Assembly (NCBI GenBank): GCA_027483535.1
Contig: JAIXUN010000003.1
Location: 1 to 64,000 of the forward strand
Reading direction: 5' to 3'
Length of the DNA: 64,000 nt
Source of the DNA: a bacterium
GTDB taxonomy: Bacteria > Armatimonadota > Fimbriimonadia > Fimbriimonadales > Fimbriimonadaceae
Shown piece by piece: positions 1-64,000 of the stretch; the stretch's first letter is position 1, and every line of letters starts with the position of its first letter. The translations under genes were made by a program, and so were the position numbers. The notes below the pieces were generated by a model. That model had not been told where the DNA came from. It searched no databases and worked only from the letters and a program-made list of their open reading frames with translations.

Positions 1-301
1 CCAGGGTTAAAACCCTGGGCTGCGATGATTGCCGCGGCTCCGCCGCTTTTCGGAGTTCGTACCTGGAATCCGGGTTCATTCCCCTCCCGGGAGGGGTGGC
101 GCGGAGCGACGGGGTGGTCTCCGGAAAACAAGAACGAGGTCGTCTCCGAAGTTGGGGTCCGGGATCCGAACACTCCCATGCGCCCTGAGAGTGAAAAGAC
201 CACCCCGCCCCTCTGGGGCACCCCTCCATAGAGGGGAATTTCATCGGTCGGCCCTTCTACGGCTTTCCCGTCGTTATTGACCACCCCGCCCCCTTGCCCA
301 G
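1..301. repeat. Intergenic repeat island: unit A plus MITE-like unit C
   Basis: Non-coding. Unit A (1-50) is a CCCAGGG/CCCTGGG palindrome, cut by the window edge, followed by a GCGGCTCCGCCGC palindrome. Unit C (78-241) starts with ATTCCCCTCCCGGGAGGGGTGG and a GACGGGGTGGTC segment, and ends with the reverse-complement-like arm ACCACCCCGCCC...CCCCTCCATAGAGGGGAATT. Both units recur in other islands of this window. No gene is credible here; the short open frames across it are by-products of the repeats. Confidence 0.75.
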
Positions 302-1414
302 CTAAACCCGGCCCGATTCTCCCGATTTCCGCCGAGAAAGGATGACCCCAAAACTCACAGCGATCACCGCCGCGAGCCCACCCGCCACCAGATACGGCAA
401 CGCGGGTTTCACGTCGAACAAGATGCCACCCAGCATCGGCGCGACCACAAACGAGATCGACTTCGCCGACTGCACCGCGCCATAGGCCGCTCCGTGATGC
501 TCGGGCGCGATCTTGGAAGCGATGAGGTCGTTCATGGCGGGCGAAGAGAGTCCGGTGCCGAAAGAGAACACCCCTCCCAGCAAGAACAGCTCCGGCAAAG
601 ACCGTGCAAACGGCATCAACGCCAGCCCCAGCCCGGTGATGGCGAACGCGACCGGCAGCATCTTTTCAATCGGAAATCGCTGAGAGACCCGGGCGAACAC
701 CCACCCCTGGGTGACAAACGAGACCACCGATTCCACGCCGAACACCAGTCCAAACTGCTCCGGACCGTAACCCAATGTGGACTTGATGAGCCGACCAAAC
801 GTGCCTTCCAGCAGCGCCAAGCCCATCCAGGAGACAATGGAGATCACCACAATTGGCCCCATCGCCGCGCTGCGCCAAGAGAACGGCTCTTTGGGCTCGT
901 CACTCGGTTCGGCGGCCGGGGTCTGAGATCCCAAAGCCAGCCCGAGAAAGATGCCCAGCGCAGAAAGGACTCCGGCGGTGACCCCTAATGCCATCGACCC
1001 CGCTCGCTCCGCAATGATCCCGCCGATCGCCGACCCGATGGAGAGACCCACAATGCTCGCCGCGCCGAGCGTGCCCATCACCTGCGAGCGGTCGGCATCC
1101 GAAGAGGTCCGACTCGCGATGGAGTAAGCGATGGCGACGTTGGCGGCTCCGAGTCCGGCGAGCATTCGGCTTGCCAGCACCCATCCGGGTGCGGAAGCGA
1201 GCGCGTAGCAGAACATGCTGAGCGAGGAGAGCAGGGTGCAGAACGCCAGCACCTGAGACGGGCGCGTGCGGTCGGCGAGCTTGCCCCAAAACTGCGACGC
1301 CGGAATCTGAACCAGAAACATCGAAGACAGGATCAGACCCATCAGCCAGCCGGGGAGTCGGAACGATTCCAGCTTGAACTGGATGTCTGCCACCACCATG
1401 CCGAACCCCGCCAT
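302..1414 (-). CDS. MFS transporter (major facilitator superfamily)
   Basis: A polytopic inner-membrane carrier with about 11-12 hydrophobic helices. The A-like motif GKLADRTRPS between helices 2 and 3 and the general layout fit drug or metabolite MFS transporters; the substrate cannot be read. The first ATG lies inside helix 1. The frame stays open upstream to a stop at 1496-1498 and continues LLIGIVALDM, which completes a normal first helix, yet no ATG, GTG or TTG is present there. Translation may therefore begin at a rare ATT, ATC or CTG codon around 1439-1483, or the sequence has an error. The gene is alone on its strand, next to the edge repeat island. Confidence 0.85.
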   Translation of the reverse strand: MAGFGMVVADIQFKLESFRLPGWLMGLILSSMFLVQIPASQFWGKLADRTRPSQVLAFCTLLSSLSMFCYALASAPGWVLASRMLAGLGAANVAIAYSIASRTSSDADRSQVMGTLGAASIVGLSIGSAIGGIIAERAGSMALGVTAGVLSALGIFLGLALGSQTPAAEPSDEPKEPFSWRSAAMGPIVVISIVSWMGLALLEGTFGRLIKSTLGYGPEQFGLVFGVESVVSFVTQGWVFARVSQRFPIEKMLPVAFAITGLGLALMPFARSLPELFLLGGVFSFGTGLSSPAMNDLIASKIAPEHHGAAYGAVQSAKSISFVVAPMLGGILFDVKPALPYLVAGGLAAVIAVSFGVILSRRKSGESGRV

Positions 1415-1553
1415 GTCCAGGGCGACGATTCCAATGAGCAGACTTCTGCTCGGAAGAAGGGGGCGAGAGACGATGTTAATAATCGATTCTAGCCCCTACG
1501 GATTCCGCGCTCCTTGCCCCGCGGCAAAAGCCAACCCGGCGAGAACGTACGCC

Positions 1554-2153
1554 CTACTCCGATCCAGTGAGTTGGAAATGCCGCACCGAACCCCCGAACT
1601 CCCTGGCTACCTGCGCGAGCTTGGCCAAATCTCCTAGAAACTCTTCACGCGAAACCGCTCTTCCGCTGGAAACGACAACCTTGCCCCCGCATGACTGCTC
1701 CAGGAGAGAGAAGTATTCCGATGACTTCTTCGCAACGGCATCGCGATGCTCTGCAAGACTGCTGAGGTCTGGCTTTTCAAGATGAACTAATGCTCGCATC
1801 GTCGCCAAGAACAACTCGGTTGCACTTGGTCGAGAGCCCTTATCGGTTCTCACAAGAGGGCAGGCTTGGAGAAATCGCTTGTCTCCTACCTTGTAAGTGA
1901 TCAGTAAGGTGTTTTGCTTAATACCAAGAGCAGGATCTGCCCCCGTACTGCGAAGGACCTTGAAGAGGTCAGAAGGGAGTCGATCGGAACTCCAACCGTT
2001 CCCGGAAAAGGCCGCCGTATGGCGACAGATTCCTATTCCAACGCACAGCTTAGCGGCGCGAACGTAGTTGTTGGAAAGAGCAAGATCAAGCCCGAGGAAG
2101 CCAACAGCGATCCCGCTCGCTAGAAGTAGGACTGTCTTTTGCCACTTCTTCAT
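1554..2153 (-). CDS. Hypothetical membrane-anchored protein, coupled to a pseudopilin gene
   Basis: 199 residues starting MKKWQKTVLLLASGIAVGFLG, a single N-terminal membrane helix or uncleaved signal, followed by a soluble domain with four cysteines. I do not recognise the family. The ATG overlaps the TGA of the upstream pseudopilin gene (ATGA at 2150-2153), so the two are probably translationally coupled. I chose this start over a longer frame reaching 2345 because of that overlap and the hydrophobic N-terminus. The C-terminus ends RHFQLTGSE, close to the RHFQLT at the start of its partner, and the DNA around the two sites is similar. Confidence 0.7.
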   Translation of the reverse strand: MKKWQKTVLLLASGIAVGFLGLDLALSNNYVRAAKLCVGIGICRHTAAFSGNGWSSDRLPSDLFKVLRSTGADPALGIKQNTLLITYKVGDKRFLQACPLVRTDKGSRPSATELFLATMRALVHLEKPDLSSLAEHRDAVAKKSSEYFSLLEQSCGGKVVVSSGRAVSREEFLGDLAKLAQVAREFGGSVRHFQLTGSE

Positions 2154-2782
2154 TTGATCCACCATAGCGGGGAGGCGTGGTTTCCGGTCCCCTTTCGCTC
2201 TATGAGCTGTTGTTGATTTGTAATGGCAATTCCATCCCATAGGCACGAAGAGATGAATTCGTTCGGCGTGCAATTGAGCGTCAGCGAGAAATTGGCAATC
2301 ACGGCTACGCCTTGCCCATCCGCAAGAGAGAGTGCCTTTTCCCATGCTTGAAAGGCGGTCTGGCCAGTGTAGCCCTCGGGGACGTCACTTTTATGGCGCG
2401 GATAATACACATACGTCTGGGGACTGTTTGACCATGACTGTTGCGGCAATTTTGGTCGCATCTCAAGCATCCAATGATCAACCAAGGGATAACTTCTCGC
2501 GCTCGCCTGATCGTAATCGGCCGCATAAAGTTCAAGCTGAACGCCAGCTTGCCGAAGTGCTGATTTAACTTCGGCTCGACGGGCTTGTAACTTACTGGAA
2601 GCGATGGATGGAGCAATGATCGCCGCCAAAACCATGAGTATCGCAAGGACAACCACGATCTCAACAAGAGAGATACCTGCCTTATGGCAACGCCTATGCC
2701 TTCCTTGTCCTTTTAAGCCTAAAGCAGAGGTAGTGCGAGAGACACACCCTACCGAATCAGTGGTCAGTTGGAAGTGCCTCAT
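2150..2782 (-). CDS. Prepilin-type N-terminal cleavage/methylation domain protein
   Basis: 210 residues with a type IV prepilin/pseudopilin signature: KAG followed by ISLVEIVVVLAILMVLAAIIAPSI, with the predicted prepilin peptidase cut after the Gly and the usual Glu at position +5 of the mature protein. The pre-G leader is about 36 residues, unusually long; no alternative ATG, GTG or TTG lies between the first ATG and the cleavage motif. The rest looks like a short minor pseudopilin. It probably works in a type II secretion or type IV pilus-like assembly, but no other assembly gene is in the window. Its stop overlaps the start of the next gene. Confidence 0.8.
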   Translation of the reverse strand: MRHFQLTTDSVGCVSRTTSALGLKGQGRHRRCHKAGISLVEIVVVLAILMVLAAIIAPSIASSKLQARRAEVKSALRQAGVQLELYAADYDQASARSYPLVDHWMLEMRPKLPQQSWSNSPQTYVYYPRHKSDVPEGYTGQTAFQAWEKALSLADGQGVAVIANFSLTLNCTPNEFISSCLWDGIAITNQQQLIERKGTGNHASPLWWIK

Positions 2783-2935
2783 ACGTTGTTACCACGATGT
2801 GAAACAACAATTCGGACAGAAGTGTGCCGAGTCTATGCGCTATTCGTGTAACTTTGCATTGAGATGCAGATTGACTCGAACCTCATTCCTTCGCGCTTCG
2901 TTTGAAACAAGCACGTACGGAAGCTGGGAGCCCTG

Positions 2936-2965
2936 CTCCTAATCGGTTCTAATCCGATTAGGGAG
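2936..2965 (-). terminator. Hairpin overlapping the stop codon of the DUF4127 gene
   Basis: CTCCTAATCGG and CCGATTAGGGAG pair with one bulge around a short loop. The stop codon of the minus-strand gene (2958-2960) lies in one arm. There is no clear U-tract after it, so intrinsic termination is plausible but not certain. Confidence 0.5.
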
Positions 2966-4676
2966 CCGGAACAGGACTGGGAACCGGATTGGGGAACGGC
3001 TCGGCGATGAGCTTGAACTCGATCCGAGTCTCGTACGCCCGCGGCCACGGCAAGAAGACCCGAACGCCTTCCACGTTGGTGAACCGGTACCGGTTAGGAC
3101 CCGCAAAGAAAGGCCGATCCTTGAATTGCGTGTAGTAAATCTCGAGCAGCCTGCCCGTGAGGTCGGTCTTCACGAACTCGTTCACGTTCTTAAACAGTTC
3201 GCCGTACACCTCGTCTCGACCCTGTTTTGCCTCGTCGATCTTCTTATACGCGGCGGGGCGGGTGTATTTGTGATACGCGTAGTCATCCACCATTCGGTGA
3301 AGCAGAAACTCGCGCTTGGCAACCTCTCGCGGCAGGGGATCCTCCACAAATCGGCGGGCGTACAGATACACGTTCGCGGCGGGAATGGCCGTGCCCATCG
3401 TGTTTCCGGCGGTGTTCCAGCCCGCAAAGGTGAGCAAAGACATCGCCCGATCGTTCTGCATCAGAACGTCGAACAGTTCGGGATCGCTGGTGCCGTCGGG
3501 GCCAAAGTTAATGTCCGCCACCGCCACCGGGAAGCCCTGATCGACTTCTTGCTTCAACTGATCCAGAAAGCCCTTGAAGGTGTCCGGATTGCGCTTGGGG
3601 GTGTTGAGGAAAAGCGTGTAGTCGTACTCTTCCGCGCCTTCGGCCATCTTCGCACCGCTGGCGGCAAGCTGATCGGCAAGGCTTTCGGAGATGGTTTTGG
3701 ATTCGTAGTTGGCGAACTTCTGCGGACCTTCGGGGTCGCTGTAAACCACACGAACCTTCGGTCGCCAATCGCCCTGCTCCAGAATGGATCGGCTCACCAG
3801 AATGTTGGCGTGCTGATCGATGCCTTCGCAGAAGTAAACGCGGTCGTTGAGGCGAAGGGTGTTCACCAGGCTGCGCAGCTTGATGTTCTCGCCAATGTGC
3901 GGACCGTCCGGCTTGGCGTCGTCTTGACCCATCACCAGGAAGTCGATGCGATTGCTGAGCATCATGCGCAGAAGGCCGTTCTGCACCTCGTGGTTGCGGG
4001 CGCGAATCTTGCGATACTCGGCAACCTTGGCGGGCGGAACGATCTTCTTGAGTCGCTCGATGGAGGGCAAGACCGATTTTTGCCCGACGCGGTGATATTT
4101 GTCTCGAAGCTCTTCCAGCCGCGCCAGTTGAAGTCGGTAAGAAGCCGCTTCTTTGGTGGCGGTCGGCGTGAGCCGCATGGTGGTTGCGAAAACGTAAAGC
4201 TTGACGTGCTTGGGAAGCTTCTCGTGAAACTGGGTGAGCAGCCTTAACCGCCGTAGCGCGTCTTTCGCTTCGCACCGATATTCGCGAGAGGCGATCAGCC
4301 CGCCGTAGGCGATCATGTCTGCGCTGACCACCATCGAGGCGACCTCGTCCATCGGCTGTGCATCCAGCCAGTCTAAGATTTTGCGAACGTTAGCGGGGGT
4401 GGTGAACCTGCCGAGAGCCTCGTACGGAGGCATCAAGACCTTCGACCCCGCTTGAGCAGCGATCATCTGCGCGAACTGTCCGGCGGCAGGTCGGGAATCG
4501 AGCGGGATAAGGAGAATCTTGTTTCGAACTTTAGGTGCTTCGGGAGTCTGCGATCCCGCGCCAACCGCGTCTGGAACCGCATCTTGCAGCGCTTTCGATC
4601 CTGGTGCAGCGTGTGAAACCGCAACCGATGCGCCAAGTGCCAGCGAGAGCGTGGCGGTAAGCAGAACTCGCTTCAC
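2958..4676 (-). CDS. DUF4127 family protein, secreted
   Basis: About 572 residues. After a signal peptide (MKRVLLTATLSLALGASVAV) comes KILLIPLDSRPAAGQFAQM, the hallmark LxPLDxRP motif at the start of DUF4127 proteins, then VLMPPYEALGRFTTP and a long conserved body. The family function is not established. I place the start at GTG 4676 because it gives a clean signal peptide. ATG 4739 is also possible, and the longer frame to 4865 would overlap the neighbouring TfoX-like gene. It follows that gene on the same strand. Large open frames on the opposite strand here are shadows. Confidence 0.8.
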   Translation of the reverse strand: MKRVLLTATLSLALGASVAVSHAAPGSKALQDAVPDAVGAGSQTPEAPKVRNKILLIPLDSRPAAGQFAQMIAAQAGSKVLMPPYEALGRFTTPANVRKILDWLDAQPMDEVASMVVSADMIAYGGLIASREYRCEAKDALRRLRLLTQFHEKLPKHVKLYVFATTMRLTPTATKEAASYRLQLARLEELRDKYHRVGQKSVLPSIERLKKIVPPAKVAEYRKIRARNHEVQNGLLRMMLSNRIDFLVMGQDDAKPDGPHIGENIKLRSLVNTLRLNDRVYFCEGIDQHANILVSRSILEQGDWRPKVRVVYSDPEGPQKFANYESKTISESLADQLAASGAKMAEGAEEYDYTLFLNTPKRNPDTFKGFLDQLKQEVDQGFPVAVADINFGPDGTSDPELFDVLMQNDRAMSLLTFAGWNTAGNTMGTAIPAANVYLYARRFVEDPLPREVAKREFLLHRMVDDYAYHKYTRPAAYKKIDEAKQGRDEVYGELFKNVNEFVKTDLTGRLLEIYYTQFKDRPFFAGPNRYRFTNVEGVRVFLPWPRAYETRIEFKLIAEPFPNPVPSPVPAP

Positions 4677-4810
4677 GTTAGCCAAAACAATGGGCAAAAG
4701 CGGATTGGGCTGACAAATTCTTCCCGCAAAACTCCCCATCTTGGGGCATGAGGAAGTTCGAAGCGGCATGGGGGGAAGATACCTGGCAAACACCGATGTA
4801 AACCTTGAAG

Positions 4811-5149
4811 TTAGGCCGATTGCGAAGCACGTCGCTGAACGTACTCGCAGCTCTTTTCGACCCATACCATAAAGGTTTCGGCGTTATCTAACACGGCTTT
4901 AGGGAGTTTTACGTATTCCCTCATCGGATCAGCATCCGGCTCGGGTCGCATCTCGCTGGCACCGGGAATCTCCATCGCCGATTCGTAATCGCCGGGGGCG
5001 AGTTTCAAAGCGATTTCTTCACCGATCAAGAACGCGAACATTCGCTCGCCGGTGTATACACCCATGCCGCCAAACATGCGGCGGGCACGAACGTCGTAGG
5101 CTTCGGCAGCCTTCATCATCTGTTCGTATCGTAGAGGCCGGTAAACCAT
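4811..5149 (-). CDS. TfoX N-terminal domain protein
   Basis: 112 residues. RRMFGGMGVYTGERMFAFLIGEEIALKL matches the conserved core of the TfoX/Sxy N-terminal domain (about residues 22-50). This is the short, stand-alone form that lacks the C-terminal TfoX domain. The family includes competence regulators, but most stand-alone domains have no known role, so a competence function should not be assumed. It lies upstream of the DUF4127 gene on the same strand and may be co-transcribed. Confidence 0.85.
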   Translation of the reverse strand: MVYRPLRYEQMMKAAEAYDVRARRMFGGMGVYTGERMFAFLIGEEIALKLAPGDYESAMEIPGASEMRPEPDADPMREYVKLPKAVLDNAETFMVWVEKSCEYVQRRASQSA

Positions 5150-5294
5150 TGCCGTGGTTGATAAAGGTACGACCGGAGCGCTTCCTCGCCAAACCGGCGA
5201 TCACGCTTCTCTCGTGAGTAGAGTCTACCGCACCGATAAAATTCGCGGGAGAGGGTTATTGTGTGGATGTTGCAGTATTCCGAATCCCAGCAAT

Positions 5295-6032
5295 TCAACC
5301 GGGATTAGATTCAGCGGATCGGTTTTTTCGCTTATCCGCGAGATAAACAAATGCGGGCACCAGAGCCAGCGCGGGCAGGTAATCGGCGGGCGAAAGCTTA
5401 ACAATCTTTAACAATCCCAGACCGGTGGCGATCATGAGGATGCCGCCCGTGCCCGTGAACTCCGACAAAAGGGATTCGTTCTCTCTCAATCCCTTTAGCT
5501 GATTCGCGAGCGCGGAGATCACGCCCTGAAAGAGCAACACCGCGAATGCGCTCACCAGCACCCCTGCACCCAGCGTGGAAGCAAGGAAGATCGCGGCGAA
5601 TCCGTCTAAGATGCTCTTCACTCGCAGTAGTTCGGACTTGCCCGTCAGACCGTCGTCGATGCAACCGAGCAGGGTCATGGGCCCCACGCAGAAGAGAACC
5701 GTCGCGGTGACAAACCCTTCGGTGAAAGATCCACTGGAGAAGGGAAGAGCCGCTTTCAGGAGGTCGCCCAAAGACTCTAGGCGGGGAGTGATGCCCAGCG
5801 CCGTCCCCAAGATGCCGCCACCGGCAATGCCCAGCGCAATGAACGCTATTTCTTTCCCTGCCAAGAACATCTTGACGCCGAGGGCAAGGGTCACCAAGCC
5901 AAGACCAGAAAGCGTGACCGCCATGTACGGATCGGGCAACGCCTTTCCGAGTCCCAGCCCGACCAAACTCCCCAAGATCACAGTGGCAAAGTTCAGCCAC
6001 GTTCCGCGCATCCGGGTGAGAAAGAAGCTCAT
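5295..6032 (-). CDS. DUF554 family membrane protein
   Basis: 245 residues, largely hydrophobic with 6-7 helices. The N-terminal RGTWLNFATVILGSLVGLGLG and the central FTEGFVTATVLFCVGPMTLLG are characteristic of the DUF554 (YdfK/YqgA-like) family, whose transport role is unproven. The initiating ATG overlaps the TGA of the upstream membrane gene (ATGA, 6029-6032), indicating coupled translation. An internal ATG eight codons later (MRGTWLN) is also a usual family start. Confidence 0.88.
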   Translation of the reverse strand: MSFFLTRMRGTWLNFATVILGSLVGLGLGKALPDPYMAVTLSGLGLVTLALGVKMFLAGKEIAFIALGIAGGGILGTALGITPRLESLGDLLKAALPFSSGSFTEGFVTATVLFCVGPMTLLGCIDDGLTGKSELLRVKSILDGFAAIFLASTLGAGVLVSAFAVLLFQGVISALANQLKGLRENESLLSEFTGTGGILMIATGLGLLKIVKLSPADYLPALALVPAFVYLADKRKNRSAESNPG

Positions 6033-6772
6033 GCCGTCTCCGATCGAAGGGTTGCCGAACCTCGGTTAAGCGCCTGGGTGCTCAGGTGAACAATGAGCAG
6101 GCTCCACGCGGCTTGGCAAAGCATGCTCATGAAGTACTGCAAGTTGGGCGGAAGGGCGAAGATGGCGATCACGATGATCGGCCAGAACATCCAGCACATC
6201 GCCAGCGTGCTCACGTATCGCCGAAAGAATTCGCCCGTTTTGAAAGACGCAGCGGTGTGTTTCCAAGAGAACCCTTTCTCTTGCCAAAGGAAGGCAAGAG
6301 TGGCGATGGGCATGGAGATCCCGGCGGAAAAGATGGTCTGGTCGAGCAAGACCTTTAGGAGCAATCCGCCGAACGTGAGGTTTTCGCCGAACCAACCGTT
6401 CACCAGTCGATACCAATACTCCAGGCACACGCCGATCACCCCAAAGTAGAGCATCAGAAACGCCAGGTCTTTGCCGCTGAATGCTTGCTTCACGCCCGTT
6501 GCTGCTTTGGCGAGACTCGGCACAATGATGCTCGCCACCCAGATCAGCACGATGTTGAACCAGAGTCCGGATCGACCCTTGAAGTCGGACGCCGATTGGG
6601 TGAGGGCGGGGACTCCGGGAACCAGATAGTAAGCAGCGGCGAGTCCAAGCGCGATCACCTGCACCAGCGCCAGGGGCTTCCACATCGCCAGAACCGATTG
6701 CACCGCCGGAGCTACGATTTCGCGAAGGGTGAGTGAGGATCCAGCGGAAGGAGAATCTGTTGGGCTGGACAT
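6029..6772 (-). CDS. Hypothetical multi-pass membrane protein
   Basis: 247 residues with a short polar N-terminus and about six hydrophobic helices; the loops contain several aromatic residues (LEYWYRLVNGWFGENL). The size and topology are loosely reminiscent of Mpv17/PMP22-type proteins, but I cannot show homology by eye. It is the first gene of a two-gene unit with the DUF554 gene, with a 4-bp overlap, so the two products may act together in the membrane. Confidence 0.7.
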   Translation of the reverse strand: MSSPTDSPSAGSSLTLREIVAPAVQSVLAMWKPLALVQVIALGLAAAYYLVPGVPALTQSASDFKGRSGLWFNIVLIWVASIIVPSLAKAATGVKQAFSGKDLAFLMLYFGVIGVCLEYWYRLVNGWFGENLTFGGLLLKVLLDQTIFSAGISMPIATLAFLWQEKGFSWKHTAASFKTGEFFRRYVSTLAMCWMFWPIIVIAIFALPPNLQYFMSMLCQAAWSLLIVHLSTQALNRGSATLRSETA

Positions 6773-6958
6773 GTCGGATGCTCGTCAAAGAGTATGGCCG
6801 ATGATGGTAGCCGTACATAGACGCGCTATCCCCCGGCAAAGATTAGGGGGAGGTTCCGTTTTTGTAAAAAGTTAACAATCTCTTTACGTTCCTGTAATCA
6901 ATTCTTAACAATAGCCAACGAAACTCAGTTGCATAGGGCTGGTGCCCTGTGGGTTCTC
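6773..6958 (+). promoter_or_regulatory. Intergenic promoter region between divergent genes
   Basis: A relatively AT-rich stretch between the minus-strand membrane gene and the plus-strand pseudopilin. It contains TTTTTGTAAAAAGTTAACAA near 6858-6877 and a small hairpin AGGGC-TGGT-GCCCT (about 6935-6948) just ahead of the pseudopilin ATG. No exact -35/-10 pair stands out. Confidence 0.35.
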
Positions 6959-7873
6959 ATGAAAAAGGCATTTACGCTTATTGAACTGCTCGTGGTGATT
7001 GCGATCATCGCAATCCTGGCAGCCATTCTTTTCCCGGTTTTCGCTCAGGCAAAGCTTGCGGCAAAGAAGACGGCTTCGCTCTCCAACGTTAAGCAACTCG
7101 GCACTTCGTTCCACATCTATCTTTCGGACAACGACGACGTCACGCCGTCGATCTGGGGCACCAACGACCCTGCCAACTGCACCCCTCCGACCAACATCCA
7201 AGGTTGCAGCAACGAGTGGTGGATGCCGATTTTCCCTTACTTCAAGTCCATCGACCTGATTTACAGCTCGGAGCGAGAAGAGGCGGACAACAACTCGGTT
7301 CGAACCGGCGTCTATGGTGCGCGCAAGCTCAGCGCCTACGGCTATAACTGGGGCCCGTTCGGATGGCGCGGAGGCGGATTGCTCGACCGACAAGTCGCAA
7401 TTCCTCGCCCGGGTGGCGGATTCGGCAACATCAACCGCGGACGATCTGCAACGGGCGTTGAGACCCCTGCGCAAACCGTCGCTTTCGGTGACACCTACGA
7501 CACTCCTCGCGCAACCGTTGGTTTCGGCTTCGCCGGCGACCGATTCCGAGGCTTCTCCAACGCTAGCCTTCGCTACGGCGGTACGTTCAACTACGCATTC
7601 GTAGACGGACACGCAAAGGCAACTGCAGTTCGATCGGGAGTTCTTCCGGGTGCATTCGGCAACCGCTTCATCATCTTCAAGAACATCGACGTCAACTCGC
7701 TGTGCTACAACCCGACCGAGATGATCAACGACGAAGATGGCACGACCTCGCAGTTGAACACCACGCCCGAGCCGCCCAGCATGATGTGCGGACAAATCGC
7801 AGCTTGGTTCCAAACCGCGATCAACACTCCGTGCACGGCCAACCAAAACACGGCCTGCTTCTTCCCCAACTAA
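6959..7873 (+). CDS. Major pseudopilin-like, prepilin-type N-terminal domain protein
   Basis: 304 residues beginning MKKAFTLIELLVVIAIIAIL, a short positively charged leader cut before Phe5 with Glu at mature position 5, then a long hydrophobic helix ending ILFPVFAQAK. The mature part has an H-X9-DG-type tail (YAFVDGHAKATAV) seen in the large secreted pseudopilin families of Planctomycetes and Armatimonadota (DUF1559-like). Many such paralogues usually exist per genome; a second is at 61602. An upstream in-frame start at 6929 is rejected because it would add residues before the canonical leader. A strong terminator follows. Confidence 0.9.
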   Translation: MKKAFTLIELLVVIAIIAILAAILFPVFAQAKLAAKKTASLSNVKQLGTSFHIYLSDNDDVTPSIWGTNDPANCTPPTNIQGCSNEWWMPIFPYFKSIDLIYSSEREEADNNSVRTGVYGARKLSAYGYNWGPFGWRGGGLLDRQVAIPRPGGGFGNINRGRSATGVETPAQTVAFGDTYDTPRATVGFGFAGDRFRGFSNASLRYGGTFNYAFVDGHAKATAVRSGVLPGAFGNRFIIFKNIDVNSLCYNPTEMINDEDGTTSQLNTTPEPPSMMCGQIAAWFQTAINTPCTANQNTACFFPN

Positions 7874-7904
7874 GCTCTCAGCTTTCTGGGTAACAAACGG
7901 TAAC

Positions 7905-7943
7905 AAAAAGGGTCACCCATTGCGGGTGACCCTTTTTGTTTTT
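7905..7943. terminator. Bidirectional rho-independent terminator
   Basis: AAAAAGGGTCACCC-attgc-GGGTGACCCTTTTTGTTTTT: a 12-bp-plus stem with an A-tract before and a T-tract after. It can end both the plus-strand pseudopilin transcript and the minus-strand transcript of the convergent secreted protein gene. Confidence 0.9.
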
Positions 7944-7979
7944 ACCGATGAGCGTTGTTAGATAGGTTTACGGAGCCCG

Positions 7980-8960
7980 CTAGTCGCGAACCTCGGTAGC
8001 CCGGACGGTATTCACGTTTCGAGAAATCCGAACCAGGGTCACTGGGGCGGAACGTTGTCCGTTGCCAGAAACTCCACCCGACACCCGATACCCGAGCTTG
8101 AGCGCCCCGTCTAAGGTGCGATAGGCGTACAGCACATCTACGTTCGCACCGGTGCTCGCCTGCCCCGCGTACAGCACCGCGAGTCGCTCGATCCGCCAGT
8201 CGACTTGGCCCAACGGGCTAGGAGCCGATTGCCCGCCACCCTGATTCGGTCGACCACGGTCGATACCCGAACCCGCCAGAGGCGCAGGATCGGAAAGACC
8301 CGCCGCCTGGAGCCAGTTTCGAAGCTCGAGTTCGGAATTAAGCAACTCCACTCCAAACCGGGGTCGATTGCACACGCTCCAACGCGCAAACGCGCAGAAG
8401 CCTCCCACCAGCGGTGGGAGTCCGTTCTGATTGCCCCAACCCGTACCCGGCTGACCAAAACCGAAGCCCATCGCCTGCTGCTGGGTGATTTTGATGTTGA
8501 TGGTGGACACCTGCCGATCGACCGCGATGACGGTAAACGGCGTGGTGATCGCCTGCGTGGTCATCATGTTCGGCGAGGGGGTGGATTCCACCGCAATGAT
8601 GTCGAAAGTGCCGTTGGATTGCGCGCGAATATCGGTGACGGTGACCGAGTAGCCACCCGTGGTGCGCTTACCAAGCGCCACCACCACCAACCGCTCCTTG
8701 AAGAAGTCGATTTGGGGCATCGACTCTGTGAAACCGTCAATTCGACAGAAATTGGCCCAATCCGCCTGATTGGAAATGAGCTTTGCCGTAAACTTTTGCA
8801 CGCCGCCAGAGGTTCCTGAAGCGACTGCCCGCCATGGAACCGTCTTCTGATTGAGCCCGAACTGCGCCGATGCAGACGCGGATACCAGAAGGGTTGCCAT
8901 TAGCGCCGCGCCCGTTACCACGAGCCCATTCAAACGTCCAGTCATCATTGCTCCGACCAC
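7980..8960 (-). CDS. Secreted PrcB C-terminal domain protein
   Basis: About 322-326 residues. A signal peptide (hydrophobic run ending ASASAQ) is followed by a region with FFKERLVVVALGKRTTGGYS, closely resembling the PrcB C-terminal domain, in which G-x-[RK]-x-TGGY is the hallmark. PrcB is a subunit of a treponemal protease complex; in other bacteria the domain is a secreted module of unknown partner. The C-terminal half is not recognised. Two start codons are close together (8960 and ATG ATG five codons in); the second gives a tidier signal peptide. It is convergent with the pseudopilin. Confidence 0.75.
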   Translation of the reverse strand: MVGAMMTGRLNGLVVTGAALMATLLVSASASAQFGLNQKTVPWRAVASGTSGGVQKFTAKLISNQADWANFCRIDGFTESMPQIDFFKERLVVVALGKRTTGGYSVTVTDIRAQSNGTFDIIAVESTPSPNMMTTQAITTPFTVIAVDRQVSTINIKITQQQAMGFGFGQPGTGWGNQNGLPPLVGGFCAFARWSVCNRPRFGVELLNSELELRNWLQAAGLSDPAPLAGSGIDRGRPNQGGGQSAPSPLGQVDWRIERLAVLYAGQASTGANVDVLYAYRTLDGALKLGYRVSGGVSGNGQRSAPVTLVRISRNVNTVRATEVRD

Positions 8961-8975
8961 CTTAGGGATAACGCC

Positions 8976-10256
8976 TTGAAAGTTCGATTTGCGACCATTA
9001 CTAAAAGGATAAACGCCCCGGCGGTCGGCAGGTTACGGTTGGGTTCTTCCGCAAAGGAATGGATTCGCTCGACGTTTGGCAAACCGAATGGCGCAGCCGA
9101 TTCCAAACTCGCCTTCATCGAGGGCATGCGCGGGCTCGCCGCGCTTTACGTGGTTCTCACCCACTTCTGCTCTATGGCCGCTCCGCAGGTGGCGAAAGGG
9201 AAAGCGGGAGATTGGGTTCGCTGGCTGATGGCGCCATTTTCTTACGGACACCTTGCCGTTGCCGCCTTCATTGTGATCTCGGGATATTGCTTGCAGTACT
9301 CGCTGTATCGAGCCGGAGACGGCAGGCTTTTGCAGCCCAAGAAGTTCTTCAAACGCAGGGCGCTTCGCATTCTGCCCGCCTACTATGCGTGTCTCATTCT
9401 TTCCATCCTCACGTGCGTTTGGGTGACCTCAAGGTTTGAGGGTCAGAAGCCGTTCGACCAATATCTTCCGCTCACACCCGCCAATGTTGCGAGCCACTTC
9501 TTGATGATCCACAACCTATCGCCCACGTGGATGTACAAGATCAACGGGGTGCTTTGGAGCATCGCCATCGAGGCTCAACTCTACGTCGTGTTCCCCATCA
9601 TCGTGATGGGACTGTTCCGCTTTGGTCGCCTGCAAACGCTGGCGATTGTCGGCGCGGCTGCGTGGGCGATCGCGGCAGTTTTCCCCGGTGGCATGAAGCT
9701 GTACCCGTGGTTCGGGTTCTTGTTTGTGGTCGGTATGGTCACGGCGTCCCTCGCGTTTCGACCCCATTTGCGAACGGGCGTGATTCCGAAAGGGATGACC
9801 GCCTTTGCGACAGCGGCCCTGTTTGCCACCTACTTGCTGCTCAATTTGCGCACCGCCAACGTTTGGCCCGACCTTTCCTTTGGCCTTGCTGTTGCAGCCC
9901 TGATTTACGTGATGACGGTGGAGCCCGGCGGCGCGCTGGATCGTTTTCTTAGCTGGCGACCGCTGGTGCAACTCGGCCTTTTTAGTTACAGCCTGTACTT
10001 GATGCACCACCCGATTCAGCAAATGCTGTTCTTGTGGCGACCCGCTTTTGTGCAAACCGCTCCGGCGATTCTTGCCTACTTCTTGGTGGTGGGTCTGCCC
10101 GTGATCTTGCTGGGCGCTTACGGGTTCTATCGCCTGTTCGAAATGCCGTTCATTCGGTCGGGATCGGCTCGGAGTAAGTCGGTCGACCGAGTGGTTCCGC
10201 TCGCCCTTCCTTTGCGGGCGGCGAAAGTGGTCCGCCGCGGGCCGGTTCCCGAGTGA
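8976..10256 (+). CDS. Acyltransferase family 3 (OafA/YrhL-like) membrane protein
   Basis: About 426 residues with roughly ten membrane helices. FIEGMRGLAALYVVLTHF near residue 50 is the classic acyltransferase-3 N-terminal motif with its conserved His, and GHLAVAAFIVISGYCLQYSL corresponds to the second conserved segment. Such enzymes transfer acyl (often acetyl) groups to cell-surface sugars; the acceptor is unknown. I used a TTG start at 8976; a later start is possible because the first 40 residues are not hydrophobic. It is divergent from the PrcB-like gene. Confidence 0.88.
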   Translation: MKVRFATITKRINAPAVGRLRLGSSAKEWIRSTFGKPNGAADSKLAFIEGMRGLAALYVVLTHFCSMAAPQVAKGKAGDWVRWLMAPFSYGHLAVAAFIVISGYCLQYSLYRAGDGRLLQPKKFFKRRALRILPAYYACLILSILTCVWVTSRFEGQKPFDQYLPLTPANVASHFLMIHNLSPTWMYKINGVLWSIAIEAQLYVVFPIIVMGLFRFGRLQTLAIVGAAAWAIAAVFPGGMKLYPWFGFLFVVGMVTASLAFRPHLRTGVIPKGMTAFATAALFATYLLLNLRTANVWPDLSFGLAVAALIYVMTVEPGGALDRFLSWRPLVQLGLFSYSLYLMHHPIQQMLFLWRPAFVQTAPAILAYFLVVGLPVILLGAYGFYRLFEMPFIRSGSARSKSVDRVVPLALPLRAAKVVRRGPVPE

Positions 10257-10321
10257 CGGTTCCGAGTAGTCCGCAGGCATTCGACTATTCTTAAGCCCGT
10301 CCCTCGCTTGCCACTCTTCCC

Positions 10322-11125
10322 ATGGAACCTCTGCACGCCCTTGGCTACTTGCTGGCCGCCCTCATTGGGGTGAGCTTAGGGCTGATCGGCGGTGGCGGAT
10401 CGATTCTCACCGTGCCTGTTTTGGTGTATTTGTTCGGGCTGAAGGGGGGCGATGCGACCGCCTTTTCGCTGTTCATTGTCGGTAGCACGGCGGCTGTCAG
10501 CGCGGTCGACTACGCTCGGCGGGGTGAGATCGAGTTCAAGAAGGTGCTCCTCTTCGCCGTTCCCTCTTTATTGGCGGTGTACCTAATGCGCCGGGTGGTG
10601 ATTCCCGCCTTGCCCTCAACTTTGCTGCAACTGGGTGGGTTCACCCTCTCCAAGGATCAGGCGATTCTGTTCCTCTTTTCCGGCATGATGCTCGCCGCGA
10701 GTATCGCGATGATTCGTAGCAAAACCGAGTCGTCGGAGGGCGAACCCGCTCACCCGTTTCGGTTGGGGGCCCAGGGATTCGCGACTGGGTTGATCACCGG
10801 ATCGGTGGGAGCCGGGGGAGGATTTTTGATCGTCCCCGCCTTGGCGCTGGTGGCGAAGATGCCGATGAAACGCGCGGTCGCCGGATCGCTGCTGGTGATC
10901 GCGATCAATTCGCTCATCGGGTTTTCGGGCGACGTGCAGTCGGGCCGAGTGATCCCGTGGTCGTTGGTGCTGACGGTGACGGCGATCGCGGTCGCGGGGT
11001 CTTTTTTGGGGTCTTACCTGGGGCGGTTTGTCTCGGGGTCGAAGCTGAAGAAGGGGTTTGGGTATTTCGTGCTCGCGATGGGGGTGTTTGTTTTGGTCGG
11101 AGAGATATTGAAGACTCTAGATTGA
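10322..11125 (+). CDS. Sulfite exporter TauE/SafE family protein
   Basis: 267 residues and about eight helices arranged as two internal repeats, each with a glycine-rich stretch: GLIGGGGSILTVPVLVYLFG near the N-terminus and GSVGAGGGFLIVPALALVAK in the middle. This is the TauE/SafE (DUF81) signature. Members export or import sulfur-containing anions or organic acids across the inner membrane; the substrate is not readable. It starts with ATG 65 bp after the acyltransferase gene and may share its transcript. Confidence 0.92.
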   Translation: MEPLHALGYLLAALIGVSLGLIGGGGSILTVPVLVYLFGLKGGDATAFSLFIVGSTAAVSAVDYARRGEIEFKKVLLFAVPSLLAVYLMRRVVIPALPSTLLQLGGFTLSKDQAILFLFSGMMLAASIAMIRSKTESSEGEPAHPFRLGAQGFATGLITGSVGAGGGFLIVPALALVAKMPMKRAVAGSLLVIAINSLIGFSGDVQSGRVIPWSLVLTVTAIAVAGSFLGSYLGRFVSGSKLKKGFGYFVLAMGVFVLVGEILKTLD

Positions 11126-11642
11126 GTGGGGCCTCGGACCACCCCGGCCTTTCAGGTCACCCCTCCCCTGCCTGCCCCGATCTATCGGGAATGGGCGAGG
11201 GTTTCGTAATTGCGGCTTGAATCCTCCTCGCAAGGTCCGGAGGACCGACCAGAAACTCTCATAAAAAATCACAGCCAGAGAGAGACCTCTTGCGAGGGCT
11301 CCGCCCTTCTCGATTTAAACAATAACCTTCTAACCCAGGGTTAAAACCCTGGGAAGCGATGAAGGTCGCGGCTTCGCCGCGAACATCCCTGCGCCGCGCG
11401 ATCCGAAAAACGATGGGCGCGAGCGTAACACGCAAAACTTGCCCGAACCTACCGCCCTCGACTCAGGAAGGCTAGGGCGTGCGCTCGGTCCGCACGTGCA
11501 AGCCGACCCCGTCGGAACACCCCTTTCTCTGAACAAATTCGGGCGATTGTTTTTCACTTACCGTCAAATCATCCGATAATAATCTGATAAAGCACACGTG
11601 CGGGCAACGCCACGGCACGACTCGCAAGAACAGGCGGTTCCT
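11126..11642. repeat. Intergenic repeat island with partial units C, B and A; AraC gene promoter region
   Basis: No gene seen. It contains a right arm of unit C without its partner (about 11138-11190), one unit-B box GGTCCGGAGGACCGACCAGA (11233-11256), a GGGCTCCGCCC motif near 11297, and unit A (11332-11382, with GAAGCGATGAAGGTCGCGGC instead of the usual spacer). From about 11560 the sequence turns AT-rich (CCGATAATAATCTGATAAAG) and probably holds the promoter of the AraC-type gene. Confidence 0.65.
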
Positions 11643-12539
11643 ATGTCCAACCTAAAACCCGTGACTCCCCACACGCAGGCATTGGAGCATCAGGGAGTCG
11701 CAAAATCCTGGGAGAGCCCGCTCGGATGGGGATTGGGCGCGCAGGTGGCGCGCTTTGTTCGAACTCAAGAACGACTAGAACAGCCACCGACCAAAGAGCA
11801 CGTTCTCATTCTCACGCTCAATCGTTTTTCGGCGACCTTTGAAGGGCCTTTTAGGAAGAAGATCGCCTTTACGCCCGATACGGTGACGCTTTTACCTGCC
11901 GGCTCCCAAGGAACTTGGCAATTCCATGGCTCTGGCGTAAACCTGCATCTCATCTTGCCCCCCAAAATTCTTACATCGCTCGATCCGACGGCTAGGGTTC
12001 GCGAACTCTCCATCCCGTGGGAACTTGATTTCGATGACCCCCAGATCAGGGCGCTCCTTAAGACGGCGTCGATAGAGGCGCAGAGTGGCTACTCCACCGG
12101 ATTACTGTTTGGCGATGCCCTGGTTTCCGCCATCGTCGGTCGCATGCTGCACCGTTCGAGGGCATCTCTTCCCGAACCGGTCGGATCGGGCCTGACCCCC
12201 AATCAAGTCACGCAGGTCCGCAACTTCGTCTTAGATCACCTCGATCAACCGGTTCCGATCGAGCGAATCGCCCAACATTTCGGATACAGCCCCTGGCACT
12301 TCCAGAGGCTGTTCCGAACCGCGACCGGAGAACCAATCCATCGATTCGTCATGGGGCTTCGTCTGAAGCATGCGCGCGAGTTGTTACATCGCTCACCGCT
12401 CTCCATTACGGAGATTGCGGTCCACTCTGGATTCTCGAGCCCCTCTCACATGGCAAAGCACTTTCGACAGGAGTTTGGAATCACCCCAAGCGATCTGCGG
12501 AAAGAGTCGGCTCGACCGGGTGTCCCAGAGGCTCCTTAA
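11643..12539 (+). CDS. AraC family transcriptional regulator
   Basis: 298 residues. The N-terminal two thirds resemble a cupin-like ligand-binding part. The C-terminal 100 residues carry two helix-turn-helix motifs: PIERIAQHFGYSPWHFQRLF and then ITEIAVHSGFSSPSHMAKHF followed by FGITPSDLRK, the standard AraC/XylS signature. ATG 11643 is chosen; a GTG at 11598 is in frame but adds an unlikely segment. The 3' end overlaps the convergent DUF4386-like gene by 59 bp, so the two transcripts are antisense at their ends. The target is unknown; the convergent gene is a candidate. Confidence 0.92.
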   Translation: MSNLKPVTPHTQALEHQGVAKSWESPLGWGLGAQVARFVRTQERLEQPPTKEHVLILTLNRFSATFEGPFRKKIAFTPDTVTLLPAGSQGTWQFHGSGVNLHLILPPKILTSLDPTARVRELSIPWELDFDDPQIRALLKTASIEAQSGYSTGLLFGDALVSAIVGRMLHRSRASLPEPVGSGLTPNQVTQVRNFVLDHLDQPVPIERIAQHFGYSPWHFQRLFRTATGEPIHRFVMGLRLKHARELLHRSPLSITEIAVHSGFSSPSHMAKHFRQEFGITPSDLRKESARPGVPEAP

Positions 12540-13221
12540 CGGAAACGCCTTGGAACGCGCGAATACCAACGGCGATCAACCACAGCGACCAGAAGAGGTA
12601 GCCAATGGCAACCACGGGCCCGAGCAGGCTCACTCCCATCGTTTCGGCACACCCTAAGCCGATGGCGATCGAGCACAGCGTGCCAACCACGGCCGTTGCC
12701 TTGTGTCCCATTTCGTACAGGCGCACAGACACCAGAAAGGTCCACAGAGCGGTCAGCAAGTATCCCAAGAACTCGCCTATCCCCATGCCAAACGCCCCAT
12801 GAAGTGCGACAAATGCCGCTGAGACGGCCTCCTTGTTTTCGGGTTTTGCCAACAACTGCTCAATGGCGGGCACCGCAAACAACCAGCGAGAAAGACCAAC
12901 TGCTTGCACCAATCCTGAAAAAATCCCCGCGACCATCGGCATCGTTCGCCGATCTGACGGATAGAGCCTTTCGACAATCCAGATGGAGATAAAGCTGAAC
13001 GACAGGGCGCTTAAGACCAATAGGAGCCACGCCCACTGCGTTTGGTGTTGGGTTTGGGCAAAGAGCTTGAGAATCGCCGTAGGCGAATCGCGAAGGATCT
13101 CTGGATATCGGAAGCGACTTGCCAACTGACCGTAGCCAAGGTTGAACGCAATCGGAGTGGCGATGGTGATGCTTAACATCCCCGCACGCGCAAAGGTGTT
13201 TCCAGCAAACGAGTTTTTCAC
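12481..13221 (-). CDS. DUF4386-like membrane protein
   Basis: 246 residues with six hydrophobic helices. The motif LASRFRYPEILRDSPTAILK, followed by a membrane segment, and the GEFLGYLLTALWTFLVSV stretch resemble the DUF4386 family of small integral membrane proteins, whose function is unknown. The last 20 codons overlap the end of the AraC-type gene on the other strand. It is preceded by a 196-bp gap to the next gene with no clear motif. Confidence 0.7.
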   Translation of the reverse strand: MKNSFAGNTFARAGMLSITIATPIAFNLGYGQLASRFRYPEILRDSPTAILKLFAQTQHQTQWAWLLLVLSALSFSFISIWIVERLYPSDRRTMPMVAGIFSGLVQAVGLSRWLFAVPAIEQLLAKPENKEAVSAAFVALHGAFGMGIGEFLGYLLTALWTFLVSVRLYEMGHKATAVVGTLCSIAIGLGCAETMGVSLLGPVVAIGYLFWSLWLIAVGIRAFQGVSVKEPLGHPVEPTLSADRLG

Positions 13222-13417
13222 GCTATCAGTGTTTGTGAAGGGTCTTTTGCAACCGGGCCACTATCGTGCGCCGGAAGAGCATATTCGTGCGGTTCATCGC
13301 CGGTTTCCAAGGCGACGAATCGCATTTTGATGTTCCTCAACCGCACTCCTGTGTTCGGAGGCATGAATCCCCAAAAGATAACTTTTTGCTATTCGCCACT
13401 TGGCGCAAGGACATGTT

Positions 13418-13894
13418 ATGAACCCAATCTTGCCTCTTCTTTCCCTCGTCGCTCCGGCCTACTCGGTCGATTCCGTTCACAAGCTTGTGTTGGAGAAGGA
13501 GTCCGCCCCCGCCGCAAGCAGAGACGTCACCTACCTGCACGGCTTTCGATCGCCGTCCATTGGCATCGAGTTTCGCCGCGGAAGAATCGGCTATCACGCG
13601 GGTTTGTACACCACGATTTTCGGGGACGATGATTCCAAGAGCACCGAGTTTCTAAAGATAGGAAACACGTTCTACTTTGGGAAAGCCGACGATAAGTTCG
13701 AATTCTTCGCGGGTACGGCGTTCGTGCGTGGCCTGAACCGGAGATACGAAGATCGAAACGGCAACTTTTTTGAAGTCGGCGGGCGTGCGGCTCTTGGTCG
13801 CGGATTCGAGCTTCGCTTGGGCGTTGGGCTGCTCGTCGCACCGAGTCGAAAACCGGAATTCAATCCGACTATCGGCCTGAGCTACCGGTTGTAA
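13418..13894 (+). CDS. Small secreted beta-barrel-like protein
   Basis: 158 residues with a signal peptide (MNPILPLLSLVAPAYS). The mature part alternates polar and hydrophobic residues in short strands separated by Gly/Asp turns and ends GLSYRL, the style of a small outer-membrane beta-barrel. No family is recognised. AAGGA at 13407-13411 is a good ribosome binding site for ATG 13418, which decides the start over an upstream TTG. Confidence 0.65.
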   Translation: MNPILPLLSLVAPAYSVDSVHKLVLEKESAPAASRDVTYLHGFRSPSIGIEFRRGRIGYHAGLYTTIFGDDDSKSTEFLKIGNTFYFGKADDKFEFFAGTAFVRGLNRRYEDRNGNFFEVGGRAALGRGFELRLGVGLLVAPSRKPEFNPTIGLSYRL

Positions 13895-14908
13895 TCGGGG
13901 GTGTTGGGGTCGGACCTTTCATTGCAAGTTTCTCACAAGCGAAACCCTCGCCCCTCCGGGGGAGAGGGTGCCCCGTCAGGGGCGGGTGAGGGGTCTAAAA
14001 TTCCCCTCTATGGAGGGGTGGCGCGAAGCGGCGGGGTGGTCGGCAGATTCGGAAATCGTCCAATGTTGAAAAGCCGCCGGAGCCCCTTATCGAAGAGATT
14101 GGTCGCCACAAAGAGACCTTAATCCGGAAACCACCCCGGCCTTGCAGGCCACCCCTCCATAGAGGGGAATTTGGTCTGGACCTTCTTTCCGAGAAGCGGC
14201 GGAGCCGCGACAATCATCGCAGCCCAGGGTTTCAACCCTGGGTCGGGGGTTCTCGTTTAACGCCAGAAGGGCGGAGCCCTGGCAATAGGTTTTCCCCTTG
14301 TAGAAAAGGTGTCCGGAGTATCTGGTCGGTCCTCCGGACCTTTGACCAATATGCGACCCCCTACCCAGACCTAGCGGTCTGGGCTAACCGTCTGGACGGT
14401 CCTCCGGACCTCCAGGAAGAAAAGAGCCGACTTGCCAAAATTCCCCTCCCCGATAAATCGGGGCAGGTACTGGAGAGGCGGTCCCGAGAATGAGGAACGG
14501 GGTGGTCGGTAGATTCGAAAACCGTCCAATGTTGAAAAGCCGTAGGAGACCCTTATCGAAGAGATTGGTCGCCACACCAAGGATGTACTCCGGAGACCAC
14601 CCCGGCCTTTCAGGCCACCCCTCCATAGAAGGCAATTAGGTTTGGACCCTTCGATGACAGTTATCCGAAGCGGAACCCTCGCCCCTCTGGGGGAGAGGGT
14701 GCCCCGACAGGACCGGGTGAGGGGTCCGAGAAAGCGGCGGAGCCGCGACCATCATCGCAGCCCAGTTCCCCTCCCGAAGCCTGTCCCGTATCGGGAATGT
14801 CCGGAACAACCCAGCAATCCTGCTAGACAAGAAGACTTCCAAAAGATCTTCCGACAGACTATCTTTAGCGTGATTAATGCAGTTTTTTGCATTTGTCTTG
14901 GGATAGCT
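13895..14908. repeat. Large composite repeat island (units D, C, A, B, C, D, A)
   Basis: About 1 kb without genes. Order: D 13941-13995; C 13999-14172; A reversed 14194-14242; a GGGCGGAGCCC block near 14269-14300; B reversed 14311-14410; second C 14439-14637; D 14672-14728; truncated A 14731-14763. The two C copies share inner sequence (AATGTTGAAAAGCC and CCTTATCGAAGAGATTGGTC), so they are one subfamily. The final 140 bp lead into the PEP-CTERM gene and are AT-richer, consistent with its promoter. Confidence 0.8.
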
Positions 14909-15694
14909 ATGAAAAGGATTCTTCTCACCGGCATCATTGCCGCTCTTTCCTCGGCCGCTTTTGCCGGCACGCTCTACACCGTTGATGAGGGCACCGATTC
15001 GCTGCAAACCATCGACTTATCCACTAACACCTTCACGACCGTTGGGTCGCTGGGGGTCAGTTTCGAGTTTGGAGACCTCGCCTTCGATTCCTCCACCGGC
15101 ACGATGTTCATGGTCAATGGTTGGGGTAGCAACAGCGGAAATCAATCGAGTCTCTACAGCGTAAACCTGACGACGGGTGCGGCAACACTGATCGGCTCAA
15201 CCGGAGTGACAAGTATGTTCGGGTTGGCGTACAACCCCGTGAACGGGAAGCTCTACGGATCACGTTCGACGATCGGCGCGGGTCTTTACGAGATCGACAA
15301 GACTACGGGCGCGGCGACTTTCCTGAGCGCTCAAACGAGTCTGGATGGCATGACGTTTGTGGGATCCTCGAACAAGCGTGTCGGATTTGAAGCGGGCGGA
15401 TCGAGTCCCTTCTATGATCTGACCGATACCTCGAATCCTGGAGTCCTCATCGGAAGCCAGGGCTTTGTGAACAATGGAGGCATCGCCTGGGATGCAACGA
15501 CTGATCGCGTGCTTGCGATCGACTGGAGCGGAAGTTTCTATAGCTACGCAAGCGATTTCTCGTCCCGAACGCAACTCGCCGGCGGATTTGGCTCCAAAGA
15601 TGGACTCGCGTTTGCTACGGGCGTCGTGCCAGAAACTGCGACCATGCTGACGCTTGGCGTGGGTCTTCTCGCCCTTCGACGACGCAAGAAGTAA
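14909..15694 (+). CDS. PEP-CTERM-type secreted protein with repeat-rich beta-propeller-like body
   Basis: 261 residues. A signal peptide (MKRILLTGIIAALSSAAFA) precedes a body with recurring YTVD..TGAAT and LA(F/Y)(D/N)..TG motifs, typical of WD40/NHL-like propeller blades. The C-terminus is VVPETATMLTLGVGLLALRR plus RKK: a variant VPE motif, a hydrophobic helix and a basic tail, which is the PEP-CTERM sorting signal. Such proteins are sorted by an exosortase, not seen in this window. The longer frame back to 14642 is rejected because it reads through repeats. Confidence 0.85.
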   Translation: MKRILLTGIIAALSSAAFAGTLYTVDEGTDSLQTIDLSTNTFTTVGSLGVSFEFGDLAFDSSTGTMFMVNGWGSNSGNQSSLYSVNLTTGAATLIGSTGVTSMFGLAYNPVNGKLYGSRSTIGAGLYEIDKTTGAATFLSAQTSLDGMTFVGSSNKRVGFEAGGSSPFYDLTDTSNPGVLIGSQGFVNNGGIAWDATTDRVLAIDWSGSFYSYASDFSSRTQLAGGFGSKDGLAFATGVVPETATMLTLGVGLLALRRRKK

Positions 15695-15744
15695 GGTCCC
15701 GACGTCACCGGATGTGCCTCTGCTTTAGGAGGCTCCCCTTCGCC

Positions 15745-15774
15745 AAACCCTCTTCCCTCTAGGGGAGAGGGTTT
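15745..15774 (+). terminator. Hairpin after the PEP-CTERM gene
   Basis: AAACCCTCTTCCCT and AGGGGAGAGGGTTT form a long stem followed by CGCTTTT. It acts plausibly as the terminator of the PEP-CTERM gene, and its arms resemble a degenerate unit D. Confidence 0.6.
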
Positions 15775-15852
15775 CGCTTTTGGAAAACTTGCAATGAGAG
15801 GTCCGAATCCTTTTCCCCTCACTCGATCTCTCAAATGTCAAAGGAAAGCAAA

Positions 15853-16050
15853 ATGTCCATCGACCGACTCACCCACCTCATCGCCGGAATCATTCTCGCC
15901 GCCGCTCTCACTCTCGCCAACACCGTCAACCCCGCGTGGATGTGGCTCGCCGCTCTGCCGACCTTCGGCCTGTTCCTAGACGCGTTCACGGGCTTCTGTC
16001 CCATGCGCGCCATTCTAAAAGCCGTTATCAAAAAGCCGGTCAGCGCGTAA
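15853..16050 (+). CDS. DUF2892 (YgaP-like transmembrane) small protein
   Basis: 65 residues, two membrane helices around LAALPTFGLFLDAFTGFCPM. The GFCPMRAIL ending is the hallmark of the DUF2892 domain found alone or fused to rhodanese in YgaP. AAAGGA at 15840-15845 supports ATG 15853 over ATG 15835. The function of the stand-alone form is unknown. Confidence 0.85.
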   Translation: MSIDRLTHLIAGIILAAALTLANTVNPAWMWLAALPTFGLFLDAFTGFCPMRAILKAVIKKPVSA

Positions 16051-16056
16051 AACAAA

Positions 16057-16089
16057 AAAGACCGTCGATCACAAAAATCGACGGTCTTC
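16057..16089 (-). terminator. Rho-independent terminator of the ThuA-like gene
   Basis: Read on the minus strand, AAGACCGTCGAT-tttttgtg-like loop-ATCGACGGTCTT followed by TTTTGTTTT. A perfect 12-bp stem with a U-tract just after the minus-strand gene; it may also stop the convergent DUF2892 transcript. Confidence 0.85.
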
Positions 16090-16105
16090 CAAAGTCAGAA
16101 ACCGA

Positions 16106-16786
16106 TTACAGTCCGACGCCCTTCGCCGCCCAAAGGAAGCCTCGGCGCATGAGCTCGCGCGGAACCTCCGCCTCGAGCACGTCTCGGTGGTGACCCAACG
16201 CGTTGTAAAACACTCGACCCGCGCCGTACCGCTTCGTGTAAACCTGAGGCATCGCGCAGGGGTTGTCTACGTGAGGTCCGCCCACGCCCGCAAGCGGGAA
16301 CTGAGTGGTCGCCAGCACGTTCACGCCCGGATCGACGTGCAGGTAGTACTGCTCACTCACCACTTCAAAGTCAGACAAACCGTCCGTGATCGGGTGCGGG
16401 TTGGCGGTGTTGATGTTCACCGTATACGTCACGCCGTCGTTGCCGGGGTGAGCCACCCACTGGCTGCCCGTCATGAACTGCCATTCGGTGTGGTTCCGGA
16501 AGGCGTCGCACATGCCGCCGTGACAGCCTGCAATCCCGATTCCCAGTTCCGCAACCGCCTTTTGCACCGGAGCAAACTGCTCGTTGGTGATGGTGCTCAT
16601 GGTGTAAACGGGCACTAGAAGGTTCTGAGAAAGAACCTTTTCCTCGTCCGCAAATGAATCGAGCGAGTTGGAGACTTCGACTTCAAAGTTCTCCGCTCGC
16701 AGAATTTCGGCAAAGAGGTCGGCCACTTTGTCCGGCTCGTGGCCGTCCCATCCGCCCCAAACGATCAGCGCTTTTCGATCTGCCAT
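16106..16786 (-). CDS. ThuA-like (trehalose utilization) domain protein
   Basis: 226 residues, a glutamine-amidotransferase-like fold without its catalytic cysteine. It shows WGGWDGHEPDKVADLF at the N-terminus, GIAGCHGGMCDAFRNHTEWQ in the middle, HPITDGLSDFEVVSEQYYLH and GAGRVFYNALGHHRDVL, all conserved in the ThuA family. Members are linked to sugar metabolism but the reaction is not defined. ATG at 16786; the divergent position relative to nothing upstream, with hisI following the same strand 15 bp away, suggests one transcript from hisI through this gene. Confidence 0.9.
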   Translation of the reverse strand: MADRKALIVWGGWDGHEPDKVADLFAEILRAENFEVEVSNSLDSFADEEKVLSQNLLVPVYTMSTITNEQFAPVQKAVAELGIGIAGCHGGMCDAFRNHTEWQFMTGSQWVAHPGNDGVTYTVNINTANPHPITDGLSDFEVVSEQYYLHVDPGVNVLATTQFPLAGVGGPHVDNPCAMPQVYTKRYGAGRVFYNALGHHRDVLEAEVPRELMRRGFLWAAKGVGL

Positions 16787-16801
16787 TGTTTTCTTCCCGT
16801 G

Positions 16802-17203
16802 TCAGTCCGTGAGTTTAATGGAGTTGATCGTTAAATCGCCTCCGTTCAGGTCTCTAAAGAAACAAGATCGGTAGTTTTCATGACACGCTGCCCCTACCTG
16901 CTCCACTTGAAGCAGCAATGTGTCTTTATCGCAATCCACGCTCACGCGCTTCACGTGCTGAAAATGGCCGCTGGTTTCGCCCTTAATCCAGAAACTCTGG
17001 CGAGATCGGCTCCAATAGGTGGCGCGACCCGTTTCCAGGGTTTGTTTCAGCGATTCCTTGTTCATCCAAGCCATCATCAGCACCTCTCCTTTGATCGCGT
17101 CTTGCACGATCGCGGGGATAAGGCCGTCTGAATTGAACTTGAACGAATCGATCAGATCCGCCCATTGGAGCGCCTGATCGGTAGCAGGGTTTTGTTCGTT
17201 CAT
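16802..17203 (-). CDS. hisI: Phosphoribosyl-AMP cyclohydrolase
   Basis: 133 residues, the single-domain HisI form without a fused HisE. It hydrolyses the adenine ring of PR-AMP in step 3 of histidine biosynthesis, in the cytosol. Visible motifs: [18 protein letters not shown] (63-80), the metal-binding DCDKD (90-94) and the zinc cysteines C107 and C114 in [10 protein letters not shown] together with C91. ATG 17203 is preceded by AAGAGAA; the frame continues upstream to an alternative start at 17224. No other his gene is in the window, so the pathway is dispersed. The ThuA-like gene lies 15 bp downstream. Confidence 0.95.
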
Positions 17204-17272
17204 GGTTCTCTTTACTCTCGCCAACTGCGAGCGAGCGCATCTCTATTTTGAACGACCGGTATCCTGAATCCG

Positions 17273-18790
17273 TTGGCATCCGATTCCGCACCTACCCCCA
17301 AGGCTAACTTCGATCACGAATCGACCTCGCGGCTGAATCGTTGGTTGAAGACGCCGTTTTGGCTCTTCTTGCTGTTAGCGAGCCTGCCCTTGATGGGCTT
17401 CTGGAGCTCGGGGCTGTTTGACCTTGACGAAGGGTTTTACGGCGCAGTGGTGGCGGAAATGAATCGCCGAGGCGACTGGATCACGCCTTGGTACAACGGC
17501 AAACCTTGGTTCGAAAAGCCGATTCTGCTGTACTGGCTTGCCAAGCCCACCATTGCCACTTTCGGCATTTGGATCGGACCCCGATTGCCTTCCGTGCTCT
17601 GTACGCTCGCCCTATACCTGCTGCTGGCGAGGTTCGCCGAAAGGCGATTCAAAGGCTACACCAAGGGCGAATCGGTAGCTATTTGGACCGTTTTGGTGGC
17701 CGGAGGTTTTCCCCTTCATGCCGCCCTGGGTCGGCTAATGATGACCGACGCCCCGCTGAATCTCACGTTCGCCGCGGCAATGATTTTGTTCTGGGATTCG
17801 CTGATAGAAACAAACGAGCGTCGGCGAAAAACGGCTCGATTGCTCATGGGAGTCGCCCTTGGGTTCGGCATTTTGGCAAAGGGACCTGTGGTACTGCTGC
17901 TCACCATCCCGATCGCGGTGGCAACGTACGTGCTGCAGCCGCAACGCCGAGCCGCCTTCAAATTCGGGTGGGCGACCACCTTCTTGGCAATGGTTCTGGT
18001 GACCGCCACCTGGTACGCCACCTCGTACGGGATACACGGTCAGCTCTTCGTTCAGAAGTTCTTGATCGAGCAGAATCTGAACCGATTCTTGGGCGGAGAT
18101 AAGGCGCACACCGTTGGCATAGAAACCCTGCTGATTTACATTCCCGTGATCTTTTTAGGAGCGTTGCCGTGGTCCATTCCGGCGTTTAAGTCTTTCCCGG
18201 GCAAGGCTCAGTTGGCCGCTCTCAAGGAATCTTCCGCCGACGACGCCGTTGGGTTGCGAGTGTTTCTTGCGACCTGGTTCTTCGTTGTCTTCTTCTTCTT
18301 CACGGTCAGCGGAGCCAAGTTGGTGCATTACGTTCTGCCGTGCATGCCCCCGCTGGCGCTGCTGATCGCCTTCTCGCTTTCTCGTCGGCCCGCTCGCGAT
18401 CAGGTGCGGTGGCTAGCTGTTGGCGTGGGTTGGATTTTTGTTTTGTCGCCGCTGCTTTGGTTTGCGCAGAGCGAATACTATCGCTCGTCTGGCCAGGCCG
18501 AAGCGCACTCTTTGGCGCTCTCGATTCCGAAGGAGAAGAAGGTCGCGCTGTATCAGCTGAGTCGGCGGGAAAAGAGTCGTGGCACGGGTGGCAACAAGCT
18601 CATGGAAACCTCGCTGCCGTCTTTGATGATGGTGCTGGATAGGGTGACGGTGGACACGGAGAACCTTACCGACGCGGCGGACTGCGATGTTCTTTTGACG
18701 CGCACGGGTCGCATTTCGGAGTCGGAGGCGGTGTCGAATGGGTGGAAGGTGTCGAAGCAGGGCACGAATTTCGTGCTGTACTCTCGGTAG
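17273..18790 (+). CDS. Glycosyltransferase family 39 (ArnT/PMT-like) membrane protein
   Basis: 505 residues: an N-terminal helix, the acidic FDLDEGFYGAVVAEMNRRGD motif (near residue 45), and about ten further helices with PILLYWLAKP. This arrangement marks lipid-linked-sugar-dependent GT39/ArnT-type transferases, which move a sugar from a polyprenyl phosphate donor to lipid A, protein or polymer on the periplasmic side. Donor and acceptor are not readable. The start is a TTG at 17273, divergent from hisI with about 70 bp between. Confidence 0.88.
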   Translation: MASDSAPTPKANFDHESTSRLNRWLKTPFWLFLLLASLPLMGFWSSGLFDLDEGFYGAVVAEMNRRGDWITPWYNGKPWFEKPILLYWLAKPTIATFGIWIGPRLPSVLCTLALYLLLARFAERRFKGYTKGESVAIWTVLVAGGFPLHAALGRLMMTDAPLNLTFAAAMILFWDSLIETNERRRKTARLLMGVALGFGILAKGPVVLLLTIPIAVATYVLQPQRRAAFKFGWATTFLAMVLVTATWYATSYGIHGQLFVQKFLIEQNLNRFLGGDKAHTVGIETLLIYIPVIFLGALPWSIPAFKSFPGKAQLAALKESSADDAVGLRVFLATWFFVVFFFFTVSGAKLVHYVLPCMPPLALLIAFSLSRRPARDQVRWLAVGVGWIFVLSPLLWFAQSEYYRSSGQAEAHSLALSIPKEKKVALYQLSRREKSRGTGGNKLMETSLPSLMMVLDRVTVDTENLTDAADCDVLLTRTGRISESEAVSNGWKVSKQGTNFVLYSR

Positions 18791-19699
18791 TCGGTTTGGG
18801 GGCTAATTCTCGGGAGAGATCAGGTTACGGGCGAGGGTTTTGAACCCAAATGGGGGGGATTGAACCCTCGCCCCTCCGGGGGAGAGGGTGGTCCCGAGAA
18901 TCGGGACCGGGTGAGGGGTCCGGGAATAGTTGGGAGTCGCACCCAACAAATCAGTTTCGCCGCCTTTGGAAAGAAGGTCCAACCCAAATTCCCCTCTAAG
19001 GAGGGGTGGCGCGGAGCGACGGGGTGGTCGGCATTTTCGGCAGCTTCCCGGTTACATCCGAAAGGGTCAATGCCTTCAAGGACCAGATCGGTCGTCATCG
19101 CGAGTTGGAACCCGGAACCACCCCGCTCCCTTGGGGCACCCCTCCCAGGAGGGGAATTTGTTTCGCCTTTTTCTTCTTGAGGTCCGGAGGACCGGCAAGA
19201 CTGTTAGCCCAGACCAATAGGTCTGGGTAAAGGACGCATATTGGTCAAAGGTCCGGAGGACCGGCCAGATACTCCGGGCACAATTTCGACAAGGGGGAAA
19301 ACCGTATTGCCAGGGCTCCGCCCTTCTGGCTCTTAAAAAGAACCCCGTTACCCAGGGTTGAAACCCTGGGCTGCGATGATGGTCGCGGCTCTGCCGCTTT
19401 ATAGAGATGACGCCCTGAGTGGTTTGGTCGCTTTGCCTGGATTGTAGAAACAGACCAGATTCATTCACCTCCCGGGAGGGGTGCCCGCAGGGCGGGGTGG
19501 TCTCCAGGGAAGTGATTGTTGGTTTCCGGAGTATCTGGTCGGTCCTGCCGGACCTTTGATCGATAACGACCGCCTACCCAGACCTGTCGGTCTGGGCTAA
19601 CAGTCTTGCCGGTCCTCCGGACCTTGAAGAACAGGCCTTCCTTTTCGTAGGGAGCAGACCAGTGAAATTCCCCTCCGAGGAGGGGAATTTGGACCGACC
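18791..19699. repeat. Composite repeat island (units D, C, B, A, C-half, B)
   Basis: About 900 bp without genes. D 18862-18921; C 18987-19159; B 19181-19277 with CCCAGACCAATAGGTCTGGG between two GGTCCGGAGGACCGGC boxes; GGGCTCCGCCC block 19287-19332; A 19350-19402; left arm of C 19462-19502; B reversed 19526-19623; a collapsed C tip AATTCCCCTCCGAGGAGGGGAATT near 19666-19690. Inner sequence of the C copy (GGTCAATGCCTTCAAGGACC) is shared with the C copy at 36443. Confidence 0.8.
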
Positions 19700-21118
19700 C
19701 TACACCAAGAACCCGAGCGGGGCGGCGTTCGACCGAACGTCGTAAAACCGACCGATATTCGGCAACACCATGTTCAAATCGCCGCGTTGAACGCCCATCC
19801 AAAGCGCGAGTTCCGCCGCGTATTCGTCCACAGCCGTGGTAGGAATCAACGCCCCTCGACCCGTATCGAGCGAGCTATTCAGCGCCAGATCCGGATACTC
19901 GCCGTACACCCGCTTGCCTCGAACCGCGCCGCCGACCACGATCTGGTTACCGCCCCAAGCGTGGTCGCTGCCCATGCCGTTGCTCGTAAGCGAGCGGCCG
20001 AAGTCGCTGGCGGTGAAGAGGGTCACCTTATCGGAAATTCCGAGCGCGACGGTGGCGTCATAGAACGCCTTGATGCCCGCGCTCAGCACCGGAATCATGG
20101 CGTCCATGCTGTTCAGAACGTTGTCGTGGAAGTCCCATCCGCCCCACTGAACATAGAACACCTGCCGCTTCGCACCGATCACTTTGCGACCCGCGATCGT
20201 CTTCGCCACCTGGCTCAGCGATCGACCGAGCGAGTTGTCGGGGAAAGCAACCCCGGTCGGGAGACCAACCGCCGTCGCCGCCTGATAGGTGTCGAACGCG
20301 TCTCGAGCGTTGCGGCGCATGCGGTTATAGGTGCGCTCCAGAGCGTTGTCGTACTGTTGGGCGAGCAGGTTATCCACCGCCGCTCCGCGAATATCCGCGT
20401 ACGGCGAGCCGTCTTTGTAGCCTCGCAAAGAGAGTGCTCCGTTAGAGCCAACCGTGTACGGCGCCACCGATCTTCCGACCTGGAAGAGGTTGTTCCCGTT
20501 CACGGAGATGTTCATGGACACGTTGGATGCGCCGTTGCTGGGGAAGAGAAGATCCGCCATTCGACCACCCCAGCCCAGTCCCTCGCGCGAATCTGGAATC
20601 GAGGTTTGCCACTGCTCCTGCTGATCGCTGTGCGAGAAGAGGCCGTAGGGAAGCATGGTCTTGGTGCGATAGTCGTCTTTGGTGGTGGGCCGAACCAGGC
20701 TGCCGACGTTCGCCAGAACCGCCAGCTTTTCGGCATCGAAAAGTTGAGCCAGTTCGACTGCCCGAGGGTGAAGCCCGAGCTCTGGACCGGTGTTCCAGTT
20801 CGCATCCAGGGGCAGAAGCGTGTCTCTTGCCAATGCCAAATCGCCACGAGTCCGGGCGTAGGTCGCATGCTCGGCAACTCCTCTCGGGACAACTAAGTTG
20901 AACGAATCGTTGCCGCCAGGAAGGAACAAACAAACGATCGCTCGGTAATCCTCGCCGCCCTGCCGAATCCCCGCCGCGCTTGCCGAACTGGTGAGGAACA
21001 GGTTGAGCAGGGTGCTGGCAAGAGCGGTGGAACCCACGGCGGCGCAGCTTGCCTGACCCAGAAAGTCGCGCCGAGAGAGGCCGTTGTTGTCTTTGTTGGA
21101 ATGCTGGTTGGATGACAT
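19700..21118 (-). CDS. DUF1501 domain protein, Tat-exported
   Basis: 472 residues. The N-terminus has a twin-arginine motif SRRDFL followed by a hydrophobic stretch ending SASAAG, so it is probably exported folded by Tat. The body is DUF1501, a sulfatase/phosphatase-like fold, with VCLFLPGGNDSFNLVVP and TLFTASDFGRS as conserved segments. DUF1501 and DUF1800 genes are commonly paired in Planctomycetes, Armatimonadota and Proteobacteria; the joint role is not established. It lies 18 bp downstream of the DUF1800 gene in the same operon. Confidence 0.92.
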   Translation of the reverse strand: MSSNQHSNKDNNGLSRRDFLGQASCAAVGSTALASTLLNLFLTSSASAAGIRQGGEDYRAIVCLFLPGGNDSFNLVVPRGVAEHATYARTRGDLALARDTLLPLDANWNTGPELGLHPRAVELAQLFDAEKLAVLANVGSLVRPTTKDDYRTKTMLPYGLFSHSDQQEQWQTSIPDSREGLGWGGRMADLLFPSNGASNVSMNISVNGNNLFQVGRSVAPYTVGSNGALSLRGYKDGSPYADIRGAAVDNLLAQQYDNALERTYNRMRRNARDAFDTYQAATAVGLPTGVAFPDNSLGRSLSQVAKTIAGRKVIGAKRQVFYVQWGGWDFHDNVLNSMDAMIPVLSAGIKAFYDATVALGISDKVTLFTASDFGRSLTSNGMGSDHAWGGNQIVVGGAVRGKRVYGEYPDLALNSSLDTGRGALIPTTAVDEYAAELALWMGVQRGDLNMVLPNIGRFYDVRSNAAPLGFLV

Positions 21119-21136
21119 GAGCGTTTGAATGGGTCT

Positions 21137-23155
21137 TTAGCGTTGAACTTGGAACTCGGCGCAGGCGCAGATGAGATAGAGAGCCATGTGGACACGATCT
21201 CTTTGCCAGTTATTCCGCGTTGTGGGAATTTGCCCCACTGCTTGGCGAATAATTCTTGACGAAACGGGGTTTAATCGCCGATCCAATACGCGATTTGCCA
21301 GACGATGCACCATCTGATCCGGCTTATCGGCCATCGCCATGTAGTCGTTCAGCTTCATCTTGATCTGGTCGTTGGCGTCGGCTCCCCACCGAGCAAGATG
21401 TTCATGAATGAACTTGCGCGTGATGTTGAGGTGGTCGTGAGCCGTCACCGCGGTCATGATCTGAAACTCGGGACCGTTTTGGTTTTGGTCCGTCATTTCT
21501 CCACTGGGACGGTACGCAGGCTGATAGAAGTTGAACACGCTGGGCGATTCGAACGGCTCTTGCAGCATGAAGTCGTACATGTACGTGGCGCTTGGGTATC
21601 GACCACTCACCGGCTGGGCGTCGAACGTCTTAGCCAACTGCATGAGCGTTAGGTAAGGCTCTCGCTTTTTGGCGGTGACGGTCGGGAAGGTGCGCGCTTC
21701 GGGGTCGAGCAAGATCGCCCGAATGACGGCCCGCATATCGCCCCGCACCCCTCGACCGTTATCGTTGAAAGCGGTCGCGACTCGGCGAATGTACGCCGGC
21801 GACGGGTTTGAGGTTGTGAATCGCTGAATGAGCAATCGGCCCAGGAATGGACCCACGTTCGGGTGCAAGTAAAGACTATCGACGGCGGCGTCGAGGTCGG
21901 CCATCGCCGCCAGACCCCTATCCGGCGAACTGGCGGTTCGCTTAGGCGTCACCACTCCGCTCAGGAAGGTTTTGGGCTCCAGATCGTGCTCGGAATCCCA
22001 CAGCTTCATGGGATCCACAAAGTTCTGCTTCGCCCACTTGAACTGGGTGTTTTGGGTTCCCCCGTACTGATATCCCGTAAACGCCCGGGCGTATTCGCGG
22101 ATGTTGGTGTTGTCGTAGGTGGGAATCGGTTGCCCGTTGCGGAGCTTGCGAGTCCCGTCCGGGTTGAGCTCCCACAGACCGATGGAGAATAGTTGCATCA
22201 CCTCTCGGGCAAAGTTCTCATCGGGGAATCGACCCTTGCTGGGATCGGCTTTGCGGTTGCCCAAATGGCTGAGATAGAGCCCCATGCACGGGTGCAGGCA
22301 CACCGCTTTCAGCAGGTCTCTATAGTTGCCAAACGAGTGCGTGAGCAGCGTGTCGTAGTAGCTCGCCACACCGTCTGAGTTGTTCCCGAGCGTGTCTAGC
22401 TTTTGGGAAACGACAAAGATTTGGCTGAGCGAATAGGCGACCCGTTGTCGCAGGGGGTCTGGCATTCGGCTGCGCGGACCTCGCGAAGGGGAGCGCATGA
22501 CTTGCTGCCAGATCGCCATTTTGGTAGCGGTGTGATAGATCGGCTCGCCCCGTTGCCGCATTTCTTGCAGGATCGGCGCGGTTCTGCCCAGCGGTCTTGA
22601 GAACTGATCGAGAATCCACCGATCAAAGTCCATTTGTTGAACTTCTTTCAGCGTTGCGCCATCGGCTCCGAATGCGGCTTGCACCAAGAATCGGGTCGCT
22701 TCTGATTCCGAGGGTCCTTGTGCGGCGTCGACAATTTGTCCGGTGGCGTTGGAGTTGTAATCGCTGAGCGTGAGTGTAATTGTTTCGTTGTTTTCGGTCG
22801 ACCGGTCTCGGATGGGGGTGACGGTGACCAAGACCTCATCCACCCCGTCTGGGAAGGTGGCGGTGGTGCCGTGAGAGGTTCGATAGTCGGTGCCTCGGGT
22901 GGCGGTGCCAGACCAGGCGAGTTTGACCGTAAACGCCCCCGCGCTGAAGTTGCGCTTGATGAGAAAGTACGAGGGCTGCGGCCACCGCTCGCTGATCTCG
23001 GGGTCCAGACATTCCACGCGGTAGGTGGGGGTTTGTAGGGCGAGCAGGTTCGCCAAGGCTCGCGAACCCTGCAGGTCTCCCGTTGCCGAGAAAGCCGTTG
23101 TCGGGATCAAGAGCGTGCCGAGCAGGATTTGGGATGGGTATCGACGGGGAGTCAT
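21137..23155 (-). CDS. DUF1800 domain protein with an N-terminal Calx-beta-like region
   Basis: 672 residues. A signal peptide (ending AFSATG) is followed by a segment with TATRGTDYRTSHGTTATFPD and ENNETITLTLSD, resembling a Calx-beta repeat (about residues 60-130). The rest is DUF1800: EATRFLVQAAFGADGATLKE opens the domain and FAREVMQLFSIGLWELNPDG is its signature. It is the first gene of a two-gene operon with DUF1501. The Calx-beta-like addition is less usual and may give calcium binding or adhesion; this is inference. Confidence 0.9.
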   Translation of the reverse strand: MTPRRYPSQILLGTLLIPTTAFSATGDLQGSRALANLLALQTPTYRVECLDPEISERWPQPSYFLIKRNFSAGAFTVKLAWSGTATRGTDYRTSHGTTATFPDGVDEVLVTVTPIRDRSTENNETITLTLSDYNSNATGQIVDAAQGPSESEATRFLVQAAFGADGATLKEVQQMDFDRWILDQFSRPLGRTAPILQEMRQRGEPIYHTATKMAIWQQVMRSPSRGPRSRMPDPLRQRVAYSLSQIFVVSQKLDTLGNNSDGVASYYDTLLTHSFGNYRDLLKAVCLHPCMGLYLSHLGNRKADPSKGRFPDENFAREVMQLFSIGLWELNPDGTRKLRNGQPIPTYDNTNIREYARAFTGYQYGGTQNTQFKWAKQNFVDPMKLWDSEHDLEPKTFLSGVVTPKRTASSPDRGLAAMADLDAAVDSLYLHPNVGPFLGRLLIQRFTTSNPSPAYIRRVATAFNDNGRGVRGDMRAVIRAILLDPEARTFPTVTAKKREPYLTLMQLAKTFDAQPVSGRYPSATYMYDFMLQEPFESPSVFNFYQPAYRPSGEMTDQNQNGPEFQIMTAVTAHDHLNITRKFIHEHLARWGADANDQIKMKLNDYMAMADKPDQMVHRLANRVLDRRLNPVSSRIIRQAVGQIPTTRNNWQRDRVHMALYLICACAEFQVQR

Positions 23156-23948
23156 GAGGGAGTGACCATTGAGGGTTTTCCCCGTTGGGCGGCGGGAGTC
23201 GCCACCGGTTATTGCTGGGAATTGTCGATTGGGGAATCGGGGGCTGCGCTATGCAGATCTGGCGGCCTCGCCGGACTTTGGGCCGCTTTCTGAGTTGGTC
23301 TACCGCTACCTGGGTATCGAGAAGGGCTCGCTAAAATTCCCCTCCATGGAGGGGTGCCCCGTCAGGGGCGGGGTGGTCGGCAGTTTCGATCTCTATCAGA
23401 TTCTGAAAGAACAAACCAGAACCTTCAGATTATGATTAAAAGCTAGTAATTCCGGAAACCACCCCGTCGCTCCGCGCCACCCCTCCATAGAGGGGAATAA
23501 GTTTGGGTTCCCGATAGAAACTGGTCGGAGCGGCTCCCGATTCCTCCAGTCAGTCGGAAGAGGCAACTTGCTTGTCGCTCCCGAGAATCGGGAAGGGGCC
23601 TTGAAGATAACTTGAAGGACCGACGAAGAAACCCTCGCCCCTCCGGGGGAGAGGGTGCCCCGTCTGGGGCGGGTGAGGGGTCCGGGAGAAGATCTTAGCT
23701 TGTCCCGTCTTTGTCTCGGAGAATCTGGCCGGTCCTTCCCGATTCTCGGGACAGGCCTACCAGGAGGGGAATGAGTTTGGGTTCCCGATAGAAACTGGTC
23801 GGAGCTGGGTCCTGATCTTTCCCGAATAATTGGGAGCGGCTCGGCTCAAGATATTCTTATTGAACGAATGTGCCGGGATAAAGTATCTAAGTAGAGGGGA
23901 GACTCAACCTAACAAGCGGCAAACCCACCCAAATAACAGGCTCGCATA
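23156..23948. repeat. Repeat island with units C and D and a conserved C-flank
   Basis: No gene. C 23335-23499 with inner sequence CAGAACCTTCAGATTATGAT, followed by a flank (TTTGGGTTCCCGATAGAAAC, to about 23552) that also follows the C copies at 25205 and 26057. The flank appears again alone at about 23761-23808. D 23628-23684. From 23830 the sequence is AT-rich (AAGATATTCTTATTGAACGA and GGATAAAGTATC) and likely holds the promoter of the next gene. Confidence 0.75.
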
Positions 23949-24722
23949 ATGACCGCACTGATCACCACCTTGTGCCTCCTCACTGGTTATAGGATTTCCA
24001 TTGCACCCTTCAGCCCGATTCAGGAGATCATGCCGAAGACCCGAGAAATGACGAGAGAATCGGCTGAACCCGCGCTGATTTCCTCGGCTGACTGCGAAGA
24101 AATCCTGGCATGCTTCACCCCGCTTGAACCTGAGAAACCGTCGATTGTACCGGCCGGCCGATTGTCATCTCGTCGGCTTGCCCTGTTCGACGGTCGGTCT
24201 TGGCTCTACGTTGATCAGAACGGGTTTGGCGAATACGCTGGGCGCCGGGGAGTGTTTCACGTGAAACGTTGGCTAACTCTTGGGCCGAAGCTATTTCCGC
24301 GGAAAAATCCCAACAGGTTTGGGTCCACCACTCGTGTGACGCTTACAAATGCCACCGCCTTGCCCGTGACCTTGATCGATTCAACGGGCAGGGTGGAAGC
24401 CGAGATCGAACCAAACTCTTCGAAAACGCTGGATTGTTGGTGGGGCGAGCACGTGTTGTGGATTCAGGATTGTCCAATCGCAACTGTAAGCCGCTTTTGG
24501 TCGGTTGATAAGGTGAGCGGCCTCGAGGTGCCAAAGGAGTTTCGAAGATCGGGAATGGTGATCAGCGAGATTCAGATTGAAGAGCACGCTATCCAATGGA
24601 TGTTTGCTACCGGTTCATCCACCATTTGGGCTTGGCGTGAAGAGTTGCCGACGGTCGAACGGACTCCTCGATCAAAGCTTGCCAACTTTCTCTCGAAGTG
24701 GACCGGAGGACAGTTTTTATGA
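23949..24722 (+). CDS. Hypothetical protein, gene carrying a parS-like site
   Basis: 257 residues; a possible weak hydrophobic N-terminus, no further membrane segments. Contains a tryptophan-rich C-terminal half. I do not recognise the family. Its TGA overlaps the ATG of the next gene (ATGA, 24719-24722), so the two are coupled. The gene pair is isolated between repeat islands. A parS-like 16-mer lies in the codons for FHVKR. No direct evidence links the protein to chromosome partitioning; the site is probably positional. Confidence 0.65.
   Translation: MTALITTLCLLTGYRISIAPFSPIQEIMPKTREMTRESAEPALISSADCEEILACFTPLEPEKPSIVPAGRLSSRRLALFDGRSWLYVDQNGFGEYAGRRGVFHVKRWLTLGPKLFPRKNPNRFGSTTRVTLTNATALPVTLIDSTGRVEAEIEPNSSKTLDCWWGEHVLWIQDCPIATVSRFWSVDKVSGLEVPKEFRRSGMVISEIQIEEHAIQWMFATGSSTIWAWREELPTVERTPRSKLANFLSKWTGGQFL
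24253..24268. promoter_or_regulatory. parS-like ParB binding site
   Basis: TGTTTCACGTGAAACG matches 15 of 16 positions of the broad bacterial parS consensus TGTTTCACGTGAAACA. It is a near-perfect palindrome inside a coding gene, as parS sites often are. parS sites usually lie close to the replication origin and load ParB. No parA or parB gene is in this window. Confidence 0.8.
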
Positions 24723-24976
24723 CCCTTCGGCGGGTTCAAAAGTGCTTTCGTGAGCTAAAAGAATCAGGGTGCTATCAGACAGAGTTTCCGGCTGAATGGC
24801 GGTCGGAACTTGAGACTCTGCTCTCTGGCCCTGAGCTTTCTCGGGTGCAAGTGGAGCGCATCGAAGAGATCTTGGCAGACGCTCTTTCTGACTTCGGAAT
24901 CACGGACGGCGAGGTGAATGAGGTTGGAAAAACCATCGATCACCTGATTGGTGCGGTCTGGCAAACCCAGTTTTAG
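24719..24976 (+). CDS. Hypothetical small protein, coupled to the preceding gene
   Basis: 85 residues starting MTLRRVQKCFRELKESGCYQ, predicted mostly helical and acidic, with no membrane segment. It is not recognised. The ATG overlaps the stop of the upstream gene, so it is translated in step with it. It has no paralogue in this window. Confidence 0.65.
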   Translation: MTLRRVQKCFRELKESGCYQTEFPAEWRSELETLLSGPELSRVQVERIEEILADALSDFGITDGEVNEVGKTIDHLIGAVWQTQF

Positions 24977-26432
24977 GAGCCGCATTGAGTCGGAGTGATT
25001 GTTGGCGAAGCCTCTGTTGGCCATGATCGGTTTTGCGCGTCTCAGCCACCCCTCACCCCCTGCCCCTCTCCCCTCCAAAATCGGAGGGGAGAGGGGGAAC
25101 ATAATACGGGCCACTCGCTAACCCAGGGTTGAAACCCTGGGCTGCGATGATGCGCGCGGTTCCACCGCTCGAGGCTCCGCTTCCTGACGAGCAGATCCGC
25201 TTTTATTCCCCTCTATGGAGGGGTGCCCCGTCAGGGGCGGGGTGGTCGGCAGTTTCGATCTCTATCAGATTCTGAAAGAACAAACCAGAACCTTCAGATT
25301 ATGATTAAAAGCTAGTGATCCCGGAAACCACCCCGTCGCTCCGCGCCACCCCTCCATAGAGGGGAATGAGTTTGGGTTCCCGATAGAAACTGGTCGGAGC
25401 GGCTCCCGATTCCTCCAGTCGCTCGGCGGAAGCAACTTTGCTCGTCGCTTCCGCGTATCGGGATGCCGCATCGAAGATAACTTTAAGGACCGACCAAGAA
25501 ACCCTCGCCCCTCCGGGGGAGAGGGTGCCCCGGAGGGGCGGGTGAGGGGTCCGGGAGAAGAATATCGCTTGATCCGGCGTTGTGTAGGAGTATCTGGCCG
25601 GTCCTCCGGACCTTTCATCTCTAACGAACACTCACCCCAGACCTGGCGGTCTGGGCTAACAGTCTTGCCGGTCCTCCGGACCTTTCCAGAGTGTGTTGCA
25701 TCATCCAACTTGTGGAGCCGGACTCGCCAACATTCCCCTCCATCGAGGGGAATGAATTTGGATTCCAGTTACGGTCTGACCGAAGCGGCGGAGCCGCGAT
25801 AATCATCGCAGCCCAAGGTTTCAACCCTGGGTCTGTGGATTCCTTGTGAACCCAGAACGGCGGAGCCGTGGCAATAGACAAATCGTTGTGAGGAACCACC
25901 CCTCACCCCCTGACCCCCTCTCCCCTCCGAAAATCGAAAGGGAGAGGGGGAAATCAATTTGGGATCGCTTTAACCCAGGGTTGAAACCTTGGGCTGCGAT
26001 GATGCGCGCGGTTCCACCGCTCGAGGACCCGCTTCCTGACGAGCAGATCCGCTTATATTCCCCTCTATGGAGGGGTGCCCCGACAGGGGCGGGGTGGTCG
26101 GCAGTTTCGATCTCTATCAGATTCTAAAAGAACAAACCAGAACCTTCAGATTATGATTAAAAGCTAGTAATTCCGGAGACCACCCCGTCGCTTCGCGCCA
26201 CCCCTCCCATGAGGGGAATGAGTTTGGGTTCCCGATAGAAACTGGTCGGAGCGGCTCCCGATTCCTTCAGTCGCTCGGAACAGGCCTGCTCTTTGTGTAT
26301 CTGATCCACTACCCAGACCTGGCGGTCTGGGCTAACAGTCTTGCCGGTCTTCCGGACCTTTCCAGAGTGTATTGCAGGGTCCAGATTGTGGCGGAGGACC
26401 CGCAAAAATTCCGCACCCCCGATAACCCCCCC
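24977..26432. repeat. Largest repeat island, with a near-identical internal duplication
   Basis: About 1.45 kb without genes. D variant 25046-25097; A 25120-25170; C 25205-25368 plus C-flank to about 25420; D 25498-25553; B reversed 25586-25684; C tip near 25733-25754; A reversed 25783-25832; D variant 25897-25951; A 25972-26022; C 26057-26219 plus flank to about 26275; half B 26307-26361. The block 25046-25420 and the block 25897-26275 have the same unit order and almost the same bases, including CGCGCGGTTCCACCGCTCGA, so one is a copy of the other. Confidence 0.8.
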
Positions 26433-27185
26433 TTACCCCGCCGACATTCCGCCGTCGATGAGCAGACTCGCGCCCGTGATGAACGAGGCCTTCTCAGAGG
26501 CAAGGAACAGCACCGCCTCAGCGACCTCTTCCGGCTTGCCCACCCGACCGATGGGATGCAGCGACTGGATGTAACTCAGATCCTCACCAAAAGCTCGGTC
26601 GATCATTTCCGTTTCGATCGCCCCCGGCGCGACCGTATTCACACGAATGCCCGACTTAGCCAGTTCCAAAGCCGAGGTCTTGGTAAGACCTTCGACGGCA
26701 AATTTAGAGGCCGCGTAAAGCGCCGCACCTGGGAATCCGACGTGTCCGCCCACGCTGCTGGTGTTCACAATGGCGCCTCCACCCGTTTTCAGCATGGCGT
26801 TCACGGTCGCCCGATGAACGTTGACGAGACCACGGACGTTGATGTCGAAGATTTGGTCGAACCCGGCCTGAGTGGATTCATGCAGGCCCTTGCCCATCTC
26901 ACCTTCGACTCCGGCGTTGTTGAAAACCGCATCGATCTTCCCGAACTTGGAAACCGCTTGACCCACCAGGCTGTTCACTTGCGAATCGTTCGCTACGTCG
27001 GTTTGAACGAAGATTGCTTCGCCTCCAAGGGCCTCAATCTCCTGAACCACCGCATTGCCCTGAGCCTCTCTTCGACCGGCAACGACGACTTTTGCACCCT
27101 CGCGAGCGAAGGCAAGGGCGGTGGCCTTTCCGATTCCGGAGGTTCCACCAACAACGAGAGCGATTTTGTTTTCAAATAGTTTCAT
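26433..27185 (-). CDS. SDR family oxidoreductase
   Basis: 250 residues, classical short-chain dehydrogenase/reductase. GGTSGIG (13-19) binds NAD(P), NNAG is at 89-92, and the catalytic set is Ser 143/144, Tyr157 and Lys161 in YAASK. Substrate unknown; the closest look is the 3-oxoacyl reductase/glucose dehydrogenase-like class. ATG 27185 is chosen because the Rossmann motif then sits at the usual position. It is 95 bp downstream of a TetR-type gene on the same strand, which probably controls it. Confidence 0.93.
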   Translation of the reverse strand: MKLFENKIALVVGGTSGIGKATALAFAREGAKVVVAGRREAQGNAVVQEIEALGGEAIFVQTDVANDSQVNSLVGQAVSKFGKIDAVFNNAGVEGEMGKGLHESTQAGFDQIFDINVRGLVNVHRATVNAMLKTGGGAIVNTSSVGGHVGFPGAALYAASKFAVEGLTKTSALELAKSGIRVNTVAPGAIETEMIDRAFGEDLSYIQSLHPIGRVGKPEEVAEAVLFLASEKASFITGASLLIDGGMSAG

Positions 27186-27280
27186 TTTGGACTGATTGTT
27201 CTGGTATTCATGGTTGGGCGCAAGCAATCCCCTCGAGCAAGCTCGAGTTCTGCGAAAGAAGTTCCGAAGGGGTGGGAGGG

Positions 27281-27880
27281 CTAAACGGTGATGATGAGCG
27301 TGGCGAGGGTGAATTCCACCCGCCGTCGAAGCAGATTAGGGTCGGTCACCGTTTTGGCGGCGACATGGAGCCCGTTGAGATGATCGAGAACGAAGGCCGC
27401 GGCTTCTAGCGGAGTCAGGTCGATTCGCATCATTCCTTGACCCTGCCCGAGCGCGATGGTTTGAGCGATTCGGCGACGAACCCTATCGTAATGAGCCTCG
27501 ATAAGGGCGGCGATTTCCGGATGGTGGGGCGCCAGTTCCACCGCCGCATTCATACAGAAACAACCCTTCCGAGAACACGGAGTTGGGTTGGTTTGAACCT
27601 GCGGGACCGCGGTGAGGAGGATCTGACGGATCGCATCGACCGGATCTTTGGAAGCATCCAGGAGCTTTTGCACCTCGATGAATCCTCGATCTTGATACTC
27701 CGCCAACGCCTGCCGGAACAGCTCTGCCTTGTTGCCGAACGTATCGTAAAGACTGGCTTTTTGAATGCCCATCTCCGCTGTGAGATCGCTCATGGAAGCC
27801 GCTTCGTATCCTTTTGTCCAGAACACGTAGACCGCTTTTTCTAGCGCTTGCTCTACGGAAAACTCTTTCAATCGACCCAT
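27281..27880 (-). CDS. TetR/AcrR family transcriptional regulator
   Basis: 199 residues. The N-terminal HTH spans about residues 10-57, with YVFWTKGYEAASMSDLTAEM and QKASLYDTFGNKAELFRQAL, the conserved TetR recognition-helix pattern. The C-terminal ligand domain contains CSRKGCFCMNAAVELAP, a cysteine-rich motif common in TetR members placed next to SDR genes and thought to respond to electrophiles or redox. It lies upstream of the SDR gene in the same direction and likely represses the pair. Confidence 0.93.
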   Translation of the reverse strand: MGRLKEFSVEQALEKAVYVFWTKGYEAASMSDLTAEMGIQKASLYDTFGNKAELFRQALAEYQDRGFIEVQKLLDASKDPVDAIRQILLTAVPQVQTNPTPCSRKGCFCMNAAVELAPHHPEIAALIEAHYDRVRRRIAQTIALGQGQGMMRIDLTPLEAAAFVLDHLNGLHVAAKTVTDPNLLRRRVEFTLATLIITV

Positions 27881-27979
27881 TTACTGTTTCCTTACGACTC
27901 TTTTCTTGCTGCCTGCAAGCTTCCTAACGTTGATTATTGACCGACTGTTCCAAAATTGCCGGTGTGAACTTGAAAATCA

Positions 27980-29446
27980 CTACGTTCCGCAGAATGTTTG
28001 GTAGGATTCGTCCTCTTCATACGGTTTAGTCAGGAACTCTCGCGTTGCTTCCGACCCCTCAAAGGGACGCTCCAAGGCGCCCATGAGATGCCCCAAAGGT
28101 TCAAAATCTCCCTTTTCCACCACCGCTTCAATCGCCTCTTCCACCCAGCGGTTGCGGGGGATGATCCACGGGTTCACCCGCCTCATCGCTTCTAGCGATT
28201 CCGCTTTTTGGCTGCCTAAGCGAGACTCCCACACCGTGCGCCATTCCTGATACTCCGGAGCCGCTTCCAGTTGAAGAGGAACCGCTCGTTCTTCGCTCAG
28301 GGCTCGAAAAGTGTGCGTGAAATCGGCGTCTGATGCTTGCATCAGGTTCAAGAGTCGCTGAGCGAGGTCGAAATCGCCCTCTTCTTCCTGCTCGATTCCA
28401 ATCTTGGCGAGCATTCTTCGCTTGTACGCCACGTTGAACCGTTCTGCATAGTCGTCCAAAGCGTTCTGCGCCAGCTCGATGGCCTGTTCCTTCTCTTCGT
28501 GCAGCAACGGAAGCAGGGTTTCGGCAAACCGCACCAGGTTCCAATGACCGATGTTCGGCTGATTCCCGTACGCGTATCGGCCCTGGTGGTCGATGCTGGA
28601 ATACACCATGCCCGGGTTAAATGCGTTTAGGAACGCGCAGGGACCGTAGTCGATCGTCTCCCCGCAGATCGACATGTTGTCCGTGTTCATCACCCCGTGA
28701 ATGAACCCTAGGCTCATCCATTGGGCAATAAGTTCAGCTTGCTTGGCAATGACTTGATTGAGTAGCTCTAACGGCGGGTTTTCGGCCTGATTAACCTCTG
28801 GATAGTGTCGCTGAATGGTGTACGCGGTGAGAGCCTTGAGCGCCTCATAGTTGCTCATGGCCGCCGCGAACTGGAAGGTTCCTACCCGAATATGGCTCGC
28901 CGCCACCCGGGTCAAGACCGCGCCCGGTTGAAGGGTCTCTCGGTGAACCGCTTCGCCCGTGGCGGCGACCGCCAAACTGCGCGTGGTCGGCACTCCCAGG
29001 GCGTGCATCGCCTCGCTAAGAATGAACTCGCGGAGCATGGGTCCCATCGCCGATCTCCCATCGCCTCGTCTGGAGTAGAGCGTACGCCCCGAACCTTTGA
29101 GCTGGATGTCGTAGCGTTCCCCGATGGGAGTCACCTGCTCTCCGAGCAGAATCGCTCGACCGTCTCCGAGGATGTTGAACTGCCCGAATTGGTGCCCTCC
29201 GTAGGCCTGGGCGATGGGTTGTGAGCCGGGCGGAAGCGCGTTTCCGGCGAAGATGGCGTCTTGAGTCTCTAACTGCTTGGCATCAAGGCCCAGATGCTCG
29301 GCAATCGCGCGATTGAAGAGCAACAACGTAGGCTGCTTCACCGGAACCGGCTCGCAGGGTTCAAAGAGAGCTTTTGGAAGCGTTTGATAGGTGGCTTCTA
29401 AGTTCCACCCGGCCCCATTCCCCTGGGCTTGGTTCATCGCTTCCAT
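27980..29446 (-). CDS. selO: Protein adenylyltransferase SelO (YdiU/UPF0061 family)
   Basis: 488 residues, a pseudokinase-fold enzyme that transfers AMP to Ser/Thr/Tyr of proteins and is linked to redox stress. Visible: YGGHQFGQFNILGDGRAILL, QLKGSGRTLYSRRGDGRSAM (basic nucleotide-binding part), GVMNTDNMSI and the metal-binding DYGPCAF. It ends YQTFCGT, with the conserved near-C-terminal Cys in the position where animal SelO has selenocysteine. Two ATG starts are close (29446 and MNQ three codons in). It lies after valS on the same strand, separated by a hairpin. Confidence 0.95.
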   Translation of the reverse strand: MEAMNQAQGNGAGWNLEATYQTLPKALFEPCEPVPVKQPTLLLFNRAIAEHLGLDAKQLETQDAIFAGNALPPGSQPIAQAYGGHQFGQFNILGDGRAILLGEQVTPIGERYDIQLKGSGRTLYSRRGDGRSAMGPMLREFILSEAMHALGVPTTRSLAVAATGEAVHRETLQPGAVLTRVAASHIRVGTFQFAAAMSNYEALKALTAYTIQRHYPEVNQAENPPLELLNQVIAKQAELIAQWMSLGFIHGVMNTDNMSICGETIDYGPCAFLNAFNPGMVYSSIDHQGRYAYGNQPNIGHWNLVRFAETLLPLLHEEKEQAIELAQNALDDYAERFNVAYKRRMLAKIGIEQEEEGDFDLAQRLLNLMQASDADFTHTFRALSEERAVPLQLEAAPEYQEWRTVWESRLGSQKAESLEAMRRVNPWIIPRNRWVEEAIEAVVEKGDFEPLGHLMGALERPFEGSEATREFLTKPYEEDESYQTFCGT

Positions 29447-29487
29447 TGGTTGTATCTTTCCTACGCTCTGAATGTGAGAAGTGTTTA

Positions 29488-29521
29488 GGGCGCAGTAGTT
29501 GCTTCTGCTACTACTGCGCCC
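29488..29521 (-). terminator. Perfect 12-bp hairpin between valS and selO
   Basis: GGGCGCAGTAGT and ACTACTGCGCCC with a 10-nt loop. It follows the valS stop on the minus strand but lacks a U-tract on that side, so it may be a weak terminator or a processing/stability element between the genes. Confidence 0.6.
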
Positions 29522-29532
29522 TTCTTTGATAT

Positions 29533-32175
29533 TTAGCCCCCGAACAAGGCTTGGCGAGCGTTGAGCTTTTCGACCTTTGCATCGAGCTCTGCCAAAGCGG
29601 CTCGATCACGTTCGATGATCTCCGGGTTTGCCCGGCTCACGAACTGCTCGTTCGAGAGTCGTCCGCGAAGCTTTTCCGCCTCTTGAGTGGTCTTCGCCAG
29701 GTCTCTTACGATGGCGGCTCGGATTTTGTCCAGATCGATGGAGTCGTCGATCGGCAGGTGCATATCGATTCCACTCGAGGTGGTGCTGACGTGCTTGCCG
29801 CTCGGTCGACCCTTCTCGAGCTTTTCGAACCACGCCTGCGTGCGCAGAACGAACTCGCCGTTGCCCAAATCGCCTTCCACGTAGGCAACGGGGGCGATCT
29901 TCATGGGGGTGAGATCGAGTTCGGCTCGAAGCGCTCGTAGGGCTCGGGTGGCTTCGAAGACCCGCTCGATGCCCGCTTCGGCTTGGGCGTCTAGCAGAGA
30001 ATCGGGCATGGTTGGCCACACTGCCGACATGAGGAATGCCGACTTGCCCTTGATGGGCAGGTACGAATACAGCTCTTCCGTGATGTGCGGCATCACCGGG
30101 CTGAACATCTTCAGGAAGGCGTCGATCGCCTTGAGGAGCACCCATTGCGGGGTGGCTCGCATGGCTGGATCGTTCAACCTGGGCTTGGAAACCTCGATGT
30201 ACCAGTCGCAAACGTCGTTCCAGAAGAATCGGTACATGGCCTGGCACGCCGACTGGAGGTCGTAACCCTCGTACGAGGATCGAACCTCTCGTTCGGTGCG
30301 CACCAGCTTAGAAAGCAGCCATCGGTCCACCTCTTCCAGCTCTACCGGAACCGCATCTAGATCTTGCTCCTCGGTGACGTTGAGCAGCACGAATCGAGTG
30401 GCGTTCCAGATCTTGTTGCAGAAGTTCCGCGCTTCCTCGTTCTTGCGCTCCGAATACCGGAGGTCTTGGTTTTGACCCGTTTGCGAGAGAAGGGTGTAGC
30501 GAAGGACATCTGCACCCAGGGTCTCGATCACCGTCATGGGGTCGATACCCGTGCCGAGCGACTTAGACATGCGCCTTCCGTCTTCTCGAAGCACCGTTGC
30601 GTAGATCATGACGTCTGCAAAGGGGCTCTTTCCGACCAGGTCGTAGCTCATCATCGCCATTCGGGCGACCCAAAGGTTGATGATGTTACGGTCCGTGATG
30701 AGGCAATCGGTGGGGTAGTACCGCTCAAGATCGGCGGTTTCCTGAGGCCAGCCCATGGTGGCAAACGGCCAAAGTCCGCTGCTGAACCAGGTGTCCAGAA
30801 CGTCATCGTCTTGCTTAACGATCTTCTTATCGCCCGCTTGCGCCTGAGCTTCTTCCCATGAGTGGGCCGCAAAAGAGGACCCATCTTCGGTGTAGTACAC
30901 CGGGATTCGGTGGCCCCACCAGAGCTGTCGGCTGATGCACCAGTCTCTGATGTTCTCTAGCCATTCCAGGAAGATGCGCTCGTACCGATCGGGGTGGAAC
31001 TTGATCTCGCCCTTCTTGACGCCTTCGATCACAGGCTCGGAGAGCTTGGGCTGATCTACAAACCACTGCTCACTCAGGAGCGGCTCGATGACCTCGCCAG
31101 ACCGATCCGAGAGGATGATCGGGATCTCGTGATCCTCAATCTCCACCAGAGCCCCTGCGGCCTCTAGGTCTTCCACGATCTTCTTGCGCGCCTCGTACCG
31201 ATCCAGGCCTTCGTAAACCGCAATGGCACCCGCGATCTCGGCGGATTCGTGCTCTTGGCTATACGCCGACGACACCTTGGCATCTAGGTCTAAGATGACG
31301 GGCATGGCAAGGTTGTGCCGAACGCCAACCGAGTAGTCGTTGGGGTCGTGCGCAGGGGTGATCTTCACCGCACCCGTTCCGAACTCTGGGTCCGGATATA
31401 TGTCGGCAAGGAGCGGAATTTCTCGACCCACGAGCGGCAGTTTCAGCATCTTGCCGACCTTGCCCTCGTACCGAGAGTCGCTGGGGTGAACCGCAACCGC
31501 CACGTCGGCGAGCATGGTTTCTGGCCTCGTGGTGGCGATTACCACCTCTCCCGAGCCGTCTACGAATGGGTATCGAAGGTGGTACAGCTTGCCCTTGCGG
31601 GTTTCTCGTACCGTTTCAATATCGGAAACGGTGGTTTTCAGCTTGGGGTCCCAGTTCACCACCCGCTTTCCGCGGAAAATGAGTCCGCGCGAATACCAGT
31701 TGATGAACACATCAAGAACCGCTTTGGCGTATTCCTCATCGAGCGTGAACCTGGACCGAGACCAATCGAACGCGCAACCGAGCGATCGGAACTGGTGAAG
31801 AATGGTGTCTCCAGATTCCTTTCGCCACTCCCAGACTCGCTCGATGAACTTCTCTCGACCCAATGCCGCCGCGCTGCTTCCTTCTTTGCGAAGTTGCTTA
31901 TCGACAACGCTCTGCGTGGCGATACCCGCGTGGTCTTGACCAGGCAGAACCAAGACGTCTCGGCCGAGCATGCGGTGGAATCGACCCAGCATGTCTTGGA
32001 GCGGATAGCAAAGGGCGTGGCCCATGTGCAAAGACCCGGTGATGTTGGGAGGAGGAATGGTGATGCTGTACGGCTTCTTGTTGGGGTCGCCAGAGGGGGC
32101 GAATAGCCCGGCTTGTTCCCATTTGGCGTACCAAGACGCCTCAACGCTCGCATCGTAGCGGTTCGGTATTTCCAT
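29533..32175 (-). CDS. valS: Valyl-tRNA synthetase
   Basis: 880 residues, class I aminoacyl-tRNA synthetase. PPPNITGSLHMGHAL carries the HIGH-type motif (H50-M-G-H53). GQDHAGIATQ and the CP1 editing domain follow, then RRMSKSLGTGIDP is the KMSKS loop. The anticodon domain has LYSYLPIKGKS, and the C-terminal 65 residues form the valine-enzyme coiled coil (LAELDAKVEKLNARQALFGG). ATG 32175 is chosen over an in-frame GTG at 32184 because AGAGGG lies at the right distance. A hairpin overlaps this ribosome binding site. Confidence 0.97.
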   Translation of the reverse strand: MEIPNRYDASVEASWYAKWEQAGLFAPSGDPNKKPYSITIPPPNITGSLHMGHALCYPLQDMLGRFHRMLGRDVLVLPGQDHAGIATQSVVDKQLRKEGSSAAALGREKFIERVWEWRKESGDTILHQFRSLGCAFDWSRSRFTLDEEYAKAVLDVFINWYSRGLIFRGKRVVNWDPKLKTTVSDIETVRETRKGKLYHLRYPFVDGSGEVVIATTRPETMLADVAVAVHPSDSRYEGKVGKMLKLPLVGREIPLLADIYPDPEFGTGAVKITPAHDPNDYSVGVRHNLAMPVILDLDAKVSSAYSQEHESAEIAGAIAVYEGLDRYEARKKIVEDLEAAGALVEIEDHEIPIILSDRSGEVIEPLLSEQWFVDQPKLSEPVIEGVKKGEIKFHPDRYERIFLEWLENIRDWCISRQLWWGHRIPVYYTEDGSSFAAHSWEEAQAQAGDKKIVKQDDDVLDTWFSSGLWPFATMGWPQETADLERYYPTDCLITDRNIINLWVARMAMMSYDLVGKSPFADVMIYATVLREDGRRMSKSLGTGIDPMTVIETLGADVLRYTLLSQTGQNQDLRYSERKNEEARNFCNKIWNATRFVLLNVTEEQDLDAVPVELEEVDRWLLSKLVRTEREVRSSYEGYDLQSACQAMYRFFWNDVCDWYIEVSKPRLNDPAMRATPQWVLLKAIDAFLKMFSPVMPHITEELYSYLPIKGKSAFLMSAVWPTMPDSLLDAQAEAGIERVFEATRALRALRAELDLTPMKIAPVAYVEGDLGNGEFVLRTQAWFEKLEKGRPSGKHVSTTSSGIDMHLPIDDSIDLDKIRAAIVRDLAKTTQEAEKLRGRLSNEQFVSRANPEIIERDRAALAELDAKVEKLNARQALFGG

Positions 32176-32181
32176 GTTGTT

Positions 32182-32207
32182 CACCCTCTTTCATGTCGTG
32201 AAAGAGT
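32182..32207 (-). promoter_or_regulatory. Hairpin covering the valS ribosome binding site
   Basis: On the minus strand CTCTTTCA-CGACA-TGAAAGAG forms an 8-bp stem whose 3' arm contains the AGAGGG that pairs with 16S rRNA ahead of the valS ATG. Such masking could lower or regulate valS translation. I see no T-box (no conserved specifier or antiterminator pattern). Confidence 0.45.
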
Positions 32208-32336
32208 GGGTAAAGGATACCTTTTTGAATCTGAGAGGCGCGTTAAGGGCGTGTGAAACCGGCAACGAGTGTTTCACGGGAATCTTTACGGTGAAACAAC
32301 TTTGGGGATGTGCGCAACCGTTGGTAAGATGAAAGG

Positions 32337-33152
32337 GTGATCGCCGCCGCTCTCCTGCTCTCCTCCGCCACATTTGCTCCTGCAAGCGAGAGCATGACCT
32401 ACGAGTCGTTGCACGCTATGGCAACCGTATCGAACGCATACAAAAGGCCGTTTGCGGCAAAAATGGAGTTCTTCGCGCGGCAGCTTCTTGGCATCCCCTA
32501 CGTGGCGTTCACCCTGGATCAAGACACCCAAAGCGAGCAGTGCACGGTGGTGCTGGACGGTTTGGACTGTGTGACCTTTATGGAGACGGTTTTGAACCTG
32601 GCCCGCGCCGGATTGGTCAACAAGGAATCGGTGGTAAGCGGTGTCACCTTCACCAGGTACTGGGGCGGCAAAGTCAACGGCTACCTGAGCAGGCTGCACT
32701 ACACCAGCGATTGGATCTTTGACAACGAGCGCAAAGGCGTGGTGAAGGACATCAGCGCCAAACTCCCCGGCGCGAGCCGGTTCACCAAAGAGGTTGGGTA
32801 CATGTCTGCCAACCCGGATAAGTACAACGTGCTCAAGGCAAACCCCGGCTTGGTCCCTCTCATCAAGAAGATGGAAGACGATTCCAACGCGCGAACCAAG
32901 TGGTACGTGCCGATTTCATCGATCAAAGAGGCCGAAAAGCAGCTTCAAACGGGCGACATCATCGCGCTCACCGGAGGTCCGAAAGGGATCGACTGCACGC
33001 ACGTGGGGCTGATTATTGTGGAGGAAGGGGTTCCTCACTTTGTGCACGCCAGCAGCGTGGGGAAGAAGGTGGTCTTCGATGCTCGCCTTTCGGATTACCT
33101 AGAGGGATCGAAGACCACTGGAATCATGGTGGCTAGGCCGACTGGGAAGTAG
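32337..33152 (+). CDS. DUF1460 family secreted NlpC/P60-like protein
   Basis: 271 residues with an N-terminal hydrophobic signal. DGLDCVTFMETVLNLAR (Cys78) and GIDCTHVGLIIVEEGVPHFV (His near 223) place the expected catalytic Cys and His of the DUF1460/YiiX-like cysteine peptidase or amidase group, which act on peptidoglycan or its amides in the periplasm. The start is a GTG at 32337. It is divergent from valS with about 160 bp between, containing GTGAAAC/GTTTCAC inverted repeats at 32253-32277 that could be an operator. Confidence 0.85.
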   Translation: MIAAALLLSSATFAPASESMTYESLHAMATVSNAYKRPFAAKMEFFARQLLGIPYVAFTLDQDTQSEQCTVVLDGLDCVTFMETVLNLARAGLVNKESVVSGVTFTRYWGGKVNGYLSRLHYTSDWIFDNERKGVVKDISAKLPGASRFTKEVGYMSANPDKYNVLKANPGLVPLIKKMEDDSNARTKWYVPISSIKEAEKQLQTGDIIALTGGPKGIDCTHVGLIIVEEGVPHFVHASSVGKKVVFDARLSDYLEGSKTTGIMVARPTGK

Positions 33153-33154
33153 CC

Positions 33155-33544
33155 TTACTTCGCGGAGTCAGTGTTGCCAGGTCGACCACCTTGGCCGCCA
33201 GGCCCGCCAGGTCCACCCATGCCGGGCCTTTGAATAGGCAGCGCGGTTTGCTGAACGACGCGCATGCTCTTCTTATCCACCTTATAGATGGTGTTGCCCA
33301 TAGAAGCGTAAATCGCGTCGTCTTCCACCTCTAGGTTGGTTATGCCAGGACCCGCGAACGGCATTTGCCCGCCGCCTCCAAAGCCACCTTGACCGCCAAA
33401 GCCGGGTCGCTGAGGACCACCGGGAGGTCCGCCTTGGGGACCCGCCTGCTGAGCTTCGGCGGGCAGCGCCATCATGATAGCGGTGAGGCCAAGCGCCAAA
33501 GGAATGGCGATGGCGAACGGAATGACTTGCTTGCTAATTTGCAT
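33155..33544 (-). CDS. Small secreted Gly/Pro/Gln-rich protein
   Basis: 129 residues with a signal peptide (MQISKQVIPFAIAIPLALGL to an AEA site). Two glycine-proline-rich tracts flank a conserved middle, ITNLEVEDDAIYASMGNTIY followed by KVDKKSM, which reads like one propeller-type strand set. It is convergent with the DUF1460 gene, with only two bases between stops. The family is unknown. Confidence 0.7.
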   Translation of the reverse strand: MQISKQVIPFAIAIPLALGLTAIMMALPAEAQQAGPQGGPPGGPQRPGFGGQGGFGGGGQMPFAGPGITNLEVEDDAIYASMGNTIYKVDKKSMRVVQQTALPIQRPGMGGPGGPGGQGGRPGNTDSAK

Positions 33545-33624
33545 CTTCGGTTTACACCTACAAGGTGATGCTAGCACGTTGCAACTCCGCTCACCACCGT
33601 GAGTCTAGTAGTTGATTGAACTTG

Positions 33625-35133
33625 TTAAACGTCGAAGGTGATGCCCTGCGCCAAAGCGGGTCGATCGGCCCCGTAGTAGGTGGTGCTGGTCTGCCTTCGC
33701 ATGTACGCCTTCCAAGAATCCGAACCCGATTCTCGACCGCCGCCCGTCTCTTTTTCGCCTCCGAACGCGCCTCCGATCTCGGCTCCGCTGGTGCCGATGT
33801 TCACGTTGGCGATGCCGCAATCGCTGTTGCGCCTGAAGTACTCCGCCTCGCGCAGATCGGTGGTCATGATGGCCGAACTGAGCCCTTGCGGAACCGCGTT
33901 GTGAATCTCTAGCGCCTCTTCCAGAGTGGTGTAAGGAATCACGTATGTGATGGGCGCGAACGTCTCGGTGAAGATCGTCTCGGTTTGCTTGCTCAGCCTC
34001 ACCACCGCTGGTTTAACGTAGAATCCGCCGGGGAATTGATCTTCCAAGGTGCGCTCTCCGCCGACAACTTCGACCGCTTCGGGTCGAACCCTATCCAACG
34101 CGGCCTGCATGTTTTTGAACGAGTCTTCATCGATGAGCGGACCAATCAGCGTGCCTGCCTCCAACGGATTCCCGACCTTGTTCGCCCCCAACGCCGCGTA
34201 GTTGGTCTTGAGTGATTCAAAGACTTTATCCACCAGTGCGTGGTGAATAATTACCCGCCGAGTGGTGGTGCATCTTTGCCCGGCCGTTCCCACCGAACCG
34301 AACAAGATGGACGGCATGGCGACTCCTAGATCGGCACTTGGCGTCACGATAATCGCGTTGTTTCCACCCAGTTCCAGAAGCGACTTCCCGAATCTAGCCG
34401 CCACTCGAGGTCCGACCGCCTTGCCCATTCTGGTAGAGCCCGTGGCGGAGATGAGTGGCACCTTGGGGCTATCCACCAATCGCTCGCCCTGAGCCACCGC
34501 GCCAAGAATCACCTGACTCAGCCCTTCCGGCGCTTCTGGGAAATCAGCCGCCACCTTCTGGAACAATGCCTGGCACGCCAACGCGGTCAGCGGAGTCTTC
34601 TCGCTGGGTTTCCATAGGCAAGAATCGCCGCACACAAACGCCAGCGCCGAGTTCCACGCCCACACCGCTACCGGAAAGTTGAACGCGCTGATGATGCCCA
34701 CCGGTCCTAGCGGGAGCCAGTTTTCTTGCATCACGTGGTTGGGGCGCTCGCTGGCGATGGTGAGTCCGTATAGCTGTCGACTGATGCCCACCGCGAAGTC
34801 GCAGATGTCGATCATCTCCTGCACCTCGCCTCTTCCCTCTTCCAAAATCTTGCCGCACTCTAGGGTCACCAGGGTCGCCAGGTCTTCTTTGTGAGCCCGC
34901 AGCGCCTCTCCGAACCTTCGAATCAGCTCTCCTCGGCGCGGGGCGGGCACGTTTCGCCACTGCTTAAACGCCTCCACCGATCGATCGATCTTGGCGTCGA
35001 CCTCTTCGAGCGTGTCGAACTTGAGAGATGCCAGTTGAGAGCCATCGACGGGGGTGGTGACGGCCAGGTCGGTCCCTTGGTAGTCGGCGAGATTGGGGAT
35101 TAGTCTCGCCAAAAGCGCGGCGGTGTCGGTCAT
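33625..35133 (-). CDS. Aldehyde dehydrogenase, ALDH7 (antiquitin/AmaB) type
   Basis: 502 residues. SAFNFPVAVWAWNSALAFVC is the NAD-binding region, LLELGGNNAI contains the catalytic Glu, and GTAGQRCTTTRR the catalytic Cys (about residue 290). ETGGGRESGSDSWKAYMRRQ near the C-terminus is characteristic of ALDH7, the alpha-aminoadipic semialdehyde / piperidine-6-carboxylate dehydrogenases of lysine breakdown. Other lysine-degradation genes are not present, so the assignment is by family. It is a stand-alone gene, 80 bp after the glycine-rich gene. Confidence 0.93.
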   Translation of the reverse strand: MTDTAALLARLIPNLADYQGTDLAVTTPVDGSQLASLKFDTLEEVDAKIDRSVEAFKQWRNVPAPRRGELIRRFGEALRAHKEDLATLVTLECGKILEEGRGEVQEMIDICDFAVGISRQLYGLTIASERPNHVMQENWLPLGPVGIISAFNFPVAVWAWNSALAFVCGDSCLWKPSEKTPLTALACQALFQKVAADFPEAPEGLSQVILGAVAQGERLVDSPKVPLISATGSTRMGKAVGPRVAARFGKSLLELGGNNAIIVTPSADLGVAMPSILFGSVGTAGQRCTTTRRVIIHHALVDKVFESLKTNYAALGANKVGNPLEAGTLIGPLIDEDSFKNMQAALDRVRPEAVEVVGGERTLEDQFPGGFYVKPAVVRLSKQTETIFTETFAPITYVIPYTTLEEALEIHNAVPQGLSSAIMTTDLREAEYFRRNSDCGIANVNIGTSGAEIGGAFGGEKETGGGRESGSDSWKAYMRRQTSTTYYGADRPALAQGITFDV

Positions 35134-35176
35134 GCCCTCATGTGTACCCGGTACGGGTTGTTTCCCCGCTTTAAGG

Positions 35177-36367
35177 TCATTCTAAAGCGGCTCGCAGAGC
35201 CAGCCCCAACGCCCTAGCCAGCCCGACCGGGACCGCGTTGCCAATCAGTCGACCGATCGCCACCAAAGATGGCTTCCCCGCGCAAACAAACCGCCACTCC
35301 TCTGGGAAGGATTGCAGCACCGCCATTTCCAAAGTGGAAAGTCCGCGATGCTCAGTGGGGTGGATGTACCGACCCTTAGATGGGTTGTAGGCGCTGGTTC
35401 GAATGGTCACCGACGGTCGATCCAGCCACAACCGACCGAACGTATCCGCCCCTTGGTGACCTCCGCTGCGCCAGCAATCGGGCAGCATCTCGCGTGGAAG
35501 GGCTTTGAAATTCTCGCCCGGACCCAGCAGTTTCATCCGCTCCACCACCTTGGGGCTAATCCCCATTTGCACCGCATCGGGCCGATCTTTGTTCCAAAAC
35601 GTCAATAGTTGGAAGGCGTTATCAACGGTTTGGAACGCTCGAAAAGTTCCAGCGGGAACGGTTTCGGCGTCAAAAAACGCCTGATGCTTCGCCTCGTTTT
35701 CAAAGTGAGTGGGGGCGGGCAGAAGCGGCTGCCCTTTGCGAACCCCGATCATGACAAAGCGTCGCCGAAGTTGGGGGTCGCCGTAGTTGGCGGAGATCAG
35801 GATTCCAGAGATGGTTTTGTAACCAAGATCGTTCAGTTTGGCTTCCAAGCCTTGCTGAACATCGGCGTTGCGGGGGTGAGCAAAGCCTTCCACGTTCTCG
35901 AACAAGATGGCTCGGGGAAGGATCTGCTCCACCAGTCGAAGGTAGTGAGCGTAGAGATCGCCGTTGATGGGGTCGTTCGCGCCTTTTTTGAGTCCGAGGT
36001 TGGAGAAAGATTGGCAAGGCGGCCCGCCTGCGATCACGTCTACCTCTCCCCGTTTCTTATTTACTTGAGCAAGTAAGGTTTTGCCGTCTACATGGCGAAT
36101 GTCCCCTTGCGTCTCGCCCGTGCCGTCGATGAGTTGCCACTGGGGTCGATTGGCGGCCAGGGTGGCGCGGGCGTGTTTGTCCATCTCCACGCAGGCAAGG
36201 GTTTCCAGTCCGGCTTGCTCAAGGCCAAGGTCTAGTCCGCCTCCGCCCGAAAAGAGGGAAACCACGGTGAGCGTTTTCTTGGGCGGTTGAGGGTCTTCTA
36301 TGGAGACGTAACGATCCACCCCGCCGGTCATTCGGGCAATTTTGATCGGTTGGGAGGTGGTGGCCAT
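35177..36367 (-). CDS. DNA (cytosine-5-)-methyltransferase
   Basis: 396 residues, a C5-cytosine methyltransferase. Motif I VSLFSGGGGLDLGLEQAG binds AdoMet; motif IV GGPPCQSFS has the catalytic Cys118; motif VI is ENVEGF; motif VIII is QLRRRFVMIGV; motif X is GNAVPVGLARALG. The target-recognition region lies around residues 250-340; specificity cannot be read. There is no restriction endonuclease gene next to it, so it looks solitary. It sits between the ALDH gene and a repeat island. ATG 36367 is chosen over a TTG at 36445 that would read through repeats. Confidence 0.93.
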   Translation of the reverse strand: MATTSQPIKIARMTGGVDRYVSIEDPQPPKKTLTVVSLFSGGGGLDLGLEQAGLETLACVEMDKHARATLAANRPQWQLIDGTGETQGDIRHVDGKTLLAQVNKKRGEVDVIAGGPPCQSFSNLGLKKGANDPINGDLYAHYLRLVEQILPRAILFENVEGFAHPRNADVQQGLEAKLNDLGYKTISGILISANYGDPQLRRRFVMIGVRKGQPLLPAPTHFENEAKHQAFFDAETVPAGTFRAFQTVDNAFQLLTFWNKDRPDAVQMGISPKVVERMKLLGPGENFKALPREMLPDCWRSGGHQGADTFGRLWLDRPSVTIRTSAYNPSKGRYIHPTEHRGLSTLEMAVLQSFPEEWRFVCAGKPSLVAIGRLIGNAVPVGLARALGLALRAALE

Positions 36368-37199
36368 TGGGAGGGTATCGGTTAAGGGACGGTTGAGGTC
36401 GGGCAGACGTTGCCCAGATCGGGATTTTGGGGGGATTGAACCCAATTCCCCTCTTGGGAGGGGTGGTCAGCATTTTTGGCAGCTTTCCCGTTTCGTCCGA
36501 AAAGATCAATGCCTTTCGGGGACCGAATGGGTCGTAATCGCGAGTTAGAATCCGGAACCACCCCGCCCCGTTGGGGCACCCCTTCTTAGAGGGGAATATG
36601 GTGCAGCCTTTCCTTCCGTAAGGTCCGGAGGACCGGCAAGACTGTTAGCCCAGACCGATAGGTCTGGGTAGGTGTTCGTTAGAACGCAAAGGTCCGGAGG
36701 ACCGACCAGACACTCCGGGACCTTGTCGACAAGGGGGAAAACCGTATTGCCAGGGCTCCGCCCTTCTGGCTCTTGACGGATTCCTAAACCCAGGGTTAAA
36801 ACCCTGGGCTGCGATGATGGTCGCGGCTCCGCCGCTTTCGGAATGGTGGGGGGATCCCAATTCAATTTCCCTCCTGGGAGGGGTGGTCCCGAGAATCGGG
36901 AACGGGGTGGTCTCCGGGATTGTGGTTTTGGTGACAAATGCGCCCGGATTTGAGACGTAAGATTCTCGCCTGAAGAGCGCAGGTCGAGACTGGAATAGCC
37001 GACCACCCCGCCCCGTTGGGGCACCCCTCCGGTGCCTGCCCCGATTTATCGGGGAGGGGAATTTCGGACCCCTCACCCGGCCTTCGGCCACCCTCTCCCC
37101 CAGAGGGGCGAGGGTCGCAGATCCCGCCTTTTTCTAGTTGAAACCCTGGGCTGCGATGCTTGCCGCGGCACCGCCGCTTCCCAGACCCCTCAACCGACC
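36368..37199. repeat. Composite repeat island (units C, B, A, C, D, A)
   Basis: About 830 bp without genes. C 36443-36598; B 36620-36719; GGGCTCCGCCC block 36725-36773; A 36787-36838; second C 36864-37065, with CCCGAGAATCGGGA inserted in the left arm and a CCCCGATTTATCGGGG insert in the right arm; D reversed 37069-37114; truncated A 37136-37181. The order B, GGGCTCCGCCC block, A, C matches the order at 19181-19502. Confidence 0.8.
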
Positions 37200-38216
37200 C
37201 TAATGCCGATGCGGCTTGGCGTGGTGATCGTAATGCCGCTTCAGAAGGTCCTCGCCAAAATCGCCGTCGAAGTCTCGCCACACGGTGTGAACGTGGTTCG
37301 CGTCGTTCTGAGTGTTGTCGTACTCGATGAGGAACGTGTCGCTCTGGATTCGGTAATACTGCCCGTCGCCGGGGCGAGTCCCGCCCATCCACGCAAAGAC
37401 GATCCGGTTCGGATCGGTGCCTCGAAATCGCTCCAGCCGAGCCTCTGCCACCGCCGGGAGCTGCACCGAAGCGTGTTCCTGGATCAGCGCCAGCAGCAGA
37501 CCCTGTTGCCGCGCATCCAGATCGCCGAACCCAATCCCCTTTCGACCCTCGATCTGAGCCTTCCTGGACGCGCCCGTCACGATATCGCTGGGAGCAGTCG
37601 CCGACAATATGCCGACCTTCGCTTGCGCCTCAGAGAAGGTGCTCACCAGTTGTCGACCCAAATCTTCTTCCACCTTCAACGCGCGGGTGCCTTTGAGCGG
37701 ACCCTTTCGGACTTCGCCGGGGTTGGAGCCGAGAAACTGAGGGGTGGTCGCAAGGATTTTGCCGCCGGACATGGTCCAGTTCAGAGCGATATGGTGCCCC
37801 TCGAATCGCCAGCCCCAGGCTTCGGTTTTGCTGGGCTCGCCAAAGAGGGTGAAGGTGTAAAGGTTCGGGTCTCGGCCCGGGTTGCCGCCTTCCAGTTCGC
37901 GCAGCACGTCCTCTAAAGAGCGAATGGTGCTCACCTTCTTCCAGCCAGATTCGGAGAGGCTCTTTTTAAGGAGGTCGTTGGCAAGGGTTCGAGTTTGCGG
38001 GCTCATTTTTCCCCACGCCAGCCCGTTTCGGTTTTTGGGAACGAAGTGCCAGTTGAACCGCTCGTCGGATTCAAAGGCGTAAATCGCGGCGGTGCGCTCG
38101 GTGGGGTTCATGCCGGCAACAAAGGCCTGCGCGGCTTTTACAAGGTCGGGGGGAAGGGTGGCGCTGCCGTCGGCCAGGGTTAAGCCGAAGCAGAGGGTCG
38201 CGCCGATGAGATGCAT
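37200..38216 (-). CDS. DUF3500 family secreted protein
   Basis: 338 residues. After a signal peptide (MHLIGATLCFGLTLADGSA) it shows RFNWHFVPKNRNGLAWGKMS, LYTFTLFGEPSKTEAWGWRF and EGHHIALNWTMSGG, the conserved blocks of DUF3500. The function of the family is unknown; conserved His and Glu in EGHH suggest a metal site (inference). ATG 38216 is chosen over one five codons upstream. It is followed by the repeat island. Confidence 0.88.
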   Translation of the reverse strand: MHLIGATLCFGLTLADGSATLPPDLVKAAQAFVAGMNPTERTAAIYAFESDERFNWHFVPKNRNGLAWGKMSPQTRTLANDLLKKSLSESGWKKVSTIRSLEDVLRELEGGNPGRDPNLYTFTLFGEPSKTEAWGWRFEGHHIALNWTMSGGKILATTPQFLGSNPGEVRKGPLKGTRALKVEEDLGRQLVSTFSEAQAKVGILSATAPSDIVTGASRKAQIEGRKGIGFGDLDARQQGLLLALIQEHASVQLPAVAEARLERFRGTDPNRIVFAWMGGTRPGDGQYYRIQSDTFLIEYDNTQNDANHVHTVWRDFDGDFGEDLLKRHYDHHAKPHRH

Positions 38217-38256
38217 GGCGCAGTGTAACACGGTGTCAATTTTTTGAACGCACCCT

Positions 38257-41200
38257 TCACCCAGCCGACGACGGCTGAATCGGACTCTTCTTCCGACCCG
38301 ACCTCGCCCCGCCCGACGGCGGGGGAGCCGCCGCCGATTCTTCCACCGGGGTCCACCCCAAAATCCGCGTTCGAGTCTCGTCCGACAAGCCGTGGATCTG
38401 CATCAGCCCCACCCGAATCCCGCCGCCCGGAACCCCTATCTTTGGGTCTTGGTCCGAAACCACATCCTCCACCGTAAACGCCTCCGAGCTCACGTTTACA
38501 TCCGGGGGCAGAATGCGAACCCCCCTTCCCCTAGCCTCGTTCACCAACGTACACGGTCCGTAATAGCCCGCCGGCTGAGCGCTTAAAAGAGCCGAGAAGT
38601 ACTCGGCAGGGAAGTTCTGCTGACAGTAAATCGATCGAATCGAGATCTCCGCAAACGCCAGCGCGTGGCCCTGAGCGAAGCCGTACCCTTTGAACCCCGC
38701 CACGAGATCGAACACCTCTTGCGCCACCGATTGCGAATACCCCTGATCCAAAATCCGCTGAATCAGCATCTCCTGAATCTGCTTGCCGTAATCCTCTCTT
38801 CGCCGCTTGTGAATGGCGTCTCGAATGTCTTCTGCCTGACCCGACGTGTAGCCACCAAACGTTTGCAAAAGCTGATCGATCTGCTCCTGAAACACCACAA
38901 TTCCGTAGGTGTTGCCCAAAATGCTCTCCATTTCCGGGTGAGAAAACGAGTACGGCTTCTCGCCCCTTCGCCGAGCGATGAGTTCGTTGATCTTCACCGC
39001 ACCGCCCACACCGGGCCGAATGCCCGCCTGCACTAAACTGGCGTCGTCTAGATTGTTGGTCCGCACCCGAATGTGCGCCTGACGCATGGCGGGGGAGGCC
39101 GATTGCGGAATGCCGATGAGCTCGCCGCTGCGCATGGCGCGATACGTTTCCGGATCGTCCACCGGCACCCGTTCCACGCTGAAATCCATCCGAGAAGAGC
39201 GCACCCGGGCTTCGGTGCCCGCCAGAACGTCTTGACCCCGCAAGCACAGAATATCGAACTTATCGAAGCAGTGTTTGGCGGTGCGCTTATCCCATTGAAT
39301 GATGCGCAAATGCTCTTCATCCAGCCCCGGCGAGGCGCTCCATTGCAGGGGAACCGTATCCATGAGCGGCGTGGAAGAGACCACCACGCCAGACGAGTGG
39401 CACCGCATGTTTCGGGGCAAATCCATCAGCCGCTCGGCGAGCCGAAACACCCATCGAAACCGCTCGCGATCGATGCCCGCCGCGCGAAGTTCGGGCTTCT
39501 TTTCTAAGGCCGCCTCTATTTGGTCGGGAGCGACTCCGCCGTGCATCCGCTTGGCAAGAAAGCTCACCGCCTCATCGGAAAGACCCATCGCCTTGCCCAC
39601 CTCTCGCACAATGCCGCGCGAGCAGTACGCGCCCACCGCAGCGACCGTCGCCACGTGCTCGATGCCGTATTTGCGGGTGATGTAGTTGCGCACGTCGTCT
39701 CGTTTCCGCGCTTCAAAGTCGATGTCGATATCCGGGCGTTTGCTGCCATCGTCCGGCAGGAACCGATCGAAATGGAGTCGGTGCCGAATGGCGTCGATGC
39801 GAGAAAAGCCGAGCACGTAAGAGACCGCCGCGTCCACCACGCTTCCTCGACCCGAGAGCTGAATCCCCTGCTCGCGAGACCACCTGCAGAAGTCGTTCGC
39901 CACCAAAAAGTGCCTCGAAAACCCTAGCGTGGTGATGCGTTGCAGTTCGTATTCCAGGCGACGTTCTATGGCGCGGGTGAACTTGGGATAGCAGAGCCGG
40001 GCGTTCATCCACACGATCTCTCGCAGCACATGATCGTCGTCTTCATGAATGCGCGGCAGTTGGGTTCGGCCGGGCAGCACGTGGTCTTCCACCATCTCTG
40101 CCACTCGCAGCGAGTTGCTGAGCAGTTCGGGTTTATCGGCAAAGCGAGCCGCTTTTTCTTGGGCGGAAAGATAGTAGCGTTCGGCGTTGAGCGCCCTTGC
40201 GGGGGGTTCGGAAACCTGGGGCTGAGCCTCGTGTCGGCGCGGTTTTCTGCCCACCACATCGTCTACCAGGCATAGGGTTTCGGCGCAGATAAGAATGTCT
40301 TGCGCCGGAAAATGGTCGGGGATGGCGTGGGTGAGCGCCCCGCCCGCGCAGGCGATGACCCCTTCGGATTCGGCAAGATCCAGCAGCCAGGGCTCCACCG
40401 ATCTCTCCCACGGCATGTAGCTGCGTTCGACCTCTACAAACACACGGGATCGACCGTAGAGCGCCACCAGTTTTTGCAGCATGTGCTGGGCAAGCGTGTT
40501 GTCTCTGCGAATGAGGGCTCGATTGATGGGCCCCAGGTCGCCTCCGGTGAGGCAAATGAGCCCTTCTGAATGGCGCGCGAGTCGTTCCCAGTTCGCCAAG
40601 GGGTGCCCTCTCGGCTCGGCCAGATGACATTCGGTGATCAGCCGACTGAGCGACCGGTATCCGGCGGGATTCTGGGCGATAAGTATAAGTTCACCGCCAA
40701 AATCCATCTCAAAACTCGCCCCAATGAGCGCCTTGATATCGTGCTTTTTGCACGCCTTGGCGAACTCGAACGCGCCCGTGAGCGAGAACGGATCGGCGAT
40801 GGTGGCGAATCGCGCCCCCGCCTTTTCGGCCAGAGGTCCGATCTCTTCGGCAAGCACGGTCGACCGGCCGAACGCGTAGCCAGAAAGGCAGTGCAGCAGG
40901 CCGTAATCCACCGCTTGTCCCCGATGTGTGGATAACTTTGATTCGTAAAACCTGTCGTTACGCTCTGCGACTTGCTTGGCGGCGACTCGCAGTTTGGCTT
41001 CGTGTCTTGGGGAGGCGTAGATGCGCTCGTGGGCCGATTGTTGTCGCTCTTGGGCCCGTTCTTGGGCTTGCTCTTCGTAGTACTCCTCGGAGAATTTCCC
41101 GCACGCGGCCGAGACCTTCTCGTCTCTGATCTTGCGCGCTTTTTCGACTTCGCTTTGGGGTCCCGGTTGGTTCGGATGCTGTTGTTTTGTTTGCGGCTGG

Positions 41201-41613
41201 TTTGGATGCTGCTGCGTTGGGCCCCGTTTGTTTGGGCTCGATTGGGTGGGGCCCGGCTGGGTGGGGCCCGATTGGGTGGGTAGCGTTAGGTCTACGGGAC
41301 CCACCTGCTCCACCGGGGTGGCATTGCCCAGCACGCCGGAATCTCGACTCTTGCGCACGCGCAACACATAGTCTTCGGTGTGATCTTCCTCAAACGGCTT
41401 GGGAGCGCGCTCTGTGGCCCCTGCTTCTATAGTAGGGGTGAGCGGCGGCAGGGTGCGCTCCTGCTCTCGACGAATGCCCTGGGGGTCGATGTATTGCACG
41501 AACTCGCGCGGGGGCTCGCCGAGCCACCATTCGCCGGCTTCTCGCCAATGCGCCAACACTTCCTCCGCTTGGGGAGGGGGTTGGTTCTTGTTGGGCGATT
41601 TTCGGGAGTCCAT
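38257..41613 (-). CDS. DnaE/DnaE2-type DNA polymerase III alpha subunit, lacking the C-terminal HhH/OB region
   Basis: 1118 residues. A 230-residue N-terminal extension contains a tract of about eight xPxQx pentapeptide repeats (near 109-150). Then a degenerate PHP domain starts at LLHCLSGYAF (about 236), where family members have an HxH metal site. The palm carries GRGSVVDAAVSYVLGFSRID, the catalytic PDIDIDF (about 626-632) and KFDILCLR (about 784). GELIGIPQSASPAM is typical of the error-prone DnaE2/ImuC class. The protein stops soon after IRVGLMQIHGLSDETRTRIL with a proline-rich tail, so the tandem HhH and OB domains of a normal 1,000-1,160-residue enzyme are missing. No imuA or imuB neighbours. 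Confidence 0.88.
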   Translation of the reverse strand: MDSRKSPNKNQPPPQAEEVLAHWREAGEWWLGEPPREFVQYIDPQGIRREQERTLPPLTPTIEAGATERAPKPFEEDHTEDYVLRVRKSRDSGVLGNATPVEQVGPVDLTLPTQSGPTQPGPTQSSPNKRGPTQQHPNQPQTKQQHPNQPGPQSEVEKARKIRDEKVSAACGKFSEEYYEEQAQERAQERQQSAHERIYASPRHEAKLRVAAKQVAERNDRFYESKLSTHRGQAVDYGLLHCLSGYAFGRSTVLAEEIGPLAEKAGARFATIADPFSLTGAFEFAKACKKHDIKALIGASFEMDFGGELILIAQNPAGYRSLSRLITECHLAEPRGHPLANWERLARHSEGLICLTGGDLGPINRALIRRDNTLAQHMLQKLVALYGRSRVFVEVERSYMPWERSVEPWLLDLAESEGVIACAGGALTHAIPDHFPAQDILICAETLCLVDDVVGRKPRRHEAQPQVSEPPARALNAERYYLSAQEKAARFADKPELLSNSLRVAEMVEDHVLPGRTQLPRIHEDDDHVLREIVWMNARLCYPKFTRAIERRLEYELQRITTLGFSRHFLVANDFCRWSREQGIQLSGRGSVVDAAVSYVLGFSRIDAIRHRLHFDRFLPDDGSKRPDIDIDFEARKRDDVRNYITRKYGIEHVATVAAVGAYCSRGIVREVGKAMGLSDEAVSFLAKRMHGGVAPDQIEAALEKKPELRAAGIDRERFRWVFRLAERLMDLPRNMRCHSSGVVVSSTPLMDTVPLQWSASPGLDEEHLRIIQWDKRTAKHCFDKFDILCLRGQDVLAGTEARVRSSRMDFSVERVPVDDPETYRAMRSGELIGIPQSASPAMRQAHIRVRTNNLDDASLVQAGIRPGVGGAVKINELIARRRGEKPYSFSHPEMESILGNTYGIVVFQEQIDQLLQTFGGYTSGQAEDIRDAIHKRRREDYGKQIQEMLIQRILDQGYSQSVAQEVFDLVAGFKGYGFAQGHALAFAEISIRSIYCQQNFPAEYFSALLSAQPAGYYGPCTLVNEARGRGVRILPPDVNVSSEAFTVEDVVSDQDPKIGVPGGGIRVGLMQIHGLSDETRTRILGWTPVEESAAAPPPSGGARSGRKKSPIQPSSAG

Positions 41614-41801
41614 GCCGATCTAGAAATAGTATATCTTTGTCTACTACTTCTGAATACCGGTTCTACAGGATCGGTGGTTGAAGGGGCGTCGGGGGGGTTA
41701 CTCGACGGTGTAGCCGTGGCAAGAGAGTCTTTAAAGAGAGGCAGATCGGATTCGCAGCATCTGGTCGGTCCTCCGGACCTCAAGAAGGAAGAGGCGAACC
41801 T
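41614..41801. other. Short intergenic spacer with a half unit B
   Basis: A short AT-rich stretch upstream of the polymerase gene (AAATAGTATATCTTTGTCTA near 41624-41643), likely its promoter region on the minus strand, then one unit-B box GGTCGGTCCTCCGGACCT (41763-41780). Nothing else seen. Confidence 0.45.
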
Positions 41802-42328
41802 AATTCCCCTCTAAGGAGGGGTGGCGCGAAGCGACGGGGTGGTTTCCCGGAAAAGGAACCCTCAATCCTCGACAAGAGACTCATCAATCGCCAACGCCGG
41901 ATGCTCCGAAAGCATCTCCACTACATCGACAAGGTGATGAAACACGGCGTGCGCTGAGACATGGATCACGGTCAATCCCAGTCCATCCAAAAAGGTCCCG
42001 CGCTCCAAATCGTAGTCGACCTTTTCATCATGAGAAGCGCCGTCGACTTCAATAACCACACCTCGTGACGCGCAGAAAAAATCGACTATGTAGTTCCCAA
42101 TGACCTTCTGACGGTCGAAGTCGAGCCCGTTCAATTGCCGCTTCTTGAGCTGATTCCAAAGGAGGACCTCATGAAGAATTCCGGCTCTTCGAAGCTCCTT
42201 TGCTCGTTCTCTCAGCGCCGGGTTAAACGGCAAATCCCGAAAGCGCTGCAAATCCCTCAACGTTTAGGTCCCCGATGGGAAGAATAGACCACCCCGCCCT
42301 GCGGGCACCCCTCCATAGAGGGGAATTT
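41802..42328. mobile_element. Unit C element containing a DUF559 nuclease gene
   Basis: The left arm AATTCCCCTCTAAGGAGGGG plus the following CGACGGGGTGGT (41802-41844), and the right arm GACCACCCCGCC plus CACCCCTCCATAGAGGGG (42287-42328), are inverted copies of the ends of the short unit C elements. Instead of about 80 bp of filler they enclose the DUF559 gene (41862-42260). The arrangement is that of a gene-carrying member of the repeat family, or of a gene caught between two halves. Confidence 0.6.
41862..42260 (-). CDS. DUF559 domain protein (Vsr-like endonuclease fold)
   Basis: 132 residues. LRRAGILHEVLLWNQLKKRQ, NGLDFDRQKVIGNYIVDFFC and VVIEVDGASHDEKVDYDLER match the DUF559 core: a PD-(D/E)xK/Vsr-like nuclease fold with the acidic D and E-x-D residues and DxxR following. 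Family members are often carried on mobile or repeat DNA; substrate unknown. It is exactly framed by the inverted ends of a unit C element. Confidence 0.9.
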   Translation of the reverse strand: MRDLQRFRDLPFNPALRERAKELRRAGILHEVLLWNQLKKRQLNGLDFDRQKVIGNYIVDFFCASRGVVIEVDGASHDEKVDYDLERGTFLDGLGLTVIHVSAHAVFHHLVDVVEMLSEHPALAIDESLVED

Positions 42329-42804
42329 CAATGGCAATTTTCACGACAGTTGTTCTCCTGAACAGTAACGCCAAACGCTTACCGAACTTCTGCCCTTGTA
42401 TCACCGAAAAATCACCTTCCGAAGACGGGCCAGATTTATTCCCCTCTATGGAGGGGTGGTCCCGAGAATCGGGAACGGGGTGGTTTCCGGGCGTTTTTCT
42501 CTCCCTGAAGACAGCCAAGCGCGATGAACATCCCACGAAGGATATTTTGCGACTTTCGGTAATGCCAACCACCCCTCTATAGAGGGAAATTTAATGGGTT
42601 CCTTCCTTACAACCCTTCGCCAGGACCCATCGGAGGCTCCTCCTTTAGCACATTTGAAAGAAAAACTCCTGCCCTTTTTCGCCGCAATAAAGAGTTCGTA
42701 ATGGGGAAACCAGCCTCATTCCCCACTATAGAGGGAAATGTCTCTGGTCGGCTTTCCTACCGTCAATCTATCTCTCAACTGCGCCTTAGCGATAATGCGC
42801 TCAC
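42261..42804. repeat. Repeat island with a second unit C and degenerate C tips
   Basis: C 42438-42592, whose right arm is shortened (CACCCCTCTATAGAGGGAAA). A further degenerate tip CCCCACTATAGAGGGAAATG lies at about 42722-42741. No gene seen. Base composition falls towards AT from about 42600. Confidence 0.65.
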
Positions 42805-43569
42805 TTACTTCTTGTCTACTTTTTGAGACTCGATCTGTATAACCCTTGCCTTCGCTATCTTTAAGGTTTGTTTTGCTCCCGTTGCTTGCCTAAATACAAT
42901 CCAGTTGTTATCTTCCGCAATCAAGTTGAGCTTGGTTTGTGATCCATTATCGAGTTTGACGACAACCGGGGTCTCACTAAAACCACCGAATTCTACTTTT
43001 GCAATGCTAGGGTAGATTTTTGATGAAGCAATACCTACCGCTAATATTACAAGAAAATTTGATTTTATTAAATTCTCATTATTCTCATATTTGCGCACCA
43101 TTATGAATAAACCCGATAAGAGATAGAAGAGAGCAATCTTCCCTCTATCGGTTCCGTATGATTTCATCGGATCGATAATGTACTGCTCGGTAAGGCATAG
43201 GACTAACACCTGTGTACACAAACCAAAGGCAAAGTGAAACCAAGCTGCTTTGCCGAGCCTTTGCCAAGGAACGTAAAGGTACATGAGAAAAGGTGCGAGT
43301 ATGATCATTAAAACTAGGCCTGTTACGATGGACTTCTCTCGCATTGGTGCGATTTCGCCAACACCCAAAGAGGCTAATCCAGAAACCTGTGAAAACCATC
43401 CCAACCCATAAGCGATAGTAACACAGATGCCAAGAAGGCCTACATTTTCCTTTAACACTTGAAAGGGAGCGGATGAATAAAGAAGCGATTTCAGATTTGC
43501 CGTCTGCTCTGGACTTGTTGCGTCAGTTGTCGTCATATCGAGATCGTTTATTTTCTGTTCTTCACTCAT
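42805..43569 (-). CDS. Hypothetical membrane protein in an AT-rich segment
   Basis: 254 residues. A polar N-terminus (about 35 residues) is followed by five or so hydrophobic helices and a soluble, lysine-rich C-terminal domain (LDNGSQTKLNLIAEDNNWIV) that may be a small beta domain. Not recognised. Codon use is clearly more AT-rich than neighbouring genes, suggesting horizontal acquisition. It is divergent from the small membrane protein gene at 43671. Confidence 0.65.
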   Translation of the reverse strand: MSEEQKINDLDMTTTDATSPEQTANLKSLLYSSAPFQVLKENVGLLGICVTIAYGLGWFSQVSGLASLGVGEIAPMREKSIVTGLVLMIILAPFLMYLYVPWQRLGKAAWFHFAFGLCTQVLVLCLTEQYIIDPMKSYGTDRGKIALFYLLSGLFIMVRKYENNENLIKSNFLVILAVGIASSKIYPSIAKVEFGGFSETPVVVKLDNGSQTKLNLIAEDNNWIVFRQATGAKQTLKIAKARVIQIESQKVDKK

Positions 43570-43670
43570 TGATTTATTTTGTCTTTACCTGATCCAATTA
43601 GTATAAAATAATCCAACCCAGCCAATAGCCATATATTGTTGATGCAATTCTTGTGATTTAAGGAAAGATT

Positions 43671-43991
43671 ATGAAACTCGTGCACTGGCTAACTGAGGAG
43701 ACTGCTGAGTCGCAAGAATATGCGATTGCGAAAGCACCCAGGCTGATGATTGCGGGATTGATCTGTATAGTTGCAGGACTGTTTGGGGTTCGTTTTATTC
43801 TCTCAGGTGCAATTCTCACAGAAACTGGCGCAGATGCCCACATACCTGTCCCGTTATCGATTGCTATAGGCTTGGTTGCGATGCTTTCTGCCCTTGCATC
43901 TGTGGTCATTGGGCTTCCTGTCCTTTTTATGCTTGCGGTGGATTTGCTCCGGTTCGTAAAGGACCTTCTGCGATTTTTGTTCAAGAGGTGA
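43671..43991 (+). CDS. Hypothetical two-helix membrane protein
   Basis: 106 residues with two or three hydrophobic segments (LMIAGLICIVAGLFGVRFIL and IGLPVLFMLAVDLLRFVKDL) and a basic tail. Not recognised. The start ATG has AAGGAAAG about 10 bases upstream. It is convergent with recF and divergent from the AT-rich membrane gene, and shares its lower GC content. Confidence 0.6.
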   Translation: MKLVHWLTEETAESQEYAIAKAPRLMIAGLICIVAGLFGVRFILSGAILTETGADAHIPVPLSIAIGLVAMLSALASVVIGLPVLFMLAVDLLRFVKDLLRFLFKR

Positions 43992-44002
43992 CTCCAACCT
44001 AG

Positions 44003-45181
44003 TCACCCAACTGACACAATCCCCGCCGACACCCGATAGACCTTCGCCCGACTCAAGATCGTCGCCCCCGCCGCCTCGGCCTCGGTACAAGTCAGCACCG
44101 CCTGAGAGGCCTGATCCAGAACCAGTTCGCAAAGGCACGCCCGACGCACCGGGTCCAGGTCGCTCAGAATGTCATCCAGCAGCAGCACCGGAGGCGCGCC
44201 GAGGATCTCTCGAGCCAGAGTCAACGTCGCCATTTTGATGGCGATCACCGCCGTTCGCTGTTGCCCCTGACTCCCAAACAGCCGAGCCTCTTTGCCCTGA
44301 ATCTCAATCGCCACATCGTCTCTATGCGGCCCCACCGAGGTAGACCCCCGATGCAGGTCGCGGTCGCGAGTCTCCTCCAGCAGCAATCGCAGCGCCAAGG
44401 CATCGGCCGCTTCGTCTTTGGGTTCGTACCGCACCTCCAACCGTTCCGATACTCCCGACATGAACGCGTGAGTGCTCGTCGCCGGTTCTTGCAACCGACC
44501 CAGGTAATCGCGCCGAAATTGGCGCATAGCGGCTCCGTGTTCGGCCAGTTGCTCTTCCCATGCCTCAAACGCCCACGCATCCACAGAGAAGCCCGATTTA
44601 GCCCGTTCCTGAGCGTTTCTCAGCAGGGCGTTGCGCTGCTCCAACGCTCGTTTGTACAAACTGAAGTGCCGCAAGTAACCGGGATACAGCCCGCTCAGCT
44701 CCAAATCTAAAAACAACCGTCTATCCGCGGGCTCTCCACGAACGATCTCTAGGTCTTGAATGGTGATGGCGACGCTGGGCAATCTGCCCATGAGGTCGGC
44801 GGCGCGGGGCAGACCCTGACCGTTCAGCCACGCCTTCTTTCTGTGCCCGTGCTCCAGGGTGATGGCCACCTCGGTTCCGGTGAGCAGGTCGGCCGAGACT
44901 CGGCATTTGTCTTCCCCGGCAAGAATGGCCTCGTGGTCTCGGTGAGACCTCAGCAGCCGAGTGGTGGAGAGCAGATAAATGGCTTCTAGGAAGTTGGTTT
45001 TGCCCTGAGCGTTCGGTCCGGCAAGAATGGTGAAGGCGGGCTCCAGAGTGAGGTCTAGCTCCCGATAATTCCGGAAGTGGAACATGCAGAGTCGACCGAT
45101 GCCGAACGACCTCTCGCGTTCCACCACGTTCGAAACATCGGGCACGGGCGAAACCACCGGCTCAGAGGGTTCTGAACTCAT
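44003..45181 (-). CDS. recF: DNA replication and repair protein RecF
   Basis: 392 residues, an SMC-like ATPase that helps load RecA at gaps with RecO and RecR. Walker A GPNAQGKT (55-62) in TILAGPNAQGKTNFLEAIYL, the RecF signature GPHRDD, the ABC signature region GSQGQQRTAVIAIKMA and Walker B VLLLDDILSDLD are all present. The first 25 residues precede the usual start (FRNYREL at about 36-42), so a later start is possible, though no ATG lies between. recF genes commonly sit near dnaA and dnaN; these are not in the window. Confidence 0.95.
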   Translation of the reverse strand: MSSEPSEPVVSPVPDVSNVVERERSFGIGRLCMFHFRNYRELDLTLEPAFTILAGPNAQGKTNFLEAIYLLSTTRLLRSHRDHEAILAGEDKCRVSADLLTGTEVAITLEHGHRKKAWLNGQGLPRAADLMGRLPSVAITIQDLEIVRGEPADRRLFLDLELSGLYPGYLRHFSLYKRALEQRNALLRNAQERAKSGFSVDAWAFEAWEEQLAEHGAAMRQFRRDYLGRLQEPATSTHAFMSGVSERLEVRYEPKDEAADALALRLLLEETRDRDLHRGSTSVGPHRDDVAIEIQGKEARLFGSQGQQRTAVIAIKMATLTLAREILGAPPVLLLDDILSDLDPVRRACLCELVLDQASQAVLTCTEAEAAGATILSRAKVYRVSAGIVSVG

Positions 45182-45500
45182 CTCATCCCTCTAGAGAAAG
45201 GGGGGCTCGAAAGGACGGCAAGGGGGCGGTTTCCCACTCTCTTTCTTAAAAAGAAGTCTAAGTTCTTTAGAGAATTGATGATGACTATTAAGGAAAACTT
45301 TTTCGGGGATAACCCCTGTTTTCGCCCCTGAATCAGGTTCAACGCTTCCTCCAAAATCGGGTGGAAAAAGGGGTGGGAAAGCCCCTTGGTTGTTCCTCTT
45401 AAAGGGGGGTTGTCCCCGAAAATCAAGTTATCCCAAGTTATCCACGGATCATCCCCAGCGGCTTTTCGATAAATGGGGACGTTTCTGCAGACGCGAAATT
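45182..45500. other. Candidate replication-origin or regulatory region upstream of recF
   Basis: No gene. It has three DnaA-box-like 9-mers: TTATCCCAA (45428-45436), TTATCCACG (45438-45446) and, reversed, TTATCCCCG (45304-45312). There is an AT-rich run (about 45241-45300) and several G/C-run repeats (GGGGATAACCCC, GGGGGGTTGTCCCC). Calling it oriC is inference from position and sequence; dnaA is not adjacent. Confidence 0.35.
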
Positions 45501-46286
45501 TCAGAGCAATCCTCGCTCTCGGCCGAACTTCATGACGGTTGCTTCGGCGTACAGAAGGGGGTCTATTCCGGGTCTCATTTTCACGCGAAGGCGCTCTGCC
45601 AGCGGCATCCAAACGCCTTCTATCAGCTCCATCCGTTTGGATTCTTCTACGTCGTAAAAGCGGTCGCAGAACCTTCGCAGCAGGTAGTACTGGTCGGGTC
45701 TTAGCCGTCTCAGGTCGGGAATTTCCGGTTCCAGCGGGTGCACGCCCGCGCTGTGCGGGGTGATGGTGTTCACCGGAGCCGAGGTTTTTTCGTTCACCAC
45801 AATGGTGTTGGCTACCAGGTCTCCAATGCGCTGCATCTTGGGGTTGATGAACATGGCAATGATCCCGGTGAGCGCGGGGGGCGGAAACATATCCGCAATG
45901 ATCAGCAGATTCCTTGTCGCCGCGGCGGCCGGGGTGATCGGCGTTCCGTCGGCCATTCTCACTCGAATGCCCAGCAGCTTCTTGCCCAGGGTCTGCCCGT
46001 TCAAGTACGCCTCACAAAGGATGAGATAGAGGAAGGGGGCGAATGAAACAAAAACCAGCAGCGCAGCAACGCCGAAGGTGGCCAAAAAGGTAGAAAGCCA
46101 GACCAGAAACTTCGCAAGATTCAGCACCATCAGGGTCGCCAAGGAGCAAATGGCAATGATGGCAATGAGGTCTACAATAGCGGCCATGATGCGCGGACCA
46201 ACCCCCGCCAGACGATAGGTCACGACGGTTTTTTCCGGGGTCAGCAACGCGATATCGAGCTGCACGGTGTAGATTGTACTAACCAA
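45501..46286 (-). CDS. RDD family membrane protein
   Basis: 261 residues: three to four helices with the RDD pattern (RLAGVGPRIMAAIVDLIAII, then GQTLGKKLLGIRV, then MQRIGDLVANTIVV) and a 95-residue soluble C-terminal tail rich in Arg and aromatic residues. RDD proteins are integral membrane proteins of unclear transport function, often beside DUF58/MoxR clusters, as here. The apparent TTG start at 46286 abuts the DUF58 ATG; a GTG at 46265 is a better start and leaves about 21 bp. Confidence 0.85.
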   Translation of the reverse strand: MVSTIYTVQLDIALLTPEKTVVTYRLAGVGPRIMAAIVDLIAIIAICSLATLMVLNLAKFLVWLSTFLATFGVAALLVFVSFAPFLYLILCEAYLNGQTLGKKLLGIRVRMADGTPITPAAAATRNLLIIADMFPPPALTGIIAMFINPKMQRIGDLVANTIVVNEKTSAPVNTITPHSAGVHPLEPEIPDLRRLRPDQYYLLRRFCDRFYDVEESKRMELIEGVWMPLAERLRVKMRPGIDPLLYAEATVMKFGRERGLL

Positions 46287-47816
46287 ATGATGCAGTCGGT
46301 GGAATCCGGTTCAGAGAACGGCGCAAAAGAGTCTGTTTCCCCAGCATCTGTTTCGCTGCGTTATGGTTCCGCTTCTAAGCCTCTCACGTCAGAGGGTAGA
46401 AGCCTGTTGGCGGGGAGCGCTCAGTACGTTGATCCTGAGATTCTCAGCACTCGTTACGTGCCCACCAAGCGGCTCATCGGCATCTTCGCGATCAGCGTTC
46501 CCATTGTTTTTGTGCTTGCCTCGGCGGGCATGCCGGGCACCTTTTGGCTGGTGAACGCGGTGATCGCCGCGTTTGCAGTGCTGAGCGGGGTGATGGGTCC
46601 CAGATTGAAGGGATTGGTGATTCGTCGCAAGATGGATTCCGTGCTTTCCGTTCGGGTATCGAACAAAGTACAGCTTCAGATAGAGAACCGATCCGGCCAA
46701 GACCTTTCCGGCATTGTTCGAGACGAGATCCCCACCACTTTTCGGCTGGGCGATATTTACGAAAGCGTTTCGGGCTCTTTTAGGAAGGGATTTTTGAAGC
46801 CTTCTAACAACGAGGTTCCCTTCCAGTTGGAATCGGGCAGAAGGTGGGATTTTGAGTACGCGGTGAAGCCTCCGGAACGGGGCGACGAGCAGTTTCCGGG
46901 AACGTTTTTGCGCTTAGATTGTCCGCTTGGGTTGGTGACCAAACAGGTTCATCTGAAAACGCCTCAAGACGTGCGGGTGTATCCCAACGTGCTTGCCCTG
47001 CGTGAGTTCGACCTGCTGAATCAGGCGGGTCGGCTGAAAGAGGTGGGCATTCGGCAAGCCAAAATGCGCGGCATCGGCACCGATTTTGAATCGCTGCGAG
47101 AGTATGCCGAGGGCGACGATTTTCGGAAGATCGACTGGAAAGCGACGGCTCGCCGGAGTCGGTTGATCGTTCGGCAGTACGAGGTGGAACGCAACCAATC
47201 GGTGCTGCTGTGCATCGATACCGGTCGGCACATGATGGCGGAGGTGGACGGCGTTCGCAAGCTGGATCACGTGCTAGATGCGGTCCTTCTTTTGGCGCAC
47301 GCGGCGTCGGCGGCGGGCGATCACGTGGGTCTGCTGGTTTACAACAACGACGTCGTTAAGTTCATCGCTCCCAAGAAGGGCGGGAATCAGGTGGGGTTGG
47401 TGGTGGAAGCGCTGCACAACCTGGTGGCAGAACCCATCGAGAGCGACCCGGTGAAGGCGTTCTCTTTCCTGCAGGCCCGGTTCAAGAAGCGGTCGTTCTT
47501 GCTGAATTTCACCGCCGTGGAAGACGCGGATCGGGCTCGCGAAGTGGCGACTTCCATGAGCTCGCTGCGGAATCGGCACCTCACGTTTTTGGTGAACGTT
47601 TCCGACCCGGAGATCTCGGCCATTCTGAACAAGGTTCCGGGATCGGAAGAGGAGCTTTATCAGCTCCGCGCGGCGCAATGGGTGACGGAGGATAAGAAGG
47701 CGGCGCACTCGTTGATGTCTAGCCTGGGGATTCGGTTTATCGATAGCGAGCCGCAGGTTCTGGCGAAGGCGCTGGTGAACACGTACCTGGACGCCAAGAG
47801 TCGGGCGCTGATTTAG
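46287..47816 (+). CDS. DUF58 domain protein
   Basis: 509 residues with two membrane helices near residues 63-100, then the DUF58 signature GTDFESLREYAEGDDFRKID followed by WKATAR, and a VWA-like fold (LLCIDTGRHM). DUF58 proteins work with MoxR AAA ATPases, not present here. It lies divergent to the RDD gene with essentially no room for separate promoters, so regulatory elements must overlap the coding starts. Confidence 0.9.
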   Translation: MMQSVESGSENGAKESVSPASVSLRYGSASKPLTSEGRSLLAGSAQYVDPEILSTRYVPTKRLIGIFAISVPIVFVLASAGMPGTFWLVNAVIAAFAVLSGVMGPRLKGLVIRRKMDSVLSVRVSNKVQLQIENRSGQDLSGIVRDEIPTTFRLGDIYESVSGSFRKGFLKPSNNEVPFQLESGRRWDFEYAVKPPERGDEQFPGTFLRLDCPLGLVTKQVHLKTPQDVRVYPNVLALREFDLLNQAGRLKEVGIRQAKMRGIGTDFESLREYAEGDDFRKIDWKATARRSRLIVRQYEVERNQSVLLCIDTGRHMMAEVDGVRKLDHVLDAVLLLAHAASAAGDHVGLLVYNNDVVKFIAPKKGGNQVGLVVEALHNLVAEPIESDPVKAFSFLQARFKKRSFLLNFTAVEDADRAREVATSMSSLRNRHLTFLVNVSDPEISAILNKVPGSEEELYQLRAAQWVTEDKKAAHSLMSSLGIRFIDSEPQVLAKALVNTYLDAKSRALI

Positions 47817-48456
47817 GCTGGTTGTCGGTTGAGGGTTCCGTATTGGACAATTTGTAACGAAAGGTCCGATCCATATTCCCCTCTTGGGAGGGGTGGCGCG
47901 TAGCGACGGGGTGGTCGAGACTCTCGCACTCAAAGGCGTAGGCAAAAGGAGGGCCTCCGCAGGTCCGGAGGACCGACCAGATTGTTAGCCCAGACCGATA
48001 GGTCTGGGTAGTTGACACAAAAAATTTATAGGTCCGGAGGACCGACCAGATACTCCGAATCTTTCGTCGAGACTTTCACAGAAACCACCCCGCCCCGTTG
48101 GGGCACCCCTCCCGGGAGGGGAATTTGGCTCGGACCTTCTTTCCGGAAGCGGCGGAGCCGCGACCATCATCGCAGCCCAGGGTTTTAACCCTGGGTTCGA
48201 GAGGGGCCGTTTTAGACCAGAACGGCGGAGCCGTGGCCATCGCATCTCATCAGAACAAAGGCGTTTTCCGGAGCTTCTGGACGGTCCTCCGGACCTTTTC
48301 AAGAGAACTGACCGGTCAGATTCCCCTCTAGGTAGGGGCGAGGCTTCTTCCTCCATTGCACCGGACCTGCATTAGCGCGGATTCTCGTCCGAATCTTCTT
48401 AACAATCCGCCTCATCCGTACCCGCAAGGCATACAGGTCCCCTATGCTAAGTACCG
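47817..48456. repeat. Repeat island with a unit B nested inside a unit C
   Basis: C spans 47875-48126: left arm ATTCCCCTCTTGGGAGGGGT plus GACGGGGTGGTC, right arm ACCACCCCGCCC plus CACCCCTCCCGGGAGGGG. Inside it lies a full B (47961-48057). Then A reversed 48145-48196, a CGGCGGAGCCG block 48221-48245 and half B 48264-48298. The last 120 bp carry the promoter of the PEP-CTERM gene, with CTTAACAATC near 48397. Confidence 0.75.
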
Positions 48457-49548
48457 ATGGTTTCGTGTTTTCGATTAACGATCGGGTTGAGCGTGCTTGC
48501 AGTTGCTGCAGGGGCGACTGCAAATCCTAGCTACACCGTTTCGGTGCTCTCACATGGCGGGTTTAACAATGTGACCCTCAAGGCGGTCAATTCTTCGGGC
48601 ACGGTTATAGGGAATGCGAAGGACGAACATAACAATCCTATCGCCCTGCTCTGGAGACCGGGGCAGGCACCTGTGAACCTAAAAGATTTGGGGATAGACG
48701 TTCACGAGGCGGTCGATATCAGCGATTCCGGATTCATTCTGGCGAAAGGTCCCAATCCTTTGGGGTCGAGTTCGATTCGCTGGTCTCAAAGCACAGGTTC
48801 GGTGGAACTCGGGATGACCTCTTACAACCCGATCGCGGTCAACAACGCGGGCATGGTCGCGGGTGATCTGGTTCCGAGCCTGGAGCAAGCCAAGTCATAT
48901 TTTTGGAAAGAATCAGACGGATTCCAGACGATCCCTCATCAAGGTTTGCCGTTTACCTTTGCTCGGGCAATTAATAATCACAGTCAGGTGCTCTTTGCTG
49001 GGCATATCCAAAATGGGTGGCAACAATCTTTTCTGTGGTCTTCGAGCACCGGTACGCAGATGATCACAAATCCCTACGGGGTGGGTTCAAACCCGATCGA
49101 CATCAACGACAACGGCTACGTTACGGGGAACTTCGACCATTCTGGGGGTCTCCATGCCGCCTTCGTATGGTCGCAAACAGGCGGTCTCATCAGTCTCGGT
49201 ACGGCTGGTGGGCTCGGGAGTGGTGCGACCGCAATCAATAATCTCAACCAGGTGATTGGACAAAGCAACACGGCGACTCTTCAAAGAGTTTCTTTCCTCT
49301 GGACGCAGCAGACCGGCATGATGAACCTGGAGAGCTTGTTGGATCCCTCCTCGGCCGGCTGGATAATCGAGCGAACCTTTGCCCTGAGCGATAGTGGTCA
49401 TATCGTCGGAACGGGTCGGCTAGGAAATAGCTACTACTCCGTGCTACTAACACCGACCAATATCGTTCCCGAACCGAGCTCCCTGCTCGCCCTGGCAGGC
49501 GGAGCCGCCCTTTTGGTTCGGCGACGAAGAAAGAAGCGGTCGCAATAG
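48457..49548 (+). CDS. PEP-CTERM-type secreted protein with HAF repeats
   Basis: 363 residues. A signal peptide ending GATANP is followed by several copies of the HAF-like motif (AFVWSQTGGLISLGTAGG, ATAINNLNQVIGQS, PIDINDNGYVTGN), predicted to form a beta-propeller-like shell. The C-terminus IVPEPSSLLALAGGAALLVR plus RRRKK is a PEP-CTERM anchor. It is probably delivered to the envelope by an exosortase. An alternative upstream start is not needed. Confidence 0.85.
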   Translation: MVSCFRLTIGLSVLAVAAGATANPSYTVSVLSHGGFNNVTLKAVNSSGTVIGNAKDEHNNPIALLWRPGQAPVNLKDLGIDVHEAVDISDSGFILAKGPNPLGSSSIRWSQSTGSVELGMTSYNPIAVNNAGMVAGDLVPSLEQAKSYFWKESDGFQTIPHQGLPFTFARAINNHSQVLFAGHIQNGWQQSFLWSSSTGTQMITNPYGVGSNPIDINDNGYVTGNFDHSGGLHAAFVWSQTGGLISLGTAGGLGSGATAINNLNQVIGQSNTATLQRVSFLWTQQTGMMNLESLLDPSSAGWIIERTFALSDSGHIVGTGRLGNSYYSVLLTPTNIVPEPSSLLALAGGAALLVRRRRKKRSQ

Positions 49549-49578
49549 AACCCATCCCGATTGGGATACCATCCAGAT

Positions 49579-50397
49579 ATGCCGTCGTTCGATCTCCCCA
49601 TGACCCTTGTCGATGCGTTCACGGATCGACCGTTCGCCGGCAATCCGGCGGCCGTTTTCGCCTTAGGCGGACCCCTGCCAGAGGACCTCTACGGACTCAT
49701 CGCCATGGAGATGAACCAGGCGGAATCGGCGTTCACCTGGGTGGAAGAGAGCGGACAACGAGTGCTGCGCTGGTTCACCCCCACCGTCGAGGTGGATCTT
49801 TGCGGCCATGCCACCTTAGCCGCTGCTCACGTTCTCATGGAACAACAGGGGCTCTCAAAGGTCGAGTTCGAAACGCGGTCGGGCAAACTTACCGTGCTCA
49901 AAACCGAGAGCGGCTACGCAATGGATTTTCCCTCCGAGGCGCCTAGCGAACTGGTCGGAGAAGAAAGGTCGGCTGTGGTCGATATCCTGCACGCCGCCGG
50001 ACTCTCTGGCATCGAATGGGTGGGCGCCAATCGAATGGACACCTTCGTTCAGCTTGCGCTGCAAGATTCGGTCACGGAGTATCTCCCTCGAATGGACGCC
50101 ATCGCCTCGTTGGGCGGTCGAGGGCTGATTGTGACGGCTCAGGCAGATGAAAACGGTGAAGGAATCGACTTTGTCAGCCGATTCTTTGCCCCTCAGGCCG
50201 GAGTCCCGGAAGATCCGGTGACGGGCAGCGCGCATTGCGCCCTCGGACCTTATTGGTCGGAACAACTAGGAAGGCCGGGGGTAACCGGATATCAGGCCAG
50301 TCGCCGAGGCGGCGTGGTGGGAATCGAGGTGATGGGAAAGCGGTGTTTGCTGAAGGGGAACGCTGTCACCACGGTCGAAGGTCGTCTTTGGGTGTAG
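49579..50397 (+). CDS. PhzF family isomerase/epimerase-like protein
   Basis: 272 residues. AFTDRPFAGNPAAVF opens the family, ESAF has the catalytic Glu49, RWFTPTVEVDLCGHATLAAA is the central motif, and EDPVTGSAHCALGPYW the C-terminal one. PhzF proteins isomerise trans-2,3-dihydro-3-hydroxyanthranilate in phenazine producers, but most homologues have other unknown substrates and no phenazine genes are nearby. ATG 49579 is chosen over a TTG at 49561. Confidence 0.93.
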   Translation: MPSFDLPMTLVDAFTDRPFAGNPAAVFALGGPLPEDLYGLIAMEMNQAESAFTWVEESGQRVLRWFTPTVEVDLCGHATLAAAHVLMEQQGLSKVEFETRSGKLTVLKTESGYAMDFPSEAPSELVGEERSAVVDILHAAGLSGIEWVGANRMDTFVQLALQDSVTEYLPRMDAIASLGGRGLIVTAQADENGEGIDFVSRFFAPQAGVPEDPVTGSAHCALGPYWSEQLGRPGVTGYQASRRGGVVGIEVMGKRCLLKGNAVTTVEGRLWV

Positions 50398-50407
50398 GAT
50401 GTAAGTA

Positions 50408-51517
50408 ATGGTTGGGGACGGCGAACAGGAAGTTTCTTTAAAGCCGAACCTTGCGTTGCCGAAGCATTTCGCGCGATTGTATAAAAACCCTACCCTTGCC
50501 GGAGCAATCGCGGGAGCACCTGTATTTACTGGAAACTGGTGGCCCTTTGCGGTTCTCCTCCTGTTTCTTCTCTGGCCACTAGCCTTCGTTCTGCCTGCTT
50601 TCTTTCCGTTTGGCAAATGGAGTTCGGGTCCGGGCGGCATGCGGATGGTGGCGTCCCCGCAGGGGTTCCTACTGCACTGGTACAAGAAAGTCCTTAAGAT
50701 AACGCCCTGGCAAGACATTCAAAAGATATCCATCGAGTGTCCGAAAGAAGGCTATTTGGGTCCCTATCATCTTGTTTTTCAAGAGGCCTCCGGGCATGTC
50801 TCGCGGCGAGTCTTTTTGGTGGAGCAAACTCATCGCGAGCCACGCGTGACCAAGGAAACCTACTCCAGTTACACCGCTTTTCTCGACGCGATAGAGGCGA
50901 ACCATGGCGCCATTGAAGGTAGAGACAGATTCGAATCGAGGTTCTCTAGGGGCTTAAACGCGCCGAACTTTGCCAAGGAGAATCAACCCGTTACCGCCCC
51001 CGTTCGTTTCTTCAGAGCCCTTGAAGATACGTATTGGCAGGAAGGATTTTCTTTAGGCGGTCTGTGCTTGGTTGTTGGCGGCATCCTCTCGAACAGTCTT
51101 TTTGCCGTTCAGCTCGGCTTACCGATGTTCCTTTCTGCCGTGATTCTTGCCAAAGGGCTCGCTTGGCTCAACATCAACCTTTCTAAAAAGAAGATCGTGG
51201 TGGAGGGCAATATGGTTCGATTAGAGCGTCCCGGAAAGGTGCTTCGGGAGCTTCAGGTAGATCAGATCTCGAAAATTGAGTTCAACTATCGAGTCGCCGG
51301 CTGGTGGGATAAGTCTTACGTAGAGATCCTGATCGATAGTCCTCGGCTGCCCAGCATCTATGTAACCGTGAATGAACAAGACGTCACTGAGGAGCTTCTG
51401 GAAGCCTTAGAGTCTCTCGCAGGGCAGTCGAGCGGCAAGCCGGACAGTGCGCTTTCCGTTCGGTATGGCCTTCACATGAGCGTTGAGCTCCCGAAAGAGA
51501 GCGACGCAGCGGTGTAA
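50408..51517 (+). CDS. Hypothetical membrane protein with two PH-like segments
   Basis: 369 residues. Two hydrophobic helices (WWPFAVLLLFLLWPLAFVL at about 44-62 and a pair at about 215-250) separate two soluble parts. Segments such as LKITPWQDIQKISIECPKEG and LRELQVDQISKIEFNYRVAG look like bacterial PH/DUF304-type strands, a weak resemblance. Not otherwise recognised. It lies 10 bp after phzF and is probably co-transcribed. Confidence 0.65.
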   Translation: MVGDGEQEVSLKPNLALPKHFARLYKNPTLAGAIAGAPVFTGNWWPFAVLLLFLLWPLAFVLPAFFPFGKWSSGPGGMRMVASPQGFLLHWYKKVLKITPWQDIQKISIECPKEGYLGPYHLVFQEASGHVSRRVFLVEQTHREPRVTKETYSSYTAFLDAIEANHGAIEGRDRFESRFSRGLNAPNFAKENQPVTAPVRFFRALEDTYWQEGFSLGGLCLVVGGILSNSLFAVQLGLPMFLSAVILAKGLAWLNINLSKKKIVVEGNMVRLERPGKVLRELQVDQISKIEFNYRVAGWWDKSYVEILIDSPRLPSIYVTVNEQDVTEELLEALESLAGQSSGKPDSALSVRYGLHMSVELPKESDAAV

Positions 51518-51567
51518 CGCGACTGGAATCGGGAACCGATCACACCCTTCACAGGTTCAAAAAGACG

Positions 51568-52017
51568 ATGGAACGCGATCCGGCAGATGTGATCAAGCGA
51601 AGAGAGTCGCAAGCGCTTAAGCTGGTTCTCATCGTTCTCTTTGCCGCCCTCCCGTTCGGTTGCTTCAAGTTAACCCGCTTGCAGTGGGAGCAAGAGATGA
51701 CGCGGCCGTTTGACTCGAAGCGTTGGAAAGACCTGCGCCGGGCCTTCGAAACAACGGAAAAAAACGAACCCGAACTTCGCCGCATCGCTGAAAGCGTGGT
51801 TCACCAGGACTTTCTTATTGGTAAGAGCTACGAAGAAGCCGTGCATCTGCTGGACCTAGAGCCCAAAAAGCTCGACAAGAAGAAGGTGCTGAGCGAAGGG
51901 TACAGAGTCACTCTCCCCCGAAATGAAGGGTTCATGTCGTTCGACATGGGCACCTGGTTGGAGGTCTCGTTCGATAAGCAGGGGCGGGTTTCAGAGGCCT
52001 TCATCTCGACCGATTAA
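51568..52017 (+). CDS. Hypothetical lipoprotein
   Basis: 149 residues with an N-terminal hydrophobic segment and the lipobox-like LPFGC (Cys at about 32), followed by a soluble region with FLIGKSYEEAVHLLDLEP, reminiscent of a BamE/SmpA-like small fold. The pattern suggests an outer-membrane-associated lipoprotein; homology is not proven. It follows the preceding gene by 50 bp. Confidence 0.6.
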   Translation: MERDPADVIKRRESQALKLVLIVLFAALPFGCFKLTRLQWEQEMTRPFDSKRWKDLRRAFETTEKNEPELRRIAESVVHQDFLIGKSYEEAVHLLDLEPKKLDKKKVLSEGYRVTLPRNEGFMSFDMGTWLEVSFDKQGRVSEAFISTD

Positions 52018-52107
52018 CCTAGAACCGGCATACCTTGGTTTGCAATCTTTTCTCATCAACCGCCATACGGTCGCCGATTTCAACTTACCTTCGTGTAGGC
52101 TAGCCCC

Positions 52108-52593
52108 ATGCGACTCCTGACCTCCTCGATCGCGCTTCTCCTTTCGATCACCGCCCTCGCGCAGGTCAATATCAGTGGAACCGTGTTCGGAGTGTCGGAT
52201 GGCGACACAATCAAAATCCGCGCCCAGGGCGGAAAGGAGGTCAAGGTGCGACTCCACGGCATCGACGCGCCGGAATCCAAGCAGGCGTTCGGCGGCAAGT
52301 CGAAGCAAACCCTTTCCGATCTGGTGTATCGCAAGGTGGTGACCGTGCAAGTGGTGGATGTCGACCGCTACGGCCGATCCGTGGGCAAAGTGTTTCTGCA
52401 AGATAAGGCCAAAACGTACGTCAACCTTCGCATGGTCCAAGCGGGCATGGCGTGGTGGTTCGACCGCTACGCCCCCAACGATCGTGATCTTCGGGACGGC
52501 ATGATGGTGGCTCGCCGAGCTAAAAAGGGTCTCTGGGCAGACCCGCGACCGATCGCGCCTTGGGAATATCGCAAAGCCCAGCGCGCCAGGTAA
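52108..52593 (+). CDS. Secreted thermonuclease family protein (SNase-like)
   Basis: 161 residues with a signal peptide (ending TALAQ). The staphylococcal-nuclease fold is visible: SDGDTIKI (D31, D33), VRLHGIDAPES (R48, D53, E56) and DRYGRSVGKVF (R90), giving the calcium and catalytic residues. It cuts DNA and RNA in the envelope or medium. ATG 52108 stands about 25 bp after AACTTACC, no strong ribosome binding site. It lies alone between short unknown genes. Confidence 0.93.
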   Translation: MRLLTSSIALLLSITALAQVNISGTVFGVSDGDTIKIRAQGGKEVKVRLHGIDAPESKQAFGGKSKQTLSDLVYRKVVTVQVVDVDRYGRSVGKVFLQDKAKTYVNLRMVQAGMAWWFDRYAPNDRDLRDGMMVARRAKKGLWADPRPIAPWEYRKAQRAR

Positions 52594-52651
52594 GTCAAAC
52601 CCCAAAAACAACTGGAACCGCTCGCCGAAAACGGGCATATTCAGAAGCAAG

Positions 52652-53197
52652 ATGACTTCTTTCTCAGTTCTTTCTATTGTCCTTCTAGGCCAAGGGAACC
52701 TGCCGGGCAAAATTAACGCGGCCCCAACGCCCGCTTCCATTACCGCTAAAGAGGTAAGCGTCCTTGTTGGCAAATGGTCGGGATCAATCGTCATGCAGTC
52801 GCCCGAAAGTAAAGATTCAAGGACGGCCGCTTTAAGCATCGAGATTCAGCCCATATCCGGAACGGATACTTTCTCGTACAAGTTCAGCTTAGATCAGAAG
52901 GTCAGGGGCGACTACATTCTTCGGCCGGTGAATCCAGCAAAGGGGCACTGGCAGGTAGATCGGCAGAACGGCGTAAAGCTGGATGCGTTCTGGAACGGGG
53001 CAGGGTTCACCCATGTGTTTGAAGTTGGGAGAAACGCAATAATGAGCTCTGAATGGTTGCAGGGAGAGCATCTCCACTGGCAAACCATCTCTTATATCAC
53101 CCAGCCATTTGCTAAAACTGTCCGAGCGCAAGGGCCGCCGGAGTATTCCACGTTCCGGGTGCTAGACGTTCAACGGGCGATTCTCACCAAGAAGTAA
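52652..53197 (+). CDS. Hypothetical secreted protein
   Basis: 181 residues. A short hydrophobic N-terminus (MTSFSVLSIVLLGQG) may be a signal; the mature part is polar with beta-type patterns (WSGSIVMQSPESKDSRTAAL, FNxFS-like motifs). The layout loosely resembles DUF1579-type lipocalin-like proteins, not assured. It is convergent with the solute-binding protein gene and shares the terminator at 53216. Confidence 0.6.
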   Translation: MTSFSVLSIVLLGQGNLPGKINAAPTPASITAKEVSVLVGKWSGSIVMQSPESKDSRTAALSIEIQPISGTDTFSYKFSLDQKVRGDYILRPVNPAKGHWQVDRQNGVKLDAFWNGAGFTHVFEVGRNAIMSSEWLQGEHLHWQTISYITQPFAKTVRAQGPPEYSTFRVLDVQRAILTKK

Positions 53198-53209
53198 CCG
53201 AATCGGGCA

Positions 53210-53247
53210 AAAAAAGACCCCCGGAAAAGCTTCTCCGAGGGTCATTC
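53210..53247 (-). terminator. Terminator of the sugar-binding protein gene
   Basis: On the minus strand GACCCTCGGAGAAGCTTTTC pairs back to CCGGGGGTC and is followed by TTTTTTTGCCC. It ends the solute-binding protein gene, and the A-tract on the plus side allows partial function for the convergent gene. Confidence 0.8.
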
Positions 53248-53266
53248 CTAAACCGGCAAACGGGGG

Positions 53267-54652
53267 TTAAACCTTTCGCTTCGTGATGTTGGCGTCTTTG
53301 CGAGTCTTCTCCGCAGCGGCTTCTACTCTTTCGCAGAACGCTTCCGGAGTCAGCGAGCCCGTGAGCAGCGCGGTGACCGCATCCTCCAGCTCCTTCTCAA
53401 AGCTCGGATACCATTCTCGGAACCGAATGGTGTAAGCGAACTTGGTTCCGGTGTACGCGGCGGCAGGCGACTTCAACGACTCCGGAAGATCGCCATCGTT
53501 CGCGCCCTTGATCGCCATGAGCGTGCCCTTGGTTTTCACGAACTCGGCCGCTTTTTCTTTGCTGGTCATGTACTTGAAGAAGTCCACTGCCAGAGCCGGA
53601 TTCTTGGTTGCGCTGGGCACCATCCAAGGCTCGATGGCGACCTGAACGGCGGTCGGATCGCCCTGACCATCGCCAAAAGTCGGCGGGGTGAAGAAGGCAA
53701 CCTTAGCGCCCTGGGGCATGTTGTTCTTCATCTCGCTTTCCAGCCAGGTTCCGCACGGAATCATGGCCGCCTTGCCTCGAAGGAAGTCGGTTTGAGACTC
53801 GGTGTGGCTCATCGCCGTCGCGCCTTCTTGGAAGTAGCCCTTGTCCTTGAACTCCTTGATCTTCGTCGCCGCGGCAAGCACCGATTCCGACTTCCACGCG
53901 CCGGGCTCCATGTTGTCCAGCGCCTTCAGTGCTTCCGGACCGCCGTGGCTCAGCGTCCAGGGCACCAGCATGCCTTGAATCATGTAGTACGGATACTTGC
54001 CTTGGTAGGTGATGGGCGCGATTCCCTTGGCTTTGATCTTCGCGCACAGAGCTTCGAGCTCGGCCATGGTCTTCGGAGCGGTCCAGCCGTTCTTGGCGAA
54101 CACGCCGGGGTCGTACCACCAGCCCCACAGCATCACGTAGTACGGCAGAAACATCTGCTTGCCTTCTACTTGGCCCAGCGCCAGCACTTGCGGGTCAAAC
54201 GTGTCTCCCCACGCCTCTTCGCTGCCGAACGCCTTCGACTTCATGTCTTCGGTGAGGTCCCGTAGCTGATCCTCTTCCGCCAAAGACCAGTGGTCCATGC
54301 CCCAGCCCGGGAAGATAAGGTCGGGCGGGTTGCCTCCGACGAATCTGGGCTTGAGCTGCTCCCAAATCCGAGGGTCGCCTTTCAGGTCGATCGCTACGTC
54401 TTTGTGCTTCTCCGCGTACTCCTTGGCGGCTTGCTCATAGAAGTCGATTCCGTAGCCACCTTTAAACGCGGCGACCTCGATCTTGCCCGTGATGGGGCCA
54501 CCCGTGGCTGCGGGGTTTGGCTTAGGGGCCTCGGCTTCCTTAGAAGGGCCGCAACCGGAAAGGCTAAGGGCAGTACCCAGCAGCACAACGGCAACTAAGC
54601 TCGTTGGTGCAAGGCGAGGAACAGAGAGCGAACGAACATTCGTCCAAGGCAT
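53267..54652 (-). CDS. Sugar ABC transporter extracellular solute-binding protein
   Basis: 461 residues, lipoprotein with lipobox LSLSGC (about residue 33). It belongs to the family-1 sugar-binding proteins: FKGGYGIDFYEQAAKEYAEK, DLIFPGWGMDHWSLAEEDQL and GKAAMIPCGTWLESEM are typical elements. The ligand is an oligosaccharide by inference. ATG 54652 is chosen over a longer frame back to 54778, which would overlap the divergent operon. It is divergent to the Gfo/Idh/MocA gene and two permeases, with which it likely forms one transport system; no ATPase gene is present here. Confidence 0.92.
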   Translation of the reverse strand: MPWTNVRSLSVPRLAPTSLVAVVLLGTALSLSGCGPSKEAEAPKPNPAATGGPITGKIEVAAFKGGYGIDFYEQAAKEYAEKHKDVAIDLKGDPRIWEQLKPRFVGGNPPDLIFPGWGMDHWSLAEEDQLRDLTEDMKSKAFGSEEAWGDTFDPQVLALGQVEGKQMFLPYYVMLWGWWYDPGVFAKNGWTAPKTMAELEALCAKIKAKGIAPITYQGKYPYYMIQGMLVPWTLSHGGPEALKALDNMEPGAWKSESVLAAATKIKEFKDKGYFQEGATAMSHTESQTDFLRGKAAMIPCGTWLESEMKNNMPQGAKVAFFTPPTFGDGQGDPTAVQVAIEPWMVPSATKNPALAVDFFKYMTSKEKAAEFVKTKGTLMAIKGANDGDLPESLKSPAAAYTGTKFAYTIRFREWYPSFEKELEDAVTALLTGSLTPEAFCERVEAAAEKTRKDANITKRKV

Positions 54653-54777
54653 GCCGCATTTTAGCGAATCTCTAACCCTCGTGGAGAGACGGTCCACTTC
54701 CAACGCGCTTAAAATGCCCTGTTGGTATAGAATGTTCCGAATCAGAAGCATCGTTTCTGAGTTGGAAAATAGTTTCA
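54653..54777 (+). promoter_or_regulatory. Divergent promoter region of the sugar-transport locus
   Basis: 125 bp between divergent starts. TATAGAAT (54726-54733) is a good -10 hexamer for the plus-strand operon, and AAAATGCCC lies upstream; the -35 is weak. The minus-strand promoter is not resolved. Confidence 0.4.
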
Positions 54778-55779
54778 ATGCTGAAAGTTGGATTGATCGG
54801 TACGGGCTTCATGGGTCGCATGCACACCATGGTCTATTCGCAGCTCCCAGATGCGGTCTTTGTTGGCGTGTGGGATCCGAATCGCGAGAACGCCGAGTTC
54901 CACGCCAAGCAATTTGAAACCAAGGTTTTCGATTCGCTCGAAGCGCTTTTTGAGGCCGTCGATGCGGTGGATATCTGCCTTCCGACCTTCCTTCACAAGG
55001 AGTACACGGTCAAGGCCGCCAATGCGGGCAAACACGTTCTTTGCGAAAAGCCAATGGCGATGAGCGAGGCGGAAGCGCAAGAGATGATCGATGCCGTCAA
55101 CGCGAACGGCGTTCGACTGATGATCGGTCACTGCATTCGCTTCTGGCCCGAGTACGACAAGCTCAAAAAGATCAAAGATTCCGGAGAGCTCGGTGCGCTG
55201 AAGTCTCTCAACCTCACCCGAATCGCTTCTTTCCCCAGCTACAGCATCGAAAACTGGCTCGCGAACCCGGCGAAGTCCGGCGGAGCGGTTTTGGACCTTC
55301 ACATTCACGATGTGGACTTTGCGCTTTACCTCCTTGGTCACCCGAAGAACGTTTTCGCCTCTGGAACGGTCGACGAGCGCGGAGTCAGCCACGTTTTCAG
55401 CATTTACGACTACGCCGATGGCGCGGTGGCTCAGTTGGAAGGCGGATGGGACAACGGCAAGAACACGCCGTTCCGCATGACCTTCCGAGCCGTTTTCGAA
55501 CAGGGTTCGGTGTTTTGGGATGGTGGCCCGCTCACCATGTACCGCAACTCAGAAGGCCCCGAAACCCTTCGTCCCGACCTCGTCAGCCCGACCTTCTCCG
55601 ACACGGGCAAAGGCGGTGGGAACATCAGCGACCTCGGTGGCTACTACTTCGAGATTCAGCACTTCGTCGATCGCGTGCTTTCCGGTGAGCCGTTCGATGT
55701 CACCACTCCGGAGACGGCGATGGAGTCTTTGCAGTTGGCATTGCACGAGACCGCTTTAGTAAAAGCGAAGCAAGGCTAA
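54778..55779 (+). CDS. Gfo/Idh/MocA family oxidoreductase
   Basis: 333 residues. Rossmann motif GTGFMG (8-13), EKP motif C-E90-K91-P92, and DLHIHDVDFALYLLG with the conserved His/Asp (about 173-180). These enzymes oxidise or reduce sugars and cyclitols with NAD(P). First gene of an operon with two sugar permeases, so its substrate is probably the imported sugar. Confidence 0.94.
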   Translation: MLKVGLIGTGFMGRMHTMVYSQLPDAVFVGVWDPNRENAEFHAKQFETKVFDSLEALFEAVDAVDICLPTFLHKEYTVKAANAGKHVLCEKPMAMSEAEAQEMIDAVNANGVRLMIGHCIRFWPEYDKLKKIKDSGELGALKSLNLTRIASFPSYSIENWLANPAKSGGAVLDLHIHDVDFALYLLGHPKNVFASGTVDERGVSHVFSIYDYADGAVAQLEGGWDNGKNTPFRMTFRAVFEQGSVFWDGGPLTMYRNSEGPETLRPDLVSPTFSDTGKGGGNISDLGGYYFEIQHFVDRVLSGEPFDVTTPETAMESLQLALHETALVKAKQG

Positions 55780-55782
55780 TTC

Positions 55783-56721
55783 ATGGCGACGGGTGCGGTG
55801 GAAAAGAAAGCGCGCCTCAAGCGATCGGCGTTTGTTGTGGGCTTCCTTGCTCCGGCGACGCTGGTCTACTCGCTCTTTGTGCTTTGGCCGCTCTTGCAAA
55901 CCTTCCAACTGGGGTTCTACCGATGGAAGGGCTTGTCTAAGAAGCGCACCTACATTGGGCTAGAGAACTTTCAGTCGCTCGCGTCGGACGAGAACTATCG
56001 CGGGGCGCTCACCAACAACCTCGCGCTGCTGGTGTTCGGGGGGCTGACGCTTGTGTTTCTTGGCGTCGGCATTGCCCACGCCTTGGCAGACAAGTCTCGA
56101 ATCGCCAAGGTGACCCGAGCGCTCTACTTGTTCCCACACGTCGCAAGCGCGGTGGTGGCGGCGATCATTTGGTCGTTCCTGGTGAACCCCTCGTTTGGTC
56201 TCATAGCGAAGGGCGGAAAGTCGATGGGGCTGCCGATTCCAGTCGATGGCATTTTGGCGACCGCTCCGTGGGCAAAAGCAACCGTATTCGCTGCGTTTGT
56301 GTGGCACGCACTCGGCTTTTTTGTGATGCTCTTCTCGGCGGGAATCGAGTCGCTGGATCGGGAGATCATCGAAGCATCCGAACTGGACGGATCGAGCGGC
56401 ATGAACCGCTTCTGGAACATCACCTGGCCCATGCTTTGGCCGCTGAAACGAGTCGCGGCGGTGTACGCGGTGAGCAACGTGATGAACCTGTTTGTCATTG
56501 TGTTTGTCCTCACCCAAGGCGGACCGGATGGCGCCACCGAGAGTCTGCTGAGATACCTGTGGCAGAAGAACTATGACGGCGTGTTCGGCTACGTGGCGGC
56601 GATGGGCGCGGTGAACTTGGTGATTGCGTTGTTGCTCGCCGGAGTCGCGCTGTTGGCGGTCGGACCGAACCCCGAACGGGGTCGCAAGACCGGATCGGCC
56701 CTCACCGGAGGCGCGGCATGA
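55783..56721 (+). CDS. Sugar ABC transporter permease (MalF/UgpA-like)
   Basis: 312 residues, six membrane helices. The EAA loop EASELDGSSGMNRFWNITWP sits at about 204-223 and contacts the ATPase. It starts 3 bp after the oxidoreductase gene and its stop overlaps the start of the second permease (ATGA, 56718-56721). Confidence 0.93.
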   Translation: MATGAVEKKARLKRSAFVVGFLAPATLVYSLFVLWPLLQTFQLGFYRWKGLSKKRTYIGLENFQSLASDENYRGALTNNLALLVFGGLTLVFLGVGIAHALADKSRIAKVTRALYLFPHVASAVVAAIIWSFLVNPSFGLIAKGGKSMGLPIPVDGILATAPWAKATVFAAFVWHALGFFVMLFSAGIESLDREIIEASELDGSSGMNRFWNITWPMLWPLKRVAAVYAVSNVMNLFVIVFVLTQGGPDGATESLLRYLWQKNYDGVFGYVAAMGAVNLVIALLLAGVALLAVGPNPERGRKTGSALTGGAA

Positions 56722-57578
56722 GACGCACCCAGGCATCGGTGATCTTTGGTCGCGTGACCCTGCTGCTCTTCCTAGCAACGGTTTTAGTGCCGCTTCTTTG
56801 GGTGTACATCAGCGGATTCAAATCGGGCGACGAGATTTTGGGCGACCCTTGGGGACTCCCCAAATCGCCCTCTTTGCGAAACTTCGAGGTCGCATGGGGG
56901 AGCAAGCAGTACGGCATTGCGCCTTACTTTGTCAACACCATCATCGCCTGCGTAGGCACGCTTTTGATCTTGCTACCCGTGGGCGCCATGGCGGCTTACG
57001 TGTTCGCCAAGTACCCGTTCAAGGGGTCGAAGTTGCTCTTCACCACGTTCCTGGGCGGCATGATGTTCCCCAATTTCTTGGTGATTGTTCCGCTGTACCT
57101 GTTGCTCAAGTCCATCCCGTTCATGGATCAACCTCAGGGGCTAACCGGAACCTTGCCGGGGCTGATCTTGGTGTACGTGGCGTATTCACTCTCGTTCACC
57201 ATCTTCGTTCTCACCGGGTTCTTTCAATCGACCCCCAATGAACTAGCCGAAGCCGCGATGCTCGATGGTTGCGGGCATTTGGCGACCTTCGGAAAGGTGA
57301 TGTTGCCGCTGGTGAAGCCCGGCATCGTGGTGGTCGGCATCTTTAACGCGATCGGGTTGTGGAACGAGTTCAGCCTGGCGCTGGTGCTGTTCAACCAAGG
57401 CGAAAAACGCACCCTTGCCTTGGCGATTCAAGACATGGCGACGGCTCAGCAGTATCAGTCCGACTGGGGCGCTTTGTTCGGGGGCCTCGTGATTGTTACT
57501 TTGCCGATTATGCTTGTGTATCTGATGTTTAAAGATCGCATTCAAGAAGCAATGTTGGCGGGGGCGATCAAGGGATGA
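56718..57578 (+). CDS. Carbohydrate ABC transporter permease (MalG/UgpE-like)
   Basis: 286 residues, six helices. The EAA motif EAAMLDGCGHLATFGKVMLP with LVKPG near residue 180-200 marks MalG-type permeases. Start and stop overlap neighbours by 4 bp each (56718-56721 and 57575-57578), so the operon is tightly coupled. The ATPase is presumably a shared MsmK/UgpC-type subunit encoded elsewhere. Confidence 0.93.
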   Translation: MRRTQASVIFGRVTLLLFLATVLVPLLWVYISGFKSGDEILGDPWGLPKSPSLRNFEVAWGSKQYGIAPYFVNTIIACVGTLLILLPVGAMAAYVFAKYPFKGSKLLFTTFLGGMMFPNFLVIVPLYLLLKSIPFMDQPQGLTGTLPGLILVYVAYSLSFTIFVLTGFFQSTPNELAEAAMLDGCGHLATFGKVMLPLVKPGIVVVGIFNAIGLWNEFSLALVLFNQGEKRTLALAIQDMATAQQYQSDWGALFGGLVIVTLPIMLVYLMFKDRIQEAMLAGAIKG

Positions 57579-58165
57579 TCTCTCGACTTCGCGGCGAACT
57601 CATCGAAAAGAACTTGGCGACCTGCGTGGTCGATTGCGGCGGCGTGGGCTACGAGGTTTCGGTTCCGGAGACGGTCACCCTGCAACTCCCTTCGCTGGGT
57701 GATCGAGTGGATCTGTACGTTCGGCAGGTGTTTCGAGAAGATGGCGTTTCGCTGTACGGATTCCTCTCCTCGGCGGATCGAGAGCTGTTCGACAAGCTTC
57801 AAGACGTGAAGGGTTGCGGTCCTAAGGTCGGCCTGGCGCTGCTGGGTCAGGTTGGGGCGGCCTCGGTGGTCGCAGCGATTCTGGGCGGCGATACGCGGAC
57901 GCTGAGCAAGGCTTCGGGCGTGGGCGCTCGCCTAGCCGACCGGATGGTCTTGGAGTTGAAGGACAAGGTCGCCGGGATCGATCTCCCCGCCGCTAAGGCG
58001 GTGGTGCCGGTTGCGAAGCGGAATCCGGGCGACGACGACGTCATCGAATCTCTCTTGGTGCTCGGCGTGAAGAAGGCGGAAGCGGAGTGGGCGATCGAGC
58101 AGGTCGGGGCAGAGGGTTCGGTGCAAGACCGGATCAAAGCGTGCTTGTCGTTGCTACGCGGCTAG
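57575..58165 (+). CDS. ruvA: Holliday junction branch migration protein RuvA
   Basis: 196 residues. The N-terminal OB domain (about 1-62), two helix-hairpin-helix motifs (LQDVKGCGPKVGLALL at about 75-90 and GVGARLADRMVLELKDK at about 115-131), and a C-terminal domain that contacts RuvB (DDDVIESLLVLGVKKAEAEW). It forms the tetramer that holds Holliday junctions. The ATG overlaps the stop of the second permease, an odd partner; ruvB and ruvC are not here. Confidence 0.95.
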   Translation: MISRLRGELIEKNLATCVVDCGGVGYEVSVPETVTLQLPSLGDRVDLYVRQVFREDGVSLYGFLSSADRELFDKLQDVKGCGPKVGLALLGQVGAASVVAAILGGDTRTLSKASGVGARLADRMVLELKDKVAGIDLPAAKAVVPVAKRNPGDDDVIESLLVLGVKKAEAEWAIEQVGAEGSVQDRIKACLSLLRG

Positions 58166-58237
58166 GCAACTGAGTTTCTAACCATTTCCAGCAAATATGC
58201 GAGCCGGAAAAGCGTGATTCAGATCACGATAGGTTTA

Positions 58238-58251
58238 CAGTGTTAACACTG
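58238..58251. promoter_or_regulatory. Perfect 14-bp palindrome upstream of the PEP-CTERM cluster
   Basis: CAGTGTTAACACTG, 47 bp ahead of the first PEP-CTERM start, with a second inverted repeat CGTGATTCAGATCACG at 58213-58228. Either could be an operator for the cluster; no regulator is identified. Confidence 0.4.
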
Positions 58252-58298
58252 ATTTGAAAGATTTGCATTTGCAAATACTTTGGATTTTGGGAAACATC

Positions 58299-58889
58299 AT
58301 GAAAGCAATCGCTTGCGGCATTCTTGCCACCTCTCTCACCGTCTCAGCTTTCGCTGACGTCGCGTACTCGTCCTTCAGTTCGACCAACTCCTTCAATACA
58401 GGCGCTGGATGGTCGATCGGGGGCAGTAGCGAACAGGTGATCGCCTTTCAGTTCACCTCGGCGGCTTCAGGCGTTCTGGCGTCCGTGGAGTATGCGTCTT
58501 TTGGACTATTGGCAGGTGACATCAACATCCTTCTGTACAAAGACAACGCCGATACGATTGGAGACCAGATCATCGGATGGGGGAAGTCCGTGGTTCCGGG
58601 CCCGTCCACGATCGAAACGCTGACAAACTCGTTCCCATCGGTCAGCCTCACCGCGGGCGCAAAGTATTGGCTTGAGCTTCGTGGCGTTTCAAATGGGGTC
58701 TATACCGCTTGGAATGAAAACGATCAAGGCTTAAACAGCAACGCCTACTACTGGAATTCGGGCGGATCGGGATACACCACGCTCGCCACCTCGGCATTCC
58801 GAGTGAACACCGTACCTGAGCCCGCTTCGATGGCAGCACTTGGACTCGGTGCGCTGGCTCTCGTGCGCAAGCGACGCAAGAGCGCTTGA
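58299..58889 (+). CDS. PEP-CTERM-type secreted protein, paralogue 1
   Basis: 196 residues: signal peptide MKAIACGILATSLTVSAFAD, a single beta-rich domain with YWLELR and AWNENDQGL motifs, and the sorting signal TVPEPASMAALGLGALALVR plus KRRKSA. It is one of four adjacent paralogues of about 200 residues. Choice-of-anchor-type domains like this are usually of unknown function. ATG 58299 is chosen; the longer frame from 58254 adds a non-signal segment. Confidence 0.88.
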   Translation: MKAIACGILATSLTVSAFADVAYSSFSSTNSFNTGAGWSIGGSSEQVIAFQFTSAASGVLASVEYASFGLLAGDINILLYKDNADTIGDQIIGWGKSVVPGPSTIETLTNSFPSVSLTAGAKYWLELRGVSNGVYTAWNENDQGLNSNAYYWNSGGSGYTTLATSAFRVNTVPEPASMAALGLGALALVRKRRKSA

Positions 58890-58895
58890 TCTGCT

Positions 58896-58932
58896 TGATG
58901 GGGTGATCCCTACCCGGAATCACCCCATCGGT
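58896..58932 (+). terminator. Hairpin after PEP-CTERM paralogue 1
   Basis: GATGGGGTGATCC and GGAATCACCCCATC form a long stem with loop CTACCC; no clear U-tract. The same hairpin follows paralogues 2 and 3, so it may be a terminator or an mRNA-stabilising element. Confidence 0.6.
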
Positions 58933-59076
58933 ACCGATTGATTTTAAGATCTTTGCCCTCTTTGCCGGCACTCTTACCGGCCAATTGCGATAGAAATCTT
59001 CTTGCAAAATCATTAAACTAGTCAATGAAGTTCTCGCATCTTTAGAGAATGCGCCGAGCTTCCTTTAGGCTCTGTC

Positions 59077-59679
59077 ATGAAGATCATTGCTTGCGGCGTT
59101 CTTGCCGCTTCTCTTGCTGTTTCGGCTTTCGCAGATGTCGCTTTCTCGACATTTGGCCCCGGGGATTCTTATATTCCAACCGGCGGTTACATTGTTGGTG
59201 GAAACCAAAACCTTTTGTTGGGAGCTCAGTTCAAAGCTGAGGCTTCTGGAATACTCACCTCGATCGAATACGCTACAACGACCCAGACAAGGGGAAGCTA
59301 TGTGGTGGCTCTCCGAGAGGACGTTGCTGATGAGGCGGGGCCGTTCATCACGCAGTTCATCTTCTTTGCGCCTCCGGCCGGTAACCCTCCAGGAATTGTA
59401 AAGCTCAACAACTCCCTCACCTTCATTACACTCACAGCGGGCAAGAAATACTGGCTTGAGGCCCACGGTATCGGTGACGGTCTTGATTCCCTTTGGCATT
59501 TTTCAGACCAACCCAGATTAGGAAGAACCTCCAGCGAAGGCGCTGCCTACAACAAGTTCTACCAAGACGACCAACTCTTGCCTGCCTTCCGCGTGAACGT
59601 GGTCCCCGAACCCGCCTCGATGACGGTGCTGGGAGTTGGCGCCCTTGCCCTGGTCCGCAAGCGACGCAAGAGCGCTTGA
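59077..59679 (+). CDS. PEP-CTERM-type secreted protein, paralogue 2
   Basis: 200 residues with signal peptide MKIIACGVLAASLAVSAFAD and C-terminal VVPEPASMTVLGVGALALVR plus KRRKSA. The mature domain keeps the YWLEAHG and FGPGDSYIP patterns of its neighbours but is otherwise diverged. Its upstream region and signal-peptide codons are almost identical to those of paralogue 4 (about 219 bp), unlike the mature parts, pointing to recent conversion or duplication of the leader region. Confidence 0.88.
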   Translation: MKIIACGVLAASLAVSAFADVAFSTFGPGDSYIPTGGYIVGGNQNLLLGAQFKAEASGILTSIEYATTTQTRGSYVVALREDVADEAGPFITQFIFFAPPAGNPPGIVKLNNSLTFITLTAGKKYWLEAHGIGDGLDSLWHFSDQPRLGRTSSEGAAYNKFYQDDQLLPAFRVNVVPEPASMTVLGVGALALVRKRRKSA

Positions 59680-59686
59680 TTTGTTT

Positions 59687-59722
59687 GATGGGGTGATCCC
59701 GACCCGGAATCACCTCATCGGA
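59687..59722 (+). terminator. Hairpin after PEP-CTERM paralogue 2
   Basis: GATGGGGTGATCC and GGAATCACCTCATC with loop CGACCC, one mismatch in the stem; same element as after paralogue 1. Confidence 0.55.
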
Positions 59723-59864
59723 GCCGGTTTGTTTCTCGAACGAAGCCTGTTTCTAGGCACCTCTCCGGGTTCCTTAAACGCCTTCTTTTGATGAAATTGC
59801 AATATAGTTATCAGAGGTTCTCGCATTGCCAATCGCGTGCCCAGAACTTCTTTTGGGCAAAAAC

Positions 59865-60464
59865 ATGAAGATCCTCTTTTGCGGTGTTGTTTCCGCTTTT
59901 CTTGCAGTTTCGGCTCTCGCCGACGTTGCCTACTCATCATTCGGTTCCGGCGACTCTTATGACGCCGCCGCCCTTGGCTTTGATATCGGCGGAGGAGATT
60001 CCCAACGCGTCGCCGTTCAGTTCACTTCCGCTTCGACAGGCGTTCTGGACAACGTCGAGTTCGCTACTCGGACAATCACAAGCGGCGATATCAACGTCCT
60101 GTTGTTCACGGACAACTTTGACGAGGTTGGAAGCCAGATGCTCGCTTGGGGAGAGACCCTCACCGCCGGTCCGAGCGTGATTTCGAAACTGACAAACCCG
60201 TTCCCGAGCGTGGTGCTCACCGCCGGATCGAAATACTGGCTCGAACTTCGCCCCGTCACCGGGGGGATGTGGGCGGTTTGGAATGAGAACAACCAAGGAC
60301 TCGCAAGTTGGGCTTTCGCAGAAACCAGCCAGGGAAGCGGCTACTCCACGATCAATGCCCCTGCTTTTCGGGTGACCACAGGCGTCGTGCCCGAGCCTGC
60401 ATCCTTGGCGGCACTGGGACTTGGTGCGCTGGCCCTCGTGCGCAAGCGACGGAAGAACGCCTGA
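59865..60464 (+). CDS. PEP-CTERM-type secreted protein, paralogue 3
   Basis: 199 residues: signal peptide MKILFCGVVSAFLAVSALAD, then FGSGDSYD, YWLELRPVTGGMWAVWNENN and the sorting signal VVPEPASLAALGLGALALVR plus KRRKNA. The leader is more diverged than those of paralogues 2 and 4. ATG 59865 is chosen over an upstream start at 59826. Confidence 0.88.
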   Translation: MKILFCGVVSAFLAVSALADVAYSSFGSGDSYDAAALGFDIGGGDSQRVAVQFTSASTGVLDNVEFATRTITSGDINVLLFTDNFDEVGSQMLAWGETLTAGPSVISKLTNPFPSVVLTAGSKYWLELRPVTGGMWAVWNENNQGLASWAFAETSQGSGYSTINAPAFRVTTGVVPEPASLAALGLGALALVRKRRKNA

Positions 60465-60470
60465 CCCGCA

Positions 60471-60506
60471 TGATGGGGTGATCCCGACCCGGAATCACCC
60501 CATAGG
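60471..60506 (+). terminator. Hairpin after PEP-CTERM paralogue 3
   Basis: GATGGGGTGATCC and GGAATCACCCCATA with loop CGACCC; third copy of the same hairpin. Confidence 0.55.
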
Positions 60507-60651
60507 TACCGATTGATTTTAAGATCTTTGCCCTTTTTGCCGGCACTCTTACCGGCGAATTGCGATAGAAATCTTCTTGCAAAATCATTAAACTAGTCAA
60601 TGAAGTTCTTGCATCTTTAGAGAATGCGCCGAGCTTCCTTTAGGCTCTGTC

Positions 60652-61248
60652 ATGAAGATCATTGCTTGCGGCGTTCTTGCCGCTTCTCTTGCTGTTTCGG
60701 CTTTCGCAGATGTCGCTTTCTCGTCTTTCGGGCCCGGTGACTCCTTTACCTCGCCCACCGGAATTGGCATCGGGGGCCTATCGTTCCAGAGTGGCGCGTT
60801 TCAGTTCACTTCGGCGACGACGGGGGTTCTTGCCACCGTTGAGTTTGCTGCATTCACGGTTAGAAATGGCAATGTAACGGTGCACCTACGCACTGATGAC
60901 AATAACGAACTTGGGGACGAACTAATCGCATGGGACACGGCCCTCAACACCGATACTCCAATGGTCAGAACACTGACCAACTCTCTCCAAAGCGTAGCGC
61001 TTTCCGCGGGGTCGAAGTATTGGCTGGAAATTCGCCCGGTCACAAACGGAATGTACGCAGCGTGGTGTGACAACGATCAAGGACTTTTTAGCCGGGCCTA
61101 TTATCAGAGCACTGGCGGAGAGGGCTACCTAACGCTTCCGACCGCCACTTTCCGAGTAAACACCAACGTCGTTCCCGAGCCCGCCTCGATGGCGGCACTG
61201 GGCCTTGGGGCCCTTGCCCTGGTCCGCAAGCGACGCAAGAGCGCTTAG
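60652..61248 (+). CDS. PEP-CTERM-type secreted protein, paralogue 4
   Basis: 198 residues with the same signal peptide as paralogue 2 (identical first 22 codons), the core YWLEIRPVTNGMYAAWCDND and the C-terminal VVPEPASMAALGLGALALVR plus KRRKSA. Last of the four tandem genes. A strong terminator follows. Confidence 0.88.
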   Translation: MKIIACGVLAASLAVSAFADVAFSSFGPGDSFTSPTGIGIGGLSFQSGAFQFTSATTGVLATVEFAAFTVRNGNVTVHLRTDDNNELGDELIAWDTALNTDTPMVRTLTNSLQSVALSAGSKYWLEIRPVTNGMYAAWCDNDQGLFSRAYYQSTGGEGYLTLPTATFRVNTNVVPEPASMAALGLGALALVRKRRKSA

Positions 61249-61266
61249 ACAGACTACGGTTACATC

Positions 61267-61306
61267 AGCCCCCTTGTGACGATACATCGTTACATGGGGG
61301 CTTTTT
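61267..61306 (+). terminator. Rho-independent terminator at the end of the PEP-CTERM cluster
   Basis: AGCCCCC (61267-61273) pairs with GGGGGCT, with an inner stem GTGACGAT/ATCGTTAC, followed by TTTT. Strong intrinsic terminator. Confidence 0.88.
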
Positions 61307-61601
61307 CGTGCCTCGCCGGTGCGTTCAATCCGCAAAAGACGTGAACTAACCTGTCTAATTGATATGTCTTATTGTATAGACAGCTTAAAGAAGATACGGG
61401 TTTTCAAGCTCAAAACAGGGTTATGTATACAAATTACCCATCGAAAATCAGAAATCCTTTGCTAAAATAGAACTGTCCGAAAGGTGAACTTTCGGCACCA
61501 CCTTATCCAAACATTCTTTCGCCGATGCGATCTCTCGCAACCTCGGCACCGTTGGAGGTGTACGGTTGCAAGGCATCTGCATTCGGCTTCAGGCAATTAT
61601 C
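61307..61601 (+). promoter_or_regulatory. AT-rich promoter and structured 5' leader of the pseudopilin gene
   Basis: No gene. The first half is AT-rich (TAATTGATATGTCTTATTGT), with TAAAAT at 61463-61468 as a possible -10. A hairpin CCGAAAG/CTTTCGG lies at 61477-61495. Then three nested pairings precede the ATG: GATGC 61524-61528 with GCATC 61573-61577, GCAACC 61537-61542 with GGTTGC 61564-61569, and CACC 61547-61550 with GGTG 61557-61560. This resembles a folded leader; no known riboswitch class fits. Confidence 0.4.
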
Positions 61602-62522
61602 ATGAAGCAACGAAGCTCCGCCTTCACCTTGATCGAGTTACTCGTCGTGATCGCCATTATTGCGATCCTTGCGGCGATTCTATTCCCCGTCTTTGCCCAA
61701 GCGAAAGCCGCCGCAAAGAAGGCTCAGACCATTTCTCAAATGAAGCAGGCCGGTACGGCCATGATCATTTACACGTCGGACAACGACGATCTCTTCCCAG
61801 CCGGAACCGTCCCCGATCTTTCGAGCGTCGGCGTGGTTCGGTACCGATCCGCCGCGAATGCGGCACTCACCCCGGCGGGCTGGAACGGAAACGCCGCTCT
61901 TCGCGCCGAGCACGAGCTGATCTGGGCGAACTGCACCTTCCCGTATCACAAGAACTACGAGATGCTGGACATGCCGGGAAGCTCCAAGGCAAACATCCCC
62001 ACCGAGAACTACGCGACGGCCGTTTTGCAGCCTCGCCCGGTGAACTACGCCTACAACGGACTGCTCCAGTACGCCTCCACCACTCAAATTGCGGCCCCCA
62101 GCCAGCTCACGCTGTTCTGGCAAGGCATGGGTAACGAATCCACCAACGGTGCGGTCATCCTTACTCCTCGTCTTCGCTGCGCGGGCACGGGCGTTTGTCG
62201 ATACAATCCCGGCGGACAACCTCAGGCAGATAACCCGGCGGGCAACCCTCAGCAGTACGTGTTGACGCTGACGGCCTCGTTCCACACGTTTGGAATCGGA
62301 AACGTGCACGTCTTCTCGGACAGCTCTGCCAAGTTGGTCAAGTACGCAGACGGAAACAAACTGGGCTTCCCGCTCAGTACGAACTCGCAGATCCCTTACC
62401 AGTTCTTCACCCCTCAGGGTCGAATTCCTTCGGCGGGTCAGTGGGCGTTCCGAGGCATGGGCGGTCTGCGCGGAGCCAACTATGCGGCTGCGTTCTGCCC
62501 AGACAACACGTTTGCGAACTAA
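61602..62522 (+). CDS. Pseudopilin-like protein, prepilin-type N-terminal domain (second copy)
   Basis: 306 residues beginning MKQRSSAFTLIELLVVIAII, with the same leader, cleavage site and ILFPVFAQAKAAAKKAQ helix end as the gene at 6959. The mature part includes HVFSDSSAKLVKYADGNK, the position of the H-X9-DG-like tail. Probably a major secreted pseudopilin of the DUF1559-like group. An upstream in-frame start at 61566 is rejected because it lies in the leader hairpin. A small lipoprotein gene follows 15 bp later. Confidence 0.9.
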   Translation: MKQRSSAFTLIELLVVIAIIAILAAILFPVFAQAKAAAKKAQTISQMKQAGTAMIIYTSDNDDLFPAGTVPDLSSVGVVRYRSAANAALTPAGWNGNAALRAEHELIWANCTFPYHKNYEMLDMPGSSKANIPTENYATAVLQPRPVNYAYNGLLQYASTTQIAAPSQLTLFWQGMGNESTNGAVILTPRLRCAGTGVCRYNPGGQPQADNPAGNPQQYVLTLTASFHTFGIGNVHVFSDSSAKLVKYADGNKLGFPLSTNSQIPYQFFTPQGRIPSAGQWAFRGMGGLRGANYAAAFCPDNTFAN

Positions 62523-62537
62523 GCTCCTTTTTGAAAG

Positions 62538-62768
62538 ATGAACATGAAAGCTAAAATCGCCCTTTGTGGTCTTTGCGTTGCGGCAATCCTAGCCCTCGTT
62601 GGGTGCGGATCGAAGGCGGAAGAGTCGACTCCTGCGCCCGCCCCGGCGGCAACCGGAACCACTCCGGCTGCGGGTCAAACCCCAGCGGCTACGGGTCAAC
62701 CGGCGCCTCCGCAAGACACCAGCAATCAGGGCGGCGAGTTCATTAAGCACGGAGAGGTCACTCTCTAA
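62538..62768 (+). CDS. Small lipoprotein, Ala/Pro/Thr-rich
   Basis: 76 residues: hydrophobic signal with lipobox LALVGC and a low-complexity linker of PAPAPAATGTTPAAGQTP type, ending GGEFIKHGEVTL. Such short lipoproteins with flexible linkers often accompany pseudopilin genes; role unknown. ATG 62538 or 62544 may start it. It shares the transcript with the pseudopilin and a strong terminator follows. Confidence 0.75.
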   Translation: MNMKAKIALCGLCVAAILALVGCGSKAEESTPAPAPAATGTTPAAGQTPAATGQPAPPQDTSNQGGEFIKHGEVTL

Positions 62769-62788
62769 AGGGACCGGTTCTCGAAACG

Positions 62789-62827
62789 CAAAACGGGCTT
62801 CCCATTTGGGAAGCCCGTTTCTTTTTG
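62789..62827 (+). terminator. Rho-independent terminator of the pseudopilin-lipoprotein unit
   Basis: AAACGGGCTTCCC-attt-GGGAAGCCCGTTTCTTTTT: a 13-bp stem and U-tract; A-rich on the other side, so it may work for the convergent gene as well. Confidence 0.92.
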
Positions 62828-62844
62828 TCACCTTTGCGAGCGAT

Positions 62845-63396
62845 TTAGAATCGACCGACGGTCACCTGGGCGTTCAGGCGGAAGCCGCTGAAATCCAGGG
62901 TGTCGTAAGTGGGAAGTTGAACGTACTGCAGGCTCACCGTAACCGTTCGGTTGAACACGATGCCAACTTCAGCAGCGGTAAGGAAGGTGAATCGCTGCTT
63001 GCGAACATCCAAGCCAAGACCCGTGACGTCGTACGCCAGGAAGGCCGGACCCGCGCCGACTCGCGCAAAGGTGAGGGTGGAATCCTCGTCCTTGCCTCGA
63101 TTCTGCCACTCGAAGCCGTACAGAACTCCCAGGTTGAACATGCTGTTGCCCTTGGCGTTGATGGCGGTTCCGGTGAAGTCCCAGCCGAATCCGGCTCGAC
63201 CCAATCGGCCCGGCGACATGGGACCGAACGAATACTGCACGATCGAATCGCTGAACAGCTCTTGCACGCGCTCGGCGCGAGGCACGAACAAACCGGCACC
63301 TACGCCGAACTGAAGACCTTTAAGACCTTGAGCCTGAGCGCCTGCCGCAGCAGCAATGGCTAATGCGGGCAATGCCGCTCGAAAAATGGTTTTCAT
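62845..63396 (-). CDS. Small outer-membrane beta-barrel-like protein
   Basis: 183 residues with a signal peptide (ending AAAAGAQAQG). The mature part shows FGVGAGLFVPRAERV, many Gly-aromatic strand endings and a final ...LNAQVTVGRF, typical of OmpW/porin-like small barrels with a terminal Phe. Function unknown. ATG at 63396 preceded by AAGGAGGGG, a strong ribosome binding site that supports this start. Confidence 0.75.
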   Translation of the reverse strand: MKTIFRAALPALAIAAAAGAQAQGLKGLQFGVGAGLFVPRAERVQELFSDSIVQYSFGPMSPGRLGRAGFGWDFTGTAINAKGNSMFNLGVLYGFEWQNRGKDEDSTLTFARVGAGPAFLAYDVTGLGLDVRKQRFTFLTAAEVGIVFNRTVTVSLQYVQLPTYDTLDFSGFRLNAQVTVGRF

Positions 63397-63518
63397 GATG
63401 TTGATCCCCTCCTTGTCTTCCGCATTCTTAAGGAACGCGGCCCCTCTTGGGGGTTTTCCCTTCAGGATTTTCGGTTGGCGAGCCGAAGCACACCAGATGG
63501 ATTATAGAACCGACGATT

Positions 63519-64000
63519 CTAACCCACCAAAAAGTCTGCCACTTTAATCGGAGTGGCTTGCTCGGTGCGTTGGCTGAGCAAGGGCTTGTATTCAAACACG
63601 CGCGATCCTAAAAACGCCATGTGCCCGTCTCGGTTCTGTCCGTGACCGATGAGCGTCACGTACGGACTGCACACAATGGCATGACCGTCTCGCTGGTACA
63701 CATCGTCAAAACAGGTGACGTTGAGCAGTCCGGTTTCATCTTCTAGGTCGAAGAACACCACCCGCTTGCCGCTGGGAGTCGGTGGAAACCGCAACCGAAT
63801 AGGGTTGCCCACCACAATCGCTTTCTCTCCATCCTGGAGCCTTTTGGCTTCTGAGGTCGTGATGCCGCCCCTCGATCGCACCCGCTCCCGTTCGAACGCC
63901 ATGAGGTGATGGTTGATATCCAGCCCGAGCAGCACCCGCTCGTAAACCGCTTTCTCTTCGGGAGTGAAGTCTTCAATGCCCGTGGGCATGGGCGGCTCCG
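63519..64000 (-). CDS. Partial OB-fold protein resembling the C-terminus of DnaE2-type polymerases
   Basis: At least 160 residues; the frame is open to the window end, so the start is outside or uncertain. LLGLDINHHLMAFERERV, then GNPIRLRFPPTPSGKRVVFF and DLEDETGLLNVTCFD, match the last part of DnaE2/ImuC: an HP-like motif followed by the OB fold with its TLEDETG motif. This is the part missing from the polymerase gene at 38257. It may be a separate gene or the end of a second polymerase. Confidence 0.7.
   Translation of the reverse strand, partial: EPPMPTGIEDFTPEEKAVYERVLLGLDINHHLMAFERERVRSRGGITTSEAKRLQDGEKAIVVGNPIRLRFPPTPSGKRVVFFDLEDETGLLNVTCFDDVYQRDGHAIVCSPYVTLIGHGQNRDGHMAFLGSRVFEYKPLLSQRTEQATPIKVADFLVG

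Follow-up and report, generated by a model that had tools for sequence, protein, structure and literature searches.

The window analysed here is a stretch of 64,000 nucleotides from a bacterium of the Fimbriimonadaceae (contig JAIXUN010000003.1, positions 1 to 64,000 of the forward strand), and at positions 41802-42328 a gene for a DUF559 (PD-(D/E)XK, Vsr-like) nuclease occupies the gap between two inverted arms of a repeat, unit C. The gene (41862..42260, minus strand) has 132 codons and a TTG start. Downstream of it lies the left arm (41802..41843, plus strand), composed of AATT, the outer hairpin CCCCTC-TAAG-GAGGGG, the inner hairpin gGCGCGAAGCGaC and GGGGTGGT; upstream of it lies the inverted right arm (42287..42327, minus strand), composed of AATT, CCCCTC-TATG-GAGGGG, the inner hairpin GCCC-GCA-GGGC and GGGGTGGTC. 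The initial annotation had placed the nuclease gene exactly between the inverted ends of a unit C element, and the two arms, separated from the gene by only 18 bp and 26 bp, confirm that placement. The outer arm ends, AATTCCCCTCTAAGGAGGGGTG (41802-41823) and the inverted CACCCCTCCATAGAGGGGAATT (42306-42327), show 95% complementarity over 22 nt. Read inward, the C arm is laid out as AATT, the palindrome CCCCTC-N4-GAGGGG, TG, a small second hairpin and GGGGTGGT, the arm ending with GGGGTGG after a second hairpin that keeps its shape and varies in sequence. Framing is scored here by the strongest inverted repeat that the two flanks of a gene form with each other, a score of at least 14 being taken as framed. 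The window locus reaches 24 and the mean for control placements along its sequence is 9.6; framing of this gene by chance is thus unlikely. An Rfam search gave no match at the locus.

The 132-codon open reading frame matches the Pfam DUF559 profile (PF04480) with E=1.3e-28 and 99.5 bits, well above the curated cut-off of 20.6 bits, in agreement with the original description of a 132-residue Vsr-like nuclease, and it carries the conserved acidic and histidine residues of the family. Residues R24, E31, W35, R50, D60, F61, E71, D73, D84 and R87 are invariant over 31 diverse DUF559 members and H77 is nearly so. The catalytic-type residues among these (E31, D60, E71, D73, H77 and D84) are spaced much like the residues named for VsrA of Caulobacter (PMC12907096), and by analogy they are a candidate active site of the window protein. 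Its AlphaFold2 model (pLDDT 89.7) is most similar to the Neisseria DUF559 structure 3hrl (E=5e-6), followed by the homing endonuclease I-Bth0305I (3e-4) and Vsr (0.03). The likeness to I-Bth0305I (PDB 3r3p) and Vsr (PDB 1cw0) lies in the fold and in E-D-x-H-D-like residues; the window type of element differs in having no intron or intein, in its inverted hairpin ends and in its many unrelated insertion sites. A PHROGs search returned one weak match to an unknown family, and a scan of viral contigs showed no relative of the window nuclease.

Caulobacter VsrA, itself a DUF559 protein, is required for the DNA-damage response in cells that have no cytosine methyltransferase, and a mismatch-repair endonuclease role has been proposed for it (PMC12907096). 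The window protein might accordingly be read as a host Vsr-like mismatch nuclease or mutator with the repeats as side products, a reading for which VsrA speaks. The elements are too short for a methyltransferase gene, however, and the patchy distribution of the genes (61 of the 85 family genomes contain PF04480, with at most 11 in any one), their several copies in one genome and the occurrence of broken copies fit a selfish element better, so that a repair origin of the repeats appears very improbable.

The C arms are numerous in the window and in the host. Their outer palindrome has 44 matches in the window at up to 3 mismatches, compared with 0.63 expected, and the exact arm ATTCCCCTCNNNNGAGGGGTG is present in 133 copies in the 3.77-Mb host genome (Fimbriimonadaceae, Armatimonadota), a backward control giving 0. 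Most of the matches listed fall within three places: the first part of C4, C3, and one of the ends of C1. Host C arms occur mostly in nuclease-free pairs of about 170 bp, and in a sample of ~0.4 Mb there are 40 close inverted pairs, all of 146-308 bp except the window locus (524 bp), as expected from the earlier remark that other C copies carry short filler between the same arms. A nuclease-free copy of 153 bp with the inverted arms alone lies next to the locus (42438..42590); a typical nuclease-free element spans 171 bp at 14000..14170, and others lie at 78-239, 18988-19157, 23336-23498, 25205-25367, 26057-26219, 36445-36597 and 47875-48124. Many short copies thus share the ends of a coding element, which is a MITE-like arrangement (~133 arms genome-wide). 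The filler inside the nuclease-free pairs is unrelated or only partly shared; the arms are common to the short copies and the nuclease element, together with a TCCGGA-like subterminal motif at one end only, and since this motif is shared at one end only the short copies are not clear internal deletions of the nuclease element. The suggestion of the initial annotation that this is the autonomous or founder form of a MITE-like family is supported in part, in that gene and arms move as a unit (see below); the element is at most a possible founder of the short copies.

The host genome contains two true DUF559 genes, both C-armed, one with degenerate arms. A host DUF559 gene lacking C arms, which the initial annotation had set out as counter-evidence, was sought and not found among the true DUF559 genes: upstream of the second one (C4:388316) there is a degenerate C-type arm as well, and downstream of it the remnant of an inner arm. 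A third, weak DUF559 match lies in a 256-aa open reading frame (E=3e-4). In addition, solo 22-bp palindromes ATTCCCCTCNNNNGAGGGGAAT are present in the window at 19667..19688 and 25732-25753 and elsewhere (L010, L015, L016, L018, L021, L022); their sequence looks like that of two outer half-arms of unit C put together, which would be either a deletion scar or an unoccupied target.

Framing is a property of DUF559 genes in general. Within the family, inverted arms frame 82 of 104 DUF559 loci (best between-side inverted repeat scores of at least 14). Across phyla the figure is 60 of 80, as against 65 of 3591 random placements (1.8%), in a set drawn from a GTDB-wide scan that includes Binatia, Latescibacteria, Nitrospira, Proteobacteria, Chloroflexi, Planctomycetes, Gastranaerophilales, Spirochaetes, Elusimicrobia, Acidobacteria, Bipolaricaulota and others, with 2 of the 80 duplicating loci of the first, 104-locus set. 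A gene-type control in the same genomes found 17 of 23 DUF559 genes framed and none of 27 PIN-domain genes. In about one DUF559 gene out of four no arms could be detected. DUF559 genes with inverted arms are also found in plasmid records of Sphingomonas, Azospirillum and Deinococcus, and further copies of the arms were found in the element's own genome for 32 of the 82 armed elements, small stretches having been sampled. In the window the spacers combine several palindromic repeat families in mosaic fashion, and it could be supposed that hairpin repeats accumulate in intergenic DNA where DUF559 genes chance to sit; such a coincidence is scarcely credible given the 1.8% of control placements and the complete absence of framed PIN genes, the matching of arms within an element and their tracking of nuclease similarity, and the complete elements inside coding genes described below.

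Two side observations belong to these surveys. Genes for the four-helix-bundle or 23S rRNA IVP proteins (PF05635) of the same family are framed by inverted repeats at 22 of 28 loci (L287-L316, e.g. L293, L302, L315), their arms being built of short units repeated in tandem, GTTGGCA or TAGAGAG for instance. Contig JADZEW010000025.1 (L153), titled Methanoregulaceae archaeon, is identical to the Fimbriimonadaceae contig G056:C25 and is probably, to judge from this identity, a mislabelled or mixed genome bin.

Pairs of related elements reveal the extent of the segment that moves. Two loci of one genome, L130 and L132, share 97% identity over the span -129 to +170, which is bounded almost exactly by the arms at -130 and +167, and their flanks are unrelated. 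Two loci from two genomes of one genus, L088 and L124, likewise share 84% identity over the span -62 to +108, their arms lying at -63 and +106, again with unrelated flanks. That gene and arms are mobile as one unit which ends at the arms is well supported by these alignments. Empty sites in relatives, whose comparison the initial annotation had called for, bear this out in part: the DUF559 gene is absent at the L088 site of a sister genome, where the site is not clean, an unrelated mini-element with its own arms being present instead. Both sister-genome comparisons found a different mini-element or solo arm at the site rather than untouched sequence; DUF559-free sites are often filled by another armed repeat, and perfectly clean empty sites at the nucleotide level are few. 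Target-site duplication was not detected: the best direct repeat averaged 2.80 nt for 40 C elements (2.81 shuffled) and 2.56 for 115 DUF559 elements (2.40 with shuffled flanks). Assignment to the classical DDE transposons with MITEs was rejected, there being no target-site duplication beyond shuffled levels.

Some DUF559 elements are inserted in frame within hsdS, ispE, M14 peptidase, prmA and DUF1156 methylase genes, the frame remaining open throughout, arms included. The hsdS insertions of Binatia, Latescibacteria and Nitrospira share a single conserved region of the gene, and the ispE insertions were found in five Gastranaerophilales genomes; the Pfam match to PrmA comes in two stretches, one on each side of DUF559, and other genomes of the set have their ispE, prmA and peptidase genes without interruption. 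One ispE frame (L216 4858-6588) has two DUF559 domains, one N-terminal and one internal. A variable loop of Gastranaerophilales IspE contains three unrelated in-frame palindromic inserts in different species, namely the DUF559 element, a TGTCA-type repeat dimer and a CCCCCT-armed element, the latter two in two further genomes, and is empty in others (L283, L284, L199, L265, L269, L270). Rickettsia palindromic elements likewise lie in frame inside protein genes (PMC10969869), but these are ~150 bp and no nuclease is reported for them in that review, whereas here whole nuclease-coding elements are in frame.

Occupancy of the same region in hsdS and ispE hints at homing and is suggestive only. 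If homing applies, the nuclease would cut an intact target, possibly the 22-bp solo palindrome or a permissive site in a gene, and repair would copy the element in, the arms being the two halves of the target; this reading departs from the one preferred below in the DNA that would be cut first. In its favor are the match in fold and profile to I-Bth0305I, a mobile-intron homing endonuclease, the structure of the solo palindromes as two outer half-arms joined, the hsdS region shared by three phyla and the lack of target-site duplication. However, the elements are found at many unrelated sites with unrelated flanks, the left and right loops of the C element are related by inversion and are not direct duplicates, deletion between two self-palindromic arms would equally yield solo palindromes, and recombination among hsdS genes may account for the shared hsdS site. 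Homing is therefore considered unlikely.

Arms and nucleases have diverged together. Between genomes arm similarity tracks nuclease similarity (Mantel r=0.40, the maximum of 999 permutations being 0.096), although such co-divergence would also be expected if arms and gene simply co-travel. Co-occurrence of C arms and DUF559 outside the window, which the initial annotation had made a point of, was found in three elements of other genomes (L053, L068, L108), whose nucleases are 61-63% identical to that of the window; the next-closest nuclease is 43% identical and has arms of another type. The C arm is present in 3 of 85 related genomes, with 133 copies in G000, 11 in G022 and 5 in G006. Two of these three have a C-armed DUF559 gene, G022 containing the C-armed L068, and the nuclease-free copies are thus concentrated where the cognate nuclease is present; in G006, with its 5 C arms, no DUF559 was found, which counts against a nuclease-driven reading. 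One rare arm pattern that was tested has only 1-2 copies per genome.

The folding of the arms appears to be maintained. The inner segment pairs over at least 3 bp in 99 of 100 complete C arms (46% when shuffled), with at least five inner stems unrelated in sequence (CGC/GCG, GGCCT/AGGCC, GCCCC/GGGGC, TCCCGA/TCGGGA and GTCGC/GCGAC). Across DUF559 elements 73% of 267 arms have a perfect stem of at least 6 bp (shuffled 8%), and a third-strand match of at least 8, in which a G-rich stretch mirrors the purine strand, is found in 41% of stem-bearing arms (6% for shuffled tails). The arms thus often appear triplex-capable, with a C-rich strand, a G-rich strand and then a second G-rich strand. Since shape is kept over sequence, we infer that selection acts on the single-stranded or extruded form of the arms.

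The closest known parallel is that of the REPtrons and TIRtrons with their RAYT (Y1/HUH) genes (PMC3733652, PMC2817692, PMC3116915), in which one small nuclease-type gene likewise lies between inverted hairpin repeats. As in REP/REPIN-RAYT systems, gene-free inverted pairs of the repeat are abundant and multiply within the genome, and the elements studied here show no target duplication. Hairpin repeats that stand inverted about the gene and recur elsewhere without it are thus features in common; the enzyme differs, DUF559 being of the unrelated PD-(D/E)XK fold and not a tyrosine HUH enzyme, and so does the arm class. RAYT membership, tried as a candidate, was rejected because the gene between the repeats is DUF559 and PF01797 has 0 matches in the whole host genome. 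With an unrelated enzyme and no Y1 gene the element falls outside the REP/RAYT family despite the parallel logic. A further candidate, the CGTC-tagged REPs, which have the CGTC tag beside a short stem starting with AT and according to PMC3733652 lack a transposase, proved unsupported, since CGTCATT-type motifs occur within 400 bp just 4 times over 184 DUF559 loci.

An unrelated enzyme, such as a REP-associated HUH/Y1 protein or other transposase, might nevertheless move the arms, with DUF559 as cargo, perhaps for repair or defence. HUH/Y1 genes are indeed common in the relatives, where inverted hairpin arms frame them too (20 of 26, score at least 14), and other window repeats, units A and D, resemble the arms of RAYT-type Y1 genes in relatives (GGTCCGGAGGACC...TTAGCCCAGACC...GGTCTGGGTA and CCAGGGTTGAAACCCTGGG; these repeats lie at 14315-14411, 19180-19276, 25587-25683, 36621-36717 and 47961-48057 and at 1-49 and 14188-14241). 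Yet the host genome has ~133 C arms and no Y1 gene, the RAYT arms found in the family belong to another class (the CCCTC/GAGGG-type hairpin is found in 0 of 18 for RAYT vs 103 of 138 for DUF559), the lack of framed PIN genes implies that the identity of the cargo is not random, and comparison of the window protein with the PADLOC defence models matched 0 families, giving no sign of an anti-phage function. With no Y1 gene in the host, a specific class of arms and unframed PIN genes as control, the passenger explanation is weakened, and we regard it as improbable.

Many arms of DUF559 genes also resemble a published repeat class of wide occurrence. Holder et al. in 2015 described a G/C-rich intrastrand triplex motif, CCCTCNCCC-N3-6-GGGNGAGGG-N3-GGGNGAGGG, with 23 copies in E. 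coli MG1655 and ties to genome instability, and triplex/PIT repeats were recorded in more than 260 bacterial genomes (PMC4666352). Transposases and integrases were sought there in the gene contexts of the motif and none were found, nor were mobility functions nearby; endonucleases and DUF559 go unmentioned in that paper. Of 184 DUF559 genes, 26 have this published TM_ECO pattern, at up to 3 substitutions, to the left and right in inverted orientation, and a further 27 have it on a single side (0 of 1317 among controls); the pattern so frames a part of the DUF559 genes. The window's own arms do not fit the pattern at up to 3 substitutions: the second loop of the C arm is longer, an 11-13 nt hairpin replacing the 3-nt loop. 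In MG1655 a TM_ECO copy lies 166 bp from the DUF559 gene ycjD, on one side only (L397 5205-5241); the naive chance of a motif so near is 0.002, and is several-fold higher if spacers alone are counted. In a spread of 59 E. coli genomes, those with ycjD have a median of 22 TM-like places (n=37) and those without it 6 (n=22), a lineage-confounded difference to be taken as a lead. The ycjD-free strains that were examined have other genes (TetR/RND efflux) beside fabI and so do not provide a clean empty site. A gonococcal DUF559 gene (L404) adjoins a tandem array, of 281-bp period, of inverted triplex-motif pairs. Among 14 open-access papers that mention DUF559, none deals with repeats to judge from title or abstract.

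We consider it probable that the locus is a minimal autonomous mobile element: its nuclease would act on the ends of the element in their folded form, and the copies without a nuclease would depend on it. The DUF559 nuclease would recognize its own arms when these are folded, single-stranded or extruded, for example behind the replication fork, and would cut at the folded arms; host replication and repair would then carry the armed segment, by copying or pasting, to a permissive site elsewhere, and the nuclease-free C elements would be mobilized in trans. From the framing, the movement as a unit, the in-frame insertions, the cognate repeats, the co-divergence, the folded ends, the lack of target-site duplication, the fold of the protein and the absence of a Y1/HUH gene we infer that the nuclease drives the mobility. 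Weighing against this reading are the DUF559 genes in which no arms were detected, the C arms of G006, the one-sided TM motif at ycjD, the fact that further arm copies turned up for only 32 of the 82 armed elements in the small stretches sampled, the rarity of the other arm pattern tested and the scarcity of clean empty sites.

The DUF559 package suggests itself as the long-missing mobilizer of a widespread class of bacterial repeats, and a concrete candidate mover can thereby be named for the triplex/PIT repeats, one that is testable in E. coli K-12. In its broadest form, to which we would give about even chances, the proposal is that armed Vsr-like nuclease elements are a pan-bacterial transposable class with triplex or hairpin ends which is the source of the TM/PIT repeats, has left YcjD as its E. 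coli remnant and can live in frame within essential genes. The insertions in ispE, prmA and hsdS would be selfish nuclease genes inside open reading frames without intron or intein. If the nuclease-driven reading is correct, it would provide a function for DUF559, for which Pfam still gives "unknown function", and a transposable element together with its MITEs would be sustained by a single nuclease of the Vsr/homing fold, in parallel to RAYT/REPIN but by chemistry that is unrelated.
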